64,000 bases of DNA from Allobranchiibius sp. CTAmp26 (GTDB taxonomy: Bacteria > Actinomycetota > Actinomycetes > Actinomycetales > Dermatophilaceae): contig NZ_JAGEKR010000017.1 in NCBI RefSeq assembly GCF_017565405.1, forward strand, positions 1 through 64,000, given 5' to 3'. Every line of letters begins with the position of its first letter. The first letter of the stretch is position 1. The position numbers and the translations under genes were made by a program. The notes beneath the pieces are model-generated. The model ran no database searches. It worked only from the letters and a program-made list of their open reading frames with translations, and was not told the DNA's origin. This document shows positions 1 through 64,000 of the stretch, piece after piece.

Positions 1-23
1 ATCGCTGTGTGCCCGAGGCGTTT

Positions 24-371
24 TCAGCGCACCTGCACGGGAGCCTCGCGGCCGTGTGCGAGCGCCAGATCGAGCAGCCCGGGGAAGCGCGCGTCCAGAT
101 CGGCGCGGCGCACCTGGTTCATCCTGCGGGTGCCCTCGTCGGACTGCAGGAGGACGCCGGCCTCGCGCAGTACGCGGAAGTGATGGCTGGCGGTGGACTT
201 GCCGACGGGCAGCTCCAGCGAACAGCAGGGCACCCCGCGGTCGATGCCGTCCAGCGCCGAGACGATGCCCAGCCGCACGGGGTCGCTCAACGCGGCCATT
301 ACGCGGGACAGGTCGATGTCCTGCTGGTCGGGGTGTGTGAGGGGCGCCGAATTCCTACTCGCCATGGTCAC
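24..371 (-). CDS. ArsR-family winged-helix transcriptional regulator
   Basis: A 115-residue protein with the size and layout of ArsR/SmtB repressors. An N-terminal helix containing ALSDPVRLGIVSAL (residues 27-40) is followed by a helix-turn-helix around residues 55-72 (GKSTASHHFRVLREAG, the typical recognition helix) and a short wing (QSDEGTRRM). Cys49-Cys50 precede the recognition helix. They could sense metal or oxidant, but the full CxC metal motif of classical ArsR is absent, so the effector is unknown. A second ATG six bases downstream (365) is an equally good start. It is divergent from the NADP-binding reductase at 458, which it probably controls together with itself; the shared intergenic region carries repeated ATGTTCG boxes. 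Confidence 0.88.
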   Translation of the reverse strand: MTMASRNSAPLTHPDQQDIDLSRVMAALSDPVRLGIVSALDGIDRGVPCCSLELPVGKSTASHHFRVLREAGVLLQSDEGTRRMNQVRRADLDARFPGLLDLALAHGREAPVQVR

Positions 372-379
372 AGCCTCTC

Positions 380-439
380 ATGTTCGACGACTGTCGACTA
401 TCGACCGCACGGGTGTTATGTTCGTTTGACACCGAACAT
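380..439. promoter_or_regulatory. Divergent control region with three ATGTTCG boxes
   Basis: The heptamer ATGTTCG occurs at 380-386 and 418-424 and is inverted as CGAACAT at 433-439. The last two make a perfect 7-bp inverted repeat with an 8-bp spacer, ending 18 bases before the reductase start codon. This position suits a repressor operator for the neighbouring ArsR-type protein. Operator function is inferred only from symmetry and location. Confidence 0.4.
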
Positions 440-457
440 CAACCGGAAGGTCGCACC

Positions 458-1153
458 ATGCGGATCGGGATCATCGGAGCAGGCAACATCGGCGGCGCCC
501 TCGTGCGCGGCCTCGTGCCGCTGGGGCACGAGGTGCAGGTCGCCAACTCACGCGGACCACAGACGCTGCAGGAGTTGGCCTCCGAGACCGGAGCGAGCGC
601 CGTCACCGTGCAGGACGCCGTGCGTGACAAGGACCTGATCGTCGTCACCATTCCCCAGGCCAAGGTCGAGGCGCTGCCGAGCGGCCTCTTCGCCGATGTC
701 CCTGGCGACGTCGTGGTCGTCGACACGGGCAACTACTACCCCCGTGAGCGGGACGGCCGCATCGCCGACCTCGAGGACGGCACCGTCGAGAGCGCGTGGG
801 TCGAGGGCCGTATCGGCCACCCTGTGATCAAGGCCTTCAACAACATCTACGCAGCACACCTGCACGAGAAGGGGCAGCCGCAGGGCAGCGACGGCCGCAT
901 CGCCCTCCCGGTCGCCGGCGACGACGCGAGCGCCAAGAAGGTCGTCCTCGAACTGGTCGACGCACTCGGCTTCGACCCGGTGGACGCGGGCACGATCGCC
1001 GAGTCATGGCGCCAACAGCCGGGCAGCCCGGTCTACACCACCGACCTCGACGTCGCCGGCGTGCGCGGCGCGCTGGCCGACGCCTCGCAGCAGCGCCCGG
1101 AGGCCTTCACCGCCACCCCGAACAGCCCCGGCACCTACTCCGACCCTCGATAG
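458..1153 (+). CDS. NADP-binding reductase of the F420-dependent NADP reductase type
   Basis: A 231-residue Rossmann protein starting with the dinucleotide motif IGAGNIGG (residues 6-13), followed by VRGLVPLGHEVQVANSRGP, which is typical of NADPH-preferring folds. VVTIPQAKVEALP and VVDTGNYYPRERDG match the NADP oxidoreductase coenzyme-F420-dependent family. Whether it uses F420, NADPH or another partner cannot be told from the sequence. The ATG at 458 is chosen over an upstream in-frame ATG at 380 because GGAAGG lies 7 bases ahead of it and the family begins right at the beta strand. It is divergent from the ArsR-type gene and probably its target. A hairpin follows 10 bases after the stop. 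Confidence 0.85.
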   Translation: MRIGIIGAGNIGGALVRGLVPLGHEVQVANSRGPQTLQELASETGASAVTVQDAVRDKDLIVVTIPQAKVEALPSGLFADVPGDVVVVDTGNYYPRERDGRIADLEDGTVESAWVEGRIGHPVIKAFNNIYAAHLHEKGQPQGSDGRIALPVAGDDASAKKVVLELVDALGFDPVDAGTIAESWRQQPGSPVYTTDLDVAGVRGALADASQQRPEAFTATPNSPGTYSDPR

Positions 1154-1162
1154 GGCCAGGCC

Positions 1163-1184
1163 CACCTGTCCTGTTGGACAGGTG
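1163..1184 (+). terminator. 9-bp hairpin after the reductase gene
   Basis: CACCTGTCC (1163-1171), loop TGTT, GGACAGGTG (1176-1184): a perfect 9-bp stem 10 bases after the reductase stop. There is no U-run, so it may be a weak terminator or a protein-binding palindrome ahead of the next gene. Confidence 0.45.
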
Positions 1185-1242
1185 AACGGGGTGCCACGCC
1201 GACGTACGTTGGAGATTCCGGAACCAGCTCAAGGAGTCACCG

Positions 1243-1494
1243 ATGCCACGATTCATGGATGTCCACTCGATCGACGGGGGCGTGAGCGTCGAGGACGTGC
1301 AGAAGGCCCACGCCGCGGATCTCGCGACGCAGGACGAGCACGATGTGAAGTACCTGCGCTACTGGGTCGATGAGAAGCAGGGCAAGATCTTCTGCCTCGT
1401 CGACGCCCCGTCGGCCGAGGCGGCGTCCACCGTGCACCGCGAGGCCCACGGCCTGGTCGCCGACGACGTCTACGAGGTGCATGAGGGCGAATAG
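1243..1494 (+). CDS. DUF4242 small protein (SCO4226-like)
   Basis: An 83-residue protein beginning MPRFMDVHSIDGGVSVEDV and containing HAADLATQDEHDVKYLRYWVDE and HREAHGLVADDVYEVHEGE. It matches the DUF4242 ferredoxin-like alpha/beta family, whose Streptomyces member SCO4226 is a nickel-binding protein. The several His and acidic residues are compatible with metal binding, but I cannot confirm which metal. AAGGAG lies 6 bases ahead of the ATG. It stands alone between two hairpins, so it is probably monocistronic. Confidence 0.8.
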   Translation: MPRFMDVHSIDGGVSVEDVQKAHAADLATQDEHDVKYLRYWVDEKQGKIFCLVDAPSAEAASTVHREAHGLVADDVYEVHEGE

Positions 1495-1505
1495 CCGACC
1501 GAATG

Positions 1506-1541
1506 CGAGAAGTCCCGGACCATCTGGTCCGGGACTTCTCG
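1506..1541. terminator. Perfect 16-bp hairpin, probable bidirectional terminator
   Basis: The stem CGAGAAGTCCCGGACC (1506-1521) pairs perfectly with 1526-1541 across a 4-base loop (ATCT). It lies 12 bases after the DUF4242 stop and 10 bases beyond the 3' end of the convergent tRNA, so it can end both transcripts. Confidence 0.75.
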
Positions 1542-1550
1542 TATGTGAAG

Positions 1551-1623
1551 TGGAGCTGAGGGGATTCGAACCCCTGACCCCTTCCATGCCATGGAAGTGC
1601 GCTACCAACTGCGCCACAGCCCC
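1551..1623 (-). tRNA. tRNA-Ala (anticodon GGC)
   Basis: Read on the minus strand the 73-nt sequence folds as a cloverleaf: acceptor GGGGCTG paired with CAGCTCC, D-arm GCGCAGTTGGTAGCGC, anticodon stem CTTCC/GGAAG around loop ATGGCAT (anticodon GGC), T-arm with GGTTCGAATCC, and discriminator A. The 3' CCA is not encoded (next bases are CTT), so it must be added after transcription. Confidence 0.97.
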
Positions 1624-1692
1624 GTAGTCCACCGCGGTGGACGACCGGCACACTCTATCCGGCGCTCCAGCGGCAGCCAAATCGGCGTGGTA

Positions 1693-2241
1693 TCAAGCCG
1701 ATCCAGCGCCGTCTGGCGCGTCCCGCTGCATCGCCTCGCGCTTCTTGCGGGCATAGACCTGCCGGCGAGCGCGGGCGACGACGGTGCCGTCCGCGAGCGT
1801 GAGGTCGAGCTCGAACCAGTGCAGCACCTTCTCCCCCGCGTCGCAGCGCTCACGGATCTGCGCGGCCACCGCGGTCGGCACCTCGAAGACGCCGTAGATC
1901 GTCCCGGTGCCCGGTGAGACGTACTCCAGCTGCGCCGCCTGGTCCCAGACCTTGTAGTCCTTGCCCAGCTGGTGCATGAGCAGCAGCGCGTAGAACGCGT
2001 CGGTCATGGCGCCGATCGAGCCACCGAACGCCGTCCCGTGCTGATTGCGGTTGATCCGGGTCAGGACGAGCTTCACCCGCGCCCGGGTCCAGTCGTCGTT
2101 GATCTCCTGCACCCGGATGCCGGCTCCCAGCATCGGAGGCCACAGGTTCAGCAGCCGGTTCAGCCGCTGCGGGGTGAAGTGCTTGCGGGACTTGCTGGTC
2201 CGGTCGCTCAACGGTCGACGTTCCATCGCTCGATACGCCAT
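1693..2241 (-). CDS. DUF4442 hot-dog fold protein
   Basis: A 182-residue protein with the DUF4442 hot-dog layout: RLNRLLNLWPPMLGAGIRV, then a central helix segment (QHGTAFGGSIGAMTDAFYALLL) that resembles the HGG region of acyl-CoA thioesterases, and alternating strands to about residue 165 ending in ARARRQVYARKKR. A thioesterase-like role on an acyl thioester is likely from the fold, but the substrate is unknown. The start is uncertain: ATG at 2241 or ATG at 2226 (MERRPLSD); both overlap the end of the upstream phosphatase gene, suggesting translational coupling. Confidence 0.8.
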   Translation of the reverse strand: MAYRAMERRPLSDRTSKSRKHFTPQRLNRLLNLWPPMLGAGIRVQEINDDWTRARVKLVLTRINRNQHGTAFGGSIGAMTDAFYALLLMHQLGKDYKVWDQAAQLEYVSPGTGTIYGVFEVPTAVAAQIRERCDAGEKVLHWFELDLTLADGTVVARARRQVYARKKREAMQRDAPDGAGSA

Positions 2242-2870
2242 CCGGAGCGGTGCTCGACCAATTGGGCCCAGTGACAGTTGAAGAGCCCGCCCAGGCAGTG
2301 CCAGGCCACGCCCTGCTCCATCCCCGCCAGCTCCGCGGCCAGCGCGCGTCCGGTGACACCGTGCGAGACGACGGCCATGGTGACGCCGGGTCCGAGCTTC
2401 GAAACGACCTCGTCAATGAAGGCGTCGACACGCGTCGCCACGTGGGCGACGGACTCGCCCGTGCGCCCGCGTCGCAGGTCGTCGCCGGCGGTGATCGCCG
2501 CCTGCTCGTCGGGGAACTGCTCGGTGACCTCGGTGGTCGTCATGCCCGCCCACTCGCCGACGTCGATCTCGCGCAACCGGGCGTCGCACAGTGGTTCGAC
2601 CCCGACCGCTGCCCCCAGGGCTCGCGCGGTGTCGAGAGCCCGTGAGAGGTCCGAGGTGTAGATGACGTCGATGCCGTACGACGTGAGTGCGGCCGCGGCG
2701 TCCTGCGCCTGCCGGCGTCCGAGATCGGACAGCGGAGCATCGAGGCGGCCCTGCCAGATACCGGCCGCGTTGAAGGTGGTCTGCCCGTGCCGCAGCACGA
2801 TGATGCGGCGGGGTGGGACCTCGTCCGCCGCCCGGGAGTCCGTGGACTCCCCACCGACGGTCGTGCTCAT
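2208..2870 (-). CDS. Histidine phosphatase family protein (phosphoglycerate-mutase-like)
   Basis: A 220-residue protein of the histidine phosphatase superfamily. The catalytic RHG is at residues 27-29 (IIVLRHGQTTFNAAGIWQGR). The family's LSDLGRRQAQ, YTSDLSRALDTA and EIDVGEWAGM segments follow, and a second histidine lies in VVSHGVTGRALAAELAG. Such proteins range from sugar-phosphate phosphatases to phosphoglycerate mutases; the short linker and rsfS-adjacent place match the actinobacterial GpgP/phosphatase-like branch rather than glycolytic Gpm. Its ATG overlaps the rsfS stop (ATGA), so it is probably translated with rsfS. The N-terminal 20 residues before the fold are polar and variable. Confidence 0.88.
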   Translation of the reverse strand: MSTTVGGESTDSRAADEVPPRRIIVLRHGQTTFNAAGIWQGRLDAPLSDLGRRQAQDAAAALTSYGIDVIYTSDLSRALDTARALGAAVGVEPLCDARLREIDVGEWAGMTTTEVTEQFPDEQAAITAGDDLRRGRTGESVAHVATRVDAFIDEVVSKLGPGVTMAVVSHGVTGRALAAELAGMEQGVAWHCLGGLFNCHWAQLVEHRSGWRIERWNVDR

Positions 2871-3223
2871 GCGCCGAGCTCGATCACCGGACAGTCACGC
2901 CAGAGTCGGTCGAGCGCGTAGAAGTCGCGCTCCTCCTCGTGCTGCACGTGGACGACGATGTCGCCGAAGTCCAGCAGCACCCAGCGGTCCTCCCGCTGGC
3001 CCTCGCGCCGGATCGGCTTGACGCCGAGGGTGTGCAGGCGTTCGAGCACGCCGTCGACGATGGCGGCGATCTGTCGTTCGTTACCGGCCGCAGCCACGAC
3101 GAAGATGTCGGTGAGGGCCAGCTGGTCGCTCACGTCGATCGCGATGACCGAGGTCGCGAGCTTGTCGTCCGCGGCCGCGGCGGCGGCCCTGGCCAGATCG
3201 ACGGCCTGCTGCGTGGCAGCCAC
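2867..3223 (-). CDS. rsfS: Ribosomal silencing factor RsfS
   Basis: A 118-residue protein of the RsfS/Iojap family, which binds ribosomal protein L14 and blocks 30S-50S joining when nutrients are short. The family core is visible: VIDVSDQLALTDIFVVAAAGNERQ, then GVKPIRREGQREDRWVLLDFGDIVVHVQHEEERDFYALDRLW, close to the usual length. It starts with GTG directly after the nadD stop (TGAGTG), with GGGAGGA just upstream. The nadD-rsfS order is conserved in many bacteria, and the next gene overlaps by ATGA. Confidence 0.95.
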   Translation of the reverse strand: MAATQQAVDLARAAAAAADDKLATSVIAIDVSDQLALTDIFVVAAAGNERQIAAIVDGVLERLHTLGVKPIRREGQREDRWVLLDFGDIVVHVQHEEERDFYALDRLWRDCPVIELGA

Positions 3224-3892
3224 TCAGTCCTCCCTGATCTCACCGGCACCTGGCCGGTAGAGGTTGTATTTCCCGATGTACTGCACGACTCCGTCGGGCA
3301 CCAGGTACCAGACGGGTTGACCCGACTGCACCCGTCGCCGACAGTCGGTGGAACTGATGGCCATGGCCGGGATCTCCTTCAGGATCACCCGTTCCCGCGG
3401 CAGACCGGCATCCGAGAGCAGGTGGCCCGGGCGGGTGACTCCGATGAACTGGGCCATGTCCCACATCTGGTCCACCCCGCGCCAGGACAGGATCTGCGAG
3501 AGTGCGTCCGCGCCGGTGATGAAGAACAGTTCGGCATCCGGGCGCTGGAGCTGCAGGTCCTTGAGAGTGTCCAGGGTGTAGGTCGGGCCCTCTCGGTCGA
3601 TGTCGACCCGGCTGACGCTGAACCTGGGATTGGACGCCGTCGCGATCACCGTCATCAGATACCGGTGCTCAGCGGGCGTGACCCGCTGCTTGGCCTTCTG
3701 CCAGGGCTGACCGGTGGGCACGAAGACCACCTCGTCCAGTCCGAGCAGTGTCTGGACCTCGCTGGCGGCGACCAGGTGGCCATGGTGGATGGGGTCGAAC
3801 GTGCCGCCCATCACCCCGAGCCGGATGGTCAGTGGTCGGTCTTCCGGCCGGCCTGCGAGCGCGGCTTGCCGGCGGTGTTGCGGAAGGACCAC
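3224..3892 (-). CDS. nadD: Nicotinate-nucleotide adenylyltransferase
   Basis: NadD makes nicotinate adenine dinucleotide from NaMN and ATP in NAD synthesis. The nucleotidyltransferase signature [15 protein letters not shown], the conserved [10 protein letters not shown] and the C-terminal [10 protein letters not shown] segment are all present and closely resemble mycobacterial NadD. The start is unclear. The first ordinary in-frame start is GTG at 3892, which adds about 20 unconserved residues and overlaps the upstream membrane-protein gene by 64 bases. A CTG at 3832 would start right at TIRLGVMGG, where relatives begin, and would overlap that gene by only 4 bases. A GTG at 3814 would remove part of the first strand. 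Forms an operon with rsfS. Confidence 0.93.
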
Positions 3893-4023
3893 AGCACCGC
3901 GAGGAGCAGCAGGAAGACACTGAACGCGATGACGCCGTATGCCAGGTGCGCCATCGGCAGTACGTGCTCTTTGAGCGCGGGCACGGAGTCGTCCGTCGCG
4001 AAGGAGACGAGCGAGGATTTCAT
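3829..4023 (-). CDS. Small single-pass membrane protein
   Basis: A 64-residue protein with one hydrophobic segment of about 21 residues ([21 protein letters not shown]) followed by a basic tail ([17 protein letters not shown]), so the C-terminus is probably cytoplasmic. I do not recognise a functional family; small membrane proteins of this kind often precede nadD in actinobacteria. The end overlaps the start region of nadD, consistent with one transcript. It is divergent from the glycosyltransferase at 4086. Confidence 0.7.
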
Positions 4024-4085
4024 AGGCGCAGCCTAGCCGGTTGGCTCAGCATTCCCGCAGCCGCGCCGGTTACGCTGACCGTGCC

Positions 4086-5105
4086 ATGAGAGTAGAGCTG
4101 TCCGTCGTCGTCCCGATGTTCAACGAGGAAGCGGTGCTCCCGCTCTTCGTCGACAGGCTCCGGCCCGTGCTGGACCGGATCGGCGCGACGTACGAAGTGG
4201 TCGCCGTCGACGACGGATCCAGCGATCTGACCGCCGCGACGCTGCAGCGCTTCAAGCGGAACTGGCCGCAGCTGCGGGTGCTGCGGCTGCGTACGAACTC
4301 CGGTCACCAGGCCGCCATCTCCGCCGGGCTGGTCGAGGCCCGGGGCGACTGGATGGTCACCATCGACGCCGACCTGCAGGATCCGCCCGAGGTCATCGCC
4401 GAGATGCTGGAGGTCGGACGCCGCGACCGGGTCGACGTCATCTACGGGGTGCGCACCGACCGCAGCACCGACACCGCGTTTAAGCGCGGCACGGCCAAGC
4501 TCTTCTACACGACCATGCGGCGCATCTCCGGTGTGGACGCACCGGTGGACGCCGGGGACTTCCGGATGATGTCGCGTGCCACGGTGGACGCGGTGAACGC
4601 GCTCCCCGCGCACGGCCGCGTCATCCGCCTGGCGGTGCCGACGTTGGGGTTCCCGTCGGCGTCGGTCGGCTACCGCCGCGACGAGCGCGCGGCCGGCAGC
4701 TCGAAGTACCCGTTGGCCAAGATGCTGCGGTTGACCGCGGACTCGATCACCGGTTTCTCCCAGGCCCCGCTGCGGTTCGCCACGTGGTTCGGGCTCGGCG
4801 GCTTCGTGCTCGCCTTCGCGATGCTGATCCTCGCGGTGATCCGCAAGCTGGAGGGCGACGCCGTGTCCGGGTGGCCCTCAACCGTGGTCATCGTCGCCGG
4901 TTTCGCCGGCCTGCAGCTGCTGTGTCTGGGCATCCTGGGCGAGTACGTCGGCCGCATCCACATGAGCCTGCAGGGCCGACCGACGTACTACATCGCCTAC
5001 GACTCGCTCAACGACGAGCTGGGCGGGCCTCCGGTCGGCCCCGACCCGGCCGGCGAGTCGCTACCGTCCAACAGACCGACCACGCGCCCGTCGGCCGGGC
5101 TCTAG
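4086..5105 (+). CDS. Family 2 glycosyltransferase with two C-terminal membrane helices (GtrB/dolichol-phosphate sugar synthase type)
   Basis: A 339-residue protein starting LSVVVPMFNEEAVLPLF, with VVAVDDGSSDLT (about 38-49) and the metal-binding VTIDADLQDP (DAD at 94-96). GDFRMMSRATVDAVNAL and the RXXRxAGSSKYP-like segment (RRDERAAGSSKYPLAKM) are typical of polyprenyl-phosphate sugar transferases such as GtrB and YkcC. Two membrane helices lie near residues 233-255 and 268-290. It probably loads a sugar onto polyprenyl phosphate at the inner membrane face; donor and final product are unknown. The ATG at 4086 is chosen because the fold begins four residues later; an upstream in-frame ATG at 4041 adds unconserved sequence. 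The beta-glucosidase gene follows after 72 bases. Confidence 0.88.
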   Translation: MRVELSVVVPMFNEEAVLPLFVDRLRPVLDRIGATYEVVAVDDGSSDLTAATLQRFKRNWPQLRVLRLRTNSGHQAAISAGLVEARGDWMVTIDADLQDPPEVIAEMLEVGRRDRVDVIYGVRTDRSTDTAFKRGTAKLFYTTMRRISGVDAPVDAGDFRMMSRATVDAVNALPAHGRVIRLAVPTLGFPSASVGYRRDERAAGSSKYPLAKMLRLTADSITGFSQAPLRFATWFGLGGFVLAFAMLILAVIRKLEGDAVSGWPSTVVIVAGFAGLQLLCLGILGEYVGRIHMSLQGRPTYYIAYDSLNDELGGPPVGPDPAGESLPSNRPTTRPSAGL

Positions 5106-5177
5106 CCGAGGTCCTGCGGAGGGGTCCGGTGTGAGGGTCGAGGTGTCCGTTCCCCGCCGCACGAAGGGCTAGATCAC

Positions 5178-6533
5178 ATGCCTGCGTTCCCGCAGCTGCC
5201 GGACGGCTTCCGCTACGGTGCCGCGACCGCGTCCTACCAGATCGAGGGCGGCACCACCGAAGGTGGCCGCGGCACGTCGATCTGGGACCGCTTCTGCGCC
5301 GAGCCGGGGCACATCAAGAACGGCGAGACCGGCGAGGTCGCCTGCGACCACTACCACCGCCACGGCGAGGACGTCGAGCTCCTGCGACGCCTCGGCCTGG
5401 ACGCCTACCGGTTCTCCATCGCGTGGCCGCGCATCCAGCCCACCGGGAAGGGCGCGCCGAACCAGGCCGGCCTCGACTTCTACGACCGCCTGGTCGATGA
5501 GCTCCTCGCCGCCGGGATAGAGCCCGCGGCGACCTTGTTCCACTGGGATCTGCCGCAACCCCTGCAGGACGCCGGGGGCTGGCAGTCCCGCGAGACGGCG
5601 ACCCGACTCGGCGACTACGCGACGGTCGTCGGTGAACGGCTCGGCGATCGGGTGTCCATGTGGATGCCGGTGAACGAGCCCGTCATCGTCACCCTGCTGG
5701 GTCACGCGCTCGGCGTCCACGCCCCGGGCCTGCGCCTTGGCTTCGACGCGCTGCCGGTCGCCCACCATCAGCTCCTCGGACACGGTCTCGCCACCCAGGC
5801 GCTGCGAGCCGCGGGGGCGTCCACCATCGGCATCGCCTCGAACCACGCGCCCACCTGGGCCGCGTCCGATGCCACGGAGGACAAGACCGCGGCAGCTCTG
5901 TACGACACGATCTACAACTGGGTCTTCGCCGATCCCGTCCTGACCGGCACCTACCCGGAAGGCTTCGCCGACCTCATGCCGGGTCCGGTGCAGGAGGACC
6001 TGTCGGTCATCAGCACGCCTCTGGACTTCTACGGCATCAACTACTACCAGCCCGCGGTCGTCGGCGCGCCCGGCACGATCCCGCACGCATCCGCGTTCGA
6101 GTCGCTGCCGGACGACCTGCCGTTCCAGGTCGGCCACGCACAGGGTTACCCCACGACCGGCTTCGGGTGGTCCGTCGTCCCCGACGGCCTGCGCGAGATC
6201 CTGGTGACCTTCAAGGACCGGTACGGCGATCGGCTCCCGCCGATCTACATCACCGAGAACGGCTGTTCCTCCCCCGACACGGTCGACGCGGACGGCTCCG
6301 TCCATGACGCATCGCGCATCGACTACCTGGCCGATCATCTCGGCGCGGTGCGTGCCGCCATCGACTCGGGCGTCGACGTCCGCGGATACTTCACCTGGTC
6401 ACTGCTGGACAACTTCGAGTGGGCCGAGGGATACGGCCAACGCTTCGGCCTCGTCCACACCGACTTCGACTCCCAGCAACGCACGCCCAAGGATTCCTAC
6501 ACCTGGGTGCAGCAGCAGCTGGCCCAGCGCTAG
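5178..6533 (+). CDS. GH1 family beta-glucosidase
   Basis: A 451-residue cytoplasmic glycoside hydrolase family 1 enzyme, the normal length for bacterial BglA/BglB. Landmarks are [14 protein letters not shown] near the start, RFSIAWPRI, the acid/base Glu167 in MPVNEPVIV (the usual NEP), and the nucleophile Glu360 in [30 protein letters not shown] near the end is the aglycone-site signature. It hydrolyses beta-linked glucosides or other disaccharides; specificity cannot be read off. No signal peptide. It follows the glycosyltransferase on the same strand, and its stop overlaps the convergent proA stop (shared CTAG). Confidence 0.95.
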
Positions 6534-7813
6534 CGGCGGATCTGCCCGTCGCCCTCGACGACCCACTTGGTGCTGGTCAGCTCCTGCAGCGCCATCGGTC
6601 CGCGGGCATGCAGCTTCTGGGTGGAGATGCCGATCTCGGCGCCGAAGCCGAATTCGCCGCCGTCGGTGAACCGGCTCGAGGCGTTCACCATCACCACGGC
6701 GGCGTCCACCTGGGCCACGAACTGCCGCCCGCGGGCCCGGTCCTCGGTGACGATGACCTCGGTGTGGCCGGTGCCGAACCGGTCGATGTGCGCGATCGCC
6801 GCCTCGAGCGAGTCGACCACCCCCACGCTCATCTCCAACCCGTGGAACTCCGCGGCCCAGGCCTGATCGGTGACGGGCCGGTACGGCGTGCCGGCCCGAT
6901 CGGCGTACGCCGCGGCTCGCGGGTCGAGGTCGAGGACCACGCCCGCGTCATGCAGGTCGGTCAGGAGTCCGGGCAGCACGGCGTCGGCCGCGTCGCGATG
7001 CACGAGGAGCGACTCGGCGGCGTTGCACACGCTGGGCCGCTGAGTCTTCGCGTTGAGCGCGATGTCGCGGGCCATCACCGGGTCGGCGCCGGCATCGACG
7101 TAGACGTGACAGTTGCCGATGCCCGTCTCGATGACCGGCACCGTCGCGCCGAGGACGACGGTCTGGATCAGGTCGGCCCCGCCGCGGGGGATCACCAGGT
7201 CGACCAACCCGCGCGCCGTGATGAGGGCCGTGACCTCGTCACGGCCGCCGGTGAGCAATTGCACGGCGTCGGCGGGCAGGTCACGCTCCTGCAGCGCCCG
7301 GCGCATCGTCTCCACCAGCACCGCGTTGCTGTCCGCCGCGGCGGATCCACCGCGCAGGATCATCGCGTTACCGCTCTTGAGACCCAGCCCGGCTGCGTCG
7401 ACGGTCACGTTGGGGCGGGCCTCGTAGATCATTCCGACGACCCCCATCGGCACCCGCACCTGCCGGATCTGCAGGCCGTTCGCCAGGGTGGAGCCGCGGA
7501 CGACCTCGCCCACCGGGTCGGCCAGACCGGCCAGGTCGCGCAGCGCCTGAGCGATGCCCTCGACCCGCTCGGGCGTCAGCCGGAGGCGGTCCTGCAGGCT
7601 CTGCGACATACCGCCCTCGGCACCGCGCCGCAGGTCGGATGCATTCGCGCGGACGACGTCCTCGGTGGCGGCCGCGACGGTGTCGGCCAGCGCGAGGAGT
7701 GCTGCGTCCTTCTCGGCGCGGGACAGCAGCGCGAGTCGGCGGCTCGCGGTGTGCGCGCGCTCCCCCGCGGCGCGTACCCGGGCATCCGCGGTGCTCGCGT
7801 GCGTGGTCGTCAT
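6530..7813 (-). CDS. proA: Gamma-glutamyl phosphate reductase
   Basis: ProA, second enzyme of proline synthesis, reduces gamma-glutamyl phosphate to glutamate semialdehyde with NADPH. The 427-residue length is standard. The aldehyde-dehydrogenase-type core is clear: [33 protein letters not shown], and the catalytic cysteine in [38 protein letters not shown] near the end is diagnostic. It lies downstream of proB with one membrane-protein gene between them, so the proline genes remain in one strand-collinear group. Convergent with the beta-glucosidase gene. Confidence 0.97.
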
Positions 7814-7855
7814 CCCGCGATTCTAGTGACGGTGGCGCCCGTCCACCGGCGCATC

Positions 7856-8617
7856 TCAGGTCGGGCTGACCCGTCCGCGGCGGCTGCGCACGACCGTGCC
7901 GATCACGACGATCGCGATGGTCGCGTAGGTCAGATAGTTGCTGTAGCGCGACAACGTGTGCACGAAGTCCTTGGCAGGAGCGCCGATGCGGTACCCGGCG
8001 TACATCCAGATCCCCCGGTAGACCACCGCCGCCGCGAAGTCGATCAGCAGGAACTTGCGCAGTCGCATGCCCACGTCGCCCACGAATGCGTTGACGATGG
8101 CCGACGGGAGGAAGGGCACGAACCAGACGAGGAACACCGCCGGTCCGCCGAACCGCTTCGCCAGCCGCTCGGCGATGGCCGCGGTCCGCGCCGCCCAGCG
8201 CGACCGCCCGGCGACGACCTCGATGATGCCGTGACCCCACAGGCGCCCGGCCCACCAGAAGATCCAGTCGAACTTGATCGAGGTCAGCGCGGCCATGAGC
8301 AGGCCGGCCCACCAGTAGGGCTCGTGACCGGTGCGCAACCGGGCGCCGATGTCGACCATCGCGATGTTGGATCCGCTGAACGCGGCGAGCGCGTAGGTGT
8401 TGAGCCCGAGCAGCCAGGCCCGCAACGGCAAGGTGGCGAGGCCGTAGATCCCCAGCAGGGCGACGCACGCCCAGCACCAGAGGTCCTTCTTGCCTGGTTT
8501 GCCGGTCCAGGGCATCCGCGGGTCATCCCACCACTCCCGGGATGCGTCGTCCTCGGCCGGCGGCTTCTCGCCGGGCGGCAGATCGGGGCGTGCCGACCAC
8601 GGATCGGTGCCACTCAT
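7856..8617 (-). CDS. VTT/DedA-like membrane protein
   Basis: A 253-residue membrane protein with a polar 45-residue N-terminus and about five hydrophobic segments (for example WCWACVALLGIYGLATLPL). The central part, FDWIFWWAGRLWGHGIIE followed by GGPAVFLVWFVPFLPSAIVNAFVGDVGMRLRKFLLIDF, matches the VTT (DedA/SNARE-associated) domain, including the re-entrant loop with conserved Pro and the Gly-x-x-x-Arg region. DedA relatives help lipid-carrier or phospholipid recycling and membrane homeostasis; this role is inferred. Its ATG overlaps the proB stop (ATGA), so it is co-translated between proB and proA. Confidence 0.8.
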   Translation of the reverse strand: MSGTDPWSARPDLPPGEKPPAEDDASREWWDDPRMPWTGKPGKKDLWCWACVALLGIYGLATLPLRAWLLGLNTYALAAFSGSNIAMVDIGARLRTGHEPYWWAGLLMAALTSIKFDWIFWWAGRLWGHGIIEVVAGRSRWAARTAAIAERLAKRFGGPAVFLVWFVPFLPSAIVNAFVGDVGMRLRKFLLIDFAAAVVYRGIWMYAGYRIGAPAKDFVHTLSRYSNYLTYATIAIVVIGTVVRSRRGRVSPT

Positions 8618-9759
8618 CGACGCCTCCTGCTCAGCACCACGAGATCGTCGCGATGGATGACTTCACGTTCGTACGCCGGTCCGAGCTCGCGGGCGAGCTC
8701 CTTGGTGCCCCGGCCCAGCAGAGCAGGCAGCTCGTGCGAGCCGTAGTTCACCAGTCCCCGCGCCACCACCCCACCGGAGGGGTCCACGACGTCAACGGCG
8801 TCACCGGTGCTGAAGGTTCCCTCCACCGCGCGGATCCCGGCGGGCAGCAACGACGTACGACGCTGGGTCACCGCCGCGACCGCTCCGTCGTCGAGCACCA
8901 GCCGACCCTGCGGCGCCGTCGCGTGCTCCAGCCAGATCCGCCGGGCGCGGCCCCGCCCGCGGGTCGGTGCGAAGACCGTGCCCACGTCGCCCGCCGAGAG
9001 AGCGACATCGGCGTGACCCGCGGCGGTGAGCAGCGTCGGCACACCGGCCGAGGTGGCGATCGCGGCCGCCTCCACCTTGGTCACCATGCCGCCGGTGCCC
9101 ACCCCCGACGCCGATCCGCCGATCTGCACGTCCTGCAGCGCGTCGACCGTCGGGACGAACGACACGCGCGCGCTGCCGGGACGCGACGGCGGCCCGTCGT
9201 ACAGGGCGTCGACGTCCGAGAGCAGCAGCAGGCCGTGCGCGTCGATGAGCTGGGCGACCAGGGCGGCGAGCCGGTCGTTGTCGCCGAACCGGATCTCGTG
9301 GGTCGCGACGGTGTCGTTCTCGTTGACGACCGGGACGACGCCCATCGACAGCAGTCGTTCGAGGGTGTGCCGGGCGTTGAGGTAGTGGCCCCGCCGGGTG
9401 ACGTCGTCCGCGGTCAGCAGCACCTGGCCGACGACCAGGCCGTGCGCGGCGAAGGCCGCGGTGTACGCCGCGAGCAGCACCCCCTGCCCGACGCTGGCCG
9501 CCGCCTGCTGGGTCGGCAGGTCGGTCGGTCGCCGGGGCAGGTCCAGCGGCGCCATTCCGGCAGCGATCGCGCCGGAGGAGACCAGCACGACCGCGTGCCC
9601 TTCCGCGCGATGCGCGGCGAGGGCGTCCACCAAGGCGGTCAGCGCGGCGAGGTCGAGTCGTCCGCGGGCATCGGTCAGTGAGCTGGAACCGACCTTGACG
9701 ACCAGGGGTGAGGCGCCGGCGAGCTGCTGGCGCAGTCCCTGCTCGTCCTCAGCCGGCAT
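8614..9759 (-). CDS. proB: Glutamate 5-kinase
   Basis: ProB phosphorylates glutamate, the first and feedback-controlled step of proline synthesis. The 381 residues comprise an amino-acid-kinase domain ([14 protein letters not shown] near residue 20, [34 protein letters not shown]) and a C-terminal PUA domain from about residue 280 (AVRRI-type segment [21 protein letters not shown]). Its start overlaps the obgE stop by 11 bases and its stop overlaps the next gene by ATGA, so obgE-proB-VTT protein are tightly packed. Confidence 0.97.
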
Positions 9760-11302
9760 CGTCGTCGGGATCCGCCGACTCGGTCACCTCGACCGGGTCG
9801 CGGTGGGTCCACACCTCGGCGCGTCTTTCGGCGGCGAGGTCCTCACGGGCCTCGCGCTGACCGTCCTTGCGGGCGTGGAACTGGTCGCGTCGCTCCGCGC
9901 GGGTCGGACGCTGCGGCTCGTCCAGGCGCAGGTCGGTGCCGCGCGCCCCCAGCAGCTCCGCGCCCGAGGCCATCGTCGGCTCCCAGTCGAAGACCACGGC
10001 GTTGTCGGCCGGCCCGATCAGGACGGTCGACCCGGGTACGGCGCCGGCCTTGAAGAGCGCTTCCTCGACCCCGAGCCGCGCGAGGCGGTCGGCGAGGTAG
10101 CCCACGGCCTCGTCGTTGGCGAAGTCCGTCTGCCGCACCCACCGCGTCGGCCGATCGCCCACGATCCGGAAGAGCTCGCCGTCGGGGGTGTTCTCCCGGC
10201 GCACCTCGAAACCGGAATCGTCGACGGCCCTGGGCCGCAGCACGATCCGCTGCGGCACGACCTCGGCGGCCTCCGTGCGGGCTTCCTGCACGTGCGCGGC
10301 CAGCGCGAAGCTCAGCTCCCGCAGGCCGGTGTGCGCGACGGCCGAGACGACGAAGACCTGCAGTCCGCGCGCCTCCAGGTCCGCGCGCACCATCTCGGCG
10401 AGCTCCTGCGCGTCGGGCACGTCGGCCTTGTTGAGGATCACGATGCGGGTGCGCTCGGACAGCGGCCGGCCGCCGAGCGAGTCGTCCGCGACGTACTCGG
10501 ACAGCTCGTGCTCGATGGCCTCCAGGTCGGACATCGGGTCCCGGCCCGGCTCCAACGTGGCGCAGTCGATGACGTGCGCGAGTACCGAGCAGCGCTCGAC
10601 GTGGCGCAGGAACTCCAGCCCGAGGCCCTTGCCCTGGCTCGCGCCGGGGATCAGACCCGGGACGTCGGCGATCGTGTAGCGCAGCGACCCCGCGGTCACC
10701 ACGCCGAGGTTCGGCACCAGGGTGGTGAAGGGGTAGTCGGCGATCTTCGGTCTGGCGGCGGACATCACCGACACCAGGCTGGACTTGCCGGCCGACGGGA
10801 AGCCGATGAGCGCGACATCGGCGAGCGACTTGAGCTCCAGCACGATGTCCAACGCGTCGCCCGGCTCACCGAGCAGGGCGAATCCCGGCGCCTTGCGACG
10901 CGGCGAGGCCAGCGACTTGTTGCCCAGGCCGCCGCGACCGCCTCGGGCGACGATGTAGCGGGTGCCCATTCCGACCAGGTCGGCGAGCACCGTGCCGGTG
11001 CCGTCGGTCACGACCGTGCCCTCGGGGACCGGCAGCACCAGGTCCGCACCGTCGGCGCCGTTGCGCTCGTCGCCCGCTCCGGGGCGACCGTTGCCGGCCA
11101 CGCGGTGCGGGCTGCGGTGGTACTCCAGCAGGGTCGTCGACTGAGGGTCGACCTCGAGGACGACGTCGCCGCCTCGCCCGCCGTTGCCTCCGTCCGGTCC
11201 CCCGAGCGGCTTGAACTTCTCGCGGTGCACCGACGCGACACCGTGCCCACCACTGCCGGCACCGACGTGCAGGTGCACGCGATCGACGAAATTAGTGGCC
11301 AC
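9749..11302 (-). CDS. obgE: GTPase Obg (ribosome assembly, growth control)
   Basis: A 517-residue Obg GTPase. The glycine-rich Obg fold occupies about residues 1-158 ([30 protein letters not shown]). The G domain follows with [28 protein letters not shown] (Walker A and switch I), [10 protein letters not shown] and NKADV. The C-terminal part holds an OCT domain (about 345-440) and a basic, charged tail ending in acidic residues. It acts in 50S maturation. The start is GTG at 11302 with AAGGAG 7 bases upstream. A strong intrinsic terminator separates it from rpmA, so much of its transcription may start after that hairpin. Confidence 0.97.
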
Positions 11303-11326
11303 GGAGGTACTCCTTCAAAGAAAAAT

Positions 11327-11357
11327 CGGGGGCGGGTCCGACCCGGACCCGCCCCCG
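11327..11357 (-). terminator. Intrinsic terminator between rpmA and obgE
   Basis: A perfect 14-bp stem, CGGGGGCGGGTCCG (11327-11340) with 11344-11357, closes a 3-base loop. Read on the minus strand, the transcription direction, it is followed by ATTTTTCTTTG. A GC-rich stem plus U-run is a textbook Rho-independent terminator 20 bases after the rpmA stop and 24 bases ahead of the obgE start. Confidence 0.88.
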
Positions 11358-11377
11358 TCACAACGTGGCTGAACGCC

Positions 11378-11650
11378 TCAGGCGGAGACGTCCGCCAGCT
11401 GCGCGTCGATGATGTTGACGGTCTTGCGGCCGCCCTTCTGCCCGAACTTCACGGCGCCGGGAACGAGCGCGAACAAGGTGTCGTCCTTGCCGCGGCCGAC
11501 GTTCACACCGGGGTGGAAGTGGGTGCCGCGCTGGCGGACGATGATCTCGCCGGCACTGACGACCTGACCGCCGAAGCGCTTCACGCCGAGTCGCTGTGCA
11601 TTGGAATCGCGGCCGTTCTTGGAGGACGACGCGCCCTTCTTGTGTGCCAT
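11378..11650 (-). CDS. rpmA: 50S ribosomal protein L27
   Basis: A 90-residue L27 with the family's N-terminal [20 protein letters not shown], which reaches the peptidyl transferase centre, followed by [28 protein letters not shown] and [14 protein letters not shown]. There is no cleavable N-terminal extension of the Firmicutes type. It sits 52 bases after rplU, as in nearly all bacteria, and ends at a strong terminator. Confidence 0.98.
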
Positions 11651-11702
11651 GTCTGAAGCCTTACGTGTGGAGGGGAGAGACGATCAGTCGGTCAGACTGA
11701 GC

Positions 11703-12011
11703 TCAAGAATTGATCTCGGTGACCTTGACCTGCGTCAGCGGCTGACGGTGGCCCTGACGCTTGCGGTAACCGGTCTTGTTCTTGTACTTGATGATGGTGA
11801 TCTTCGGCCCCTTGGCCGCCTTCACCACTTCGGCCTTCACGGTGACCTTCGCCAGCTTGGCGGCGTCACTGGTCACGGTCTCGCCGTCCACCAGGAGCAG
11901 CGGCTTCAGGTCGATGCTCTGACCGGCCTCCACGGAGACCTTGTCGATGATGAGGACGTCGCCCACGGAGACCTTCTCCTGGCGACCGCCTGCGCGAACA
12001 ATCGCGTACAC
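11703..12011 (-). CDS. rplU: 50S ribosomal protein L21
   Basis: A 102-residue L21, binding 23S rRNA with L20. The start is GTG at 12011 ([19 protein letters not shown] follows); an in-frame extension upstream is not conserved. Family landmarks are [16 protein letters not shown] and the C-terminal [25 protein letters not shown] lies about 10 bases before the GTG. It is the first gene of the rplU-rpmA pair, 103 bases after the end of rne. Confidence 0.97.
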
Positions 12012-12114
12012 GTCGGAACTGCCTTTCGTTGAGGCGCACTCGCTCTGGTATGACCGGCCGACAGCGACCCTGCGGTGCAGGACGTCGAAACGGTGGGTGC
12101 GCCAGCCTTTGATT

Positions 12115-14586
12115 CTACTGGTCGGTGCTGGCGGCTTCCAAATTCGCGGTGTCCCCGGCCGTAGGGGGACCTGCGGGTGCCACGACCCGCTTGCGCTTGC
12201 GACGAGCCGGCGGGGCGGCGACAACCGCGGGCGCCTCCACCGGTGCGGGCTCGGCGACGGCGGTCGCCGGCGCTTCGGCAGCCACCACGGTGGCCGGCTG
12301 CTCGGGAGCCGGTTCGGCCTGGGGTGCGGGGCCGGCCGCGGTCTCGACCCGGCGTACGTCGTCGTGCACGGCATCGATCGACTCCTGAGCCGCGTCGCCT
12401 GCCTTCTCCCCCGCGCTCAGCGCCGCGGCGTGGGCAGCAGCGGCGATCTGCGCGGCCGACGGGCCGGTCGGAGCGGGCTGCTGCTGCGGTGCCGCCGGGG
12501 CCTCGGAGCGGCTCTTGCCCCGCCGTCCACGGCCCCCGTTGCCATTGCCGCTGTTGCCGTTTCCGTTGTTGCTGCCGTTGCCGTTGTTGTTGCTCGAACC
12601 GCCGCTGTTGTTGCCCGAGGTGTCCCCACCCTTGTCGACCGGGTGGTCGTGCACGATGATCCCGCGGCCACCGCAGGCGGTGCACTCCTCGGAGAAGACC
12701 TCGATCAGGCCGGAGCCGACCCGCTTGCGGGTCATCTGCACGAGCCCGAGGGAGGTCACCTCGGCGACCTGGTGCTTGGTCCGGTCGCGGCCCAGGCACT
12801 CCAGCAGCCGGCGGACGACCAGGTCCCGGTTGGACTCCAGGACCATGTCGATGAAGTCGACCACGATGATGCCGCCGATGTCGCGCAGCCGCAGCTGGCG
12901 CACGATCTCCTCCGCGGCCTCGATGTTGTTCTTGGTGACCGTCTCCTCCAGGTTGCCCCCGGAGCCGACGAACTTGCCGGTGTTCACGTCGACGACGGTC
13001 ATCGCCTCGGTGCGGTCGATGACCAGCGAACCGCCGGACGGCAGCCAGACCTTGCGGTCCATCGCCTTGGCGAGCTGCTCGTCGACCCGGTGCACCGTGA
13101 AGAGGTCCTGCTCGCCGGTCCACTTCTCGAGCCGGCCGGCCAGATCGGGCGCGACGGCCTGCAGGTAACCGTCCACCTGCTCCCACGCCCGGTCACCGGA
13201 GATGACGAGCTTGGTGAAGTCCTCGTTGAAGACATCGCGGATCACCCGCAGCGCCAGGTCGGGCTCGCCGTGCAGGAGCGACGGGGCGTGACCGGTCTTG
13301 GCATCGGCCTGGATCTTGTCCCAGGTGCTCTGCAACCGCTCGACGTCGGCCTTCAGGTCCTCTTCGCTGGCGCCTTCGGCGGCGGTCCGCACGATCACAC
13401 CGGCGTCCGCGGGCACGACCTCCTTGAGGATCTTCTTCAGCCGGGCACGCTCGGTGTCGGGCAGCTTGCGGGAGATGCCGGTCATCGCGTGACCGGGCAC
13501 GTAGACCAGGAAGCGGCCGGGCAGGGAGATCTGCGAGGTGAGCCGGGCACCCTTGTGGCCGATGGGGTCCTTGGTGACCTGGGCCAGGACCGTCTCGCCC
13601 GACTTCAGGGCGTTCTCGATGCGCTTGGCCTGCCCGTTCTCCAGGCCGGCGGCATCCCAGTTGACCTCACCGGCGTAGAGCACGGCGTTGCGGCCGCGGC
13701 CCACGTCGACGAACGCGGCCTCCATGCTCGGCAGCACGTTCTGCACGCGGCCGAGGTAGATGTTGCCCGCCATCGAGGACTGCTGGGAATCGCGGGAGAC
13801 GTAGTGCTCGACCAGGACACCGTCCTCGAGGACACCGATCTGGGTGCGACCCTCACGCTCGCGGACCACCATGACCCGGTCGACGCTCTCGCGACGGGCC
13901 AGGAACTCGGCCTCGGTGATGACGGTACGACGGCGACCGGCCTCGCGGCCTTCGCGGCGGCGCTGCTTCTTGGCCTCCAGGCGGGTGGAGCCCTTGATCG
14001 CGGTGACCTCGTCGCGACCGGCGCGCGGCTCGCGCACCTTGGTCACCGTGCCGGGCGGGTCCTCGCTGTCGCCACTCCCGGATCCGCTGCGGCGGCGTCG
14101 GCGGGTACGGCGGCGGCCGTCACCGTCGCCCTGGGGGTTCGCCTCGGCGGCCTCGGCTGCCTCGGATCCGCCCGCCTCGTCGGCCGTGGTGTCGCCGGAG
14201 TCCGAGTCGTCACCGCCGGACTGCTTCTTCGCAGAGCGGGGCGCAGTCTTGCGGCCGCCGCCGTCGTCGTTGCCGCCCGAGCTCTGCTCGGCATCGGTGG
14301 CGCTGTCGGCCTTGCTCTTGCGCCCGCGCCCGCCGCGACGACGGGGACGAGCGCCGTCGGAGTCGGCGTCCTGGCTGCCCGAACCGTCGTTGCCGTCTTC
14401 GGCCGACGACCCGCGCGACCCCGAACTCGCGGCGTCCTGCGACGGCTCCGGGTCGGGAATGCGCGGCGCCCGGGCCGTCGTGTCCGGGGCCTGGAAGAGC
14501 AACCCAAACGCGGGTGGCGCCGCCGGGGCCGACGGGGCGCTGCCCGTGGTGTCGGAACTGGTCTGCTGGTCGTTCTCGGGGCCCAT
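12115..14586 (-). CDS. rne: Ribonuclease E/G
   Basis: An 823-residue RNase E/G endonuclease for mRNA decay and rRNA/tRNA processing. About 230 residues of low-complexity acidic and Arg-rich sequence come first, as in other actinobacteria. The catalytic core follows: S1 domain from about residue 272 ([20 protein letters not shown]), the DNase I-like domain with [14 protein letters not shown] (about 530-543) and IIVVDFIDM holding the metal-binding Asp residues, and the zinc-link CTACGGRG near residue 633. An Asn/Gly-rich linker (about 650-690) and Ala/Pro-rich tail end in basic RRKRKR. The start has GGAGGGG just upstream. It lies upstream of rplU-rpmA. Confidence 0.95.
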
Positions 14587-14909
14587 GGCCCCTCCTTCGC
14601 GTCAGCACGCGGTGCGTCCACAACAAGGGGGCCCGAAGGCCCGCACGCCCGCGTGGTGCGGGTATGGCCGATCGCGGATGTCGCGACCGAAAAGTCGGCT
14701 GTTGCGGCCTGCCCGGCTCGCGCGAAGCGCGGCACCGAGGTGACCGTCGTCCTTGGACGCAGCTACAGGACCGGCGAAGTTGGCGCCGCCGCTGGTTGCG
14801 GTGAGGACGGGGCATCCGACACGTTGTGCTGCATCGGACGACCATCACGATTGTCTCACACGGGAGCGAGGGGATCGTGAAGGACGCGGCCGGTGGCCGC
14901 CGAGTCGGG
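14587..14909 (-). other. 323-base leader between glycosyltransferase gene and rne
   Basis: No convincing open frame is seen. The segment next to rne carries its ribosome binding site (GGAGGGG). RNase E messages in other bacteria are autoregulated through long 5' leaders, so this stretch may hold a promoter and a regulatory leader. I could not identify a promoter or a clear conserved hairpin by eye. Confidence 0.4.
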
Positions 14910-16178
14910 TCAGCGCCGGAAGTACCGCGCCCCGACGTACGACGTGGGCCCGGACAGGAACGCCCGCCGCTCCACGGAACCGATGTCTCTGCCGTCACCG
15001 ACCTGGACGCTGGGTGCCACGTCGTCGCCGAACGGTCGGCGGTAGGCACGGAACGGCGCGAGGGTGAGCGCTTCTCGGCGCATGAGCGCACGCAGTCCCT
15101 GGCCCAGGTCGCCCGGGCTGAGGAGCAACTTCGCGCCCCAGGCCGACAGGCCACGGCCGTACCCCACGGCCTGCGACTCCAAGGCGTCCGGGGTGTCGCG
15201 GTGGCGGTGCCACACGAAGGCTGCCGGTTCGTAGACCAGCGACCGACCGCGCGCGATCACTCGGTAGAAGAAGTCGAGGTCCTCGCCACCCTTGCTGCGC
15301 GTCCCCGGGCCCAGGTACGGGTCGAAGCCACCGATGTCGGCGACCACGGAGCGGGCGGTCGCGAAGTTCGCGCCCGTCCCGTAGCGCCCCACCTGGAACG
15401 GGAAGAAGGGGATGTCGCTCGGCGGAGCGGTCATTCGGAAGACCCGTGGAAGGAGCACCTTGCTCCAGCCGACCCGGCGGTCGAACCAGGCCTGCGACTC
15501 GGTGCGCAGTTCCCCGGTGGGCACCAGACCGCTCACACATCCGACGTCGTCCCCGCCGCGGGCGAACCCGCGTGCCAGGTTGTGCAACCACCACGGATCG
15601 ACGACGACGTCGTCGTCGGTGAAGGCGATCCACTCGTGGCGAGCGGCGGCGACGCCTGCGTTTCTGGCGCGGGAGGTGCCGGGCCGGTGCTCGGTGACGA
15701 CGCGGATCCGGTCGGCGTGCATGCCCTCGACCACGGCGCGCGTGGCGTCGTCCCTGGGTGCGTTGTCGACGACGACGACCTCGAAATCGGCGCCGTACAC
15801 CTGCTGCTGCAGCGAGGTGAGCGCGACCCTGAGGTGGTCGGCCCGGTCACGGGTGGCAATGACGACGCTGAAGGGATGGGTCGCGAAGGTGTCGTCGGCC
15901 GGTACACCAGATCCGTCGGTCAGCTCGTCGATCGCGGAGGCCATCTGGCCCGCGTCCACCATGCCGTCACGCACGTCCATCGTGACGAACCCCAGCACGG
16001 CGCCGGTACGCCGCACCATCAGGCGGGCGCGGTGATAGCCCTCAGCACCCGTCAGATGGACGGCGCCCTCCGACCGGGTCGGCTCTCCCCCACCGTCCAG
16101 GCGGACCTCGCCGATCCAGACGGCGTCACCCCAACCCGGGGCGTCGGGCACGGTGAACACCGGTCCGTGGATCTGCAT
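14910..16178 (-). CDS. Family 2 glycosyltransferase with extra N-terminal domain
   Basis: A 422-residue protein. The first ~100 residues form a strand-rich domain (VWIGEVRLDG, RARLMVRRTGAVLGFVTMDV). The GT-A domain then starts with FSVVIATRDRADHLRVALTSL, followed by EVVVVDNAPRDDATRAVVEG, EHRPGTSRARNAGVAAA and the metal site WIAFTDDDVVVDPWWL. GGEDLDFFYRVI is the usual catalytic-base region. No membrane helices are evident. The sugar and acceptor are unknown; a role in cell-surface polysaccharide or glycolipid is plausible. The ATG at 16178 is preferred over GTG at 16187 because AGAAGAG lies 8 bases ahead. It stands between rne and a second glycosyltransferase gene. Confidence 0.82.
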   Translation of the reverse strand: MQIHGPVFTVPDAPGWGDAVWIGEVRLDGGGEPTRSEGAVHLTGAEGYHRARLMVRRTGAVLGFVTMDVRDGMVDAGQMASAIDELTDGSGVPADDTFATHPFSVVIATRDRADHLRVALTSLQQQVYGADFEVVVVDNAPRDDATRAVVEGMHADRIRVVTEHRPGTSRARNAGVAAARHEWIAFTDDDVVVDPWWLHNLARGFARGGDDVGCVSGLVPTGELRTESQAWFDRRVGWSKVLLPRVFRMTAPPSDIPFFPFQVGRYGTGANFATARSVVADIGGFDPYLGPGTRSKGGEDLDFFYRVIARGRSLVYEPAAFVWHRHRDTPDALESQAVGYGRGLSAWGAKLLLSPGDLGQGLRALMRREALTLAPFRAYRRPFGDDVAPSVQVGDGRDIGSVERRAFLSGPTSYVGARYFRR

Positions 16179-16257
16179 GTGGGGCACTCTTCTCGAGAAC
16201 GACGGGTGGGAGGCGCAACAGTACCGAGCGCACCGCCCCTCGGGCAGCGCCCGTGCG

Positions 16258-17139
16258 TCACACCAGCCAGGGCTCGCCGGGGCGCATCAGCCGCTGACGC
16301 AGCGGCCACGCTTCATACGTCAGCTTGCGTACGACGGCGCAGATCATCCGGTCGGTGGCCGGGATCCGCCAGAGGGGGTTCGCGCAGATCCGATGCAGCA
16401 GCGCCTTGTACTCCCTGTACTGCAGCGGCGAGTGCTGCGAGGACAGCGCGGTCGTGCTCACCCGGAAGGCGGCGAGCTCCTCCAGCTGCCCGAAGAAGGT
16501 GCCCACCGCCAGCAGCCGGATCCACAGGTCGAGGTCCATGGGGTGCAGCAGGGACCCGTCCCAGCCACCGATCGCGTCGTAGTCGGCGCGGCGGAACATC
16601 ACTCCCACCGGCTCACCGACCGGGTTGATGCCCCCGCTCAGCACGGTCCGGCGGGCGACGTGCCGCCCGTCCTGAGCGCCGGCCACCCCGCGCAGGCCCA
16701 TCCGCCGCGCGAGCACGCGGCCGTCCTCATCGATCAGGGCCCGCCTGCTCGCGACCAGGCTCACTCCCGGGAATTGCTCCAGCACCGCCGACTGCAGACG
16801 CACCGCCGAGTGGTGGATCAGGTCGTCGGCGCACAACAGCTTCACGTATCGCCCGCGCGACACCTCGATCACGCGGCGCCAGTTGGTCGGCAGGTCGACG
16901 GTCTCCTCGTTGCGGTGCACGGTCAACCGCGGGTCGTCGATCCCGGCCAGGATCTGTGCAGTGCCGTCCGTGCTGCCGTTGTCGAGGACGACCACCTCGA
17001 AGTCGTCGCTGTCCTGGGCCAGCGCGGATCGGATGGTCTCGGCCAGGAACCGTTCGCCCTGGTAGGTGGGTATGCAGATCGAGATCCGCGGTGCCGCGTC
17101 GCGACACCGATCACCAGCGCGAGATCCGTCGATGCCCAT
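16258..17139 (-). CDS. Family 2 glycosyltransferase
   Basis: A roughly 293-residue GT-A protein: RISICIPTYQGERFLAETIRSAL, EVVVLDNGSTDGTAQIL, then KLLCADDLIHHSAVRLQ with the DD metal site, and MDLDLWIRLLAVGTFF in the catalytic region. It ends without membrane helices. It resembles transferases that build surface glycans; the substrate cannot be assigned. The start is uncertain: ATG at 17139 begins just before the fold, while a GTG at 17229 would add 30 unconserved residues. It is 79 bases upstream of the other glycosyltransferase gene, so the two are probably one insertion between rne and the TIGR03936 gene. Confidence 0.8.
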   Translation of the reverse strand: MGIDGSRAGDRCRDAAPRISICIPTYQGERFLAETIRSALAQDSDDFEVVVLDNGSTDGTAQILAGIDDPRLTVHRNEETVDLPTNWRRVIEVSRGRYVKLLCADDLIHHSAVRLQSAVLEQFPGVSLVASRRALIDEDGRVLARRMGLRGVAGAQDGRHVARRTVLSGGINPVGEPVGVMFRRADYDAIGGWDGSLLHPMDLDLWIRLLAVGTFFGQLEELAAFRVSTTALSSQHSPLQYREYKALLHRICANPLWRIPATDRMICAVVRKLTYEAWPLRQRLMRPGEPWLV

Positions 17140-17238
17140 CCCCTTATGACCATCCTGCGGGCCGGAGACCGTGCCGGTCCGCTCGTGCGAGAGCCGCCGG
17201 TGGCTCAGGTCCTTCCCGTGCGAATGCACCCGACCCTA

Positions 17239-17267
17239 AACCCGGCACTCCCCTGCTGGGCCGGGTT
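17239..17267 (-). terminator. Hairpin downstream of the TIGR03936-like gene
   Basis: AACCCGGC (17239-17246) pairs with GCCGGGTT (17260-17267) over a 13-base loop, starting 25 bases beyond the stop of the gene at 17292. There is no clear U-run, so termination strength is uncertain. Confidence 0.4.
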
Positions 17268-17291
17268 GCTCACAACCGGTTCCGCGCCGCC

Positions 17292-18098
17292 TCAGTCCGT
17301 CACGGCGACTTCGTCGGTCGCCGACGCGAGTGGATCGGCGACGGTTCCGTCCTCGCGCAGCGGGCCCTGCCGGGACCGGGTGACCAGCGGCGGCCGCGTC
17401 GGGCGCAGGTCGGCGACGTCGGCGAGAGCGCTGAGGACGTCGTCCGGACGCACCGCTGGGGTGAGGTGGCGCAGTCGCAGACCCAGTCGGGCCGAGTACG
17501 GCGGGCCGTCGGCCGGTCCGGCCTGCGCGTGCAGCACCGCCTCGCGAACGTCGAACGTGCGCGGCCCGCGCTTCATCATCCGGGTCACCTCGATGCGATC
17601 GCTCGCCAGGAGTCGGTCGGTGGCCGCCCCGAGGGTCGCGACATCGACGTCGGCGAAGTCCAGCACCCAGTCGCTCGCCTCGAGCAGGTCGGCGAGCGCG
17701 CCGGCGGCCGCCTCGCGGACGACGACCACGTCCAGCCCCTCCGGGAGCGCCTCGTCCAGGTCACGATGCAGCGCCGCGGGATCGCGGTGCTCGCGCAACT
17801 GGATCTCGAAGTACTCCGCCTCGCTCGCCGTGCCCGTGGGTGCGGCGTTCGCGTAGCTGATCCGCGGATGGGGGTGGAATCCGGCGGAGAACGCCATCGG
17901 CACCGCGGCCCGTCGCAGCGCCCGCTCCAGCGCTCGCTGGAAGTCACGCGTCGAGGAGAACCTCAGTCGCCCACGTTTGGCGTACTGGATGCGCAGCTTC
18001 TGGACGGCCGGGTCGGGGGCGGGCCCTTCCGGGACGCGTTGACGGGGTGGCACGGGAGGCCACGGTAGCCGCCGCGCTCGGTGTGACGGAGTCGGCAC
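17292..18098 (-). CDS. TIGR03936/DUF2344 radical-SAM-linked protein
   Basis: A 268-residue protein. After a Pro/Arg-rich N-terminus comes KLRIQYAKRGRLRFSSTRDFQRALERALRRAAVPMAFSAGFHPHPRISYA, the signature of DUF2344 (TIGR03936), followed by the EAEYFEIQL strand and a degenerate second half. Members occur almost only next to, or fused to, TIGR03960 radical SAM proteins near rne and rplU-rpmA. Their reaction is not established; a tRNA or ribosome modification link is only a guess from location. The start (GTG 18098) is uncertain; the conserved part begins about residue 35. Here the radical SAM gene is not adjacent: an excalibur gene and a 60-bp palindromic repeat lie between. Confidence 0.85.
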   Translation of the reverse strand: MPTPSHRARRLPWPPVPPRQRVPEGPAPDPAVQKLRIQYAKRGRLRFSSTRDFQRALERALRRAAVPMAFSAGFHPHPRISYANAAPTGTASEAEYFEIQLREHRDPAALHRDLDEALPEGLDVVVVREAAAGALADLLEASDWVLDFADVDVATLGAATDRLLASDRIEVTRMMKRGPRTFDVREAVLHAQAGPADGPPYSARLGLRLRHLTPAVRPDDVLSALADVADLRPTRPPLVTRSRQGPLREDGTVADPLASATDEVAVTD

Positions 18099-18110
18099 TC
18101 ACGCGCGCCC

Positions 18111-18170
18111 TGACGGCGTTCGCGTTCGTTGACGGTGTTCGAACGCCGTCAACGGTGGTGAACGCCGTCA
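18111..18170 (+). repeat. 60-bp nested inverted repeat, copy 1
   Basis: Four copies of the 11-mer TGACGG(C/T)GTTC lie in the order forward, forward, reverse, reverse. The inner pair forms an almost perfect 24-bp palindrome (TTGACGGTGTTCGAACGCCG and on), and the outer pair encloses it. A copy differing at 2 of 60 positions lies in opposite orientation at 58,878-58,937. The element sits between the TIGR03936-like gene and the excalibur gene. Confidence 0.85.
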
Positions 18171-18193
18171 ACCTCACGCGGCGGCTTCGCGGC

Positions 18194-18475
18194 TCAGCGC
18201 TCGCAGGCCACGCCGTCCTTGTCCGCGTCCGAGGGCTTGTTGGCGTTGTAGAGCGCGGTGTTGACGTAGAAGTTGGTGACCGGGTGCTTCTTGCGCGCAC
18301 CGTGGGGCCCGGAGTCCCGGGCGCCCTTGCGGCCGACCCCGTGCGGGTACTTCTTGGTCAGGTTCTTGCAGCCGTGGAAGTTCACGATCGCCGGAGCGGC
18401 GTGCGCGGGCGCGACGATCGTCGCGGGCAGGAGGGAAGCGCACACCGTCAGGACGACGGGAAGGGTACGGGGCAT
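18194..18475 (-). CDS. Secreted excalibur-domain protein
   Basis: A 93-residue protein with a signal peptide (basic start, hydrophobic LPVVLTVCASLLPATIVAP, cleavage near AHA-AP at 26/27). The mature part is an excalibur calcium-binding domain: NFHGCKNLTKKYPHGVG, a central segment, and the EF-hand-like DADKDGVACER at the very end with Asp83, Asp85, Asp87 and Cys91, which can pair with Cys36. Calcium binding outside the cell is likely from the family; the partner is unknown. It lies between the radical SAM gene and its usual neighbour, next to a palindromic repeat, which suggests an insertion. Confidence 0.87.
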   Translation of the reverse strand: MPRTLPVVLTVCASLLPATIVAPAHAAPAIVNFHGCKNLTKKYPHGVGRKGARDSGPHGARKKHPVTNFYVNTALYNANKPSDADKDGVACER

Positions 18476-18566
18476 CCTGAATGAGCTCGTTTCGTGAGGG
18501 GGCGGCCCTGATGCCGCCGCCGGAGCTTATCGACCGTGCGGCGTGCGTGGGGCTTTCAGGCCCTGC

Positions 18567-20522
18567 TCAGACAACTGTCAGCGGAAGCAACTTCTTGCCC
18601 GTGGGCCCGACCTGGATGTCGGTGTTCATCTGAGGGCAGACACCGCAGTCGAAGCACGGCGTCCACCGGCAGTCGTCGACCTCGGTCTCGTCCAACGCGT
18701 CCTGCCAGTCGGCCCAGAGCCAGTCCTTGTCCAGCCCCGAGTCCAGGTGGTCCCACGGCAGTACCTCGTGCTCGGTGCGTTCCCGGGTGGTGTACCACGC
18801 GACGTCGACCCCGGTGTCGTCGAACGCCGCCTCGGCGCAACGCATCCACCGCTCGTACGAGAAGTGCTCGCTCCAGCCGTCGAACCGGCCACCATCGCGC
18901 CAGACGGCTTCGATGACCCGCCCGACCCGGCGGTCACCGCGGGAGAGCAGTCCTTCGACCAGGCCCGGTTCCCCGTCGTGGTAGCGGATCCCGATCGCCG
19001 CGCCATAGCGCTTGTCGGAGCGGATCGCCTCCCGCAGCTTGGCCAGACGAGCGTCGGTCTGCTCGGGATCGAGCTGCGCGCACCACTGGAACGGGGTGTG
19101 CGGCTTGGGTACGAAACCACCGATCGAGACGGTGCAGCGGATGTCGCGGCGGCTGCTCACCTCTCGGCCGACGTCGATGACCCGCTTGGCAAGGTCGGCG
19201 ATCTGCAGCACGTCCTCGTCGGTCTCGGTGGGCAGCCCGCACATGAAGTAGAGCTTGACCTGCCGCCAGCCCGCGCCGTACGCCGCGGCGACCGTCTTGA
19301 TCAGGTCGTCCTCACTGACCATCTTGTTGATGACCTTGCGGATCCGCTCCGAGCCGCCCTCGGGCGCGAAGGTCAGTCCCGAACGGCGCCCGCCTCGGGT
19401 CAGCTCGTTCGCCAGGTCGATGTTGAACGCGTCGACCCGGGTCGAGGGCAGCGACAGGCCGGTCTGGGTGCCCTCGTAGCGGTCGGCGAGCCCCTTGGCG
19501 ATGTCGGCGATCTCGGAGTGGTCGGCCGAGGAGAGCGACAGCAGGCCGACCTCCTCGAAACCGGTCGCCTCCAGGCCCTTCTTGACCATCTCGCCGATGC
19601 CGGTGATGGACCGCTCGCGCACCGGCCGGGTGATCATCCCGGCCTGGCAGAACCGGCAGCCGCGGGTGCAGCCGCGGAAGATCTCCACCGACATGCGCTC
19701 GTGCACGGACTCGGCCAGCGGCACCAGCGGCTGCTTGGGGTACGGCCAGGCGTCCAGGTCCATCACGGTGTGCTTGGACACCCGCCACGGCACACCGACC
19801 GTGTCCGCGGCGGGCGCGACCCGCTGGATGCGTCCGTCCGGCAGGTAGTCCACGTCGTAGAACGCCGGGACGTAGACGCCGCCGGTGCGCGCGAGGCGCA
19901 GCAGCAGCTCGCGCCGGCCACCGGGCCGGCCTTGCCGCTTCCAGGCCGCGATGTGGTCGGTGATCGCCAGGACCGCCTCCTCGCCGTCGCCGACGACGGC
20001 GGCGTCGATGAAGTCGGCCACCGGCTCGGGATTGAACGCCGCGTGCCCGCCGGCCAGGACGATCGGGTCGTCCTCACCGCGGTCCGCGGCGTGCAGCGGG
20101 ATCCCGGCGAGGTCCAGCGCGGTGAGCATGTTCGTGTAGCCGAGCTCGGTGGAGAAGGACAGCCCGAACACGTCGAAGTCGCCGACCGGGCGGTGTGCGT
20201 CGACGGTGAACTGCGACAGCTCGGCGGCACGCATGGCGGCCTCCATGTCGGGCCACACCGAGTAGGTGCGCTCGGCGAGGGCGTCCGCGCGTTCGTTGAG
20301 CACCTCGTACAGGATCATCACGCCCTGGTTGGGCACGCCGACCTCGTACGCGTCGGGGTACATGAGCGCCCACCGCACCGTCAGCTCGCGGCCGTCGGCG
20401 TCGTACCCGCCGCACTGCCAGTCCTTGACGGTGGAGTTGAGCTCCCCGCCCACGTACTGGATCGGCTTGCTCACCTGCTCCAGCAGTGGTTCGAGGTCGT
20501 AGAAGATCGACGCGCCCGGCAT
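18567..20522 (-). CDS. TIGR03960-like B12-binding/radical SAM protein
   Basis: A 651-residue protein. The N-terminal half has a cobalamin-binding-like fold (YPDAYEVGVPNQGVMILYEVLN, and FDVFGLSFSTELGYTNML). The radical SAM motif FRGCTRGCRFCQAG is near residue 285 and is followed by the TIM-barrel strands (GLLSLSSADHSEI, FAPEGGSERIRKVINK, VKLYFMCGLPTETDED). The C-terminal part has several cysteines (PCFDCGVCPQMNTDI) that may bind a further cluster. It belongs to the TIGR03960 family, paired with TIGR03936 proteins; the substrate is unknown. It is likely cytoplasmic and oxygen-sensitive. Confidence 0.88.
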   Translation of the reverse strand: MPGASIFYDLEPLLEQVSKPIQYVGGELNSTVKDWQCGGYDADGRELTVRWALMYPDAYEVGVPNQGVMILYEVLNERADALAERTYSVWPDMEAAMRAAELSQFTVDAHRPVGDFDVFGLSFSTELGYTNMLTALDLAGIPLHAADRGEDDPIVLAGGHAAFNPEPVADFIDAAVVGDGEEAVLAITDHIAAWKRQGRPGGRRELLLRLARTGGVYVPAFYDVDYLPDGRIQRVAPAADTVGVPWRVSKHTVMDLDAWPYPKQPLVPLAESVHERMSVEIFRGCTRGCRFCQAGMITRPVRERSITGIGEMVKKGLEATGFEEVGLLSLSSADHSEIADIAKGLADRYEGTQTGLSLPSTRVDAFNIDLANELTRGGRRSGLTFAPEGGSERIRKVINKMVSEDDLIKTVAAAYGAGWRQVKLYFMCGLPTETDEDVLQIADLAKRVIDVGREVSSRRDIRCTVSIGGFVPKPHTPFQWCAQLDPEQTDARLAKLREAIRSDKRYGAAIGIRYHDGEPGLVEGLLSRGDRRVGRVIEAVWRDGGRFDGWSEHFSYERWMRCAEAAFDDTGVDVAWYTTRERTEHEVLPWDHLDSGLDKDWLWADWQDALDETEVDDCRWTPCFDCGVCPQMNTDIQVGPTGKKLLPLTVV

Positions 20523-20571
20523 GCCACCAGGGTAGAGCCGTCCGGGCGCCGCGCCGCGACGCGTCCGGCGC

Positions 20572-22401
20572 TCAGGCGTAGAGCGCGTCCAGGTCCTCGC
20601 CGTACTTGGTGATGACGACCTTGCGCTTCAGCTTCAAGCTGGGGGTGATCTCGCCGTCCTCGACGGTCAGGTCGTGGTCCAGGATGAGGAAGCGCTTGAT
20701 CTGCTCCCACCGGTTCAACCCCGCGTTGAGCTTGTCGACGTAGCTCTGCACCATCTCGCGCGCCGCGTCCGAGGTCACGATCGTGCGGTAGTCCTCACCC
20801 GCCAGCCCGTGGTTCTTCGCCCAGTCCGTGATGGCCTCCTCGTCGAGGGTGATGAGGGCCGAGACGAACGTGCGGCTCTCACCCTCCACCACCAGCTGGG
20901 AGGCGTACGGGCACAGCCCCTTGAACGTCGCCTCGATCTGGCCAGGCGCGACGTACTTGCCGTTGGAGGTCTTGAAGAGGTCCTTCTTGCGGTCGGTGAT
21001 GCGCACGTGACCGCTCGGCAGGATCTCGGCGATGTCGCCGGTGTGCAGCCAGCCGTCGCTGAGGGTCTCGGCCGTCGCCTCGTCCAGCCCCCGGTAGCCC
21101 TGCATCACGCCGGGGCCCTTGACGAGCAGCTCGCCGTCGTCGGCCAGCTTCAGCTCGGTGCCGGGCAGCGGCCAGCCGACCGTGCCGATCTTGTTGGCGT
21201 ACGGGCGGTTCACGCAGGTCGCGGCGCTCGTCTCGGTCATGCCGTAGCCCTCCAGGACCGGCATGCCCATGGCGTCGAACCACTTGGCGACCTCGGAGTT
21301 GAGCGCGGCCGACCCGGAGATGAAGAACCGGACGCGTCCTCCGAAGCGCTCACGGATCTTGGCGAGCACGATCTTGTCGCCGAGCCGGTGCTGCGCACCG
21401 AGCAGCGCGCCGACCGGCTTCTCCTCCGAGCGGCGTTCGGCGACCTGCTTGCCGTTGGCGCTGGCCCAGTGGAAGAGCTTGGCCTTCACGCCACCCTCGT
21501 CGTCCATCATCGTGGTGATCCGGCCGTAGACCTTCTCGAAGATGCGCGGCGCGGCGCCCATCCAGGTGGGTCGTACGACGGCCAGGTTCTCGACGATCTT
21601 GTCGACGCGACCGTCGATCGCAGTCGGGAAGCCGACCTGGATCGGCAGCGTCAGCAGCAGCTTGCCGAAGACGTGCGACAGCGGCAGCCAGAGGTACTGC
21701 AGGTCATCGGGCGTGAGGAGGCCGGTCGACCCGGTCGCCGCGACCTCGTACATCCACGCGTCGTGCGGCAGGCGGACGCCCTTGGGCTTGCCGGTCGTGC
21801 CCGAGGTGTAGATGAGGGTCGCGAGGTCCTGCGGTCCGAGCTGGTCGACCCGCTCCTCGAGCACGCCTTCGTGCTCGCGCACGTAGTCGGTGCCGAGCTT
21901 CTCCAGATCGGCCAGGGACAGCACCCAGTCGCCGTCGCCCGCGCCGTCGATGACGACGACCTTGGTCACGTCGGGGATGGCGTCGCGCCCCTGCTTGAGC
22001 AGGGCCACCTTGGCCTCGTCCTCGGCGATCACGACGGTGCTGCCGGAGTCCGAGACGATGTAGAGGACGTCGTCCGGGGTGGAGGTCGGGTAGATCGTGG
22101 TCGTGGCCGCCGCGGCGAGCATCACGCCCAGGTCGGCCAGCGCCCACTCCACGCGGGTGGCGGACGCGATCGCGACCCGGTCGCCCGGCTGGACCCCGAC
22201 CGCGACCAGACCGCCCGCGATGGCGCGTACCCGCTCGTCGGCCTGCGCCCAGGTCAGCTGCTTCCAGTCATCACCCGAGGGATAGCTGTACGCGTGCGCC
22301 GAGGGGGTCTGTTGCACCCGGTCCAGGAAGAGTCGGGCGACCGACGGTGCCCGCCCGTCGATGGCGGACTGGTCGTACTTCTCGTCCTGCGCGCTGATCA
22401 T
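20572..22401 (-). CDS. Long-chain fatty acid-CoA ligase (AMP-forming, FadD15-like)
   Basis: A 609-residue ANL-superfamily enzyme that activates fatty acids with ATP and CoA. The AMP-binding motif YTSGTTGKPKGV, the A5 motif EGYGMTETSAATCVN, the hinge and ribose-binding region DGWLHTGDIAEI, and ITDRKKDLFKTSNGKYVAP near the C-terminus are all intact. Length and the inserted segment after WMGAAPRIFEKVYGRI fit the long-chain group of actinobacteria. No membrane anchor. It stands alone between the radical SAM gene and ribF, each about 50 bases away. Confidence 0.93.
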   Translation of the reverse strand: MISAQDEKYDQSAIDGRAPSVARLFLDRVQQTPSAHAYSYPSGDDWKQLTWAQADERVRAIAGGLVAVGVQPGDRVAIASATRVEWALADLGVMLAAAATTTIYPTSTPDDVLYIVSDSGSTVVIAEDEAKVALLKQGRDAIPDVTKVVVIDGAGDGDWVLSLADLEKLGTDYVREHEGVLEERVDQLGPQDLATLIYTSGTTGKPKGVRLPHDAWMYEVAATGSTGLLTPDDLQYLWLPLSHVFGKLLLTLPIQVGFPTAIDGRVDKIVENLAVVRPTWMGAAPRIFEKVYGRITTMMDDEGGVKAKLFHWASANGKQVAERRSEEKPVGALLGAQHRLGDKIVLAKIRERFGGRVRFFISGSAALNSEVAKWFDAMGMPVLEGYGMTETSAATCVNRPYANKIGTVGWPLPGTELKLADDGELLVKGPGVMQGYRGLDEATAETLSDGWLHTGDIAEILPSGHVRITDRKKDLFKTSNGKYVAPGQIEATFKGLCPYASQLVVEGESRTFVSALITLDEEAITDWAKNHGLAGEDYRTIVTSDAAREMVQSYVDKLNAGLNRWEQIKRFLILDHDLTVEDGEITPSLKLKRKVVITKYGEDLDALYA

Positions 22402-22457
22402 GTGCTGGCTGCTCCACGGATGGGTTCGACGGGGGTGCCGGTGTGGCGTGGGCCACC

Positions 22458-23396
22458 CTACTGCCCAGTCAACAAAGCCCGCGCCCGATCCACGTCATGA
22501 CCCATCTGTTCGATCAACGGCTCGATCGAGTCGTACCGGATGTTGCTGCGCAGCCGGTCGGTGAACTCCACGACGACCACCTCGTCGTACAGATCCAGGT
22601 CGGTGCGGTCGAGCACGTACGCCTCGACGGTGCGCTGAGTGCCGTCGAACGTCGGGTTCGTGCCGACCGAGATCGCGGCGGGGAGCCGCTCGCCACCGTG
22701 CTCGGTGCGCACGAGCCATCCGGCGTACACCCCGTCCGCGGGTACGAAGCCGGTCGCGTCCTGCGCGAGATTGGCGGTGGGGTAGCCCAGTTCGCGGCCT
22801 CGCTGAGCGCCGCGCACGACCATGCCGGTGACCGCGTGGGGTCGCCCGAGGATGCGGGACGCGGCTGCGACGTCACCCGCCACCAGGTCCGAGCGGACCT
22901 CGGTCGAGGAGTATCGGCCGCCTTCGCCGACGTCCTCCTGCACCTGCACCTCGAAACCGAACTCGGCCCCGAGCTCACGCAGGGTGTCGACGTCGCCCTC
23001 GTTGCGCGCGCCGAAGCGGGTGTCCCGGCCGACGACGACCGCGTGGGCGTGCAGCCCGTCGACGAAGACCGTTCGCACGAAGTCGCGGGGCGACATCGCG
23101 GCGAGCTCGAGGGTGAACGGCATGACCAGCACCGCGTCCAGCCCGATCTGCTCCATCGTGACGAGCCGGTCCCGCAGCGAACTGACGAGCACCGGCGCGT
23201 GCTCCGGATGCAGCACCGCGAGCGGGTGCGGCTCGAAGGTGACCGCCACCCCGGCGAGCCCCTCGCGTCGAGCCCGTTGAACGACCGCCCCGAGGAGCGT
23301 GCGGTGTCCGAGGTGTACGCCGTCGAAATTGCCGATGGTGACCACGCTGGGACCGAATCCCGACGGCAGGTCGGAGGTTTCGGTCAGGCGCAGCAC
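22458..23396 (-). CDS. ribF: Bifunctional riboflavin kinase/FAD synthetase
   Basis: A 312-residue RibF. The N-terminal FAD synthetase half has SVVTIGNFDGVHLGHRTLL and the later VVVGRDTRFGARNEGDV; the C-terminal flavokinase half contains ELGYPTANLA (the PTAN motif) and VSVGTNPTFDGTQRTVEAYVLD. It makes FMN and then FAD. In most actinobacteria ribF follows truB; here a nickel/cobalt permease gene has been placed between them. Confidence 0.96.
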   Translation of the reverse strand: MLRLTETSDLPSGFGPSVVTIGNFDGVHLGHRTLLGAVVQRARREGLAGVAVTFEPHPLAVLHPEHAPVLVSSLRDRLVTMEQIGLDAVLVMPFTLELAAMSPRDFVRTVFVDGLHAHAVVVGRDTRFGARNEGDVDTLRELGAEFGFEVQVQEDVGEGGRYSSTEVRSDLVAGDVAAASRILGRPHAVTGMVVRGAQRGRELGYPTANLAQDATGFVPADGVYAGWLVRTEHGGERLPAAISVGTNPTFDGTQRTVEAYVLDRTDLDLYDEVVVVEFTDRLRSNIRYDSIEPLIEQMGHDVDRARALLTGQ

Positions 23397-23405
23397 GCCG
23401 CAACT

Positions 23406-24524
23406 CTAGCCCGCGGTCAGTTCGCGTTTGTTCAGGCCGAACGCGTACCAGGCCCCGACGGCCAGCAGCCAGGTCAGCACGAACACGCCGACGATCACGA
23501 AGCCGACCCCGTTGAGGTCGATCGACCCGATGGCGGCGATCGGCCCACGGGTGATGCTGAGCTGGTCGGCGAAGATCGAGCACAGCTCGATGCTGCCGAT
23601 CACGACGGCGACGAAGATCGACAGCCCGGTGACGGTCGCGTTGTAGTAGAGGCGGCGCAGCGGCTTGGCGAATGCCCACTTGTAGGCCTTCCCCATGAAG
23701 ATCCCGTCCGCGGCGTCCAGCAGGCTCATGCCCGCGGTGAAGAGCACCGGCAGCGTCAGCACGGCGTACCAGGGCAACGCGATCGCGGCGCCGCCGGCGA
23801 GCACCAGCAAGCTGATCTCGGTGGCGGTGTCGAAACCGAGGCCGAAGATGAGGCCGATGGGGTACATCTGCGTCGGCCGGGTGACCGAGCGGGTGAGCCG
23901 GCCGAGGAACCGGTTGAAGAAGCCGCGGTTCTGCAGGTGCTCCTCCAGGGCCTGCTCGTCCAGCTCGCCGCCGTGGGCACGACGCCAGACGCGCACGATG
24001 CCCACCAGCGCCACCATGTTGAGCAGTGCGATGAGCCACAGGAACAGACCTGAGACGGATGTCCCGACGATGGCCGTGACGGTGTGCAGGCTCGAACCGC
24101 CGTTGCGGACCGAGGTGGCAAGAGCACGCACCCCGAAGGAGAGCAGCACACACAGCCCGAACACGACCGAGGAGTGCCCGAGGGAGAACCAGAAGCCGAC
24201 GCTCAACGGGCGCTTGCCGTCGGTCAGGAGCTTGCGGGTGGTGTTGTCGATCGCGGCGATGTGGTCGGCGTCGAAGGCGTGCCGCATGCCGAGGGTGTAC
24301 GCCGTGATGCCGAGGCCCACGCCGAAGACCCCCTGGCTGCCGACCTTGTAGTGATGGGGGGCGATGACCGCGAAGAGGGTGACGAAGCCGATCACGTGCA
24401 GGGCGATGACGGCGAGCGCCATCCCCGCCACCGAACGGCGGTCCGCAGGCGTGAATTCGGCTGCGAAGGAACGCAACCGGCCCGGTCGAGCAGCGCCGGA
24501 GAGGTCTGCGACGGACTGGACCAC
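23406..24524 (-). CDS. NiCoT-family nickel/cobalt permease
   Basis: A 372-residue membrane protein with about eight helices. The NiCoT signature RHAFDADHIAAIDNTTRK in helix II carries the metal-selecting His/Asp residues. GFWFSLGHSSVVFGL and LGFDTATEISLLVLA are the second and third family motifs. A large charged loop lies in the middle (RRAHGGELDEQALEEHLQ), as in other NiCoTs. It imports Ni2+ and/or Co2+; the preference cannot be read. The start is GTG at 24524. A perfect 15-bp palindrome lies 51 bases upstream, a candidate metal-sensor operator. Whether it serves a nickel enzyme or B12 synthesis is not shown here. Confidence 0.93.
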   Translation of the reverse strand: MVQSVADLSGAARPGRLRSFAAEFTPADRRSVAGMALAVIALHVIGFVTLFAVIAPHHYKVGSQGVFGVGLGITAYTLGMRHAFDADHIAAIDNTTRKLLTDGKRPLSVGFWFSLGHSSVVFGLCVLLSFGVRALATSVRNGGSSLHTVTAIVGTSVSGLFLWLIALLNMVALVGIVRVWRRAHGGELDEQALEEHLQNRGFFNRFLGRLTRSVTRPTQMYPIGLIFGLGFDTATEISLLVLAGGAAIALPWYAVLTLPVLFTAGMSLLDAADGIFMGKAYKWAFAKPLRRLYYNATVTGLSIFVAVVIGSIELCSIFADQLSITRGPIAAIGSIDLNGVGFVIVGVFVLTWLLAVGAWYAFGLNKRELTAG

Positions 24525-24574
24525 GTGATGCCTCCCGAAGTGATTGATCGACTCCGGCGACCCTACCTCTCAGA

Positions 24575-24589
24575 TGCGACTGAGTCGCA
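24575..24589. promoter_or_regulatory. 15-bp palindrome upstream of the nickel/cobalt permease
   Basis: TGCGAC (24575-24580), spacer TGA, GTCGCA (24584-24589): a perfect inverted repeat 51 bases ahead of the permease start and 10 bases after the truB stop. The place fits an operator for a metal-responsive regulator, or a short truB terminator stem. No assignment to a known regulator can be made. Confidence 0.4.
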
Positions 24590-24598
24590 CGTGCGTCG

Positions 24599-25507
24599 TC
24601 AAACCTGTTCCAAAGGAGGGAAGACCACCTGGGATCTGGTGCAGGCTCCGGACTCGTCGAGGATGGCCACCAGGTCCCCGGTCGGGCCGATACCGGCGAC
24701 CGGCTCCTGCCGTACGCCCTCGTGCTCGATCCGTTTCCCGTGCCGCAGATCGCGCTCCTGCTCCCCCGTCAGCTCGCGCACCGCGAACTGCTCCCGAGCG
24801 GCCTGTGCCATCGGCACGACGGGCAACACCCCGCCCTGCTCACGCAGCGCGGTCAGCTCCTGCAGAGCGGCCGCTGCGGCCACGTCGAAGCGCCCCACCC
24901 TCGTGCGCCGCAACGCGGTGAGGTGCCCGCCGACCCCCAGGTCCGCGCCGAGATCCCGCGCCAGCGCACGGACGTAGGTGCCAGAGCTCACCTGCACCTC
25001 GACGTCCACGTCCAGGACGGGCAGACCATCCACGGCAGCGACGCGTTGCGCGCGTACGTCGAACCGCGCGACCCTCACCGAGCGGGCCCGCAGCGCGACC
25101 TCCTCGCCGCCGCGCACTCGAGCGTAGGAACGCACCCCATCGATCTTGATGGCACTGACACTGCTCGGCACCTGATCGATGTCGCCGGTCAACCGAGCGA
25201 CGGCACTCTCCAGGGCGACCGGGTCGACATCCTGGGCACCACGGGCGTCGGTCACGTCGCCCTCGGCGTCGTCGGTGACGGTGCTCTGACCGAGGCGGAC
25301 GGTGGCGGTGTACGTCTTGTCGCAGCCGACGAGGAAGGTCAGCAGCTTCGTGGCCCGGCCGATGCCGATGAGCAACAGCCCGGTGGCCATCGGGTCCAGG
25401 GTGCCTGCATGCCCCACTCGGCGGGTGCCCGCGAGGCGCCGGCACCGCGCGACGACGTCGTGACTGGTCCAGCCGGCCGGTTTGTCGACCAGCAGAAGCC
25501 CGTCGAT
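24599..25507 (-). CDS. truB: tRNA pseudouridine(55) synthase
   Basis: TruB makes pseudouridine 55 in the T-loop of tRNAs. The conserved start of the fold, GLLLVDKPAGWTSHDVVARC, and the catalytic-Asp motif RRVGHAGTLDPMATGLL (Asp38 when counted from 25507) are in one frame; IKIDGVRSYARVRGGEEV, SSGTYVRALARDLG and LTALRRTRVG follow. The first ordinary start in frame, GTG at 25417, would delete KPAGWTS. No ATG, GTG or TTG is found in frame in roughly 150 bases upstream. ATC at 25507, with GGAG 7 bases ahead, fits both homology and spacing, giving about 302 residues. It begins 5 bases after the rbfA stop. Confidence 0.92.
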   Translation of the reverse strand: MDGLLLVDKPAGWTSHDVVARCRRLAGTRRVGHAGTLDPMATGLLLIGIGRATKLLTFLVGCDKTYTATVRLGQSTVTDDAEGDVTDARGAQDVDPVALESAVARLTGDIDQVPSSVSAIKIDGVRSYARVRGGEEVALRARSVRVARFDVRAQRVAAVDGLPVLDVDVEVQVSSGTYVRALARDLGADLGVGGHLTALRRTRVGRFDVAAAAALQELTALREQGGVLPVVPMAQAAREQFAVRELTGEQERDLRHGKRIEHEGVRQEPVAGIGPTGDLVAILDESGACTRSQVVFPPLEQV

Positions 25508-25511
25508 CCGA

Positions 25512-25931
25512 CTACTCCGACTTCTTGTAGGGGTCGGCCTCGCCCGCGAAGCTCGCCTGCCGCTTCTTCTCGGCCAGCTCCTCGTCGCGCGTCCGTGCCG
25601 CGCGCAGGGCGTCCTCGATCTGTGCGACGCCCTCCGGGATGGCGTCGGGCACGAACTCCAGGGCAGGCGTCAGCCGGATGCCGAGCCCCTTGCCGACGTG
25701 CGACCGGATGCGGCCACGGTTGTCCTCCAGCGCCGCCTCGCTGTCCGTGCGCTCCTGGTCGGTGCCCAGGAAGGTGTAGAAGACCGAGGCGTGCTGCAGG
25801 TCACCGGTGACCCGCACGTCGGTGATGGTGAGGAAGCCGAGACGCTCGTCCTTCAGCCGATGCTCGAGATAGTCGGCCACCAGGAACTTGATGCGTTCGG
25901 CGATCTTGCGTGCGCGTGCTGGGTCGGCCAT
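25512..25931 (-). CDS. rbfA: Ribosome-binding factor A
   Basis: RbfA helps mature the 5' end of 16S rRNA in the 30S subunit. The 139-residue frame from ATG 25931 starts ADPARARKIAERIKFLVADYLEHRLKDERLGFLTITDVRVTGDLQHASVFYTFLG, a clear KH-like RbfA fold, followed by a charged, Lys-rich tail. An in-frame start at 25955 would add eight residues without support. rbfA, truB, infB and nusA form the usual group, here interrupted by a methyltransferase gene and two small plus-strand genes. Confidence 0.95.
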   Translation of the reverse strand: MADPARARKIAERIKFLVADYLEHRLKDERLGFLTITDVRVTGDLQHASVFYTFLGTDQERTDSEAALEDNRGRIRSHVGKGLGIRLTPALEFVPDAIPEGVAQIEDALRAARTRDEELAEKKRQASFAGEADPYKKSE

Positions 25932-25974
25932 GGCGCGATTCTCGCACCGGGACACGGTGTTCCGCCAAACCGGT

Positions 25975-27000
25975 CTATGCCTTGCGGGCCACGATCAGGT
26001 CGCGGTCGATGGAGGCGTCCACGCGGTGCCGCAGGTCGTCGTACCCCGATCCGGTGCGGACCTCGAGGCCGTGCTCGGTGAGCAGTTGCTCCAGCGCGTC
26101 CCGGGGGGCGACGTGCCGGTTGTAGGACAGGCCGACCGCTCCCCCGCCGCGCAGCACCCGCACCCACCCCGGCAGCGCCTGGTCGAGCAGTTCCAGTGGG
26201 CTGCGGGCCAGTTCGTCGGCCTGGGAGCCGTGCTGCACGCCGTACGGCGCGTCGGCCACCACCACGTCGACGCTGCGCGCCCGCAGGAGGCCATCGAGGT
26301 CGCGGGTGTCGGTGTTGAGGTACTCCACCCGCTGCACCTCACCGGCGCGGAAGCTCTCCTTGCTCGCCGCGATCTCGATCTGCAGCCGCCGACCGCGCAT
26401 CCGCCCGTCGGTGCGCAGGGCGGTCTCCTGCACGGTGTGCTTGTAGCGGTGGGTGCGCATCCAGGTCTTGATGAACGCCGCGTACGCCTCGTGGTCCTTG
26501 CGGTCGATCTCGACGCCGGTGACGTCGTAGCCCAGGGAGAGGGCCAGGTTCAACGTGGTGCCGCGCCCGCACATCGGGTCGAGCACGTCCAGCGAAGCGT
26601 CCAGCCAGCGCTGCGGCCGTGCGGTCGCGGCAGCCGTGACACCGAGTACCAGCCGGGTCCACTGCTCGTTGGTCTTACCGGAGTACTTGGGGATCGTCAC
26701 CAGGTCGCTGGGGTAGATTTCCCGGCGCCGCAGCGGCACCGGCCGCAACAGCTCGCCCTCTCGTTCAAAGAGCGCGGCGCTGGCCGACAGGTTGGAGAGC
26801 ACGTCGACCAGGTCACCGGCGTCACCCTCGGCGCTCACCGCCAGATACTCCACGCCGGCGAGATCAGCGGGCTCCACCTCGACCGCCCGGTCGCACAGCA
26901 CCCCGGTCAGGATGCGCGCCTCGGCCGCGACCAGGGCGCGGGCGGCGCCGGCGTACACCCGGTTGGCGCTGGGGGCGATCATCAACAACAGCTCCGTCAC
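25975..27000 (-). CDS. TRM11-like RNA methyltransferase
   Basis: A 341-residue SAM-dependent methyltransferase. The SAM-binding motif I is LDVLDPMCGRGTTLNLAL (DPMCGRG at 141-147) and the catalytic motif IV is VVVADAPYGVQHG (DAPY at 250-253), the N2-guanine type used by TRM11 and related tRNA enzymes rather than by DNA cytosine enzymes. The first ~110 residues could form an RNA-binding domain. A tRNA or rRNA guanine target is inferred from motif IV and from the place beside rbfA, truB and infB. The start is GTG at 27000. Divergent from the two small genes that follow. Confidence 0.82.
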   Translation of the reverse strand: MTELLLMIAPSANRVYAGAARALVAAEARILTGVLCDRAVEVEPADLAGVEYLAVSAEGDAGDLVDVLSNLSASAALFEREGELLRPVPLRRREIYPSDLVTIPKYSGKTNEQWTRLVLGVTAAATARPQRWLDASLDVLDPMCGRGTTLNLALSLGYDVTGVEIDRKDHEAYAAFIKTWMRTHRYKHTVQETALRTDGRMRGRRLQIEIAASKESFRAGEVQRVEYLNTDTRDLDGLLRARSVDVVVADAPYGVQHGSQADELARSPLELLDQALPGWVRVLRGGGAVGLSYNRHVAPRDALEQLLTEHGLEVRTGSGYDDLRHRVDASIDRDLIVARKA

Positions 27001-27099
27001 GGGAGCACACGCTATCTGTCACCGGGCGGGGCTACGTTGCACGCATGGGCACGCGAGCGCTCCACGCGGCGACCGTCGCCGGCGACGAACGGTCCTGAC

Positions 27100-27423
27100 G
27101 TGCTCGCGGCCGTGCTGGCGTTCATCGGTGCCCTGCTCGGGGCAGGCATCCCCGCGCTCATCGCGCTGCGGGGCCAGCACCAGCAGGCCCGCACGGAGTG
27201 GAGCCACCGCCTGGATCGGGCGATCCACGCCCTGTCCTCCCCCGATCCCGAGGTCCGCGACGTCGGCAAGGAGCTGCTCGCCAGCCTGATCGAATCCGAC
27301 CTCGGCAGCGCCGCGGACCGCGAACTGGCGCGACGCATCGCCCGAACCGGTCTGATGCAGGACGCCGTGGACACGGTCGATCGCCCGCGTGAAAATGAGA
27401 ACGACGTCGAGGAGGACAGATGA
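27100..27423 (+). CDS. Small membrane-anchored protein of unknown function
   Basis: A 107-residue frame from GTG 27100. It starts with one membrane helix (VLAFIGALLGAGIPALIAL), then a cytoplasmic helical part with many charges (EWSHRLDRAIHALSSPDPEVRDVGKELLASLI) ending in an acidic tail (DRPRENENDVEEDR). The middle resembles a short HEAT-like helix pair, but I recognise no family. It overlaps the next small gene by ATGA, which supports both being real. The start is uncertain; an ATG at 27045 opens a different 17-codon frame. Divergent from the methyltransferase gene. Confidence 0.6.
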   Translation: MLAAVLAFIGALLGAGIPALIALRGQHQQARTEWSHRLDRAIHALSSPDPEVRDVGKELLASLIESDLGSAADRELARRIARTGLMQDAVDTVDRPRENENDVEEDR

Positions 27424-27566
27424 GCCCGGAAACCCCTTCAGTCACGCGATCCGACATCCGCCTGGCTCGCGCCCTGGTCAACGACGCGAGGAAGCGCGGC
27501 GAACGCGAAGACCCCCGGATCGAGAAGATCGCGCGTCTCGAGACCGGCACGCCGCGCACGACCTGA
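27420..27566 (+). CDS. 48-residue protein of unknown function
   Basis: ATG at 27420 overlaps the previous stop (ATGA) and the frame runs 48 residues: a Ser/Thr-rich start, then a highly charged helix (RLARALVNDARKRGEREDPR, followed by IEKIARLE). No membrane segment and no known family. The overlap, the strand and the terminator 25 bases later suggest a genuine two-gene operon. Too short for certainty. Confidence 0.5.
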   Translation: MSPETPSVTRSDIRLARALVNDARKRGEREDPRIEKIARLETGTPRTT

Positions 27567-27591
27567 CCGTATTTCTCGCCCGCGACACGAC

Positions 27592-27627
27592 GAACGGCCC
27601 GACACCCTCGCGGGTGTCGGGCCGTTC
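27592..27627. terminator. Perfect 16-bp hairpin between convergent small genes and infB
   Basis: GAACGGCCCGACACCC (27592-27607) pairs perfectly with 27612-27627 around TCGC. It is 25 bases after the 48-residue gene and 111 bases beyond the infB stop, so it can serve both directions. The remaining bases up to 27738 show no gene. Confidence 0.78.
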
Positions 27628-27738
27628 ATGTACGCACTCGTCCTTCACAAGACGAGCTGAGCCTTCTCCGCTCCGCTTCCTCACACTTCGCTTCGGCCGG
27701 ACCTCGCTTCGCTCGGCCCAACCTCCGCTGCGTGTTCG

Positions 27739-30624
27739 TCAGCTACGCGGCTTCTCGCGCATCTCGTACGTCGTGATGAGGTCACCATCCTGCAGGTCGT
27801 TGAACGACCCCAGGTTGATACCGCACTCGTACCCGTCGCGGACCTCGGTCACGTCGTCCTTGAACCGACGCAGACCGGCGATCTCCAGGTTCTCGGTGAT
27901 GACCACGCCGTTCCGCGTGATGCGCGCCTTCGAACCGCGTCGCATGAGACCCGAGCGCACGAGCGAACCGGCGATGTTGCCGAACTTGGAACTGCGGAAG
28001 ATCTCGCGGATCTCCGCCGTGCCCAGCTCCACTTCCTCGAACTCCGGCTTGAGCATGCCCTTGAGGGCCGCCTCGATCTCCTCGATGGCCTGGTAGATCA
28101 CCGAGTAGTACCGGATCTCCACGCCCTCCTTCTCGGCGAACGCGGCGTTCTGGCCCTCGGCCCGCACGTTGAAGCCGATGATGACGGCGGTCGCCGCCAC
28201 GGCGAGGTTGATGTTGTTCATCGTGATCGCGCCGACACCGCGGTCGATGATGCGGATCTCGACCTCTTCGCCCACGTCGATCTGCATCAACGCATCTTCC
28301 AAAGCCTCGACCGAACCCGAGCCGTCACCCTTGAGGATGAGGTTCAGCGTCTCGACCTTGCCCTGGGCCAGAGTCTGGTCCAGATCCTCCAGGCTGATCA
28401 GCTTGCGAGCCCTGATCAGCGAGGCCCGACGGTCGTCGGCCTCACGCTGCTCGGCGATCTGCCGTGCCGTGCGGTCGTCCGGCACCACGATGAACGTGTC
28501 GCCTGCGCGTGGGACCGCTGCCAGACCGGTGACGAGCACCGGACGGGACGGACCCGCTTCGGTCAGGTTCTCGCCGTGCTCGTCGAGCATGGCGCGGACC
28601 CGGCCGTGCGCCACACCGGCGACGATCGAGTCACCGACGCGGAGCGTGCCGGACTGCACCAGCACCGTGGCCACCGCACCGCGTCCGCGGTCCAGGTTGG
28701 CCTCGATCGCGACACCGCGAGCTTCCTTGTCGGGGTTCGCGCGCAGGTCGAGCGCAGCGTCGGCGGTCAAGAGGACCGCTTCGAGCAGACCGTCGATGTT
28801 CTGCCCCTGCTTGGCCGAGACGTTGACGAACATCGTGTCGCCGCCGTACTCCTCGGCGATCAGGTTGTACTCGGTCAGCTGCTGGCGCACCTTGTCCGGG
28901 TTGGCGCCTTCGACGTCGATCTTGTTGACCGCGACGACGATCGGTACGTCGGCCGCCTGGGCGTGGTTGAGCGCCTCGATGGTCTGCGGCATGACGCCGT
29001 CGTCGGCCGCGACGACCAGGATCGCGATGTCGGTCACCTTCGCACCTCGGGCACGCATGGCCGTGAAGGCCTCGTGACCGGGGGTGTCGATGAAGGTGAT
29101 CGCGCGGTCCACGCCCTCGTGCTCGGCGTGCACCTGGTAGGCACCGATGTGCTGGGTGATGCCACCGGCCTCACCCTCGGCCACCTCCGCGTTGCGGATG
29201 GCGTCCAGCAGTCGCGTCTTACCGTGGTCGACGTGACCCATCACGGTCACTACCGGCGGACGAGCCTGCAGTTCCTCGTCCGTCTCGGCCTCGGCCTCGG
29301 CCTCCAGGTCGATGTTGAAGGCGCCGAACAGCTCCTTCTCCTCGTCCTCGGGCGAGACGACCTGGATCTGGTAACCCAGTTCGGCACCGAGTGCCATGAA
29401 GGTGTCCTCGTCGAGCGACTGGGTCGCCGTGGCCATCTCACCGAGGTGGAACAGCACCGTGACCAGGCTCGCCGGGTTGGCGTTGATGCGATCGCCGAAG
29501 TCGCTCAGGGACGCACCGCGGCGCACGCGCACGACGGTGTTGCCGTCGCCGTGCGGAACGCTGACGCCACCGATGGTGGGCGCCTGCATCTGCTCGAATT
29601 CCTGGCGCTTGGCGCGCTTGGACTTGCGCCCACGCACCTTGCCGCTACCGCGCCCGAAGGCACCGGGCGCGGCGCCGCGGGCCGGTCCACGGCCGCCGCC
29701 CGGACGACCGGCGAAACCGCCGGTGCGAGCGGGGCCGCCACCGGCACCGGGTGCACCGCGACCGCCGCCGCGCGCCGGGCGGTCACCCGGACGAGCTGCA
29801 GCGGCACGATCGGGCATCATGCCGGGGTTCGGACGTGCACCCCCGGGGCCGCCACCGGGTGCGCCGGCGCGTGCTGCCGCCGGACGCGGGGCGCCACCGG
29901 GACGCGGGCCTGCCGCACCACCGGCACCACGCGCGCTGGAGGGACGGGGCATGCCCTGGCTGGGCGCGAACGGGTTGTTGCCGGGGCGCGCGTTGCCGCC
30001 GCCCTGACCACCGGTGCGCATGCCCTGGCTGGGCGCGAACGGGTTGTTACCCGGGCGCGGACCGGCCGGACGAGGAGCCGACGGCCGTACGGCACCGCCA
30101 GCGCCACCGGCGCTCGCAGCGGGCGCCTCGACGTCCGGACGAGCCGGTGCGGGCGGGGCGGCCGCGGGTGCGGGCGACGCTGCCGGCTCCGACGTACGCG
30201 CTGCCGGGACGTCAGCAGCCGGCGTGGCCGGCTTGGTGGGGCCGGGCGCGGGCGCCTTGCGTGTCGCGGGAGCTGCGGGAGCGGCCGGGCCGGGGCGAGC
30301 CGACGTGCCACCGGGCACGGCGGTCGGCCGGGTCGGCTGCTGCGGCGCCTCGGTCACGGGGGTCTTGGGAGCGGCCGGCGCTGCGGGCGCGGCGCCGGGA
30401 CGACCGGAGGCACCGGGCTTCGGGGCGCTGGGGGCAGCCTTCTCCTCGGGCACGGCGCTGCCGGCACCCGGAGGCGGGCTTTCCTTGATCTTGCGCACGA
30501 CGGGCGCTTCGATCGTGGAGCTGGCGGTCTTGACGAACTCGCCCTGCTCCTTGAGGTAGTTGAGTAGTTCCTTGCTGGGCATCCCGAGCTCTTTGGCGAG
30601 CTCGTGCACTCGGACCTTTGCCAC
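27739..30624 (-). CDS. infB: Translation initiation factor IF-2
   Basis: A 961-residue IF-2. The N-terminal IF2N domain ([21 protein letters not shown]) is followed by a long Ala/Pro/Gly/Arg-rich linker (about 60-330). The G domain has [18 protein letters not shown] near residue 463, [11 protein letters not shown] and VVAVNKIDV, then domains II-IV to the C-terminus, including the fMet-tRNA-binding end. It starts with GTG at 30624, AGGAG 5 bases upstream. Within the linker a 31-bp stretch is directly repeated, giving two NPFAPSQGM units. It follows ylxR and nusA. Confidence 0.97.
29949..30048 (-). repeat. Direct repeat inside the infB linker
   Basis: A 31-bp sequence at 29949-29979 is repeated identically at 30018-30048, an offset of 69 bp or exactly 23 codons. 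It codes for two [10 protein letters not shown] units, so the reading frame is kept. It marks a site of in-frame expansion or loss in the disordered linker. Confidence 0.85.
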
Positions 30625-30802
30625 GCTTCTCCTGTTCGGATTTGCGACGGTCCGAGCGGCGGCCGGAGTTCATCCGGGGCAGCACAGACCGTCTGTCAGT
30701 GAATGCTCATTGCTGAGGACTCATCGGGTGCTCATAGCGATAAACCCGCTTCCGGTCTTGTCGTGCCGCGCGGTGCGGCAGGTCGCTACATCTTCAACAT
30801 GG

Positions 30803-31126
30803 TCAAGCGGCAGGCACGCAGCTGTCACGCAACGCCTCGACATCGAGGACGGCGCTGTCGCGCGGCACCGGGAGAGCCCGCTGCAGTGCACGACGGCGTA
30901 CCGCCTGATCCAGGCAGTCCGCGGACGGATGCAACCAGGCCCCTCGGCCCGGATGCCTGCCACGCTCGTTGGGTACGACGCGCCAGGCGCCGTCCTCCAC
31001 GATCGCGGCCACCCGCAACAACTGCGACCGATCGGCGCGTTGCCGACATCCCACGCACGTGCGCAAGCCGCGATGAGCGACTGGCGGGGGTGTGGAACGA
31101 CGGTCGCGTCTCCGCTCGACCATCAT
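30803..31126 (-). CDS. ylxR: YlxR-family (DUF448) RNA-binding protein
   Basis: A 107-residue protein with the YlxR signature: RTCVGCRQRADRSQLLRVAA (residues 22-41) and GRGAWLHPSADCLDQAVRR (about 60-78). YlxR occurs between nusA and infB in many bacteria and is thought to bind RNA or modulate RNase P; its role here is inferred. Twin ATG codons at 31126 and 31123, 5 bases after the nusA stop, suit the family start. About 180 bases without a gene separate it from infB; that stretch holds only a weak GC hairpin. Confidence 0.88.
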   Translation of the reverse strand: MMVERRRDRRSTPPPVAHRGLRTCVGCRQRADRSQLLRVAAIVEDGAWRVVPNERGRHPGRGAWLHPSADCLDQAVRRRALQRALPVPRDSAVLDVEALRDSCVPAA

Positions 31127-31131
31127 CAAGT

Positions 31132-32205
31132 CTAGCGCAGCCGACCGGCAGGCCCGTCCGCGCCGCTGCTCGGCGGTCCGGACGGGGCCGCACCGGCCTC
31201 GGGCTCCGCGGGCGCCGTGTCGGACCGGATGTCGATGCGCCAACCGGTCAGCTTCGCGGCCAGGCGAGCGTTCTGCCCTTCCTTGCCGATCGCGAGGCTC
31301 AGCTGGAAGTCGGGGACGACGACCCGCGCCGCCCGGGCCCTCTCATCGACGATCTGGACCGACTGCACCCGTGAGGGCGACAGTGCCGAGGCGATGAAGT
31401 CCCGGGGATCGCGGGCGAAGTCGACGATGTCGATCTTCTCGCCGTGCAGCTCGGTCATCACCGCACGCACCCGCGAGCCCATCGGCCCGATGCAGGCGCC
31501 CTTGGCATTCAGTCCGGGGACCGTCGAGTGCACCGCGATCTTGCTGCGGTGGCCCGCCTCACGAGCGAGCGCGGCGATCTCGACGCTGCCGTCGGCGATC
31601 TCCGGCACCTCGAGGGCGAAGAGCTTGCGCACCAGATTGGGGTGGGTCCGGGACAGGTTGATGGACGGGCCCTTGAATCCGCGCTTCACCGCCACCACGT
31701 AGCACCGCAGTCGCTCACCGTGCACGTAGCGCTCTCCGGGCACCTGCTCGGCGAGGGGGAGCACGCCCTCGACGGTGCCGAAGTCGACGTGCACGTTACG
31801 CGGGTCGCCGGACTGCTGGATGACGCCCGCGACGATGTCGCCCTCGCGGCCGCGGAAGTCGCCGAGGATCGCCTCGTCCTCCACATCGCGCATCCGCTGC
31901 ACGATGACCTGACGGGCGGTCGAAGCCGCGATCCGCCCGAAGTCGGTGGGGGTGTCGTCGAACTCCGGTCCGCGTTCGCGGACGGCCGGGGCATCCTCGC
32001 CCTCCGGCGGGGCGGCAGGCGCCTCGCGGGCGAGCACGGTGACCCGGCCACTGGCGCGGTCCAGCTCGACCCGGGCGTCCCGGTAGCTGCCGTCGATCCG
32101 GTGGTACGCGGCAAGCAGCGCCTGCTCGATGGCGGGCACGATGACGTCCATCGGGATCTCCCGCTCGCGCTCGAGCGCGCGCAGTGCGGCCATGTCGATG
32201 TCCAT
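31132..32205 (-). CDS. nusA: Transcription termination/antitermination factor NusA
   Basis: A 357-residue NusA that binds RNA polymerase and nascent RNA. The N-terminal domain begins [34 protein letters not shown]. An S1 domain (about 125-200, [10 protein letters not shown] then [19 protein letters not shown]-like region) and two KH domains follow ([26 protein letters not shown], and [30 protein letters not shown]). The acidic repeats of E. coli NusA are absent, as normal for actinobacteria. Its start codon overlaps the rimP stop (TGATG). Confidence 0.96.
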
Positions 32206-32774
32206 CAGTCCTGCTCCTCGGTGACGTCGGCCATCTCAGGCACGTCGGACGTGCTGGGCCGGTTAAATTCGAGCTCGACACGGGCGCGTGCCGAGTCGGC
32301 GTACCCGAAGTTCCGGGTCGCGCCGGTGTCGTCGACGAGGTCGAACGAGTCGGTGCCGGCGGCCGTCAGGCGGCCGGTCAGCTGCTCGTCGCCGGTCGTG
32401 GTGAGGGCGATCAGCCGACCGACGTTGCGCCGGAAGTGCTGGGGGGCCTGCAAGGGGCGATCCGTGCCGGGTGAGCTGACCTCGAGTACGTACGCCGCCT
32501 CCCCCATGGCGTCGGACTCGTCCAGCGCGTCGCTCACGGCACGGGTGACCTCGCCCACCTCATCGAGGGTGAGCGATTCGACAGGAGATGCGCGGTCCGC
32601 GTCGTCGACGGTCACGTCGCGGTCGACGAGCACCCGGACGAGACGCCGCTTTCCCGCGGGCGTGACGGTGATGTCCTCGATGGTCATGCCGCTGCGGGCG
32701 ACCACAGGAGTGAGCACGGCCTCGATGTGCCGGGAGCGTTCGGTGCCTGCGCCCCTGCCCTTGGACGGATCCAT
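32205..32774 (-). CDS. rimP: Ribosome maturation factor RimP
   Basis: A 189-residue RimP, needed to mature the 30S subunit. The N-terminal domain contains [38 protein letters not shown] and the family's [28 protein letters not shown] marks the linker to the SH3-like C-terminal domain. A long polar stretch precedes the first helix. AGGAGG lies 7 bases before the ATG. It heads the rimP-nusA-ylxR-infB group and lies just downstream of the sulfur transporter genes. Confidence 0.95.
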
Positions 32775-32876
32775 CCCGCGACCTCCTGTGTTCTGTTGTG
32801 TGCCGTACGACGGGACACACTACTCGCCACAGGGGGGTACCTCCGACGCAGAAAGGCTCGGAAGGCTCGGGAAGGC

Positions 32877-33773
32877 TCAGAGACCCGAGGAGGTGAGCCC
32901 CCGTCGACGCAGGACGGTCCGCTCCAGCGGATCGAACACGGCGAGCTCGACGACGACACCCACCAGCAGGATCAGGATGATCGCGCTGAGCACGGTCGGC
33001 ATGTCCGAGTCCTGGGAGCCGTTGCTCAGCAGTCCGCCGAGCCCGGTGCCGAGCTGCGCGGAGGTGGCGACCAGCTCGGCGGCCATCAGGGAGCGCCAGG
33101 CGAAGGACCACCCCTGCTTGAGGCCGGTCAGATAGGTGGGCAGCGCAGCGGGCAGCAGCACCGAGCGCATCAGCTCGAAGCGTCCGGCGCCGAGCACCGT
33201 GCCCGCCTCCCGCAGCAGCGGCGGTGTCTGGTCGACCCCTCCGATCAGACCGTTGGCGATGGAGGGCACCGAGCCCAGCAGCACGACGGCGTAGATGAGC
33301 GCCGGACCGCCCTGGAAGATGACCAGAGCGAACGGCACCCATGCGACGGAGGGCAGCGATTGCATCGCCGAGAGCAGCGGACGGAATCCCTTGCGCAACA
33401 ACGCGACCTGGCTGACAAGTGCGCCCAGGACCGTGCCGATCACGATGGATGCGAGGAAGCCGATCAGGCCGCGGTGCACGCTGACCCAGATCGCCTCCCA
33501 CGCGGTGCCGTGGGTGATCAGGCCCCAGAGGTTGGAGGCCACGCTGGAGGGCGTCGGCACGATGTACGTCGGCTTCAGGTGCGCCCAACAGGCCACCTGC
33601 CACAACAGGATCAGCCCGACGACGACCGCCACGGGTGCGAGCACCCCGGTGATGTCGAAGCGGCGTCGACGACCGCCGGGCGCGTTCTCCAGGGCGTCCA
33701 GTCCGCCGGCCAGTTGCGCCAGGTCCTGATCCCTCTGTGCCTGCTGGGTCTTGCTCTGCTCACGCGTGGGCAT
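32877..33773 (-). CDS. ABC transporter permease, SsuC/TauC type
   Basis: A 298-residue inner-membrane permease with about six helices. The cytoplasmic coupling motif is visible in LIGGVDQTPPLLREAGTVLGAGRFELMRSVLLPAALPTYLTGLKQG (EAxxxG pattern). The family includes sulfonate, taurine, nitrate and sulfate importers. Its start overlaps the ATPase stop by 14 bases. Being the last gene of the sulfur operon, it probably brings in a sulfur oxyanion or sulfonate; no desulfonating enzyme is in the window, so the substrate stays open. Three tandem AAGGCTCGG-like units lie at its 3' end. Confidence 0.85.
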   Translation of the reverse strand: MPTREQSKTQQAQRDQDLAQLAGGLDALENAPGGRRRRFDITGVLAPVAVVVGLILLWQVACWAHLKPTYIVPTPSSVASNLWGLITHGTAWEAIWVSVHRGLIGFLASIVIGTVLGALVSQVALLRKGFRPLLSAMQSLPSVAWVPFALVIFQGGPALIYAVVLLGSVPSIANGLIGGVDQTPPLLREAGTVLGAGRFELMRSVLLPAALPTYLTGLKQGWSFAWRSLMAAELVATSAQLGTGLGGLLSNGSQDSDMPTVLSAIILILLVGVVVELAVFDPLERTVLRRRGLTSSGL

Positions 33774-34539
33774 GGCGACCGATCTCCTCTCGCAGAGCGT
33801 GCGTGATCTCGTCGGTGAGTCCCGCGACGTCGTCCTGCGGGACGTCGCGGGTGTCCCAGGTGCGCAGCACGCGCCCGGGTCGTGAGGACAGCAGCACGAT
33901 GCGCTGGCCGAGCAGCACCGCCTCGCGCACGTTGTGGGTCACGAAGACGATCGACAGCTGGTCGGCGCGCCACACGTCCAGCAGCTCCTGGTGCAGCAGG
34001 TCACGGGTGATCGCATCGAGCGCGGCGAACGGCTCGTCCATCAGCAGCACCTGAGAGCCCTGGGCGAGGCTGCGGGCCAGGGCGACCCGCTGCCGCTGGC
34101 CGCCGGACAGCTCGTGCACCCGGCGGCTCGCGACGTTGCCGAGTCGGACGGCGTTCAGCAGCTCGGTGCACCGGCCGGCCCGCTCCTGCCGCGGCACTCC
34201 CGCCAACCGCAGCGCGAGCTGCAGGTTGCCCTCGGCGGTCAACCACGGCATCAGGGCGGACTCCTGGAACATCAGTGCCGGCTGACCTCCCTGCACGTCC
34301 ACCTCACCGCTGGTCGGACGGTCGAGCCCGGCGAGGAGACGCAGCAACGTGCTCTTGCCGCACCCGGACGCACCGAGGACGGTCACGAACTCCCCCGCCG
34401 CGACGTCCAGATCCAGCCCGTCGAGCGCGAGGACCGGTTCACGCGCGCTGCCGAACGCCTTCCGCAGGCCGTGCACCCGCACGGCCGGCGTACGGCGTTC
34501 GTCCGCCTGCGCTCCCGGTTGCCTGGTGACTGCCGTCAT
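33760..34539 (-). CDS. ABC transporter ATP-binding protein, SsuB type
   Basis: A 259-residue ATPase with Walker A VLGASGCGKSTLLRLLAG, Q-loop ALMFQESALMPWLT, signature HELSGGQRQRVALARSL, Walker B LLMDEPFAALDAITRD and the switch His in FVTHNVREAV. The ESALMPWLT Q-loop is typical of the SsuB/TauB/NrtD group. ATG at 34539 overlaps the stop of the binding-protein gene (TGATG), so the two are coupled. Confidence 0.9.
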   Translation of the reverse strand: MTAVTRQPGAQADERRTPAVRVHGLRKAFGSAREPVLALDGLDLDVAAGEFVTVLGASGCGKSTLLRLLAGLDRPTSGEVDVQGGQPALMFQESALMPWLTAEGNLQLALRLAGVPRQERAGRCTELLNAVRLGNVASRRVHELSGGQRQRVALARSLAQGSQVLLMDEPFAALDAITRDLLHQELLDVWRADQLSIVFVTHNVREAVLLGQRIVLLSSRPGRVLRTWDTRDVPQDDVAGLTDEITHALREEIGRHAHA

Positions 34540-35645
34540 CACGAGCTCCCTTTGACACCCAGGCCGCCGTCGGACACGGCGGCCAGCTTCTGCTTCTTCA
34601 GGACTGCGTTCAGGGGAGCGAGGTCGTAGATCCCCTGCAGGTCGGCGTTCTTGCTGAGCAGGTCCACGTCGGCGGCGTGCGTCGCGAGCTCCTTCAGCGA
34701 GGAGGCGTACGGGTCCCACCCGACCTTGACGTTCTTCAGCGCTGCGACCACGACGGCCTCGGGCAACTTCTTGCCGGTGAGCTTGCCGAGGTCGGCGTCG
34801 AGCTCGGTCGCCGCCTTCGCGGGGTCGGCCGTGATCGACTTCGCGGTCGCCACCTGCGCACCGAGCAGCGCCGACACGGTCGTGGGGTTCTTCTTGAGAT
34901 AACTGGTGGAGACCAGCAGGTTGGTCGTGACGAAGTTGCCGCCGGGCCACTGCGTCTTCTCATCGACGAGCACCTTGGCCCCGGCCTGCTGCTGCAGGCG
35001 CGACACCCAGGGCTCCGGGAGCCACGCGGCGTCGATGCGACCCTGCTTGAAGAGGGTGAGGGTCTGGGCGTTGTCCTGGGAGACCACGTTGACGTTCTTG
35101 CCGCCGCTGCCGGTGAAGCCCAGACCGTGGTTCTTCAGGTAGTACTTCAGCGCGATGTCCTGGGTGCCCCCGCGCTGCGGGTCCGCGACCGTCTTGCCCG
35201 CCAGCTGGGACACGTTGGTGATGGACGGCTTCACGACCAGGGCCGCTCCACCGGAGGCGCCACCCGCGATGAGACGGACCGCCGAGCCGTGGCTCTTGAT
35301 GAAGGCGTTGATGGCCGGGTTCGGACCGACGTACGCCGCGTCGATCGCTCCGGACAGCAGCGCCTGCACGGCCGTCGGTCCGGCGTTGTAGATCGTGGTG
35401 GTCAGCTTGGTCTTGCCCAGCGCCTTCGCGTAGCTGCCGTCGCCGACCCCTACGACGGGGACGGCATGCGTGACGTTGGCGAAGTAGCCGAGCTTCAGCG
35501 TGCTGGCGGTGCCGGCGGGGGCGCCCTTGGGCGCGCCGGCCGCTGAGGACGAACCGCAGGCGGCGACGCTCATGCTGGCAACGGCGGCGAGAGCGACGAC
35601 CGCACCGGTCGTCACAAGGGGTCGGGCAGCGGGGCGAGGAGACAT
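34539..35645 (-). CDS. ABC transporter substrate-binding lipoprotein, SsuA type
   Basis: A 368-residue lipoprotein. ATG at 35645 begins a signal peptide ending in the lipobox SVAAC. The body is an SsuA/NMT1-type periplasmic-binding fold: LKLGYFANVTHAVPVVG near the start, PTAVQALLSGAIDAAYVGPNPA, and GKTVADPQRGGTQDIALKYYLKNHGLGF. It should bind a sulfonate, sulfate or similar solute outside the membrane and deliver it to the permease. The gene starts 51 bases after cysN, with AGGAACC ahead of the ATG. An in-frame start further upstream (35687) would put charges and prolines before the signal peptide and is not preferred. Confidence 0.88.
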   Translation of the reverse strand: MSPRPAARPLVTTGAVVALAAVASMSVAACGSSSAAGAPKGAPAGTASTLKLGYFANVTHAVPVVGVGDGSYAKALGKTKLTTTIYNAGPTAVQALLSGAIDAAYVGPNPAINAFIKSHGSAVRLIAGGASGGAALVVKPSITNVSQLAGKTVADPQRGGTQDIALKYYLKNHGLGFTGSGGKNVNVVSQDNAQTLTLFKQGRIDAAWLPEPWVSRLQQQAGAKVLVDEKTQWPGGNFVTTNLLVSTSYLKKNPTTVSALLGAQVATAKSITADPAKAATELDADLGKLTGKKLPEAVVVAALKNVKVGWDPYASSLKELATHAADVDLLSKNADLQGIYDLAPLNAVLKKQKLAAVSDGGLGVKGSS

Positions 35646-35696
35646 CGGGTTCCTATTGGGGACAAGCGGAAACGGGCAAGGGAGCAAAGAGGGGGT

Positions 35697-36977
35697 TCAG
35701 GGGACCAGGGCACCGAGGTCGGCGCCCGACATACAGGCGGCGAGCGTCGCGCCGGTCGCCGGATCGACGACGACGAAGGCACCGGTGCCTCGCAGTCGCC
35801 GGTAGTCGTCGATCGCCACGTCCTCGGCGAGCTGGACCGTGCATCGGCCGATGTCGTTGAGCTGCAACGGTGCCGAGCTCGGCTCCCAGCGAAGCTCGCT
35901 GACGTCCCACACGTCGGTGACCGGCCCGAGCATCCCCCGGACGGTCTTGGTGCCTGCCTTCACGAGCACGCGCTGCCGCGCCGACGAGGGCGCGTCGCCC
36001 ATCCACGTGACGACCGCGTCGAGCGACCGTGTGACGGCGATCGGGTCGTCGGTGGTGAGCACCTCGCCGCGCGCGATGTCCAGCTCCTCCGCCAGACGGA
36101 TGGTCACCGACTGGCCTGCGACGGCCACCTGTTCGGGCCCGGTGGGAGTGTCGATCGCGATGACGGTCGAGGCCGTGCCGGACGGGCTGGCGTGCACGAT
36201 GTCGCCCACCTGCACCCGGCCCGACGCCACCCGGCCGGCGAGACCGCGATAGTCGGGGTACTGCGCCGTGCGGGGACGGATGACCAGCTGGACCGGCATC
36301 CGGAAGGGCTCGGCGGTGTCCTCCAACTCGGTGTCCAACTCCTCCAGGAGGGCGAGCAACGGCCGGCCGGTGTACCAGTCGGGCGCCGCGCGTACGACGC
36401 CCTCGCCGGTGAGCGCGCTCGTGGGCACGGCGACGACGTCACCCAGGCCCACTCCCCTGGCGATGTCGTGCAGTTCGGCCTGCACCTGCTCGAAGCGGTC
36501 CTGCGACCAGTCGACCGCATCCATCTTGTTGACGGCGAAGACGACGTGACGTACGCGCAGCAGCGAGAGGAGGGCGGAGTGCCGCCGGGTCTGGGCCGAG
36601 GCCCCGTTGCGCACGTCGACCAGGACGACGGCGGCGTCTGCCGTCGATGCGCCGGTGACAGTGTTACGGGTGTACTGCACGTGTCCTGGTGTGTCAGCGA
36701 GGATGAAGCTGCGCCGATCGGTCTTGAAGTACCGGTAGGCCACGTCGATGGTGATGCCCTGCTCACGCTCCGCGCGCAGGCCGTCCGTCAGCAACGCCAG
36801 GTCGAACTCGGTGGCGCCGCGGCTGCGGCTGGCACTCTCGACGGCGTCGTACTGGTCGGCGAGGATCGACTTGCTGTCGTGCAGCAGCCGACCCACGAGC
36901 GTGCTCTTGCCGTCGTCGACCGAACCGGCCACGACCAGTCGGAGCGGTGCGTGCTGGGACGCGATCGCGGTACTCAT
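35697..36977 (-). CDS. cysN: Sulfate adenylyltransferase subunit 1 (GTPase)
   Basis: CysN is the GTPase subunit that drives ATP sulfurylase. The 426 residues hold the P-loop AGSVDDGKST (17-26), the switch region REQGITIDVAYRYF, DTPGHVQYTRN and NKMDAVDW, followed by two beta-barrel domains of EF-Tu type. No APS kinase domain is fused at the C-terminus; cysC is separate. ATG at 36977 overlaps the cysD stop (TGATG). Confidence 0.95.
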   Translation of the reverse strand: MSTAIASQHAPLRLVVAGSVDDGKSTLVGRLLHDSKSILADQYDAVESASRSRGATEFDLALLTDGLRAEREQGITIDVAYRYFKTDRRSFILADTPGHVQYTRNTVTGASTADAAVVLVDVRNGASAQTRRHSALLSLLRVRHVVFAVNKMDAVDWSQDRFEQVQAELHDIARGVGLGDVVAVPTSALTGEGVVRAAPDWYTGRPLLALLEELDTELEDTAEPFRMPVQLVIRPRTAQYPDYRGLAGRVASGRVQVGDIVHASPSGTASTVIAIDTPTGPEQVAVAGQSVTIRLAEELDIARGEVLTTDDPIAVTRSLDAVVTWMGDAPSSARQRVLVKAGTKTVRGMLGPVTDVWDVSELRWEPSSAPLQLNDIGRCTVQLAEDVAIDDYRRLRGTGAFVVVDPATGATLAACMSGADLGALVP

Positions 36978-37900
36978 CAGAAATATCCCTCGCGCTTGCG
37001 GTCTTCCATGGCGGCCTCGGACAGCCGGTCGTCGGCCCGGGTAGCACCGCGCTCGGTCAGCCGGCTGACGGTGACTTCCTCGATGACGCTCGCGACCGTG
37101 GTGGCCTCGCTCTCGACGGCACCGGTGCAGGACCCGTCTCCCACGGTGCGGTAGCGCACCGAACGGGTCGAGAGTGTCTCCGCGCCGCGCGGACCGCCCC
37201 ACGGGCCGGGCGTGAGCAGCATGCCGTCGCGCTCGAAGACCGGTCGCTCGTGCGCGAAGTAGATGCTGGGCAGCGGGACGTTCTCCGCCTCGATGTAGCG
37301 CCAGACGTCCAGTTCGGTCCAGTTCGAGATCGGGAAGACTCGGGTGTGCTCGCCCGGAGCGTGACGGCCGTTGTAGATGTGCCACAGCTCGGGGCGCTGA
37401 CGGCGCGGGTCCCAGCCGCCGAAGGCGTCGCGGATCGAGAAGATGCGCTCCTTGGCCCGCGCCCGGTCCTCGTCACGGCGGGCACCACCGAGCAGCGCGT
37501 CGAAACGGTGCTCGGCGATCGTGTCGAGCAGCGGCACGGTCTGCAGCGGGTTGCGCGTGCCGTCGGGACGCTCCTGGAGTCGCCCATCGGCGATCCACTC
37601 CTCGACCCGGGCCACCACGAGATTCACGCCGGCATCGGCGACGACCCGGTCGCGGAACTCGATGACCTCGGCCAGGTTGTGCCCGGTGTCCACGTGCAGC
37701 AGGGTGATCGGCAACGGCGCCGGCCAGAGCGCCTTGCGCGCCAGGTGCAGCACGATGGCGGAGTCCTTGCCACCGCTGAACAGCATTGCGGGGCGGTCGA
37801 ACTCGGCCACGACCTCCCGGATGATCTCGATCGACTCCGACTCCAGGTCGCGCAGGGCGGCCACGTCGGTGGCAAGGGGTGGGGCGGCTTCGATGGTCAT
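36977..37900 (-). CDS. cysD: Sulfate adenylyltransferase subunit 2
   Basis: CysD makes APS from sulfate and ATP with CysN. The 307-residue protein has the PP-loop AMLFSGGKDSAIVLHLARKA near residue 40, and the family sequences DTGHNLAEVIEFRDR, GGARRDEDRARAKERIFSIRDAFGGWDPRRQRPELW and NWTELDVWRYIE. Its ATG overlaps the cysC stop (ATGA). Complete and of normal length. Confidence 0.96.
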   Translation of the reverse strand: MTIEAAPPLATDVAALRDLESESIEIIREVVAEFDRPAMLFSGGKDSAIVLHLARKALWPAPLPITLLHVDTGHNLAEVIEFRDRVVADAGVNLVVARVEEWIADGRLQERPDGTRNPLQTVPLLDTIAEHRFDALLGGARRDEDRARAKERIFSIRDAFGGWDPRRQRPELWHIYNGRHAPGEHTRVFPISNWTELDVWRYIEAENVPLPSIYFAHERPVFERDGMLLTPGPWGGPRGAETLSTRSVRYRTVGDGSCTGAVESEATTVASVIEEVTVSRLTERGATRADDRLSEAAMEDRKREGYF

Positions 37901-38433
37901 GCGACCTCACTCTCGGCTCGGACCAGTCCGCGCAGCGCGTCGACGGCATCGTCGAGCGGTACGCGGCTGGTGTCGATGGTCAGATCGGGCTCGGTGGGCG
38001 GCTCGTACGGGTCGTCGACGCCGGTCATCGCGGTCAGACCGCCCGCGGCGGCGCGCGCGTACAGGCCCTTGACGTCCCGCTCCTGGCACACGGTCAACGG
38101 GGTGGAGACGTAGACCTCTCGGTACGGCGTGCCGTGGTCGCGGTGATGCGTGCGCACGGCGGCGCGCGCATCGGCGTACGGCGCGATCACCGGGACGACA
38201 ACCGTCACACCGTGCCGGGCGAGCAGTTCCGCGACGAAACCCACCCGCCGTACGTGGGTGCTGCGGTCCTCGCGACTGAAGCCGAGCCCCGCAGACAGAT
38301 TGGTCCGCAACTCGTCGCCGTCCAGGATCTCCACCTCAGCGCCGCTCGCCGCAAGCTGATGGGCGAACGCGCGGGCAACCGTCGTCTTGCCGGCGCCGGA
38401 CAGACCGGTCAGCCAGATCGTCGTCCCGCTCAC
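37897..38433 (-). CDS. cysC: Adenylyl-sulfate kinase
   Basis: CysC phosphorylates APS to PAPS. The start is GTG at 38433, overlapping the cysH stop as GTGA; the 178-residue frame has the P-loop TGLSGAGKTTVARAF (10-18), GDELRTNLSAGLGFSREDR and PYADARAAVRTHH. Because the neighbouring cysH appears to be an APS reductase, PAPS is probably not on the path to sulfide here and may instead feed sulfotransferases; this is inference. Confidence 0.93.
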   Translation of the reverse strand: MSGTTIWLTGLSGAGKTTVARAFAHQLAASGAEVEILDGDELRTNLSAGLGFSREDRSTHVRRVGFVAELLARHGVTVVVPVIAPYADARAAVRTHHRDHGTPYREVYVSTPLTVCQERDVKGLYARAAAGGLTAMTGVDDPYEPPTEPDLTIDTSRVPLDDAVDALRGLVRAESEVA

Positions 38434-39122
38434 AGGTGGATACCGCACTCGACCTTGTCGGTGCCGGACCAGCGGCCGGACCGAGGGTCCGCGCCGGGCG
38501 CGACCCGCGCCGTGCAAGTCGCGCAGCCGATCGACGGGTACCCCTGTGAGAGCAGTGGATTCATGATCACGCCGTGCTCGTGCACGTAGTCGTCGATGTC
38601 CTGGTCGCTCCACGCGGCGAGCGGCGCGATCTTGATCCGCTCGCGGCGCTCGTCGAAGGAGACGACCGGCGTGTTCGCCCGCGACGCGCTCTCCACTCGT
38701 CGCAGGCCCGTCGCCCAGGCGTCGTAGCCGTCGAGCGCGTCGTCCAGCGGATGGGTCTTGCGCAATGCACAGCACAGGTCCGGGTCGCGCTCGTAGAGGC
38801 GCGCGCCGTAGGTCTCGTCCTGCTCGGCCACCGTCTGTGCCGGGGTCAACGAGACGACGTCGACCGGGTAGTCGCGAGCGACCTGGTCGCGCACCTGCAG
38901 CGTCTCCGCGAAGTGGTAGCCGGTGTCGAGGAAGAGCGCGTCGACACCCGGCAGGATGCTGCTCGCCAGGTGCAGCAGCACCGTGTCCTGCATCGACGCC
39001 GCCACGGCGAACCGGTCGCCGAACGTCCGACCGGCCCAGCCGATCACGTCGTACGCCGACGCACCCTCCAACTCGCGTGCGGCGTTCGTCGCGACCTCGC
39101 GCAGATCCGCGGTGACGGTCAT
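38430..39122 (-). CDS. cysH: Assimilatory APS reductase (CysH, iron-sulfur type)
   Basis: A 230-residue reductase that converts APS to sulfite with thioredoxin. Two cysteine pairs, Cys117-Cys118 (DLCCALRKTHPL) and Cys200/Cys203 (GCATCTA), are the [4Fe-4S] ligands that mark APS-specific enzymes; PAPS-type CysH lacks them. The catalytic cysteine is Cys226 in ECGIHL at the end. GYPSIGCATCTA and ADPRSGRW match mycobacterial CysH. The ATG at 39122 overlaps the stop of the small zinc-ribbon gene (ATGA). Confidence 0.95.
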   Translation of the reverse strand: MTVTADLREVATNAARELEGASAYDVIGWAGRTFGDRFAVAASMQDTVLLHLASSILPGVDALFLDTGYHFAETLQVRDQVARDYPVDVVSLTPAQTVAEQDETYGARLYERDPDLCCALRKTHPLDDALDGYDAWATGLRRVESASRANTPVVSFDERRERIKIAPLAAWSDQDIDDYVHEHGVIMNPLLSQGYPSIGCATCTARVAPGADPRSGRWSGTDKVECGIHL

Positions 39123-39277
39123 GACGCCGCCTGTCCGCGGAGCCCGTGGAACTGCACCACGAAGACCCGCAGGCAGCTCCCGCAGCTCCACGCGCCGCGC
39201 GGCTCGACCTCCGGCCGCAGGTCCTCCTCGGCGCAGTAGGGGCAGTGGAAGGGCACGACCCGGTTGGTGGCGCTCAT
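39119..39277 (-). CDS. Small zinc-ribbon protein of the sulfite reductase operon
   Basis: A 52-residue protein with four cysteines in two pairs, Cys12-x2-Cys15 (HCPYC) and Cys32-x2-Cys35 (SCGSC), separated by 16 residues, so probably one zinc ribbon. The rest is short strands (VVPFHC, AWSCG, RVFVVQFH). A protein of this size lies between sir and cysH in Streptomyces and other actinobacteria as well. It overlaps both neighbours by ATGA. Its job is not established; a metal-delivery, electron-transfer or assembly role for the reductase is a guess. Confidence 0.82.
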   Translation of the reverse strand: MSATNRVVPFHCPYCAEEDLRPEVEPRGAWSCGSCLRVFVVQFHGLRGQAAS

Positions 39278-40923
39278 CGCAGTGAGTCCTCGTCCGCCCG
39301 CACAGCCCATTGCGCGAATCGCTCTCCGGGAGTGCGCTGTTCATCGAAGCGGCGAGCAATGCGCTCGATGTAGTCGCCGAGCTCGGCCGAGGTGACCTTG
39401 AGGGCGCGCAGCTTGCGCCCGAACCCGGCGTCGAGCCCGAGGCCACCGCCCAGGTGCACCTGGAAGCCCTCGACCTGCTGGCCCGCCGAGTCGGTGACGA
39501 TCTGCCCCTTGAGGCCGATGTCGGCGACCTGGATGCGGGCACACGAGTTGGGGCATCCGTTGAGGTGGATCGCGAGCGGCTGCTCCAGCGCGAGATCGTC
39601 CAGGCGCTTCTCCAACTCCTCGACCAGAGTCTGTGCCCGGGCCTTGGTCTCGACGATCGCGAGCTTGCAGAACTCGATGCCGGTGCAGGCCATCACCGAA
39701 CGGCGCCACGGCGACGGCTTCGCGTGCAGTCCGGCCGCCGCCATCCGCTCGATGAGCGACTCCGTGCGCTGCGGGTCGACGTCCAGCACCACGAGCTTCT
39801 GGTGGGTGGTGAGCCGCACCCGGTCCGACCCGGCCGCCTGCGCGGCGGCCGAGATCTCGGTGAGCACCGTGCCGGACACGCGTCCCGCGACCGGCGCGAA
39901 ACCGACGTACGCGCGGCCGTCCCGCTGCTCGTGCACGCCGACGTGGTCCAGGGGCTGCTCGGGCAACGGTGCCGCAGGACCGTCCGGAAGCGCGCGCTGC
40001 AGGTACTCGGTCTCGAGCAGCTCGCGGAACTTCTCGGCGCCCCAGTCGGCCACCAGGAATTTCAGGCGGGCACGGTGACGCAGCCGCCGGTAGCCGTAGT
40101 CGCGGAAGATGCGGATCACCCCGTGCCACACCTCGGGGATCTCCTCCAGGCGCACGAAGGCACCGAGCCGGGTGGCGAGCTTGGGATTGGTCGAGAGCCC
40201 ACCGCCGACGAGCAGGTCGAAGCCGGGGCCGAGATCAGGGTGGACGACGCCGACGAAGGAGACGTCGTTGATCTCGGGCGCGGTGTCGGGCAGCCAGGAG
40301 ATGGCGGTCTTGAACTTGCGCGGCAGGTTGGACAGCTCCGGGTCGCCGATGAAGCGGTCCCGGATGGCGTCGATGGCCGGGGTGGCGTCGATGACCTCGT
40401 CCGCGCTCACGCCCGCCACCGGGGAACCGAGGATCACCCGGGGGGTGTCGCCACACGCCTCGGCGGTCGTCAGGCCCACGCCCTCGAGGCGGTCCCAGAT
40501 CGCCGGCACGTCCTCGATGCGGATCCAGTGCAACTGGATGTTCTGCCGGTCGGTGAGGTCGGCAGTGTCGCGCCCGTACTGCGTGGACACCTCGCCGATC
40601 ACCCGCAGCTGCTCGCTCGTGAGGGTGCCGCCGTCGATCCGGACCCGGAGCATGAAGTACTCGTCGTCCAGGTCCTCGGGCGCGATCGAGGCGGTGCGAC
40701 CGCCCTCGATCCCGGGGCGGCGCTGGGTGTAGAGACCCCACCAGCGCATCCGGCCGCGCAGGTCCGACGGGTCGATCGAGGCGAAACCCTCACGGGAGTA
40801 GACCTCCTCGATGCGGGCACGTACGTTGAGTCCGTCGTCCTCCTGCTTGAACACCTCGTTCGGGTTCAGGGGCTCGCGCTCTCCGAGGGCCCATTGGCCG
40901 TTGCTGCGCGTGACGGTCGACAT
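39274..40923 (-). CDS. Ferredoxin-type sulfite/nitrite reductase (SirA-like)
   Basis: A 549-residue siroheme [4Fe-4S] reductase. The cluster and siroheme ligands are in CTGIEFC (near 413-419) and NGCPNSC (near 455-459). QLHWIRIEDVPAIWDRLE and RGRMRWWGLYTQRRPGIEGG are the family's substrate and half-repeat segments. It most likely reduces sulfite to sulfide because it heads a cysteine operon; a nitrite role cannot be excluded from sequence. ATG at 40923 is used, with AAAAGGA 12 bases ahead; an ATG at 40935 lies too close to the AGGA. The start codon overlaps a perfect 14-bp palindrome, a possible control site. It is divergent from the DUF4439 gene. Confidence 0.93.
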   Translation of the reverse strand: MSTVTRSNGQWALGEREPLNPNEVFKQEDDGLNVRARIEEVYSREGFASIDPSDLRGRMRWWGLYTQRRPGIEGGRTASIAPEDLDDEYFMLRVRIDGGTLTSEQLRVIGEVSTQYGRDTADLTDRQNIQLHWIRIEDVPAIWDRLEGVGLTTAEACGDTPRVILGSPVAGVSADEVIDATPAIDAIRDRFIGDPELSNLPRKFKTAISWLPDTAPEINDVSFVGVVHPDLGPGFDLLVGGGLSTNPKLATRLGAFVRLEEIPEVWHGVIRIFRDYGYRRLRHRARLKFLVADWGAEKFRELLETEYLQRALPDGPAAPLPEQPLDHVGVHEQRDGRAYVGFAPVAGRVSGTVLTEISAAAQAAGSDRVRLTTHQKLVVLDVDPQRTESLIERMAAAGLHAKPSPWRRSVMACTGIEFCKLAIVETKARAQTLVEELEKRLDDLALEQPLAIHLNGCPNSCARIQVADIGLKGQIVTDSAGQQVEGFQVHLGGGLGLDAGFGRKLRALKVTSAELGDYIERIARRFDEQRTPGERFAQWAVRADEDSLR

Positions 40924-40953
40924 GGTTATAACCATTCCTTTTGGTTGGACCAA
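40922..40953 (-). promoter_or_regulatory. Palindromes at the start of the sulfur operon
   Basis: ATGGTTATAACCAT (40922-40935) is a perfect 14-bp palindrome that covers the space between ribosome binding site and start codon of sir. TTGGT-TGG-ACCAA (40941-40953) is a second inverted repeat just upstream. The positions fit repressor binding or translational occlusion. A promoter could not be placed with confidence. Confidence 0.45.
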
Positions 40954-40985
40954 GGTCAAATGATGACTGATGTGTCTCAACCGTC

Positions 40986-40999
40986 GAGACCGGGGTCTC
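40986..40999. promoter_or_regulatory. Inverted repeat ahead of the DUF4439 gene
   Basis: GAGACC (40986-40991), GG, GGTCTC (40994-40999): a 6-bp inverted repeat 16 bases before the GTG start at 41016 and 62 bases before the divergent sir start. It may control either gene. Function is inferred only from place. Confidence 0.35.
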
Positions 41000-41015
41000 A
41001 CCTACGATCGGCGGT

Positions 41016-41930
41016 GTGACCCGCCCGCCGACCACGCGCCCGGGCCGACGGACCGTGCTCGCGGCGTTCTCGCTCGCCGCGGCGGCGAGCCTCACCGGCT
41101 GTGACATCCGCCTCGAGAAGGGCTCACCCCGGCTTCCCGGCGTCGCGACCCAGGGTCCGCCGGCCGATCAGACCGCGCTGTTGCGTGCGCTGAACACGGT
41201 GCGCTCGCTGCAGGCCGCGGCAACGGATGCGGACGGGCCGTGGGCGGCCAAGCTCGCCGCGGCGTACGGCGTCGCGAGCAACCGCCTGACCCAGGTGATG
41301 TCCACGGACGGGATCACCGTGCCGACCGCGTCGGCGACTCCTGCGCGCACCGGCCTCACCGCCGCACGACTCGGTGGTCTCCAACGGGCGACACTCTCCC
41401 CCACGGCGTACGGCGACGCGGTGCATGCCACGTCCGCGAACGCGGCGATGCTCGCGGCGCTGCTGGCCTTCGGAGCGGCCGGTGCGACGGTGCAGGGCGC
41501 GGCGCCGGACTGGACCGGCGAGACGCTGTCGGCGCCGATGTCGGCCGCTCTCCTGCCCTCGGTCCGCGCTGCCCTCTACGGCATGGAGGTCATCGCGGCG
41601 AGGACCGCCGTGCGCGCCCGATCACGAGCAGCCGCGGGCGTCATCACGATGACCGCCGCGCGCTCACGGCTCGAACTCGCGGCCGGCGCCAAGGCGCCCG
41701 CCGCCCGACTCGTCTATCCGTTGTCCGTGCAGCCCGCGACGGACGCCGCCCGCACGACCCTGGCGAGCGATCTGCTCGCCGATGTCGTCACCGCCTGCGC
41801 GAGCCAGCTCGCGTCGGCACCCGGGACGAGCGCCGACCTGCGCGCCCTGGTCCACCTCTGGAGCGACGCCACCGCCCTCGGCTGGCGCTGGGGTGTCGTA
41901 CCCACACCGTTCCCCGGCCTGCTGGGGTGA
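41016..41930 (+). CDS. DUF4439 ferritin-like lipoprotein
   Basis: A 304-residue protein starting with GTG. The signal peptide (RRTVLAAFSLAAAASLTGC) ends in the lipobox SLTGC, so it is probably lipid-anchored outside the membrane. The rest is Ala-rich and helical; residues from about 160 (ALLPSVRAALYGMEVIAARTA through MTAARSRLELA) match the DUF4439 ferritin-like bundle found next to rimP/nusA in actinobacteria. Metal-ligand residues are not obvious. Its stop overlaps the next GTG (GTGA). Function unknown. Confidence 0.75.
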   Translation: MTRPPTTRPGRRTVLAAFSLAAAASLTGCDIRLEKGSPRLPGVATQGPPADQTALLRALNTVRSLQAAATDADGPWAAKLAAAYGVASNRLTQVMSTDGITVPTASATPARTGLTAARLGGLQRATLSPTAYGDAVHATSANAAMLAALLAFGAAGATVQGAAPDWTGETLSAPMSAALLPSVRAALYGMEVIAARTAVRARSRAAAGVITMTAARSRLELAAGAKAPAARLVYPLSVQPATDAARTTLASDLLADVVTACASQLASAPGTSADLRALVHLWSDATALGWRWGVVPTPFPGLLG

Positions 41931-42850
41931 GCGGGTTCGCGGTCACGATCCCGCCGGCGTTCTCGGCGACGGTCGACGGGCGACCGGCCGAGGGCGGCGG
42001 GCCGGACGGCACGAGCTGGCTGGCGACCCTTCCCCGGCTCGTCGAGGAGAGCGCCGAGCTGTGGCAACTGGAGCTGGACGCCGACCCGTCGGCGACCCGG
42101 CACGGCGAGTGCGCGCTCGTGGTGCCATGCCGGCGTGATGGCGAGCCGGCGGTACTGAAGGTGACCTGGCCGCACCCGGAGGCGAGGTATGAGCATCTGG
42201 CCCTGCGCAACTGGGACGGCAGGGGCGCCGTACGGCTCCTGGCGGCCGACCCCGGCCGGTGGGCCATGGTGCTCGAGAGGCTGCACGGCGACACCAGCCT
42301 CGAGACCGCCCCGATCCTGGACGCGTGCGAGGTGATCGGAGGGCTCTTCCGTCGTCTCGACGCCCCACCCATGGCACGGGTGACGAATCTGCCCGACGAG
42401 TGCGTGAGGTGGCAGGAGCTGTGCCGCGCCGGATCACCGCGGGTGCCGCGCCGGATGACCCAGCAGGCCGCGTCCCTGCTGGGCGATCTCGCACAAGGCA
42501 GCCGCGCGGATCTGGTGCACCAGGATCTCCACTTCGCCAACGTGCTCGCAGCCGACCGTGAGCCGTGGCTCGCCATCGACCCGAAGCCGATCAACGCGCA
42601 GTGGGAGTTCGCGGTCGCCCCCGTCCTCTGGAATCGGTGGGACGAGGCGCTGCGAGCGACCAGCGTGCGCAGCCACCTGCGGACCCGGCTCAGCGTGCTG
42701 TGCGAAGCCGCCGGGCTGGACGAGGACCTGGCCAGGCACTGGTCGTTCGTGCGCCTCGTCCTGAACGCCCTGGGCGAGTGGCTGTCCGGTGCTCCGGACC
42801 AGAGCGCGCTGTCGTGCTACCTCACGGCGGCGAAGGCCATGCAGGAGTGA
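41927..42850 (+). CDS. Aminoglycoside/hydroxyurea kinase-like protein (APH(6) type)
   Basis: A 307-residue kinase-fold protein. The catalytic loop LVHQDLHFANVLAA (H-x-D-x4-N) and the metal-binding WLAIDPKPI resemble the streptomycin 6-kinase/APH_6_hur family; PAVLKVTWPHPEARYE gives the ATP-binding Lys. It may phosphorylate a small molecule or antibiotic; resistance is not proven by sequence. The start GTG at 41927 overlaps the DUF4439 stop, so the two are co-translated, an uncommon neighbour for a resistance gene and a hint of a housekeeping substrate. Confidence 0.85.
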   Translation: MSGFAVTIPPAFSATVDGRPAEGGGPDGTSWLATLPRLVEESAELWQLELDADPSATRHGECALVVPCRRDGEPAVLKVTWPHPEARYEHLALRNWDGRGAVRLLAADPGRWAMVLERLHGDTSLETAPILDACEVIGGLFRRLDAPPMARVTNLPDECVRWQELCRAGSPRVPRRMTQQAASLLGDLAQGSRADLVHQDLHFANVLAADREPWLAIDPKPINAQWEFAVAPVLWNRWDEALRATSVRSHLRTRLSVLCEAAGLDEDLARHWSFVRLVLNALGEWLSGAPDQSALSCYLTAAKAMQE

Positions 42851-42914
42851 GCCGGTCTGACAGCGGCCTGAGTTACTCTGACGCCGCCATCGAGACCGAC
42901 ACCTAGGGACATCA

Positions 42915-43784
42915 GTGAGCACCTCGAACGCCCGAGAGACCGGCAAGGCCAAGCTGGCCCGCCTGCAGGCCGAGCAGAAGCGCGAGCGGCAGCGCAAGGT
43001 CATGGTCGCCATCACGGCCGCGGTCGTCGTCGTCGTGCTGGTCGTGGTCGGCGGCTTCTACCTCGTCTCCCGCCAGCAGCAGAAGCAGAACGACGCCAAG
43101 GCCAAGGCCAACGCCCGCAACTCCGCGTTCGTCGGCCAGGTGGAGAACGTCCCCGCCGCTGCGTTCAACACCGTGGGTGCGGGAAGCGCCGCGCAGGCGC
43201 CGAAGGCCACGAACGGGTCCCCGGACACCGTCGACGGCAAACCCCGGCTGCTCTACATCGGCGCCGAGTACTGCCCCTACTGCGGTATGGAGCGCTGGGC
43301 GCTGACCTCCGCACTGTCCCGGTTCGGCACCTTCAAGGGCGTCGCGAGCGCGGTGTCGACCGCGAACGACAACCCGGCGAACATCCCCACGATGACCTAC
43401 CTCAACGCGTCGTACACCTCGAAGTACGTGGCGTTCAAGTCCTACGAGACCGCCGACCGCACCGGCCAAAAGCAACTGCAGAAGGTCTCGGCGGCCGACT
43501 CTGCCCTGCAGAGCAAGTACGACTCGCAGGGCAGCATCCCCTTCCTGCTCTACGGCGGCCTCTACACCAGTTCCGGCGCGACGTACGACGGGACGGCGCT
43601 GCAGAACATGAGCGGCGCGGCCGTCGCCCAGCAGATGCTGTCGCCCACCACGGCCATCAGCAAGGGCATCCTCGGCGCGAGCAACGTGATCTCCGCGCAG
43701 ATCTGCGTCCTCACGAAGGGCGCCCCGGCCGACGTGTGCTCCTCCCCCGGCGTCAAGGCGGCCTCCGCCAAGCTCGCCAAGTAA
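42915..43784 (+). CDS. Membrane-anchored DUF929 thioredoxin-fold protein
   Basis: A 289-residue protein starting with GTG. A basic, coiled N-terminus (about 1-28) precedes one membrane helix (29-51). The outer domain carries the thioredoxin-like CPYC at 120-123 (YIGAEYCPYCGMERWALTSAL) and further Cys residues near the end (QICVLTKGAPADVCSSPG). It fits the DUF929 family and is probably a disulfide oxidase or isomerase outside the membrane. The VKOR gene starts 4 bases later, a likely redox partner that reoxidises it. Confidence 0.85.
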   Translation: MSTSNARETGKAKLARLQAEQKRERQRKVMVAITAAVVVVVLVVVGGFYLVSRQQQKQNDAKAKANARNSAFVGQVENVPAAAFNTVGAGSAAQAPKATNGSPDTVDGKPRLLYIGAEYCPYCGMERWALTSALSRFGTFKGVASAVSTANDNPANIPTMTYLNASYTSKYVAFKSYETADRTGQKQLQKVSAADSALQSKYDSQGSIPFLLYGGLYTSSGATYDGTALQNMSGAAVAQQMLSPTTAISKGILGASNVISAQICVLTKGAPADVCSSPGVKAASAKLAK

Positions 43785-43788
43785 GGCC

Positions 43789-44304
43789 GTGCGCGACCTC
43801 CCCCGGCGGCCTCGGTGGCTGCCACCGGTGAGTCTCGGCCTGAGCGTTCTCGGTCTGGCGGTGTCGATCTACCTCACGTACGAGCACTTCACCGGGTCCT
43901 CGACCCTCGCGTGCTCCGGGTCGGGGCAGGTCGACTGCCTACGGGTGACGACCAGCCAGTGGTCGAAGCTGCTGGGCGTTCCCGTGGCGCTGCTCGGGCT
44001 GCTGTTCTTCGTGGCGATGACGGCGCTGTGCCTGCCGCGGGTCTGGCGCCGCGCTCCACGGTCGCTGGACCTCGTGCGCATCGCGGCGACCGGGGTCGGC
44101 CTGCTGATGGTGTTCTACCTGATCTGGGCGGAGTTCTTCCGGATCCACGCGATCTGCCTGTGGTGCACCGGGGTTCACGTCATCACGTTCGTGCTGTTCT
44201 TCGTGCTGGTCTTCGGGCTGCTCTTCACCGACCCGCCCGAGCTCGTCGACGACGAATCGGACGTGATCGACCACGACTCCGCGGCGAGCCGCCGGTCCGA
44301 CTGA
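43789..44304 (+). CDS. Vitamin K epoxide reductase family protein
   Basis: A 171-residue membrane protein with four or five helices. The two cysteine pairs of VKOR are present: Cys42 and Cys50 in the outer loop (ACSGSGQVDCLR) and the active-site Cys123-LW-Cys126 (AICLWCTGVH). VKOR uses menaquinone to oxidise a thioredoxin-like partner and so drives disulfide formation. The start is GTG 4 bases after the DUF929 stop. The tail after helix 4 is acidic and cytoplasmic. Confidence 0.93.
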   Translation: MRDLPRRPRWLPPVSLGLSVLGLAVSIYLTYEHFTGSSTLACSGSGQVDCLRVTTSQWSKLLGVPVALLGLLFFVAMTALCLPRVWRRAPRSLDLVRIAATGVGLLMVFYLIWAEFFRIHAICLWCTGVHVITFVLFFVLVFGLLFTDPPELVDDESDVIDHDSAASRRSD

Positions 44305-44307
44305 GGC

Positions 44308-45024
44308 TCAGCGGCCGGCGTTCCAGCCGCGCACGATCGCGAGCACGTCCATGAGTTCCTCGGCCGTGGCGTCCGGTGTGGCGTCGACGTCCACCCGCTG
44401 CGCGGCGGGAATGACCGAGTGCGGGATCCAGACGGCGCGCATCCCCGCCTGCTGCGGTCCGTGCACGTCCTCGAAGAGCCGATCGCCGACGTACACGCAT
44501 CGCTGCGGGGGCACGCCGACGGCGCTCGCCGCAGCGCGAAACGCCTCGGGGTGCGGCTTGGTCCACGCGATCTCGCTGGAGTACACGTCGGCGTCGATCA
44601 GGTGCGCGACGCCGTCCCGTTCGAAGATCGCGCGGTGGTACTCACTCGACCAGATCGTGTTGGACAGCACCCCGACCCGGATTCCGCTGTCCCGCAACGC
44701 CGTCCACAGCGGTTCGACCTGCGGGTCGGTGAAGGTGTGCGGCTCCCAGAACTTCTCGTACGCCGCCCTCGCGGCGGTGTGCTCGATGCCGCCGAGACCC
44801 GCCTCGGCCAGGATCTGATCGAGCGCGGCGCTGCTGTGCGCCTCTCGGGCCCGGCCCCACGCGTCGCCCTCCGCGCGCTGCAGTTCTCGCGCGAGCTCGC
44901 GCGCGCGGTCCTCCTCCTCGTGCACGGCGTCCGCGAAGACGCGCCACTGCTGCTTCAGGTCGACCTCGTGCCACGGCGTGAGGGTGCCGCCCCAGTCGAA
45001 GATGACCGCGTCGACGCGGGTCAC
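44308..45024 (-). CDS. HAD-family hydrolase
   Basis: A 238-residue HAD protein with GTG start overlapping proS (GTGA). Motif I is FDWGGTL, with Asp10 as nucleophile but Gly12 in place of the usual second Asp. Motif II is VGVLSNT, motif III/IV are KPHPEAF and [12 protein letters not shown]. The missing second Asp is unusual for a phosphatase and points to a phosphonatase-like or altered reaction. The substrate is unknown. Convergent with the VKOR gene. Confidence 0.85.
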
Positions 45025-46787
45025 GCCGAGGGCCGCACCTCGGCGAGCACCTCGACGACCGCGTCGCCCACGGCCACCTCTCGGCGTACGCCGCTGCGGC
45101 GGTCCTTCAGCTCCACGACGCCGTCGGCCAGACCCCGGCCCAGCACCAGGATGGTCGGCACGCCGATGAGTTCGGAGTCCTTGAACTTCACACCGGGCGA
45201 CACCTTGCGCCGGTCGTCGTACAGCACCTCGATGCCTTGCGCCTCCAACGCATTGACGATCTCGTCGGCCTGGAGGAAGACGGCCTCGTCCTTGCCGGTG
45301 GCGACGATGTGCACGTCGGCGGGCGCGATCTCGCGGGGCCAGATCAGGCCGATGTCGTCGACGTTGTCCTCGGCGATCACGCCGACGGCTCGGGTGACGC
45401 CGACGCCGTACGAGCCCATGGTCACCGTGACGAGTTTGCCGTTCTCGTCGAGGACCTTGAGGCCGAGTGCCTCCGCGTACTTGGTGCCGAGTTGGAAGAT
45501 GTGGCCCATCTCGATGCCGCGGGCGAGCGAGAGGGTGCCGTTGCCGGACGGGCTGAGGTCGCCCTCGCGGATGGTGGCGGCCTGGATGGTGCCGTCGGCC
45601 TCGAAGTCGCGTCCGTGGACCAGGTCGATGACGTGGCGCCCGTGCTCGTCGGCGCCGGTCACCCACGCCGAGCCGCGCGCGATGGACGGGTCGAGCAGGT
45701 AGCGGATGCCGCTGGCGTTGTCCGCGCCGAGCACGCCCGGGCCGATGTAGCCCTTGGCCAGGCTGGGGTGGGCCGCGAAGTCCTTCTCCTCGAACGCGAC
45801 GACCTCGGCCGGATTGACCTTGGCCTCCAGCCGTTTCGGGTCGACGTCCCGGTCGCCGGGCAGGCCGATGGCGAGCGGCTCGCGGAGGCCGTCCGGGTGC
45901 TCGAGCATGACGATGACGTTCTTGAGGGTGTCGGCCGCCGTCCAGACGCGGCCGTCGTCGCGGGGGTGCTTCGCGTTGAGCGCGGACACGAGCGTCTCGA
46001 TGGTGGGCGTGTCCGGGGTGTCCTCGACGTGGGCTGGGCCGGCGGTCACCTCGACCTCGGGCGCCTGCGGCACCACGACGGCCTCGACGTTCGCGGCGTA
46101 CCCGGACTCGTCGCGCACGAAGGTGTCCTCGCCGTGCGGGCTGACCGCGAGGAACTCCTCGGACGCCGAGCCGCCCATCGCGCCGGAGTCGGCCTGCACG
46201 ATGACGTACTCGAAACCGAGACGCTCGAAGATCTTGACGTAGGCGTCGCGGTGCGCGTCGTAGGACTTCTGCAGTCCCGCCTCGTCGATGTCGAAGGAGT
46301 AGGAGTCCTTCATGATGAACTCGCGGCCGCGCAGGATGCCGCCGCGCGGACGCGCTTCGTCGCGGTACTTGTTCTGGATCTGGAAGAGGCTGAGCGGAAG
46401 GTCCTTGTACGAGGAATAGGTGTCGCGCACGGCGAGCGCGAACATCTCCTCGTGGGTGGGACCGAGCAGCAGGTCGGAGTCCTTGCGGTCCTGGAGCCGG
46501 AACAGGTTGGGCCCGTACTCGTCCCACCGGCCCGTCAGGTCGTACGGCTCGCGCGGCAGGAGCGCGGGAAAGCGCACCTCCTGCGCTCCGATCTGCGTCA
46601 TCTCCTCACGGATGATGCCCTCGACCTTCGCCAGCACCTTCATGCCGAGCGGCAGCCAGGTGTAGATCCCGGGGGCGACGCGGCGCACGTAACCGGCGCG
46701 CACCAGCAGCTTGTGCCCCGGCAGCTCCGCATCGGCCGGATCCTCGCGCAGGGTTCGCAGGAACAGGGTCGACATGCGCAGGGCCAC
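45021..46787 (-). CDS. proS: Prolyl-tRNA synthetase
   Basis: ProS charges tRNA-Pro. The 588-residue protein is the bacterial type with an editing insertion. Class II motifs: [20 protein letters not shown], motif 2 [31 protein letters not shown] and motif 3 [16 protein letters not shown] at 46787 is chosen because AAGGAG lies 9 bases upstream; an ATG at 46775 would be 21 bases away. Long extensions further upstream are not conserved. It ends on the HAD gene's GTG. Confidence 0.96.
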
Positions 46788-46895
46788 GGGTTGGCACTCC
46801 TTGATGGTGCGGTGGATGGGTCGCCATGAGGATATCCGCCCGGCGCGGCGTCCCTCTCCCGAGTTTCCGCCCACCCTCCCCCGTCGGGGGGTAGG

Positions 46896-46941
46896 GATAT
46901 CGACGAGGGGTGGGCACATACCCCTCCCCTTCGTCGATATC
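46896..46941. terminator. Long hairpin upstream of the DUF559-like gene
   Basis: GATATCGACGA (46896-46906) pairs with TCGTCGATATC (46931-46941) and the stem continues imperfectly through GGGGTGGG/CCCCTCCCC. It lies 109 bases upstream of the proS start and 80 upstream of the gene at 47021. It could be a terminator, an operator, or part of the repeat ends. Confidence 0.5.
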
Positions 46942-47020
46942 TCCACCCCCCGATCGCGGGCTGGGCCGCGGCTGTGGATAACCGGACTATCCCGGAGCCG
47001 TGTGCGCGATCGTGGCTCGG

Positions 47021-48001
47021 ATGACGGAGCCCAGCGGCCTGGCCGCCCACCGCCCCACCGCCGTGCCGGCAGCGCAGCTGAAGGTGCTGAAGGACCAATT
47101 CCTCGACGTCCCGCCGAACGAAGCGGTCACGTGGTTCCACCTGCGGCGTGATGCCTACATCGAAACCGCCGTCTGGGAGACGCTCAGCGCCGAGAAGCGA
47201 CTCGCCGTCCGCGCGCACGTCGTTGCCGCGGCCTCGCCGGGCCAGCGGGTCTTGTCGCACCACTCCGCGGCGGCGATCTGGGGTATCCCCATCGTCGGCC
47301 CGTGGCCGGAGAAGGTCGAGGTGCTGGTGCCGGACGACACCCACGGCGTCAGCCCGGGCATCCAGCGTCGGCGGACCCAGAACATGCCGCTCGGTGTAGC
47401 TCGAGGCGGCGTGACGGTGACCTCTGCAGCACGCACAGCCGTTGACCTGGCAAAGCTAGCCTCCCTTGCCTCGGCGGTCGCGTCGCTGGACCACGTACTG
47501 CACCACAAATTGGCCGGCCGAGCCGATCTGGAAGCCGAGGTAAGGGCTATCCCCAAGAACGCGCGCGGCAGGAGGCGCGCACTCCTCGCGGTCGCGCTCG
47601 CCCGGCACGATGCCGAGTCGCCTGCCGAGTCACTCAGCCGAATCAGGCTGTACGAGTTCGGAATGCCTCGACCGACGTTGCAGGTCGACTTCCGCGACGC
47701 CCAGGGCTTCATCGGTCGAGTCGACATGTACTGGCCGCATCTCGACCTCATCGGTGAGGTGGACGGGCGGCTCAAATACGGCCTACCGCCCGGCGCGTCC
47801 TCCGACGTAGCGGCAGACGTGCTGTGGCGGGAGAAGCTGCGCGAGGATCGCCTCCGACGCGTCGCCGACAGGCTGACCCGGTGGACCTGGGACGACGCGT
47901 TGAAGCGCGAAGGACTGCGCCGCGCGCTGAAGAGCACCGGCCTGCGTCCCACCTTCGACCCGAGCTGGCTGGAGCTCCTGGACGAGCGGTGGATCGCTTG
48001 A
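47021..48001 (+). CDS. AbiEi/DUF559-like protein
   Basis: A roughly 326-residue protein. The N-terminal half resembles AbiEi-type antitoxin or transcription-factor-like domains ([40 protein letters not shown]). The C-terminal half, from about residue 205, contains [20 protein letters not shown] and [23 protein letters not shown], like the Vsr/DUF559 endonuclease fold. A nuclease or DNA-binding role is inferred. ATG at 47021 or GTG at 47000 may be the start. It is enclosed by inverted repeats, and proteins of this kind are often scattered in several copies in actinobacterial genomes. Confidence 0.7.
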
Positions 48002-48035
48002 CGCACCCACCCCGTCGAGGGGTGCAGTAATCGTC

Positions 48036-48062
48036 GAGGGGTGGGGATATAAGCCCACCCCT
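48036..48062 (+). terminator. Hairpins after the DUF559-like gene
   Basis: AGGGGTGGG (48037-48045) pairs with CCCACCCCT (48054-48062) over 8 bases, followed by GGGTGTTTT, a likely terminator. A second short hairpin (CACCCC-GTCGA-GGGGTG, 48008-48024) lies just after the stop. Confidence 0.55.
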
Positions 48063-48110
48063 GGGTGTTTTCCCTACCCCCCGACGGGAGGGGTCAGGGG
48101 TGCAGGAGGG

Positions 48111-49787
48111 TCAGGGGTGCGGGAGGGCGCGCTGCACGATGGCCTTCATGGCCGCCGCACCGACACTCGCCGGCAACGTGCCGAACACGCCGCGGCCGCC
48201 GCCTTCGACTCGGGACGCGACGAAGGCATCCGCGACGTACGACGGGCTGTGCCGCACGACGAGGGCGCCCTGCAGGACCACCGCCATCCGCGCGGCGATG
48301 CGGCGCGCGTGACCCTCACCCGACGCCGGATCCGCCGCGGCGGCGCGCAGTTCGTCCACCACCTCGTCCGCGGCAGCATCCAGCGCTGGCGCCCCACCCG
48401 CCGCGAGAGCGACCTCCTCCCGCCACGCCTGCACGGCCTCCGGGGAGCGGGTCGCCGCCCGGAGGACGTCGAGCGCGTTGACGTTGCCACTGCCTTCCCA
48501 GATCGAGTTGAGGGGCGATTCGCGCACCAGCAGCGGCATCCCCGACTCCTCGACGTACCCGTTACCGCCCAGGCACTCCATCGCCTCGACGCATACCGGC
48601 GGCGTCCGCTTGCACACCCAGAACTTCGCCAGCGGCAGGGCGATCCGTCGCAGCGCGATCTCGTGCGGATCGTCGCGCCGGTCGACCGAGCCGGCGAGGC
48701 GCAGCGCGAGCATCGTCGCCGCCTCCGACTCCACGGCGAGGTCGGCGAGCACGCCCGTCATCGCCGGCTTGTCGATCAGCACCGCCCCGAACGCCGACCT
48801 GTGCGCCGCGTGCCAGGTCGCCTCCGCGACCGCCCGCCGCATCAACGCCGCCGACCCGAGGACGCAGTCGAGGCGGGTCGCGGCGACCATCTCGATGATG
48901 GTGCGCACCCCGCGACCCTCTTCCCCCAACCGCACGGCGTGCGCGTCCTCGAACTCCAACTCGGCCGACGCGTTCGAGCGGTTGCCGAGCTTGTCCTTGA
49001 GCCGGACGATGCGCACGGCGTTGCGCGAGCCGTCGGGGCGCACCCGGGGCACGACGAAACAGGTGAGTCCACCCGGCGCTTGCGCGAGCACGAAGAACAG
49101 GTCGTTCATCGGCGCGGAGGTGAACCACTTGTGACCGCGGAGCGTGAAATCACCCGACGAACACGCAGTGGCCACAGTGGTGTTGGTGCGTACGTCGGAT
49201 CCGCCCTGCTTCTCGGTCATCCCCATGCCGGCGAGCAGTCCCGACTTGCCGGAGGGTTCGCGCAGGCCCGGGTCGTACGTCGTGGACGCCAGCAGTCCGG
49301 CCCACCGAGCCGCCTGCACGGGATCGGCGGCGAGCGCGGGCACTGCGGCGTACGTCATCGTCATGGGACAGGCGTGGCCCGGTTCGATCCCGGTCCAGGC
49401 GATGAAGCCCGCGGCGCGCCGCAGGTGGGCGTTCGGCTCCTCCGAGGTCCACGCGGCGCCGGCCAGCCCGAGTCCGACCCCGGTGCGCAGCATCCAGTGC
49501 CAGCTGGGGTGGAACTCCACCTCGTCGACCCGCGCGCCGAACCGGTCCGCCGTGCACAGCACGGGTGGGTGGGCGTTCGCGAGTCGACCGTGCTCGCGGG
49601 CCTCGGCGGAACCCGCGATCGAGCCCAACTCGCGCAGCGATTCCAGGACCGCCGCCTCCCCCGCGTCATTGCTCGCCTGGGCCCGGATCGCACCGACCAG
49701 AGCCGCATCCGCGGCGACGGCGTCGTGCCCCTCGAGAGGAGGTGGCTGGTTCTCGGGGGCGCGCTCGAACAGGTCCGCATGGCTCAT
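48111..49787 (-). CDS. AidB-like acyl-CoA dehydrogenase family flavoprotein
   Basis: A 558-residue flavoprotein of the AidB group of acyl-CoA dehydrogenases. ACAD segments include AAVPALAADPVQAARWAGLL, MGMTEKQGGSDVRTNTT (FAD-binding region) and GHKWFTSAPMNDLFFVLA; LGGNGYVEESGMPLLVRESPLNSIWEGSGNVNALDVLRA near 420 is the AidB-type C-terminal domain. E. coli AidB binds DNA and is induced by alkylation; the role here may be that or simple acyl-CoA oxidation. ATG at 49787 (MSHADLFERAPENQPPPLEGHD) fits family starts better than one 42 bases upstream. Confidence 0.9.
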   Translation of the reverse strand: MSHADLFERAPENQPPPLEGHDAVAADAALVGAIRAQASNDAGEAAVLESLRELGSIAGSAEAREHGRLANAHPPVLCTADRFGARVDEVEFHPSWHWMLRTGVGLGLAGAAWTSEEPNAHLRRAAGFIAWTGIEPGHACPMTMTYAAVPALAADPVQAARWAGLLASTTYDPGLREPSGKSGLLAGMGMTEKQGGSDVRTNTTVATACSSGDFTLRGHKWFTSAPMNDLFFVLAQAPGGLTCFVVPRVRPDGSRNAVRIVRLKDKLGNRSNASAELEFEDAHAVRLGEEGRGVRTIIEMVAATRLDCVLGSAALMRRAVAEATWHAAHRSAFGAVLIDKPAMTGVLADLAVESEAATMLALRLAGSVDRRDDPHEIALRRIALPLAKFWVCKRTPPVCVEAMECLGGNGYVEESGMPLLVRESPLNSIWEGSGNVNALDVLRAATRSPEAVQAWREEVALAAGGAPALDAAADEVVDELRAAAADPASGEGHARRIAARMAVVLQGALVVRHSPSYVADAFVASRVEGGGRGVFGTLPASVGAAAMKAIVQRALPHP

Positions 49788-49827
49788 CTGGCGGAGATTA
49801 TCCCGACGCGGCGGTAGCGTCGTCGCC

Positions 49828-50595
49828 ATGGCGTCGACTCTGACTTTCGAGACCTATCTCGACGGCATCCAAGAGGCCACCGCTCGACTGCGTGAAGAGG
49901 CCTGGCAGGCCGGATCGCTCGCCACGGTGCCGACCTGCCCCCAGTGGAACGTCGGCCACCTCGTCGCTCACCAGGGCATGGTGCATCGGTGGGCGGCCGG
50001 CGTCCTCGCCGGCGGCCCCGCTACCGACACCGAGGAGGTCGAACGGGAGGGCCTGGAGACCACTGATCCCGGCGTGTGGTTGCAGGACGGGTGCGACCAG
50101 CTCGTCGGCAGGTTGCGCGCCACCCCGGACGACGCGGACGTGTCGTTCTTCATGGACACGCCGCTGTCCGGCCGGGACAGCTGGGCGCGTCGGCAGTGTC
50201 ACGAGACCACGATCCACTCCATCGACGCCCTCGCTGCGCGGCTCGGCCAGCCCGCGGAGGCCGAGGAGGTCGACCTGTCACCGGGATTCGCAGTGGACGG
50301 GGTGGATGAGTTGTTGTGCTCGTTCATGCCGCGCAGGAAGTTCGACCTGCGCTCCAGCGGCCCGGTGTCGGTCACGGTGCACACCATCGACACCGGCGAC
50401 TCATGGCTCCTGTCGTTCGGTCAGGACCTGCCGGTGGTGCAACGCGACCGGACCACCGACCACCCCGATGCCGCGATCGAGGGCAGCGCAGTGGCTCTCT
50501 ACCTCGCGTTGTGGAATCGCGGATCGCAGATCAGGGCCGAGGGACGCGACGTGCTCTCCCTGTGGCGGGACCGGATGAAGGTGACGTGGGACTGA
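49828..50595 (+). CDS. Mycothiol-dependent maleylpyruvate isomerase family protein
   Basis: A 255-residue protein of the DinB/MDMPI superfamily. The N-terminal four-helix part has CPQWNVGHLVAHQGMVHRWAAGVL with a conserved His, and the later HETTIHSIDALAARLG holds the second His region; the metal is normally held by three His. The C-terminal part (from about 165) is the second MDMPI domain. It probably uses mycothiol as a cofactor or substrate; the reaction is unknown. Divergent from the aidB-like gene; the next gene overlaps its stop. Confidence 0.88.
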   Translation: MASTLTFETYLDGIQEATARLREEAWQAGSLATVPTCPQWNVGHLVAHQGMVHRWAAGVLAGGPATDTEEVEREGLETTDPGVWLQDGCDQLVGRLRATPDDADVSFFMDTPLSGRDSWARRQCHETTIHSIDALAARLGQPAEAEEVDLSPGFAVDGVDELLCSFMPRRKFDLRSSGPVSVTVHTIDTGDSWLLSFGQDLPVVQRDRTTDHPDAAIEGSAVALYLALWNRGSQIRAEGRDVLSLWRDRMKVTWD

Positions 50596-51515
50596 ACGCG
50601 CCCACGCCCACCGCGGCGCTGGTGTTGCGCGGCCGCACGTACGACGCCGCGAACCCGGCCGTGATGGCCATCGTCAACCGCACCCCGGATTCGTTCTGGG
50701 AGGGCAACCGCCACCACGACCTGTCCGCAGCCCTCGACGCGCTGCACCTGGCGGTGGCGGACGGTGCCGACATCGTCGACGTGGGCGGGGTTCGCGCCGG
50801 CCAGGAGGGCCCGGCGGTGGATGCGGCCCTCGAACGCCGGCGGGTGCTGCCGTTCCTGGAGGCGGCGCGGACGGCGTACCCGCACCTGGTGCTGAGCCTC
50901 GACACCTGGCGCAGCGAGGTGGCGGGTGCCGCGGAGGGCGTCGTCGACCTGATCAACGACACCTGGGCCGGACACGATCCGCGCCTGGTCCACGTCGCCG
51001 CACGGATCGGCGCCGGGATCGTCTGCTCGCACACCGGCGGGCTCCCGCCGCGCACCGATCCGGTCGCGGTGCGATACGCCACCGCCGAGGGCGACGAGGA
51101 GGAGGCGCTCCTGCGCGATGTCCGCGCACAGCTCACCGGCGCCGCGCGCGACGCCTTGGAGGCGGGCATCCCCCGCGAACGCATCCTGCTCGATCCGACG
51201 CTCGACTTCGGCAAGACGACCCGCCACTCGTTGAGCCTGCTGCGGCGTACGTCGGACGTCGTCGCCCTGGGTTTCCCTGTGCTGCAAGCCATCTCGCGCA
51301 AGGATTTCCTCGGCGAGACCCTCGACCTGCCGGTCGACCAGCGACTTGAGGCAGGGCTCGCCGCCACGGCCGTCGCGGCCTGGCAGGGCGCCACGGTGTT
51401 CCGCACGCACGATGTGCTCGCGACCCGACGGGTCCTCGACATGGTGGCCGTGATTCGCGGCGACCGAGCACCGCAGCGCACTGTCCGTGGCGAACCGGGT
51501 GCCGCCGAGGGCTGA
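50586..51515 (+). CDS. FolP2-type dihydropteroate synthase paralogue
   Basis: A 309-residue TIM-barrel protein closely resembling mycobacterial FolP2. It has VMAIVNRTPDSF (27-37), then DVGGVRAGQEG in place of the true synthase loop DxGGESTRPG, LSLDTWRSEVA, INDTWAG, GIVCSHTGG, DPTLDFGKTTRHSL and ISRKDFLGE. The changed loop at DVGGVRAGQEG suggests it is not an active dihydropteroate synthase, as reported for mycobacterial FolP2. Its actual role is unknown. GTG at 50586 overlaps the stop of the mycothiol-fold gene. A standard folP is not in the window. Confidence 0.88.
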   Translation: MGLNAPTPTAALVLRGRTYDAANPAVMAIVNRTPDSFWEGNRHHDLSAALDALHLAVADGADIVDVGGVRAGQEGPAVDAALERRRVLPFLEAARTAYPHLVLSLDTWRSEVAGAAEGVVDLINDTWAGHDPRLVHVAARIGAGIVCSHTGGLPPRTDPVAVRYATAEGDEEEALLRDVRAQLTGAARDALEAGIPRERILLDPTLDFGKTTRHSLSLLRRTSDVVALGFPVLQAISRKDFLGETLDLPVDQRLEAGLAATAVAAWQGATVFRTHDVLATRRVLDMVAVIRGDRAPQRTVRGEPGAAEG

Positions 51516-51535
51516 GCGACCTGGTCGAGCGCGCC

Positions 51536-51919
51536 CTACCGCGCTCTCCATGCCCAACGGATCAAAGGCCACTGCAGGGGCAGGCGCACCAGCAGCACCC
51601 CGAGGGTGATGCCCCGCTGAGTGTTCGCGCCGTTCCGTACGAGGTCCTCGCCGGCGTCGACGACCATCTGCACGTTCGCGGGGAACACGGCCACCAGCAG
51701 CGCAGCCGAGGCGATCGCCGCGTAGTGCCGGGTACGCGGCACCATCAGCCCGACGGCGCACAGGATCTCGGCTGCGCCCGAGAGGTAGACGAGCTCGCGG
51801 TGGTAGGGCAACACGTCCGGGACGGTGTCCTCGAAGACCTGCGGCCGGAAGGTGTGGATCACGCTGGACCCCGCGAAGAGAGCGGCGACGATCTTGGTCC
51901 CGGTGGAGAGGGGTGGCAT
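51536..51919 (-). CDS. DoxX-like membrane protein
   Basis: A 127-residue protein with four membrane helices (KIVAALFAGSSVIHTF, LVYLSGAAEILCAVGLMV, YAAIASAALLVAVFPANVQMVV, GITLGVLLVRLPLQWPLI). The order and the SGAAEILCAVGLM helix fit the DoxX/DUF4267-like quinone-side membrane family. Role unknown; often near stress or redox genes. ATG at 51919. Confidence 0.72.
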   Translation of the reverse strand: MPPLSTGTKIVAALFAGSSVIHTFRPQVFEDTVPDVLPYHRELVYLSGAAEILCAVGLMVPRTRHYAAIASAALLVAVFPANVQMVVDAGEDLVRNGANTQRGITLGVLLVRLPLQWPLIRWAWRAR

Positions 51920-51954
51920 GGCGCCCACCCTCGCAGACGCGATCGCGCGCGGCG

Positions 51955-52794
51955 TCACAGGATGACGGTGGCGAAGGTGTCGATCTCCTCGAAACCGGTG
52001 GCGTGGTAGGTGCGCAACGCCGGCTCGTTGTAGGAGTTGACGTAGAGGGTGACGTCGGTGGCCAGGTGGTCCTGCACGTGCTGCACGACGGCGTTCATCG
52101 CAGGTTCGGCGATGCCGTACCCGCGGGCCTGCGGCGCGACCCAGACCCCCTGGATCTGGGCGACCCCGAACGCCAGCGAACCGACGTCCGCCTTGAAGAG
52201 GATCCGGCCGCCCTCGCTGATCACATAGGTGTGTCCCGCGCGGATCAGCCCGCGCACCATCCGCCGGTAGTCCTGGTCGGACCCGACGTACGGCGGATAA
52301 CCGATCTCGGCGGTGAACATGTGCGCCGAGGCGGGCAGCACCAGGTCGAGTTCGTCCTCTCGCGCGAGCCGTACCCGCGGGTCCATCGGCCGCCCGACCG
52401 CTCGCGGCGACGTCGTGACGGCCATCATCGGCTGCTCCGGGCGGATGGAGCGCGCCGAGCCCCACATCGGCTCCAGCCGCTCCCACAGGCCGAGCACCTG
52501 CTCCGCCTCGCCGAAGATCGAGGAGCACCGGCGTCGGTAGCGGCGCAGCTTCGCGGCGAAGACATCCAGGGCGGCGTCGTTGCACGAGATGGGTACGACG
52601 TTGGCCGAGACCCAGCACATCGCGGTCAGCTCCGCGCCCCCCAGGCCGAGCAGCGAGCTGGCGAACGCGGGACCGCCCTCGACCAGCCGCGCACCCACGA
52701 AGACGTTGCTCATCGCATCCTGTCGGCACAGGTCGAGAGCGGCCTCGTAGTCGCTCGACCCGAGCGTCCGCGCGGGACTGGAGGTACGCAACAC
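51955..52794 (-). CDS. GNAT acetyltransferase with N-terminal DUF4081 domain
   Basis: A 279-residue protein. The first half is a DUF4081-like partner domain (YEAALDLCRQDAMSNVFVGARL); the second half is a GNAT fold with ILFKADVGSLAFGVAQIQGVWVAPQARGYGIAEPAMNAVV (acetyl-CoA site RGYGIA) and LYVNSYNEPALRTYHATGFEE. It resembles Rv2867c, which lies beside ispG in Mycobacterium; here a DUF402 gene on the other strand separates it from ispG. Substrate unknown. Confidence 0.85.
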   Translation of the reverse strand: MLRTSSPARTLGSSDYEAALDLCRQDAMSNVFVGARLVEGGPAFASSLLGLGGAELTAMCWVSANVVPISCNDAALDVFAAKLRRYRRRCSSIFGEAEQVLGLWERLEPMWGSARSIRPEQPMMAVTTSPRAVGRPMDPRVRLAREDELDLVLPASAHMFTAEIGYPPYVGSDQDYRRMVRGLIRAGHTYVISEGGRILFKADVGSLAFGVAQIQGVWVAPQARGYGIAEPAMNAVVQHVQDHLATDVTLYVNSYNEPALRTYHATGFEEIDTFATVIL

Positions 52795-52871
52795 GGTAGT
52801 CAGCCTGCCTCGGATCGGACGGTGAGATGGTGCAAACGATCAGTATCCCTGCGGTTGGTAGCGTCGCCGCC

Positions 52872-53417
52872 ATGCCCGACGAGACTCCGACCGTGCCCGG
52901 AACGCCCGTCCTCGTGAACTTCCGCAAATGGGACGGACGCGAGCACTGGCAGGAGCCGACGACCTACCTCGGCACCGACGAGCACGGCGTGTGGCTCGGC
53001 ATGCGACGCGGTACGACGTTCCACCGCCCCGGGCACGAGATCGTCTCACAGGCCGACTCGGTGAAGCTGGCGTCCGACGCTGGCTGGTTCGCGACATTCA
53101 ACGGTCCCGGGCACCGGATCCAAACCTACGTCGACATCACCACGATCGGCGACTGGTCCCGGTCCGCCGACGGTTTCGTCTTCACCCTCGTCGACCTCGA
53201 CCTGGATGTCGTGCGGGAGCACGAGGGCCGGGTCTTCGTCGACGACGAGGACGAGTTCGCCGAGCACCGGCAGCTGTTCGGCTACCCGGACCACATCGTC
53301 CGCCAGGCCGAGCTGGACTGCGCCTACGTCTTCGAGGCGGTCGGTGCGCGCGCTGAACCGTTCGCCGGGAGTCCCGACGACTGGATGGCGAAGCTGCTGG
53401 CGGGATCCGTCAGCTGA
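52872..53417 (+). CDS. DUF402 (FomD-like) protein
   Basis: A 181-residue protein with the DUF402 barrel: [22 protein letters not shown], then [20 protein letters not shown] and [44 protein letters not shown], rich in Asp/Glu that hold metal ions. FomD relatives hydrolyse nucleotide-linked compounds; the substrate here is unknown. ATG at 52872 fits the fold; one at 52827 adds 15 residues. Its end overlaps the ispG stop by 8 bases (convergent). Confidence 0.85.
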
Positions 53418-54567
53418 CGGTGACGCTGGGGGAACCCGTCTCGCCGTCGACCGGCTCACCCATCTCCTCGGCGATCCGCATGGCCTCGTCGATGAGCGTC
53501 TCGACGATCTGGCTCTCCGGGACCGTCCGCACGACCTCGCCCTTGACGAAGATCTGGCCCTTGCCGTTGCCGGATGCGACGCCCAGGTCGGCCTCGCGGG
53601 CCTCCCCCGGGCCGTTGACGACGCAGCCCATCACGGCGACGCGCAGCGGCACGGTCAGGCCCTCGAGGCCCGCTGTGACCTCGTCGGCCAGCTTGTAGAC
53701 GTCGACCTGGGCGCGACCGCAGGACGGGCAGGAGACGATCTCCAGCTTGCGGGGCTTGAGGTTGAGCGACTGCAGGATCTGGTTGCCGACCTTGACCTCC
53801 TCGACCGGCGGCGCCGAGAGGGAGACCCGGATCGTGTCGCCGATGCCCTTGGACAGTAGGGCGCCGAACGCGGTCGCCGACTTGATGGTGCCCTGGAAAG
53901 CCGGGCCGGCCTCGGTGACGCCGAGGTGCAGCGGCCAGTCGCCCCGTTCGGAGAGCATCTCGTACGCCGCGACCATGATCACCGGGTCGTTGTGCTTGAC
54001 CGAGATCTTGAAGTCGTGGAAGCCGTGCTCCTCGAAGAGCGAGGCCTCCCAGACCGCGGACTCGACCAGTGCCTCGGGCGTGGCCTTGCCGTACTTGTCC
54101 ATGATCCGCTTGTCCAGCGACCCGGCGTTCACGCCGATCCGGATCGACACGCCGGCGTCCTTGGCGGCCTGCGCGATCTGCTTGACCTGGTCGTCGAACT
54201 TGCGGATGTTGCCGGGGTTGACCCGGACCGCCGCGCAACCGGCGTCGATCGCTGCGAAGACGTACTTGGGCTGGAAGTGGATGTCGGCGATCACCGGGAT
54301 CTGGCTCTTGCGGGCGATGATCGGCAGCGCGTCGGCGTCGTCCTGGCTCGGGCAGGCGACCCGCACGATGTCGCAGCCGGACGCGGTGAGCTCGGCGATC
54401 TGCTGCAGCGTGGCGTTGATGTCGGTGGTCGGCGTCGTGCACATGGACTGCACCGAGATCGGCGCATCGCCGCCCACGTAGACGGAACCAACCTTGATCT
54501 TGCGCGTGGGGCGGCGCGGCGCCAGCACGGGTGCGGGAGCGGACGGCATACCGAGAGAGACGGTCAT
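53410..54567 (-). CDS. ispG: 4-hydroxy-3-methylbut-2-enyl diphosphate synthase
   Basis: IspG is the penultimate enzyme of the MEP isoprenoid pathway. The 385-residue protein (from ATG 54567) has [38 protein letters not shown], and the [4Fe-4S] cysteines in [15 protein letters not shown] and [19 protein letters not shown] start at 54630 is possible but adds unconserved residues. It follows rip1 by 28 bases; dxr is upstream of that, so two MEP genes share the group. Confidence 0.95.
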
Positions 54568-54595
54568 CTGGTGGCCAGCATTCCTTCGAAGGAGG

Positions 54596-55921
54596 TCAGT
54601 TGAGTTTGACGGGATTGACGATGTCGGCATAGAAGAGCAGGCCGAACATCACGAGCAGCACCATCGAGACGCCGTACGCGATCGGCAGCGCCTTGGCGAC
54701 GTCGACGTAGATCGGGCCCTTGATGCCGCGCGCCCGGGCGATCGGGCGTTTGACGGCCTCCCACAGCGCGCCGGCGATGTGACCGCCATCGAGCGGGAGC
54801 AGGGGGACGAGGTTGAAGACGAACAGCGCGAGGTTGAGCGACGCGATGAGTCCGAGCAGCAACTCGATCTTGTCCACGAACGAGACCTGGCTGCTCTCGG
54901 TGACGTCGCCGGCGACCCGGCCCACACCCACCACCGACATCGGTCCGTTCGGGTCGCGCTGCCCGCTGCCGAACGCGGCGTTGAAGACCCCGACCATCTT
55001 CTGCGGGATCTTCACGAAGACCGAGGCGGTCTGCCGCACCCCGTCGCCCACGATGGAGGGCGCGTCGGTGAGCGGCTGACGTCGTACGACGCTCGTGCCG
55101 CCGATGCCCGCGCCGATCAGGCCGCCGCGGATGGTCTCGGTGCGCCCGGACCAGTTGAGCACCGGGTTGCCCTGCGCGTCGGTCTTGGGCAGGGTGCGCA
55201 GCGCGGGCGTCACCTGCAGGGTGCGGCGTACGCCGTCGCGCACGATCACGATCGGGATCTGCTGCTGCGGGTGGGCCCGGATGACCTTCGTCGCGCCCAT
55301 GGTGGTGCTGACCTTGACGCCGTCGACGGACTCGATGCGGTCGCCGGTCCGCAGACCTGCGGCGGCCGCGGGCGACGGGGTCGGGCAGGTCTTCGGAGTG
55401 GTGCCGGAGGTGTTGGCCAGGCACGGGGTGACCGAGCCGACGTCCGCGGTGACCTGGGTCGGCAGACCGATGCCGCACGAGATGACGATGAGCAGCACCG
55501 CCGCGATGACCAGATTCATGAACGGACCACCGAACATGATGATGACCTTGCGGTGGGTCGGTAGTTTGTAGAAGACCCGGTGCGCCTCGTGCGGCTCGAC
55601 CTCCTCGAACGCCGCGTCGCGGGCCTGGTCGACCAGCTGGCTCCAGCGCCCCGTGGAGGAGGCACGCACCCGGCTGGGGTCCTCACCCGGCGCGGGCGGG
55701 AACATCCCGACCATCCGGATGTAGCCGCCGAGGGGGATCGCCTTGACGCCGTACTCGGTCTCGCCGCGCCGCCGGGAGAACAATGTCGGCCCGAAACCGA
55801 TCATGTACTGGGTGACCTTCACGCCGAACTTCTTGGCGGGCACCATGTGGCCGACTTCGTGCAGCGCGATCGAGATGGCGACGCCGATCACCATCAGCAC
55901 CACACCGAGCAGAAACATCAC
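54596..55921 (-). CDS. Site-2 protease family zinc metalloprotease (Rip1-like)
   Basis: A 441-residue membrane protease. The zinc site HEVGH is at residues 21-25 in the first helix and the third ligand is in the [13 protein letters not shown] motif near 374. A PDZ domain lies between ([23 protein letters not shown]). Rip1/RseP relatives cut anti-sigma factors and other membrane proteins inside the membrane. The order dxr-rip1-ispG matches Mycobacterium. Start ATG at 55921. Confidence 0.93.
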
Positions 55922-55958
55922 CCGACTAGGTTCTCATGCGCGGTGAAACCCGCCTCCG

Positions 55959-57152
55959 TCACTGGGCCGTGAGCAGTTCCTGCGCGCGCCCGCGGGCCCA
56001 GTCCTCGGCGTGCAGCACCTGCTCGACGGTCAGCTCGCCCGCCTCCGCATGGTGGTCCGCCACGACCTGCGCCACCGTGTCGACGATGGCGGTGAACCGC
56101 AGTCGCCCGTCGTGAAAGGCGTCGACGCACTCCTCGTTCGCCGCGTTGTAGACGGCGGGATACGTCGACCCGGCCGCACCCACCTGCCGGGCCAGACCCA
56201 CGGACGGGAAGGCGTCGTCGTCGAGCGGTTCGAAGTCCCAGCTCGAGGCGGTGGTCCAATCGATCTGCGGGCCCGCGTCCGGCACGTGCCGCGGCCATCC
56301 GAGGCCCAACGCGATCGGTACGAGCATGCTCGGCGGCCCGCATTGGGCGACGGTGGAGCCGTCGACGAACTCGACCATCGAGTGGATCATCTGTTGCGGG
56401 TGCACGACGACGTCGATCCGATCCAGCGGGATGTCGAAGAGCAGGTGCGCCTCGATGACCTCCAGCCCCTTGTTGACCAGCGTCGCGGAGTTGGTCGTCA
56501 CCATCCGGCCCATCGAGAAGTTCGGATGGGCCAGCGCCTGCTGCGGGGTGACATCGTGCAGCTCCTCGCGCGGTCGGCCGCGGAACGGGCCGCCGCTCGC
56601 CGTGACCAGCAGGCGGCGTACCTCGTCGTGGTCGCCGGCCTTGAGGCACTGGGCGATGGCGCTGTGCTCGCTGTCGACCGGCACGATCTGCCCTGGCGCA
56701 GCGAGCGCCGTCACGATCGGACCGCCGACGATCAGGGATTCCTTGTTGGCGAGGGCGAGTGTCGACCCGGCCCGCAGCGCCGCCAGGGTGGGGCGCAGCC
56801 CGATGGATCCGGTGATGCCGTTGAGGACGACGTCGGCGCCGCACGACGCGGCCTCCGTCGCCGCGTCCGGTCCGACGACGACCCGTGGCGCGTACGACGG
56901 TCTGCCCGCCGCACTCGCCGCGTCATCGATCGCACGGCGCAGATCCGCCTCGGTGCCGTCCGCGACGGCGACCAGCTCGACGCCGAGCTCGACCGCCTGC
57001 CGCGCGACCGTCGCGAGATCGCGCCCGCCCGCCGCGATCGCGACGACCTCGAACGACCCGCGGCGTTCGCGCACGATCTGGACGGCCTGGGTGCCGATCG
57101 ACCCGGTCGAGCCGAGCAGGGCGATCGTGCGGGGACGGACGTCGTTGCTCAC
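55959..57152 (-). CDS. dxr: 1-deoxy-D-xylulose 5-phosphate reductoisomerase
   Basis: DXR makes MEP from DOXP with NADPH. The 397-residue protein has [17 protein letters not shown] at the start, [26 protein letters not shown] (metal and substrate site), [38 protein letters not shown] and [17 protein letters not shown]. Complete. It is 33 bases downstream of the EspG-like gene and 37 upstream of rip1. Confidence 0.97.
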
Positions 57153-57185
57153 CGCGCCATTGTGCCGGGCGCCAGATCGGCGCGC

Positions 57186-57851
57186 TCAGCTCGCCTTCGC
57201 GATGCCCAGGTGCGCCGCGATCGCCCGAGCTAGTCCGAGATGGGCTCGGGACTCGCGATCCGGCGCAGGGCTCACCACGTAGGTGCCGGTGTCACCCCAG
57301 ATGACGGACACGGTCGTCGTCTCCAGTCCGGGCGCGCGCTCGGTGACGTCGGCCCTGGCTATTGCGTGGCCCCAGGGAGCAGGCTCGGCCTGCAACCACT
57401 CACCGTCGACCACATGAATCCGTAGGGGAACCGCGTCGTCCGCGGGTGACAGGTCGGGTGCGAGCGCCGCGAGCATCAGTCGTTCCGCGCTGCCCGTGGG
57501 CAGCACGTCGAAGTCGTGCACCCCGTCGTTCGAGATGTCCTCGCAGACCGTGGTGGGGCCTGCGTCGTACACGTGGCGCAGCGTGCGAATGCCCTCGGCG
57601 CACACCTCGATCCGGTACGAACGCTCGGGATTCGCGCGCGCCTGCAGCAGGTGAACGAGCTCGTCGGGCATCAGCAGACCTTCGCCGGCCTCGACCGCGA
57701 CGCCATGTGCGCACAGGGCCCGGTAGGCGACGTCGACGGCCACCGAGCGTTGGATGGCCTGCAGCCGATCCAGGTACGGCGTGTCCACCTCGTCAGAGGC
57801 ACCGAACAGCTCCAACTCCTCATCGGTGAGCCGGAAGAGCGGTGCCGTCAT
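57186..57851 (-). CDS. EspG-like protein (ESX secretion chaperone fold)
   Basis: A 221-residue protein. It begins FRLTDEELELFGASDE, then a helix (YLDRLQAIQRSVAVDVAYRALCAHGVAV) and LLMPDELVHLLQARANPERSYRIEVCAEGIRTL, followed by strand-rich sequence with DFDVLPTGSAERLMLAALAP. This order of an LxxxEL start, a helical pair and strands about 70-110 resembles the ESX secretion-associated EspG family, chaperones that bind WXG100-like substrate pairs. The match is by eye and moderate. It overlaps the WXG-like gene by ATGA. Confidence 0.55.
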   Translation of the reverse strand: MTAPLFRLTDEELELFGASDEVDTPYLDRLQAIQRSVAVDVAYRALCAHGVAVEAGEGLLMPDELVHLLQARANPERSYRIEVCAEGIRTLRHVYDAGPTTVCEDISNDGVHDFDVLPTGSAERLMLAALAPDLSPADDAVPLRIHVVDGEWLQAEPAPWGHAIARADVTERAPGLETTTVSVIWGDTGTYVVSPAPDRESRAHLGLARAIAAHLGIAKAS

Positions 57852-58471
57852 GGGGTCACGACCGGGCGGCGCACGACCAGGAGTCGTCGCACCGGGCCGG
57901 TGCGCATGTGGCCGGGGTCCCAGAGGTCGTTTCGCGGCCCGGCACCGATCGGCCGCACCGGGCCCGTGCGCATGCGTCCGGGGTCGACGACACCCAGGTC
58001 GGGCACGCGCACGGGGCCGGTGCGCATCCGCCGCCCCGACGACTGAGGCGCGCGCTGCGGATCGACACCGTCCAGAGCGTGCGCGAATCGCGCCTGATGG
58101 CAACGGATGCGCGACCACATATCCTCGATCCGCGCCTCCAGACAAGACGCGACACCGACGGTCACAGTGCCGTCGAGAGAGGCACGTCGCGCTTCGAGGC
58201 GAGCGAGATCCGTCAACTCCCGGTCCAGGTGCTGTGCCGTCGCGATCGCCACCCGGGCCACCTCGCGAAGGCCGGTTGCGGTGGCCCGCAGCCCTCGGGC
58301 GTAGTCATCGACCGCGCCCATGTGCACCAACGCGGCACTCCCCGCCCACCGACCGTCGAGGCGGGCACTGGACCCGCAGGCCACCGAGGCGTCGTGCTCC
58401 AGGTCGTCCGCCGCCCGCAGCATCTGGCGTGCCGCGGCCCGGATCGCGACCGGGTCGGGTCGGCGGGTCAT
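57848..58471 (-). CDS. WXG100-like protein with C-terminal MRTGPVR repeats
   Basis: A 207-residue protein. Residues 8-30 and 50-96 form two long helices joined by GRWAGSAALVH with Trp42-Ala-Gly44, the WXG turn of type VII secretion substrates. The C-terminal part is different: Pro/Gly/Arg-rich with three copies of (R/H)MRTGPVR at 148-155, 166-173 and 188-195, the last two preceded by DPG. No membrane segment. It overlaps both neighbours by ATGA, so the three genes make one translational unit. Probable export substrate; function unknown. Confidence 0.6.
   Translation of the reverse strand: MTRRPDPVAIRAAARQMLRAADDLEHDASVACGSSARLDGRWAGSAALVHMGAVDDYARGLRATATGLREVARVAIATAQHLDRELTDLARLEARRASLDGTVTVGVASCLEARIEDMWSRIRCHQARFAHALDGVDPQRAPQSSGRRMRTGPVRVPDLGVVDPGRMRTGPVRPIGAGPRNDLWDPGHMRTGPVRRLLVVRRPVVTP
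57888..58030 (-). repeat. Three imperfect DNA repeats coding MRTGPVR
   Basis: Near-identical ~23-33-bp segments at 57888-57919, 57954-57986 and 58008-58030 (shared core CGCACCGGGCCGGTGCGCAT) encode the MRTGPVR units. Spacing differs (66 and 54 bp) but stays in frame. Confidence 0.75.
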
Positions 58472-58767
58472 CGACCCGGCCGCATGCCGCGCTCGACGCG
58501 GGTCTCCTGTGCGGCGTACGCCGCCGCGGCGCGCCGCAGTGCGCGGATCAGCCCCGCGCGCTGCTCGTCCAGCCCGGCGAATACAGCTGTCGACCGCTGA
58601 ATGAATCTCGCGGCAGCAGAGGGCGACTCAGCTCCCGACACCGCCTCAGCCAGAGCGAGGACAGTCCGCGCGGCGCCGTACTCCGCCGGGTGCGGGATCG
58701 CGCCGAGCGCCCGGGCGTCGTGCTCCAGGGCCTCCGGCGACACCCGCAGCCGACCCCGTCGGTCCAT
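58468..58767 (-). CDS. Small helical protein with YxxxE tail (candidate ESX partner)
   Basis: A 99-residue, Ala-rich helical protein. Helices run about 10-45 and 50-88 with a short turn, the size of CFP10/ESAT6-type proteins, though the Trp of WXG is absent. Near the C-terminus Tyr84-Ala-Ala-Gln-Glu88 matches the YxxxD/E export signal of type VII substrates. It is the first gene of the unit and overlaps the WXG-like gene by ATGA. Likely the heterodimer partner; this is inference. Confidence 0.55.
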   Translation of the reverse strand: MDRRGRLRVSPEALEHDARALGAIPHPAEYGAARTVLALAEAVSGAESPSAAARFIQRSTAVFAGLDEQRAGLIRALRRAAAAYAAQETRVERGMRPGR

Positions 58768-58877
58768 CGCCGTCTCCTTCCACCGCGTGCGACTGGTTGC
58801 ACGTTACGAGGAGCCCGCCGGCTGCCGCAGGAGTTGTCCACAGGCCCGGCGGCTGGTCAGGCGGCCGCGCCGGACGC

Positions 58878-58937
58878 TGACGGCGTTCACCACCATTGAC
58901 GGCGTTCGAACACCGTCAACGAACGCGAACACCGTCA
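58878..58937 (-). repeat. 60-bp nested inverted repeat, copy 2
   Basis: Inverted copy of the element at 18,111-18,170, with 58 of 60 positions the same when reverse-complemented. Four TGACGG(C/T)GTTC units, two in each direction. It lies between the ESX-like unit and the succinate-semialdehyde dehydrogenase gene, 34 bases from the latter's stop. Confidence 0.85.
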
Positions 58938-58971
58938 GGACCGGAGGCCCACGGGATGCCCAGCGCGACCG

Positions 58972-60420
58972 CTAGAGCGCCAGGCCGACGTACTTGGTCT
59001 CGAGGTACTCCTCGATCCCCTCGAAGCCACCCTCACGGCCGTAACCGCTGGCCTTGACCCCGCCGAACGGCGCGGCCGGGTTGGAGATGATGCCCTGGTT
59101 GACGCCGACCATGCCGTACTCCAGACCCTCGCTCACCCGGATCGCCCGAGAGAGGTCGCGGGTGTAGAAGTACGACGCCAAGCCGTACTCGGTGGAGTTG
59201 GCGCGGTCGATCGCGTCCTGCTCGTCGGTGAACGTCTGGATGGCCGCAACCGGTCCGAAGATCTCCTCGCGGACGAGGTCGGCGTCGGCCGGTACGCCGG
59301 TCAGCACGGTCGGTGGGTAGAAGAACCCCTCGCCGTCGCCGGGCTCGCCGCCGCAGACGACCTTCGACCCGCGCTGCGCCGCGTCGCGCACCAGGGCCGC
59401 GACCTTGTCGACCGCCTTGGCGTTGATCAGCGGACCGACGGTGACCCCGTCGTCCATACCGTCGCCGACGACCATCGCACCCATCCGCTGCGCGAGCTTC
59501 TCGCCGAACTCCTGCGCGACGTCCTCGTGCACCAGGAACCGGTTGGCCGCCGTGCAGGCCTCACCGATGTTGCGCATCTTGGCGAGCATCGCCCCGTCCA
59601 CGGCCGCGTCGACGTCGGCGTCCTGGAAGACGATGAACGGCGCGTTGCCGCCCAGCTCCATCGACAGCCGCAGCAGCTGGTCGGCGGACTGCTCGACCAG
59701 CTTGCGACCGACCGCCGTGGAGCCGGTGAAGGTCAGCTTGCGCGTACGCGGGTCACGGATGAGCGGCTCCATGACTCCGCCGGAGTCCGTGGTGGTGACG
59801 ACGTTGAGTACCCCCGCGGGCAGCCCCACCTCCTCCAGCAGCTGCGCGAGCGCCAGCATCGTGAGCGGCGTCTCGGCGGCGGGCTTGACCACCATCGTGC
59901 AACCGGCCGCGATGGCCGGGCCGATCTTGCGGGTGCCCATCGCGAGCGGGAAGTTCCACGGCGTGATCATGAGCGTGGGACCGACGGGCGCCTTCATCGT
60001 CACCAGCCGGGTGGCGCCGTTCGGCGCCGTCGACCAGCGCCCGGAGATGCGCACGGCCTCCTCGGAGAACCAACGGAAGAACTCCGCGCCGTAGGTCACC
60101 TCGCCTCTGGACTCGGCCAGCGGCTTGCCCATCTCCAGCGTCATCAGCTCGGCGAAGTGGTCGGCGCGCTCGGTGATGAGCTCGAACGCCGACCGAAGGA
60201 TCTCCCCGCGGTCGCGCGGCGGCGTACGCGCCCAGTCCGCCTGTGCCGCCGCGGCAGCCGCGAGCGCCGCGTCACCGTCGGCGGGTGACGCGTCCGCGAC
60301 GGTGGCCAGCGTCTTGCCGGTCGCGGGGTTGTCGACTGTGAGGGTCTTGCCACCCTCGGCGTCGCGCCACATTCCTCCGATGAACAACTGCGTCCTGACC
60401 TGCTCGACCGCTCCGGTCAT
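58972..60420 (-). CDS. gabD: NAD(P)-dependent succinate-semialdehyde dehydrogenase
   Basis: A 482-residue aldehyde dehydrogenase. KAPVGPTLMITPWNFPLAMGTRKIGPAIAAGCTMVVKPA, the Glu in SMELGGNAPFIV and catalytic Cys in NIGEACTAANRFLVHE are in place; the length and NAPFIV/IFGPVAAIQTF pattern fit GabD. It oxidises succinate semialdehyde to succinate, ending GABA breakdown. AGGAG lies 8 bases before the ATG. It follows the aminobutyraldehyde dehydrogenase gene by 49 bases. Confidence 0.92.
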   Translation of the reverse strand: MTGAVEQVRTQLFIGGMWRDAEGGKTLTVDNPATGKTLATVADASPADGDAALAAAAAAQADWARTPPRDRGEILRSAFELITERADHFAELMTLEMGKPLAESRGEVTYGAEFFRWFSEEAVRISGRWSTAPNGATRLVTMKAPVGPTLMITPWNFPLAMGTRKIGPAIAAGCTMVVKPAAETPLTMLALAQLLEEVGLPAGVLNVVTTTDSGGVMEPLIRDPRTRKLTFTGSTAVGRKLVEQSADQLLRLSMELGGNAPFIVFQDADVDAAVDGAMLAKMRNIGEACTAANRFLVHEDVAQEFGEKLAQRMGAMVVGDGMDDGVTVGPLINAKAVDKVAALVRDAAQRGSKVVCGGEPGDGEGFFYPPTVLTGVPADADLVREEIFGPVAAIQTFTDEQDAIDRANSTEYGLASYFYTRDLSRAIRVSEGLEYGMVGVNQGIISNPAAPFGGVKASGYGREGGFEGIEEYLETKYVGLAL

Positions 60421-60469
60421 GTCATCTCCTCGTCGAACCTGTGCGTGATGAGCTGCTGATCAACAACGG

Positions 60470-61918
60470 TCAGCTGTTGATGTTCGCCATCACGTGCTTG
60501 ATGCGCGTGTAGTCCTCGAACCCGTAGCGGCTGAGGTCCTTGCCGTACCCACTGTGCTTGAAGCCGCCGTGCGGCATCTCGGCGACCAGCGGGATGTGGG
60601 TGTTGATCCAGACGCAGCCGAAGTCCAGCGCCTTGCTGACCCGCAGCGCGCGACCGAGGTCACGCGTCCACACCGACGACGCGAGGCCGTACTCCACGCC
60701 GTTCGCCGCGCGGATCGCGGCCTGCTCGTCCTCGATGCGCTGCACCGAGATGACCGGGCCGAAGATCTCGTGCTGGCTCATCTCGTCCTCCTGGGTGAGC
60801 CCGGAGACGACGGTGGGCTCCAGGAAGTACCCGTCGCCGAGGCCGCTCATCCGGTGCCCGCCGGCCGCGATGTTCGCGTGGTCGGGCAGCCGGTCCAGCA
60901 TCCCGGTGACGTGCGCCAACTGGTTGGCGTTGTTGACCGGGCCGAGAAGCGCGTCCTCGTCGTCCGGCAGGCCCACCTTCGCGTCGTTCTTCGCGTACGC
61001 CGCGAGCGCAGCGACGAAGTCGTCGTGGATCTTCGGGGAGACCAGCACCCGCGTCGCGGCGGTGCAGTCCTGGCCGGCGTTGAAGTAGCCGGCGGTGGCG
61101 ATGCCCTCGACGGCGGCCTCGATGTCGGCGTCGTCGAAGACGATGACCGGCGCCTTGCCGCCCAGCTCGAGGTGCACCCGCTTGAGGTCGCGCGAGGCGG
61201 CCTCGGCGACCTGCATGCCGGCCCGCACCGACCCGGTGATGGCCACGAGCTGCGGCGTCGGGTGCTCCACGACCTTCGCACCGGTCTCGCGGTCACCGGT
61301 GATGACGTTGAACGTGCCCGCGGGCAGGAACGGCGCCGCCAGCTCGGCGAGCAGCAGAGTCGTCTCCGGGGTGGTGTCGCTGGGCTTCAGGACGATCGCG
61401 TTGCCGGCGGCGAGCGCCGGAGCGATCTTCCACATCGCCATCATCATCGGGTAGTTCCAGGGCGTCACCTGGCCGACCACGCCGATCGGCTCGCGGCGGA
61501 TCCACGAGGTGTGCCCGGCGAGGTACTCCCCCGCCGACACGCCCTCCAGCACCCGAGCCGCACCGGCGAAGAAGCGCAGTTGATCCACCATCGGCGGCAC
61601 CTCCTCCGATGCCGTCAGCGCGAAAGGCTTGCCGGTGTTCTGCGCCTCCAACTTCACGAAGTCGTCGGCCCGCGCCTCGATCGCGTCGGCGAACTTCAGC
61701 AGGGCCTGCTGACGTTCGCTCGGGGTCACCTGACCCCACTCGGAGAACCCCTTCTCGGCCGCCGCGTACGCCGCGTCGACGTCCGCCTGCACGGAGATCG
61801 GCGCCTGGGCGACGACCTGCGCGGTCACGGGGCTGATCAGGTCGAGGGTCTCCTCGCCCCGTCCGTCGACGTACTCGCCGCCGATGAAGTTGCGCAGTTG
61901 GCGCGGGGAATCGGTCAT
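60470..61918 (-). CDS. Gamma-aminobutyraldehyde dehydrogenase
   Basis: A 482-residue aldehyde dehydrogenase resembling YdcW/PatD. Motifs: EPIGVVGQVTPWNYPMMMAMWKIAPALAAGNAIVLKPS, Glu in LELGGKAPVIVFDD, Cys in YFNAGQDCTAATRVLV, and INTHIPLVAEMPHGGFKHSGYGKDLS near the end. It should oxidise 4-aminobutanal to GABA, the step before succinate semialdehyde. ATG at 61918 is chosen over one 30 bases upstream. Confidence 0.88.
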   Translation of the reverse strand: MTDSPRQLRNFIGGEYVDGRGEETLDLISPVTAQVVAQAPISVQADVDAAYAAAEKGFSEWGQVTPSERQQALLKFADAIEARADDFVKLEAQNTGKPFALTASEEVPPMVDQLRFFAGAARVLEGVSAGEYLAGHTSWIRREPIGVVGQVTPWNYPMMMAMWKIAPALAAGNAIVLKPSDTTPETTLLLAELAAPFLPAGTFNVITGDRETGAKVVEHPTPQLVAITGSVRAGMQVAEAASRDLKRVHLELGGKAPVIVFDDADIEAAVEGIATAGYFNAGQDCTAATRVLVSPKIHDDFVAALAAYAKNDAKVGLPDDEDALLGPVNNANQLAHVTGMLDRLPDHANIAAGGHRMSGLGDGYFLEPTVVSGLTQEDEMSQHEIFGPVISVQRIEDEQAAIRAANGVEYGLASSVWTRDLGRALRVSKALDFGCVWINTHIPLVAEMPHGGFKHSGYGKDLSRYGFEDYTRIKHVMANINS

Positions 61919-61967
61919 GGTGCTGCTCTCCTTGTGGCTGCGAATCATGGGCGTCGAAAGGTTCGTA

Positions 61968-63338
61968 CTAGCACTCGATCACGTTCACCGCGAGGCCGCC
62001 GCGGGCGGTCTCCTTGTACTTCACGGACATGTCGCGGCCGGTCTCGCGCATGGTCTTGATCGCCTTATCCAGGCTGACCGTGTGGATTCCGGTGCCGTTG
62101 CGGGACAGGCGTGCCGCGTTGATCGCCTTCACGCTGGCGATCGCGTTGCGCTCGATGCAGGGGATCTGCACCAGCCCGCCGACCGGGTCGCAGGTGAGTC
62201 CGAGGTTGTGCTCGATGCCGATCTCGGCAGCGTTCTCCACCTGGGACGGCGAGCCGCCCATGACCTCGCACAGCGCGCCCGAGGCCATCGCGCAGGCCGA
62301 GCCGACCTCGCCCTGGCAGCCCACCTCGGCTCCGGAGATCGAGGCGCCCTCCTTGAAGAGGATGCCGATCGCGGCGGCGGTCAGCAGGAACCGGACCACG
62401 CCGTCGTCGTCCGCGCCGTCGACGTACGTCGTGTAGTAATGCAGCACCGCGGGGATGATCCCGGCCGCGCCGTTCGTCGGCGCGGTGACCACCCGGCCAC
62501 CCGAGGCGTTCTCCTCGTTGACCGCCAGGGCCCACAGGTTGACCCAGTCCATGACCCGCAGCGGGTCGTCGCGCAGCTCACCGACCGTGAGCGCGGCGTA
62601 CAGGTCGGGCGCGCGCCGGGGCACCTTCAGACCGCCCGGCAGGCAGCCACCGTGCCGTAGCCCGGCCTGGACGCACTCGCGCATGACCTCCCACAGGTGC
62701 AGCAGTCCGGCGCGTATCTCGCTCTCCGTGCGCCAGCTGAGTTCGTTGCGCAGCATCACGTCGCTGACGCTCATCCGCTCCAGCTCGCAGATCGCCAGCA
62801 GCTGTCCGCCGGTGGTGAAGGGGAACTCGACCCGGGTGTCGTCCAGCACCACCCGGTCGGCCCCGGTCGCCGCGCCGTCGACCACGAAGCCGCCGCCGAC
62901 CGAGTAGTAGGTGCGCTCGAGCAGCAGAAGGTCGCCGTCGTACGCCTCGAAGGTCATCCCGTTGGGGTGGGCCGGCAACGACTTGCGCCGGTGCATCACC
63001 ACGTCGTCGTCGGCATCGAAAGCGATCGGGCGCTCACCGCCGAGCGACAGCTCCCCCGCCGTGCGCACGGCCGCGACCTGGCCGTCGGCCGCGTCGGTGT
63101 CGACCGTCTCGGGCACTGCGCCCATCAGCCCGAGGATCACGGCCTTGTCCGAGCCGTGCCCGTGACCGGTCGCGCCGAGCGAGCCGAACAGCTGCGCGCG
63201 CACCCGGGTGACCCGGTCGAAGACGTCGCTGCGGCGCAGGCCCGCGACGAACGTGCCGGCAGCCCTCATCGGACCGACCGTGTGGGAGGAGGACGGGCCG
63301 ATGCCGACGGAGTAGAGATCGAACGCACTCAGAGCCAT
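61968..63338 (-). CDS. sdaA: L-serine dehydratase (iron-sulfur, single chain)
   Basis: A 456-residue L-serine ammonia-lyase converting serine to pyruvate and ammonia. N-terminal half: [27 protein letters not shown]-terminal half: [41 protein letters not shown], and [20 protein letters not shown] with the cysteines for the [4Fe-4S] cluster. Length equals E. coli SdaA. Divergent from the Lrp/AsnC gene. Confidence 0.95.
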
Positions 63339-63429
63339 CCCGCGCCACCTCCTGCATGTCGTGTCGAGCGGGATCCCGTCCGACCTCGCCCCGACCTTCG
63401 CAAAGTACCGCCCAGTACGCTATCTGGCA

Positions 63430-63471
63430 ACGAAATCAGGGTCATAACCCTTGCTTACCTCCGAATTTCGT
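63430..63471. promoter_or_regulatory. Nested inverted repeats in the sdaA/Lrp intergenic region
   Basis: ACGAAAT (63430-63436) is inverted as ATTTCGT (63465-63471), and AGGGT (63438-63442) as ACCCT (63447-63451), inside the 147-base divergent gap. This symmetry suits an Lrp/AsnC operator serving autoregulation and sdaA. Inferred from place only. Confidence 0.45.
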
Positions 63472-63485
63472 GCAAACCTACCGTC

Positions 63486-63959
63486 GTGAGCGATGCTATT
63501 CGTACATCGCCGATGATGCTCGACGACACGTCCAAGGCCATCATCGCGCGACTCCAGCAGGACGGTCGGGCGGCCTACTCCTCGATCGCCCGCGAGATCG
63601 GCCTGTCCGAGGCCGCCGTGCGCGGACGCGTGCAGCGGTTGCTGGACGCGGAGGTGCTGCAGATCGTCGCCGTCACCGATCCCGCCCAGGTGGGGTTCCG
63701 ACGCCAGGCGATGATCGGGCTGCGCGTCACCGGCGACCTGGGCGACGTCGCCCAGCGCCTGGGCGAACTCCCGGAGATCGCGTACGTCGTGATGACCGCC
63801 GGCCGCTTCGATCTGCTGGTCGAGGTCGTCTGCGAGGACGACGAACACCTGCTGCGCCTCCTCACCGACACGATCCGCACCATGCCGGGCGTCACCGACA
63901 CCGAGACGCTCGTCTACCTCAAATTGCACAAACAACGCTACGACTGGGGCACGAGATGA
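63486..63959 (+). CDS. Lrp/AsnC-family transcriptional regulator
   Basis: A 157-residue regulator. The helix-turn-helix is LDDTSKAIIARLQQDGRAAYSSIAREIGLSEAAVRGRVQRLLDAEVLQI; the RAM ligand domain has VGFRRQAMIGLRVTGD, VVMTAGRFDLLVEVVCEDDEHL. GTG at 63486 or ATG at 63513 could be the start. The stop overlaps the next ATG (ATGA), so the regulator and the following gene form an operon, probably for amino-acid or polyamine use. Confidence 0.9.
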   Translation: MSDAIRTSPMMLDDTSKAIIARLQQDGRAAYSSIAREIGLSEAAVRGRVQRLLDAEVLQIVAVTDPAQVGFRRQAMIGLRVTGDLGDVAQRLGELPEIAYVVMTAGRFDLLVEVVCEDDEHLLRLLTDTIRTMPGVTDTETLVYLKLHKQRYDWGTR

Positions 63960-64000
63960 CCACAACTGCGCAAGAGACCACCGCTCACGCCGCGTCCAGC
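63956..64000 (+). CDS. Start of a gene cut by the window end
   Basis: ATG at 63956 overlaps the Lrp/AsnC stop and opens a frame (MTTTAQETTAHAASS) to the end of the window. Only 15 residues are visible, so the product is unknown; an aminotransferase acting before the aldehyde dehydrogenases would fit the context but is a guess. Confidence 0.5.
   Translation, partial: MTTTAQETTAHAASS

What the first reader, a model, noticed from the sequence alone, without database searches (positions are those of the whole stretch)
57186..58767. Orphan three-gene unit resembling an ESX substrate pair plus EspG-like chaperone
Three minus-strand genes joined by ATGA overlaps encode a 99-residue helical protein with a C-terminal YxxxE (Tyr84-Glu88), a 207-residue protein with a WXG turn (Trp42-Gly44), and a 221-residue protein whose layout resembles EspG. 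Known ESX loci pair two WXG100-like substrates with EspG, but no EccC, EccB, EccD or mycosin is in the window. This could be a self-contained substrate cassette using a secretion apparatus elsewhere, or a new family. The EspG match is moderate and made by eye.
Basis: partly seen in the sequence, partly recalled or inferred. Interest (0 to 1): 0.7.

Follow-up and report, generated by a model that had tools for sequence, protein, structure and literature searches.

The report
EspG-like chaperone plus secreted protein pair
Three overlapping genes in an actinobacterium appear to encode a pair of helical secreted-type proteins and a chaperone with the fold of the mycobacterial chaperone EspG, in a genome where two core parts of the machinery that EspG serves were not found but a related secretion motor gene exists elsewhere.

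Summary
In detail: three minus-strand genes, 58767-57186, joined by two ATGA overlaps. The by-eye EspG guess holds up. P3 (221 aa) has no meaningful Pfam or NCBIfam hit, but its family profile aligns end to end with EspG (HHalign P 3.8e-5, score 41; best decoy 26), and Foldseek ranks 17 EspG chains first for its low-confidence model. P1 (99 aa) is ESAT-6-like; Yxxx[DE] is kept in all 8 aligned sequences. P2 (207 aa) has the WXG turn and a PPE-like third helix. Order and place (ALDH to dxr) are shared by eight genomes including the window's. The genome gives no EccB or EccD match but holds an FHA-FtsK/SpoIIIE ATPase (EssC/TsxC type) beside tad-like genes. P3 relatives occur in 44 of 396 sampled genomes of the order; of 49 genes examined, 37 follow a protein with a WXG turn. 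P2's tail carries three MRTGPVR repeats under protein-level selection. Best reading: a PE-PPE-EspG-like substrate cassette served by a non-ESX type VII motor. EspG-fold chaperones outside ESX are in print (EsaE, TscG, TshG), so this is a new variant of a known kind. Complex formation and secretion were not testable.

The parts
58468..58767 (-). P1: 99-aa ESAT-6/PE-like helical protein
   Evidence: Profile of 8 sequences hits ESAT-6 chains in PDB at E 2e-5; C-terminal Yxxx[DE] in 8 of 8
58504..58518 (-). YAAQE (Tyr84-Glu88), type VII export-type motif of P1 (motif name recalled)
   Evidence: Tyr84 invariant in 8 sequences, D or E at +4 in all 8
57848..58471 (-). P2: 207-aa WXG/PPE-like substrate; model helices 7-38, 45-98, 105-135, tail 138-207 of very low confidence
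   Evidence: Profile hits ESAT-6-like/EsxA chains from E 5.5e-6 and PPE41 at E 0.024 over a longer range; model; Foldseek PPE15/PPE4/PPE41 among ranks 1-14, prob 0.99-1.00, E 0.025-0.15
58340..58348 (-). WAG turn (Trp42-Gly44) of P2
   Evidence: W42 and G44 invariant in 9 sequences
58007..58027 (-). tail repeat 1, MRTGPVR (P2 149-155)
57953..57973 (-). tail repeat 2, MRTGPVR (P2 167-173)
57887..57907 (-). tail repeat 3, MRTGPVR (P2 189-195)
57186..57851 (-). P3: 221-aa EspG-like chaperone
   Evidence: HHalign P3 profile vs EspG profile score 41.0, P 3.8e-5, 216 columns; Foldseek ranks 1-17 all EspG; VIA Z 8.4-10.6 for 14 EspG entries
57813..57830 (-). LTDEEL, N-terminal signature of the P3 family
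   Evidence: TDEEL invariant in 9 aligned members

Best explanation
The three genes are a type VII secretion substrate cassette. P1 (ESAT-6/PE-like, bearing the Yxxx[DE] export motif) and P2 (WXG/PPE-like) most likely pair through their helical hairpins. P3, a divergent EspG-like chaperone, most likely caps the tip of P2 made with its extra third helix, keeps the pair soluble and brings it to the motor, and is not exported. The motor is most likely the FHA-FtsK/SpoIIIE ATPase encoded at G000:C7:170329-174528 beside tad-like genes, not an ESX apparatus. P2's tail, with three MRTGPVR repeats, would be the working cargo, most likely a multivalent binding tail at the cell surface. SHOWN by computation: gene structure, conserved order, EspG fold of the P3 model and profile-level likeness, ESAT-6/WXG likeness of P1 and P2, selection on the repeats, no EccB/EccD match, presence of the ATPase gene. 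INFERRED: pairing, chaperone action, export, which ATPase is used, and what the tail does.
For: P3 profile (50 sequences, window included) vs EspG profile (40 sequences): score 41.0 over 216 collinear columns, P 3.8e-5; reversed profiles 12.0 and 13.3, best of 100 block shuffles 26.0, best of 18 windows of six unrelated proteins' families 22.1. AF2 model of P3 (two-sequence alignment): Foldseek ranks 1-17 in the PDB are all EspG3/EspG1/EspG5, E 4.9e-6 to 1.6e-3, prob 1.00, next row 0.04 with prob 0.09; VIA Z 8.4-10.6 for 14 EspG entries, next 5.4. P1 profile hits ESAT-6 at E 2e-5, P2 profile hits ESAT-6-like/EsxA chains from 5.5e-6; the first four Foldseek rows for P2's model are PPE15 and PPE4. 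Yxxx[DE] in 8 of 8. Same order and place in seven further genomes. Of 49 P3 genes outside the window, 37 follow a frame with a turn-type WXG, and four more (L021, L100, L103, L104) follow a similar glycine-rich-tailed protein without it (contexts, read by eye). ATPase with FHA and FtsK/SpoIIIE domains, EssC model 409.7 bits. Precedent: EsaE, an EspG-fold chaperone working with EssC (PMC10653861, passages).
Against: The P3 model is weak (pLDDT 53, pTM 0.52, two sequences), and AF2 was trained on PDB entries (recalled), so EspG folds were known to it. HMMER finds no link: 0 of 9 members hit ESX-1_EspG and the P3 HMM hits none of the EspG loci L117-L166; P3 alone against the EspG profile is not significant (P 0.041). 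HHalign's own probability is only 70.8 %. No Foldseek row for P2 reaches E 0.001 and BAR-type helices are mixed in. EssC, EccCa and EccCb models are all below their cut-offs for the ATPase. The ATPase has matches in 51 of 58 relatives, some partial or other EccC/FtsK types, far wider than P3 (9 of 58), so co-occurrence does not single it out. Neither WXG100 match in the own genome is on the ATPase's contig. Eight of 49 P3 genes have no WXG-type frame that I found upstream. A small partner like P1 was not found by script in most loci outside the family, though the script also missed the known P1 of L017.
Confidence: 0.72

Rival explanations
1. Toxin-immunity reading: P2 descends from WXG proteins with a membrane-inserting glycine-rich hairpin (a toxin like the glycine-zipper LXG toxins), and P3 is its immunity protein, not a chaperone.
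For: All 30 listed P2 frames from outside the family (three of them fragments) have a hydrophobic segment (max KD19 1.68 or more), and many have GxxxGxxxG; glycine-zipper LXG toxins are in print (PMC10434224, PMC12744356, seen as search listing only). P3 sits directly downstream, the usual place of immunity genes (recalled).
Against: P3's model has the EspG fold, and one family of P3 goes with P2s of very different C-termini. In the window P2 has no hydrophobic segment (max KD19 0.91), yet P3 is under purifying selection.
Confidence: 0.1
2. The cassette is a remnant of a lost system: P1-P3 still fold and bind but are no longer exported, serving a cytoplasmic role.
For: No EccB or EccD match in the genome; no secretion gene recognised beside the cassette (by eye).
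Against: dN below dS in all three genes and no replacement change in the repeats against G002; Yxxx[DE] kept in 8 of 8; an EssC/EccC-like ATPase gene is present.
Confidence: 0.13
3. The cassette uses a true ESX (T7SSa) system that the searches missed.
For: EspG and PE/PPE are ESX parts; two WXG100 matches, one over the cut-off, occur elsewhere in the genome.
Against: EccB: no match in the 99.96 % complete own genome though 10 of 58 genomes score over cut-off. EccD: none, though 8 of 58 score over cut-off. None of the 9 P3 genomes has a match over either cut-off (G005 has a sub-cut-off EccB piece, E 6.5e-4); nor have G026, G046 and G049, where the profile finds P3 (G049 has a sub-cut-off EccD piece, E 7.5e-4).
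Confidence: 0.05

Closest known systems
PE-PPE-EspG of mycobacterial ESX systems (T7SSa; EspG3 5SXL, EspG5 4KXR, PPE41)
   Same: EspG fold of the P3 model, WXG/PPE-like P2 with a third helix, small partner bearing Yxxx[DE], chaperone gene downstream
   Different: No single-sequence or HMMER similarity of P3 to EspG; PE and PPE N-terminal motifs were not tested; no EccB or EccD match in the genome; no known PPE with such tail repeats came up in my searches
EsaE with EsaD and EsxB/C/D (T7SSb of Staphylococcus aureus; PMC10653861, passages)
   Same: EspG-fold chaperone serving a helical-domain substrate with small helical partners and an FHA-bearing EssC
   Different: Different phylum; EsaD is a nuclease with an immunity gene, none was recognised here; P3 was not compared with EsaE, as no EsaE sequence was at hand
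T7SSc-T7SSj of Garrett, Higginson and Palmer 2024 (PMC11217815; abstract, sections 7 and 9, passages), especially T7SSd, T7SSg, T7SSh
   Same: EspG-like TscG/TshG; FHA-bearing TsdC in Actinomycetota; Tad genes beside T7SSg/T7SSh loci
   Different: The paper names Olsenella and Bifidobacterium for T7SSd, with kinase, TsdH and TsdI; TsgC and TshC lack FHA. Here an FHA ATPase lies beside tad-like genes and the EspG-like cassette is on another contig

Membership tests
EspG chaperone family (ESX-1_EspG, PF14011) | Match to the Pfam model | tested here: not met
   0 of 9 members match even at E 10; no match in the own genome; the model does find 39 of 394 class genomes. So P3 is not filed as a PF14011 member
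EspG chaperone family (ESX-1_EspG, PF14011) | EspG fold | tested here: met
   Foldseek ranks 1-17, VIA Z 8.4-10.6, on a low-confidence model
EspG chaperone family (ESX-1_EspG, PF14011) | Profile-level homology | tested here: met
   HHalign score 41.0, P 3.8e-5, decoys at most 26.0; hhalign's own probability is 70.8 %
EspG chaperone family (ESX-1_EspG, PF14011) | Binds a PPE-type partner at the helical tip | not testable with these tools
   no multimer prediction available
WXG100 / PPE | WXG turn in a helical hairpin | tested here: met
   W42, G44 invariant in 9, model H7-38/H45-98, EsxA-type PDB hits
WXG100 / PPE | Score over Pfam cut-off | tested here: not met
   P2: WXG100 17.7 bits (cut-off 27.3), PPE 17.1 (26); of six relatives' P2s scanned, only L016's passes WXG100, 27.9 bits
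T7SSa (ESX) | EccB | tested here: not met
   no match in the own genome
T7SSa (ESX) | EccD | tested here: not met
   no match in the own genome
T7SSa (ESX) | mycosin, EccE, EccA | not tested
   no search made
T7SSb | EssC-type ATPase with FHA domain | tested here: inconclusive
   FHA 67.3 bits and FtsK_SpoIIIE 165.7 bits over cut-off, EssC model 409.7 below 778.4
T7SSb | EsaA, EssA, EssB | not tested
   no search made
T7SSd | kinase TsdD, TsdH, large TsdI beside the ATPase | not tested
   no targeted search; one search lists neighbour frames by length and cluster only

The most novel reading that the evidence does not exclude
An undescribed actinomycete type VII subtype: an FHA-bearing TsxC motor encoded beside tad pilus genes exports substrate cassettes scattered elsewhere in the chromosome, each with its own EspG-like chaperone; in the window's lineage the ancestral membrane-inserting WXG effector lost its hydrophobic domain and became a soluble carrier of tandem MR[TC]GPV[RH] tails.
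Probability: 0.33. Interest if true: 0.75.

Novelty: new variant of a known kind. Interest (0 to 1): 0.52.

Why it matters
EspG chaperones are known mainly from mycobacterial ESX systems, with fold-level relatives lately reported in some Bacillota systems. A PE-PPE-EspG-like trio in genomes without a detectable EccB or EccD, with the chaperone family in about one in nine genomes sampled from the order (44 of 396), would show that chaperone-guided pairing of substrates is more general than ESX, and offers a simple environmental model for how the chaperone picks the motor. The P3 family has no Pfam name (9 members scanned), and the window's P3 none in NCBIfam.

Tried and rejected
PF10817 was a wrong accession recalled for EspG (it is DUF2563). 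Pfam, NCBIfam and PDB sequence searches with P3 gave only noise. The P3 HMM and the EspG loci do not meet at HMMER level. A viral-contig scan for P3 relatives found none. A DNA-palindrome reading of the MRTGPVR repeats was dropped: synonymous changes are seen and no replacement change (pS 0.37, pN 0.0). P3 and over-cut-off EccB do not overlap in 58 genomes (9 and 10 genomes), but chance alone gives this with probability 0.16, or 0.08 if the three genomes found by profile are added, so I do not use it as evidence of exclusion. My first rule for WXG upstream of P3 gave 37 of 49 but was faulty: it took four chance W.G matches (L021, L100, L103, L104) and missed four true ones (L014, L015, L019, L087); the recount is again 37 of 49, a different set. 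The 212-aa protein at L013:9935-10570 as a second EspG-like protein: only 56 columns, P 0.005 against P3 and P 0.2 against EspG; left open.

Full report
What is there. Three minus-strand genes, 58468-58767 (P1, 99 aa), 57848-58471 (P2, 207 aa) and 57186-57851 (P3, 221 aa), overlap by ATGA at both joints. They lie between an aldehyde dehydrogenase gene (58972-60420) and dxr (55959-57152), followed by site-2 protease and ispG genes; these neighbours were named from their sequence by eye, not by a search. The own genome is 3.71 Mb in 33 contigs, 99.96 % complete. One relative with the same cassette is Flexivirga meconopsidis (Micrococcales, Dermacoccaceae); its contig length equals that of G029:C6, a genome of the window's family, so the window is from that part of the actinomycetes (inference).

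Conservation. A search of 58 genomes (own and relatives) with P3 finds it in 9. In seven of the eight others P3 lies before dxr with an ALDH gene upstream and P1- and P2-like genes between. The eighth, G050, of another family, has P3 behind a larger protein of similar build at a place without these neighbours. In G002 a minus-strand frame with an HNH-like motif (by eye) lies between ALDH and P1 (L014 about 7054-8451), so the cassette there is unlikely to be read from the ALDH promoter (inference). Against G002, dN/dS values are P1 0.136/0.256, P2 0.178/0.651, P3 0.173/0.655.

P3 is EspG-like. No library names it: best Pfam E 0.18, no NCBIfam row, and 0 of 9 members hit the EspG model. EspG genes were taken from a PF14011 search of 394 class genomes (39 match) and extra places from its list; of the 50 loci, 40 frames passed E 1e-3 with a model built from 22 of them, and these were compared with 50 P3 sequences, window included. 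HHalign gives score 41.0, P 3.8e-5, probability 70.8 %, over 216 columns that run nearly the length of both. Controls: reversed EspG 12.0, reversed P3 13.3, best of 100 block shuffles 26.0, best of 18 windows from six unrelated protein families 22.1. The 11 family sequences alone give 40.8 over 211 columns; the remaining 39 give 39.6, but over only 74 C-terminal columns. The AF2 model from P3 and its Flexivirga relative is of low confidence (pLDDT 53, pTM 0.52, no templates), yet EspG fills Foldseek ranks 1-17 (E 4.9e-6 to 1.6e-3), with the first unrelated chain at 0.04, and VIA-align gives Z 8.4-10.6 for 14 EspG entries against 5.4 for the next. The two lines are largely separate, with the caveat that AF2 learned from PDB structures.

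P1 and P2 look like type VII substrates. P1's profile hits ESAT-6 at E 2e-5 and a C-terminal Yxxx[DE] is in all 8 aligned sequences. P2's profile hits ESAT-6-like and EsxA chains from E 5.5e-6, and PPE41 at 0.024 over a longer stretch. Pfam scores for P2 are under the cut-offs. P2's model has helices 7-38, 45-98 and 105-135 and a tail of very low confidence; Foldseek puts PPE15 and PPE4 in its first four rows (prob 0.99-1.00, E 0.025-0.047; no row reaches E 0.001), with PPE41 and EsxA further down and BAR-domain helices mixed in, so the PPE likeness is suggestive only.

The tail. P2 ends in three copies of MRTGPVR (149, 167, 189). Two or three copies of it or close variants are in six of nine P2 proteins of the family (window, L014-L017, L020); L018 and L019 have none, and L076 one poor likeness. 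Between window and G002 the 21 repeat codons show pN 0.0 and pS 0.37. A degenerate DNA pattern matches 11 places in eight genomes, 10 of them in P2 genes of four genomes and one elsewhere in the own genome (G000:C17); the pattern is not exhaustive, as it missed the copies in G020 and G006. What the tail binds is unknown; a multivalent surface-binding role is my inference.

Wider family. The nine-sequence P3 profile hits 44 of 396 genomes of the order, up to four matches per genome, and 17 of 394 genomes of the class; both counts include the own genome. I fetched 40 of the places listed besides eight earlier loci, which gave 49 P3 frames apart from the window's. By the sequence contexts, 37 of 49 follow a frame with a WXG at the hairpin turn; four more (L021, L100, L103, L104) follow a protein of similar build, with a glycine-rich tail, but no WXG at the turn; eight (L084, L090 twice, L091, L092, L102, L112, L113) have neither that I found. 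Five of those loci were viewed (L084, L090, L092, L102, L113): P3 there carries an N-terminal extension, and four of the five lie next to a gene for a DLNADLGEG protein. Of the P2 frames tested for hydrophobicity, all 30 from outside the family have a segment above KD 1.6 (three of them fragments); in the family 2 of 11 do (L077, L115). So the window's P2 looks like a slimmed relative of membrane-inserting WXG proteins (inference). Small partners with Yxxx[DE] near the C-terminus were also seen at L076, L077, L078, L079 and L097; at L094 and L096 the motif lies 51 and 59 residues from the end, the hits at L081 and L086 are in frames that look like membrane proteins, and most other order-level loci gave none.

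Machinery. EccB and EccD models find nothing in the own genome, though they match in 11 and 14 of 58 genomes (10 and 8 over cut-off). An EccC-like match lies at C7:171070-172896, in a 1400-aa protein with an FHA domain keeping GR, SxxH and NGT (read by eye; motif recalled) and FtsK/SpoIIIE domains. It scores 409.7 bits with the EssC model (cut-off 778.4). At E 1e-40, 51 of 58 genomes have a match, some of them partial or perhaps other EccC types; eight of the nine P3 genomes are among the ten best, as kinship alone would explain. A tadA/cpaF-like cluster (named by eye) is present in 11 of 15 loci examined, in three of them only as a short piece. The own genome also has a free-standing WXG100 protein beside a trypsin/PDZ protein (L012) and a second WXG gene group (L013).

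Literature. PMC10653861 (passages): EsaE of S. aureus is structurally homologous to EspG (Dali Z 10.3), and its model has EsaE engaging EssC. PMC11217815 (abstract, sections 7 and 9, passages): eight further T7SS subtypes, EspG-like TscG and TshG, FHA-bearing TsdC in Actinomycetota, Tad genes beside T7SSg and T7SSh. PMC4791881 (passages): its model has espG joining with plasmid-borne ESX. Searches for EspG outside ESX, EspG-like proteins and WXG100 in Micrococcales listed nothing that, from titles and abstract starts, describes this cassette; the library lacks most subscription journals. If P3 truly shares descent with EspG, the late-gain model for espG would need another look (inference).

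Verdict. The finding is confirmed and its EspG reading supported. It is a new variant of a known kind: EspG-fold chaperones outside ESX are in print, but a PE-PPE-EspG-like trio in this order, with an FHA/Tad-linked motor as the likely partner, was not found in print by the searches named.

Noticed in passing
L013 (G000:C2) 9525-12012: WXG protein, a 212-aa protein and an alpha/beta-hydrolase-like protein in a row; the 212-aa protein has a faint P3-profile match (P 0.005, 56 columns), perhaps another EspG-like chaperone.
   Followed up: partly
L024 (G000:C7) 6172-13531: FHA-FtsK/SpoIIIE ATPase gene divergent from tadA/tadB/tadC-like genes (named by eye); a tadA-like cluster recurs in 11 of 15 loci.
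   Followed up: partly
L024 1-5335: Terminase-, portal- and capsid-like frames (named by eye) next to the tad-like genes: a probable prophage or remnant.
   Followed up: no
L014 about 7054-8451: Minus-strand frame with an HNH-like motif between ALDH and P1 in G002, absent from the window.
   Followed up: no
L084, L090, L092, L102, L113: P3 subgroup with an N-terminal extension and no WXG frame found upstream; in four of the five (not L092) a gene for a DLNADLGEG protein lies near.
   Followed up: partly
L012 9678-10079: Free-standing WXG100 protein next to a trypsin/PDZ (HtrA-like) protein and a histidine kinase.
   Followed up: no
L017, L019, L076, L078, L200 (P2-type proteins): GGGYxGxRG-like segment before the glycine-rich hydrophobic part in proteins that precede P3; possible membrane-inserting effector domain.
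   Followed up: no
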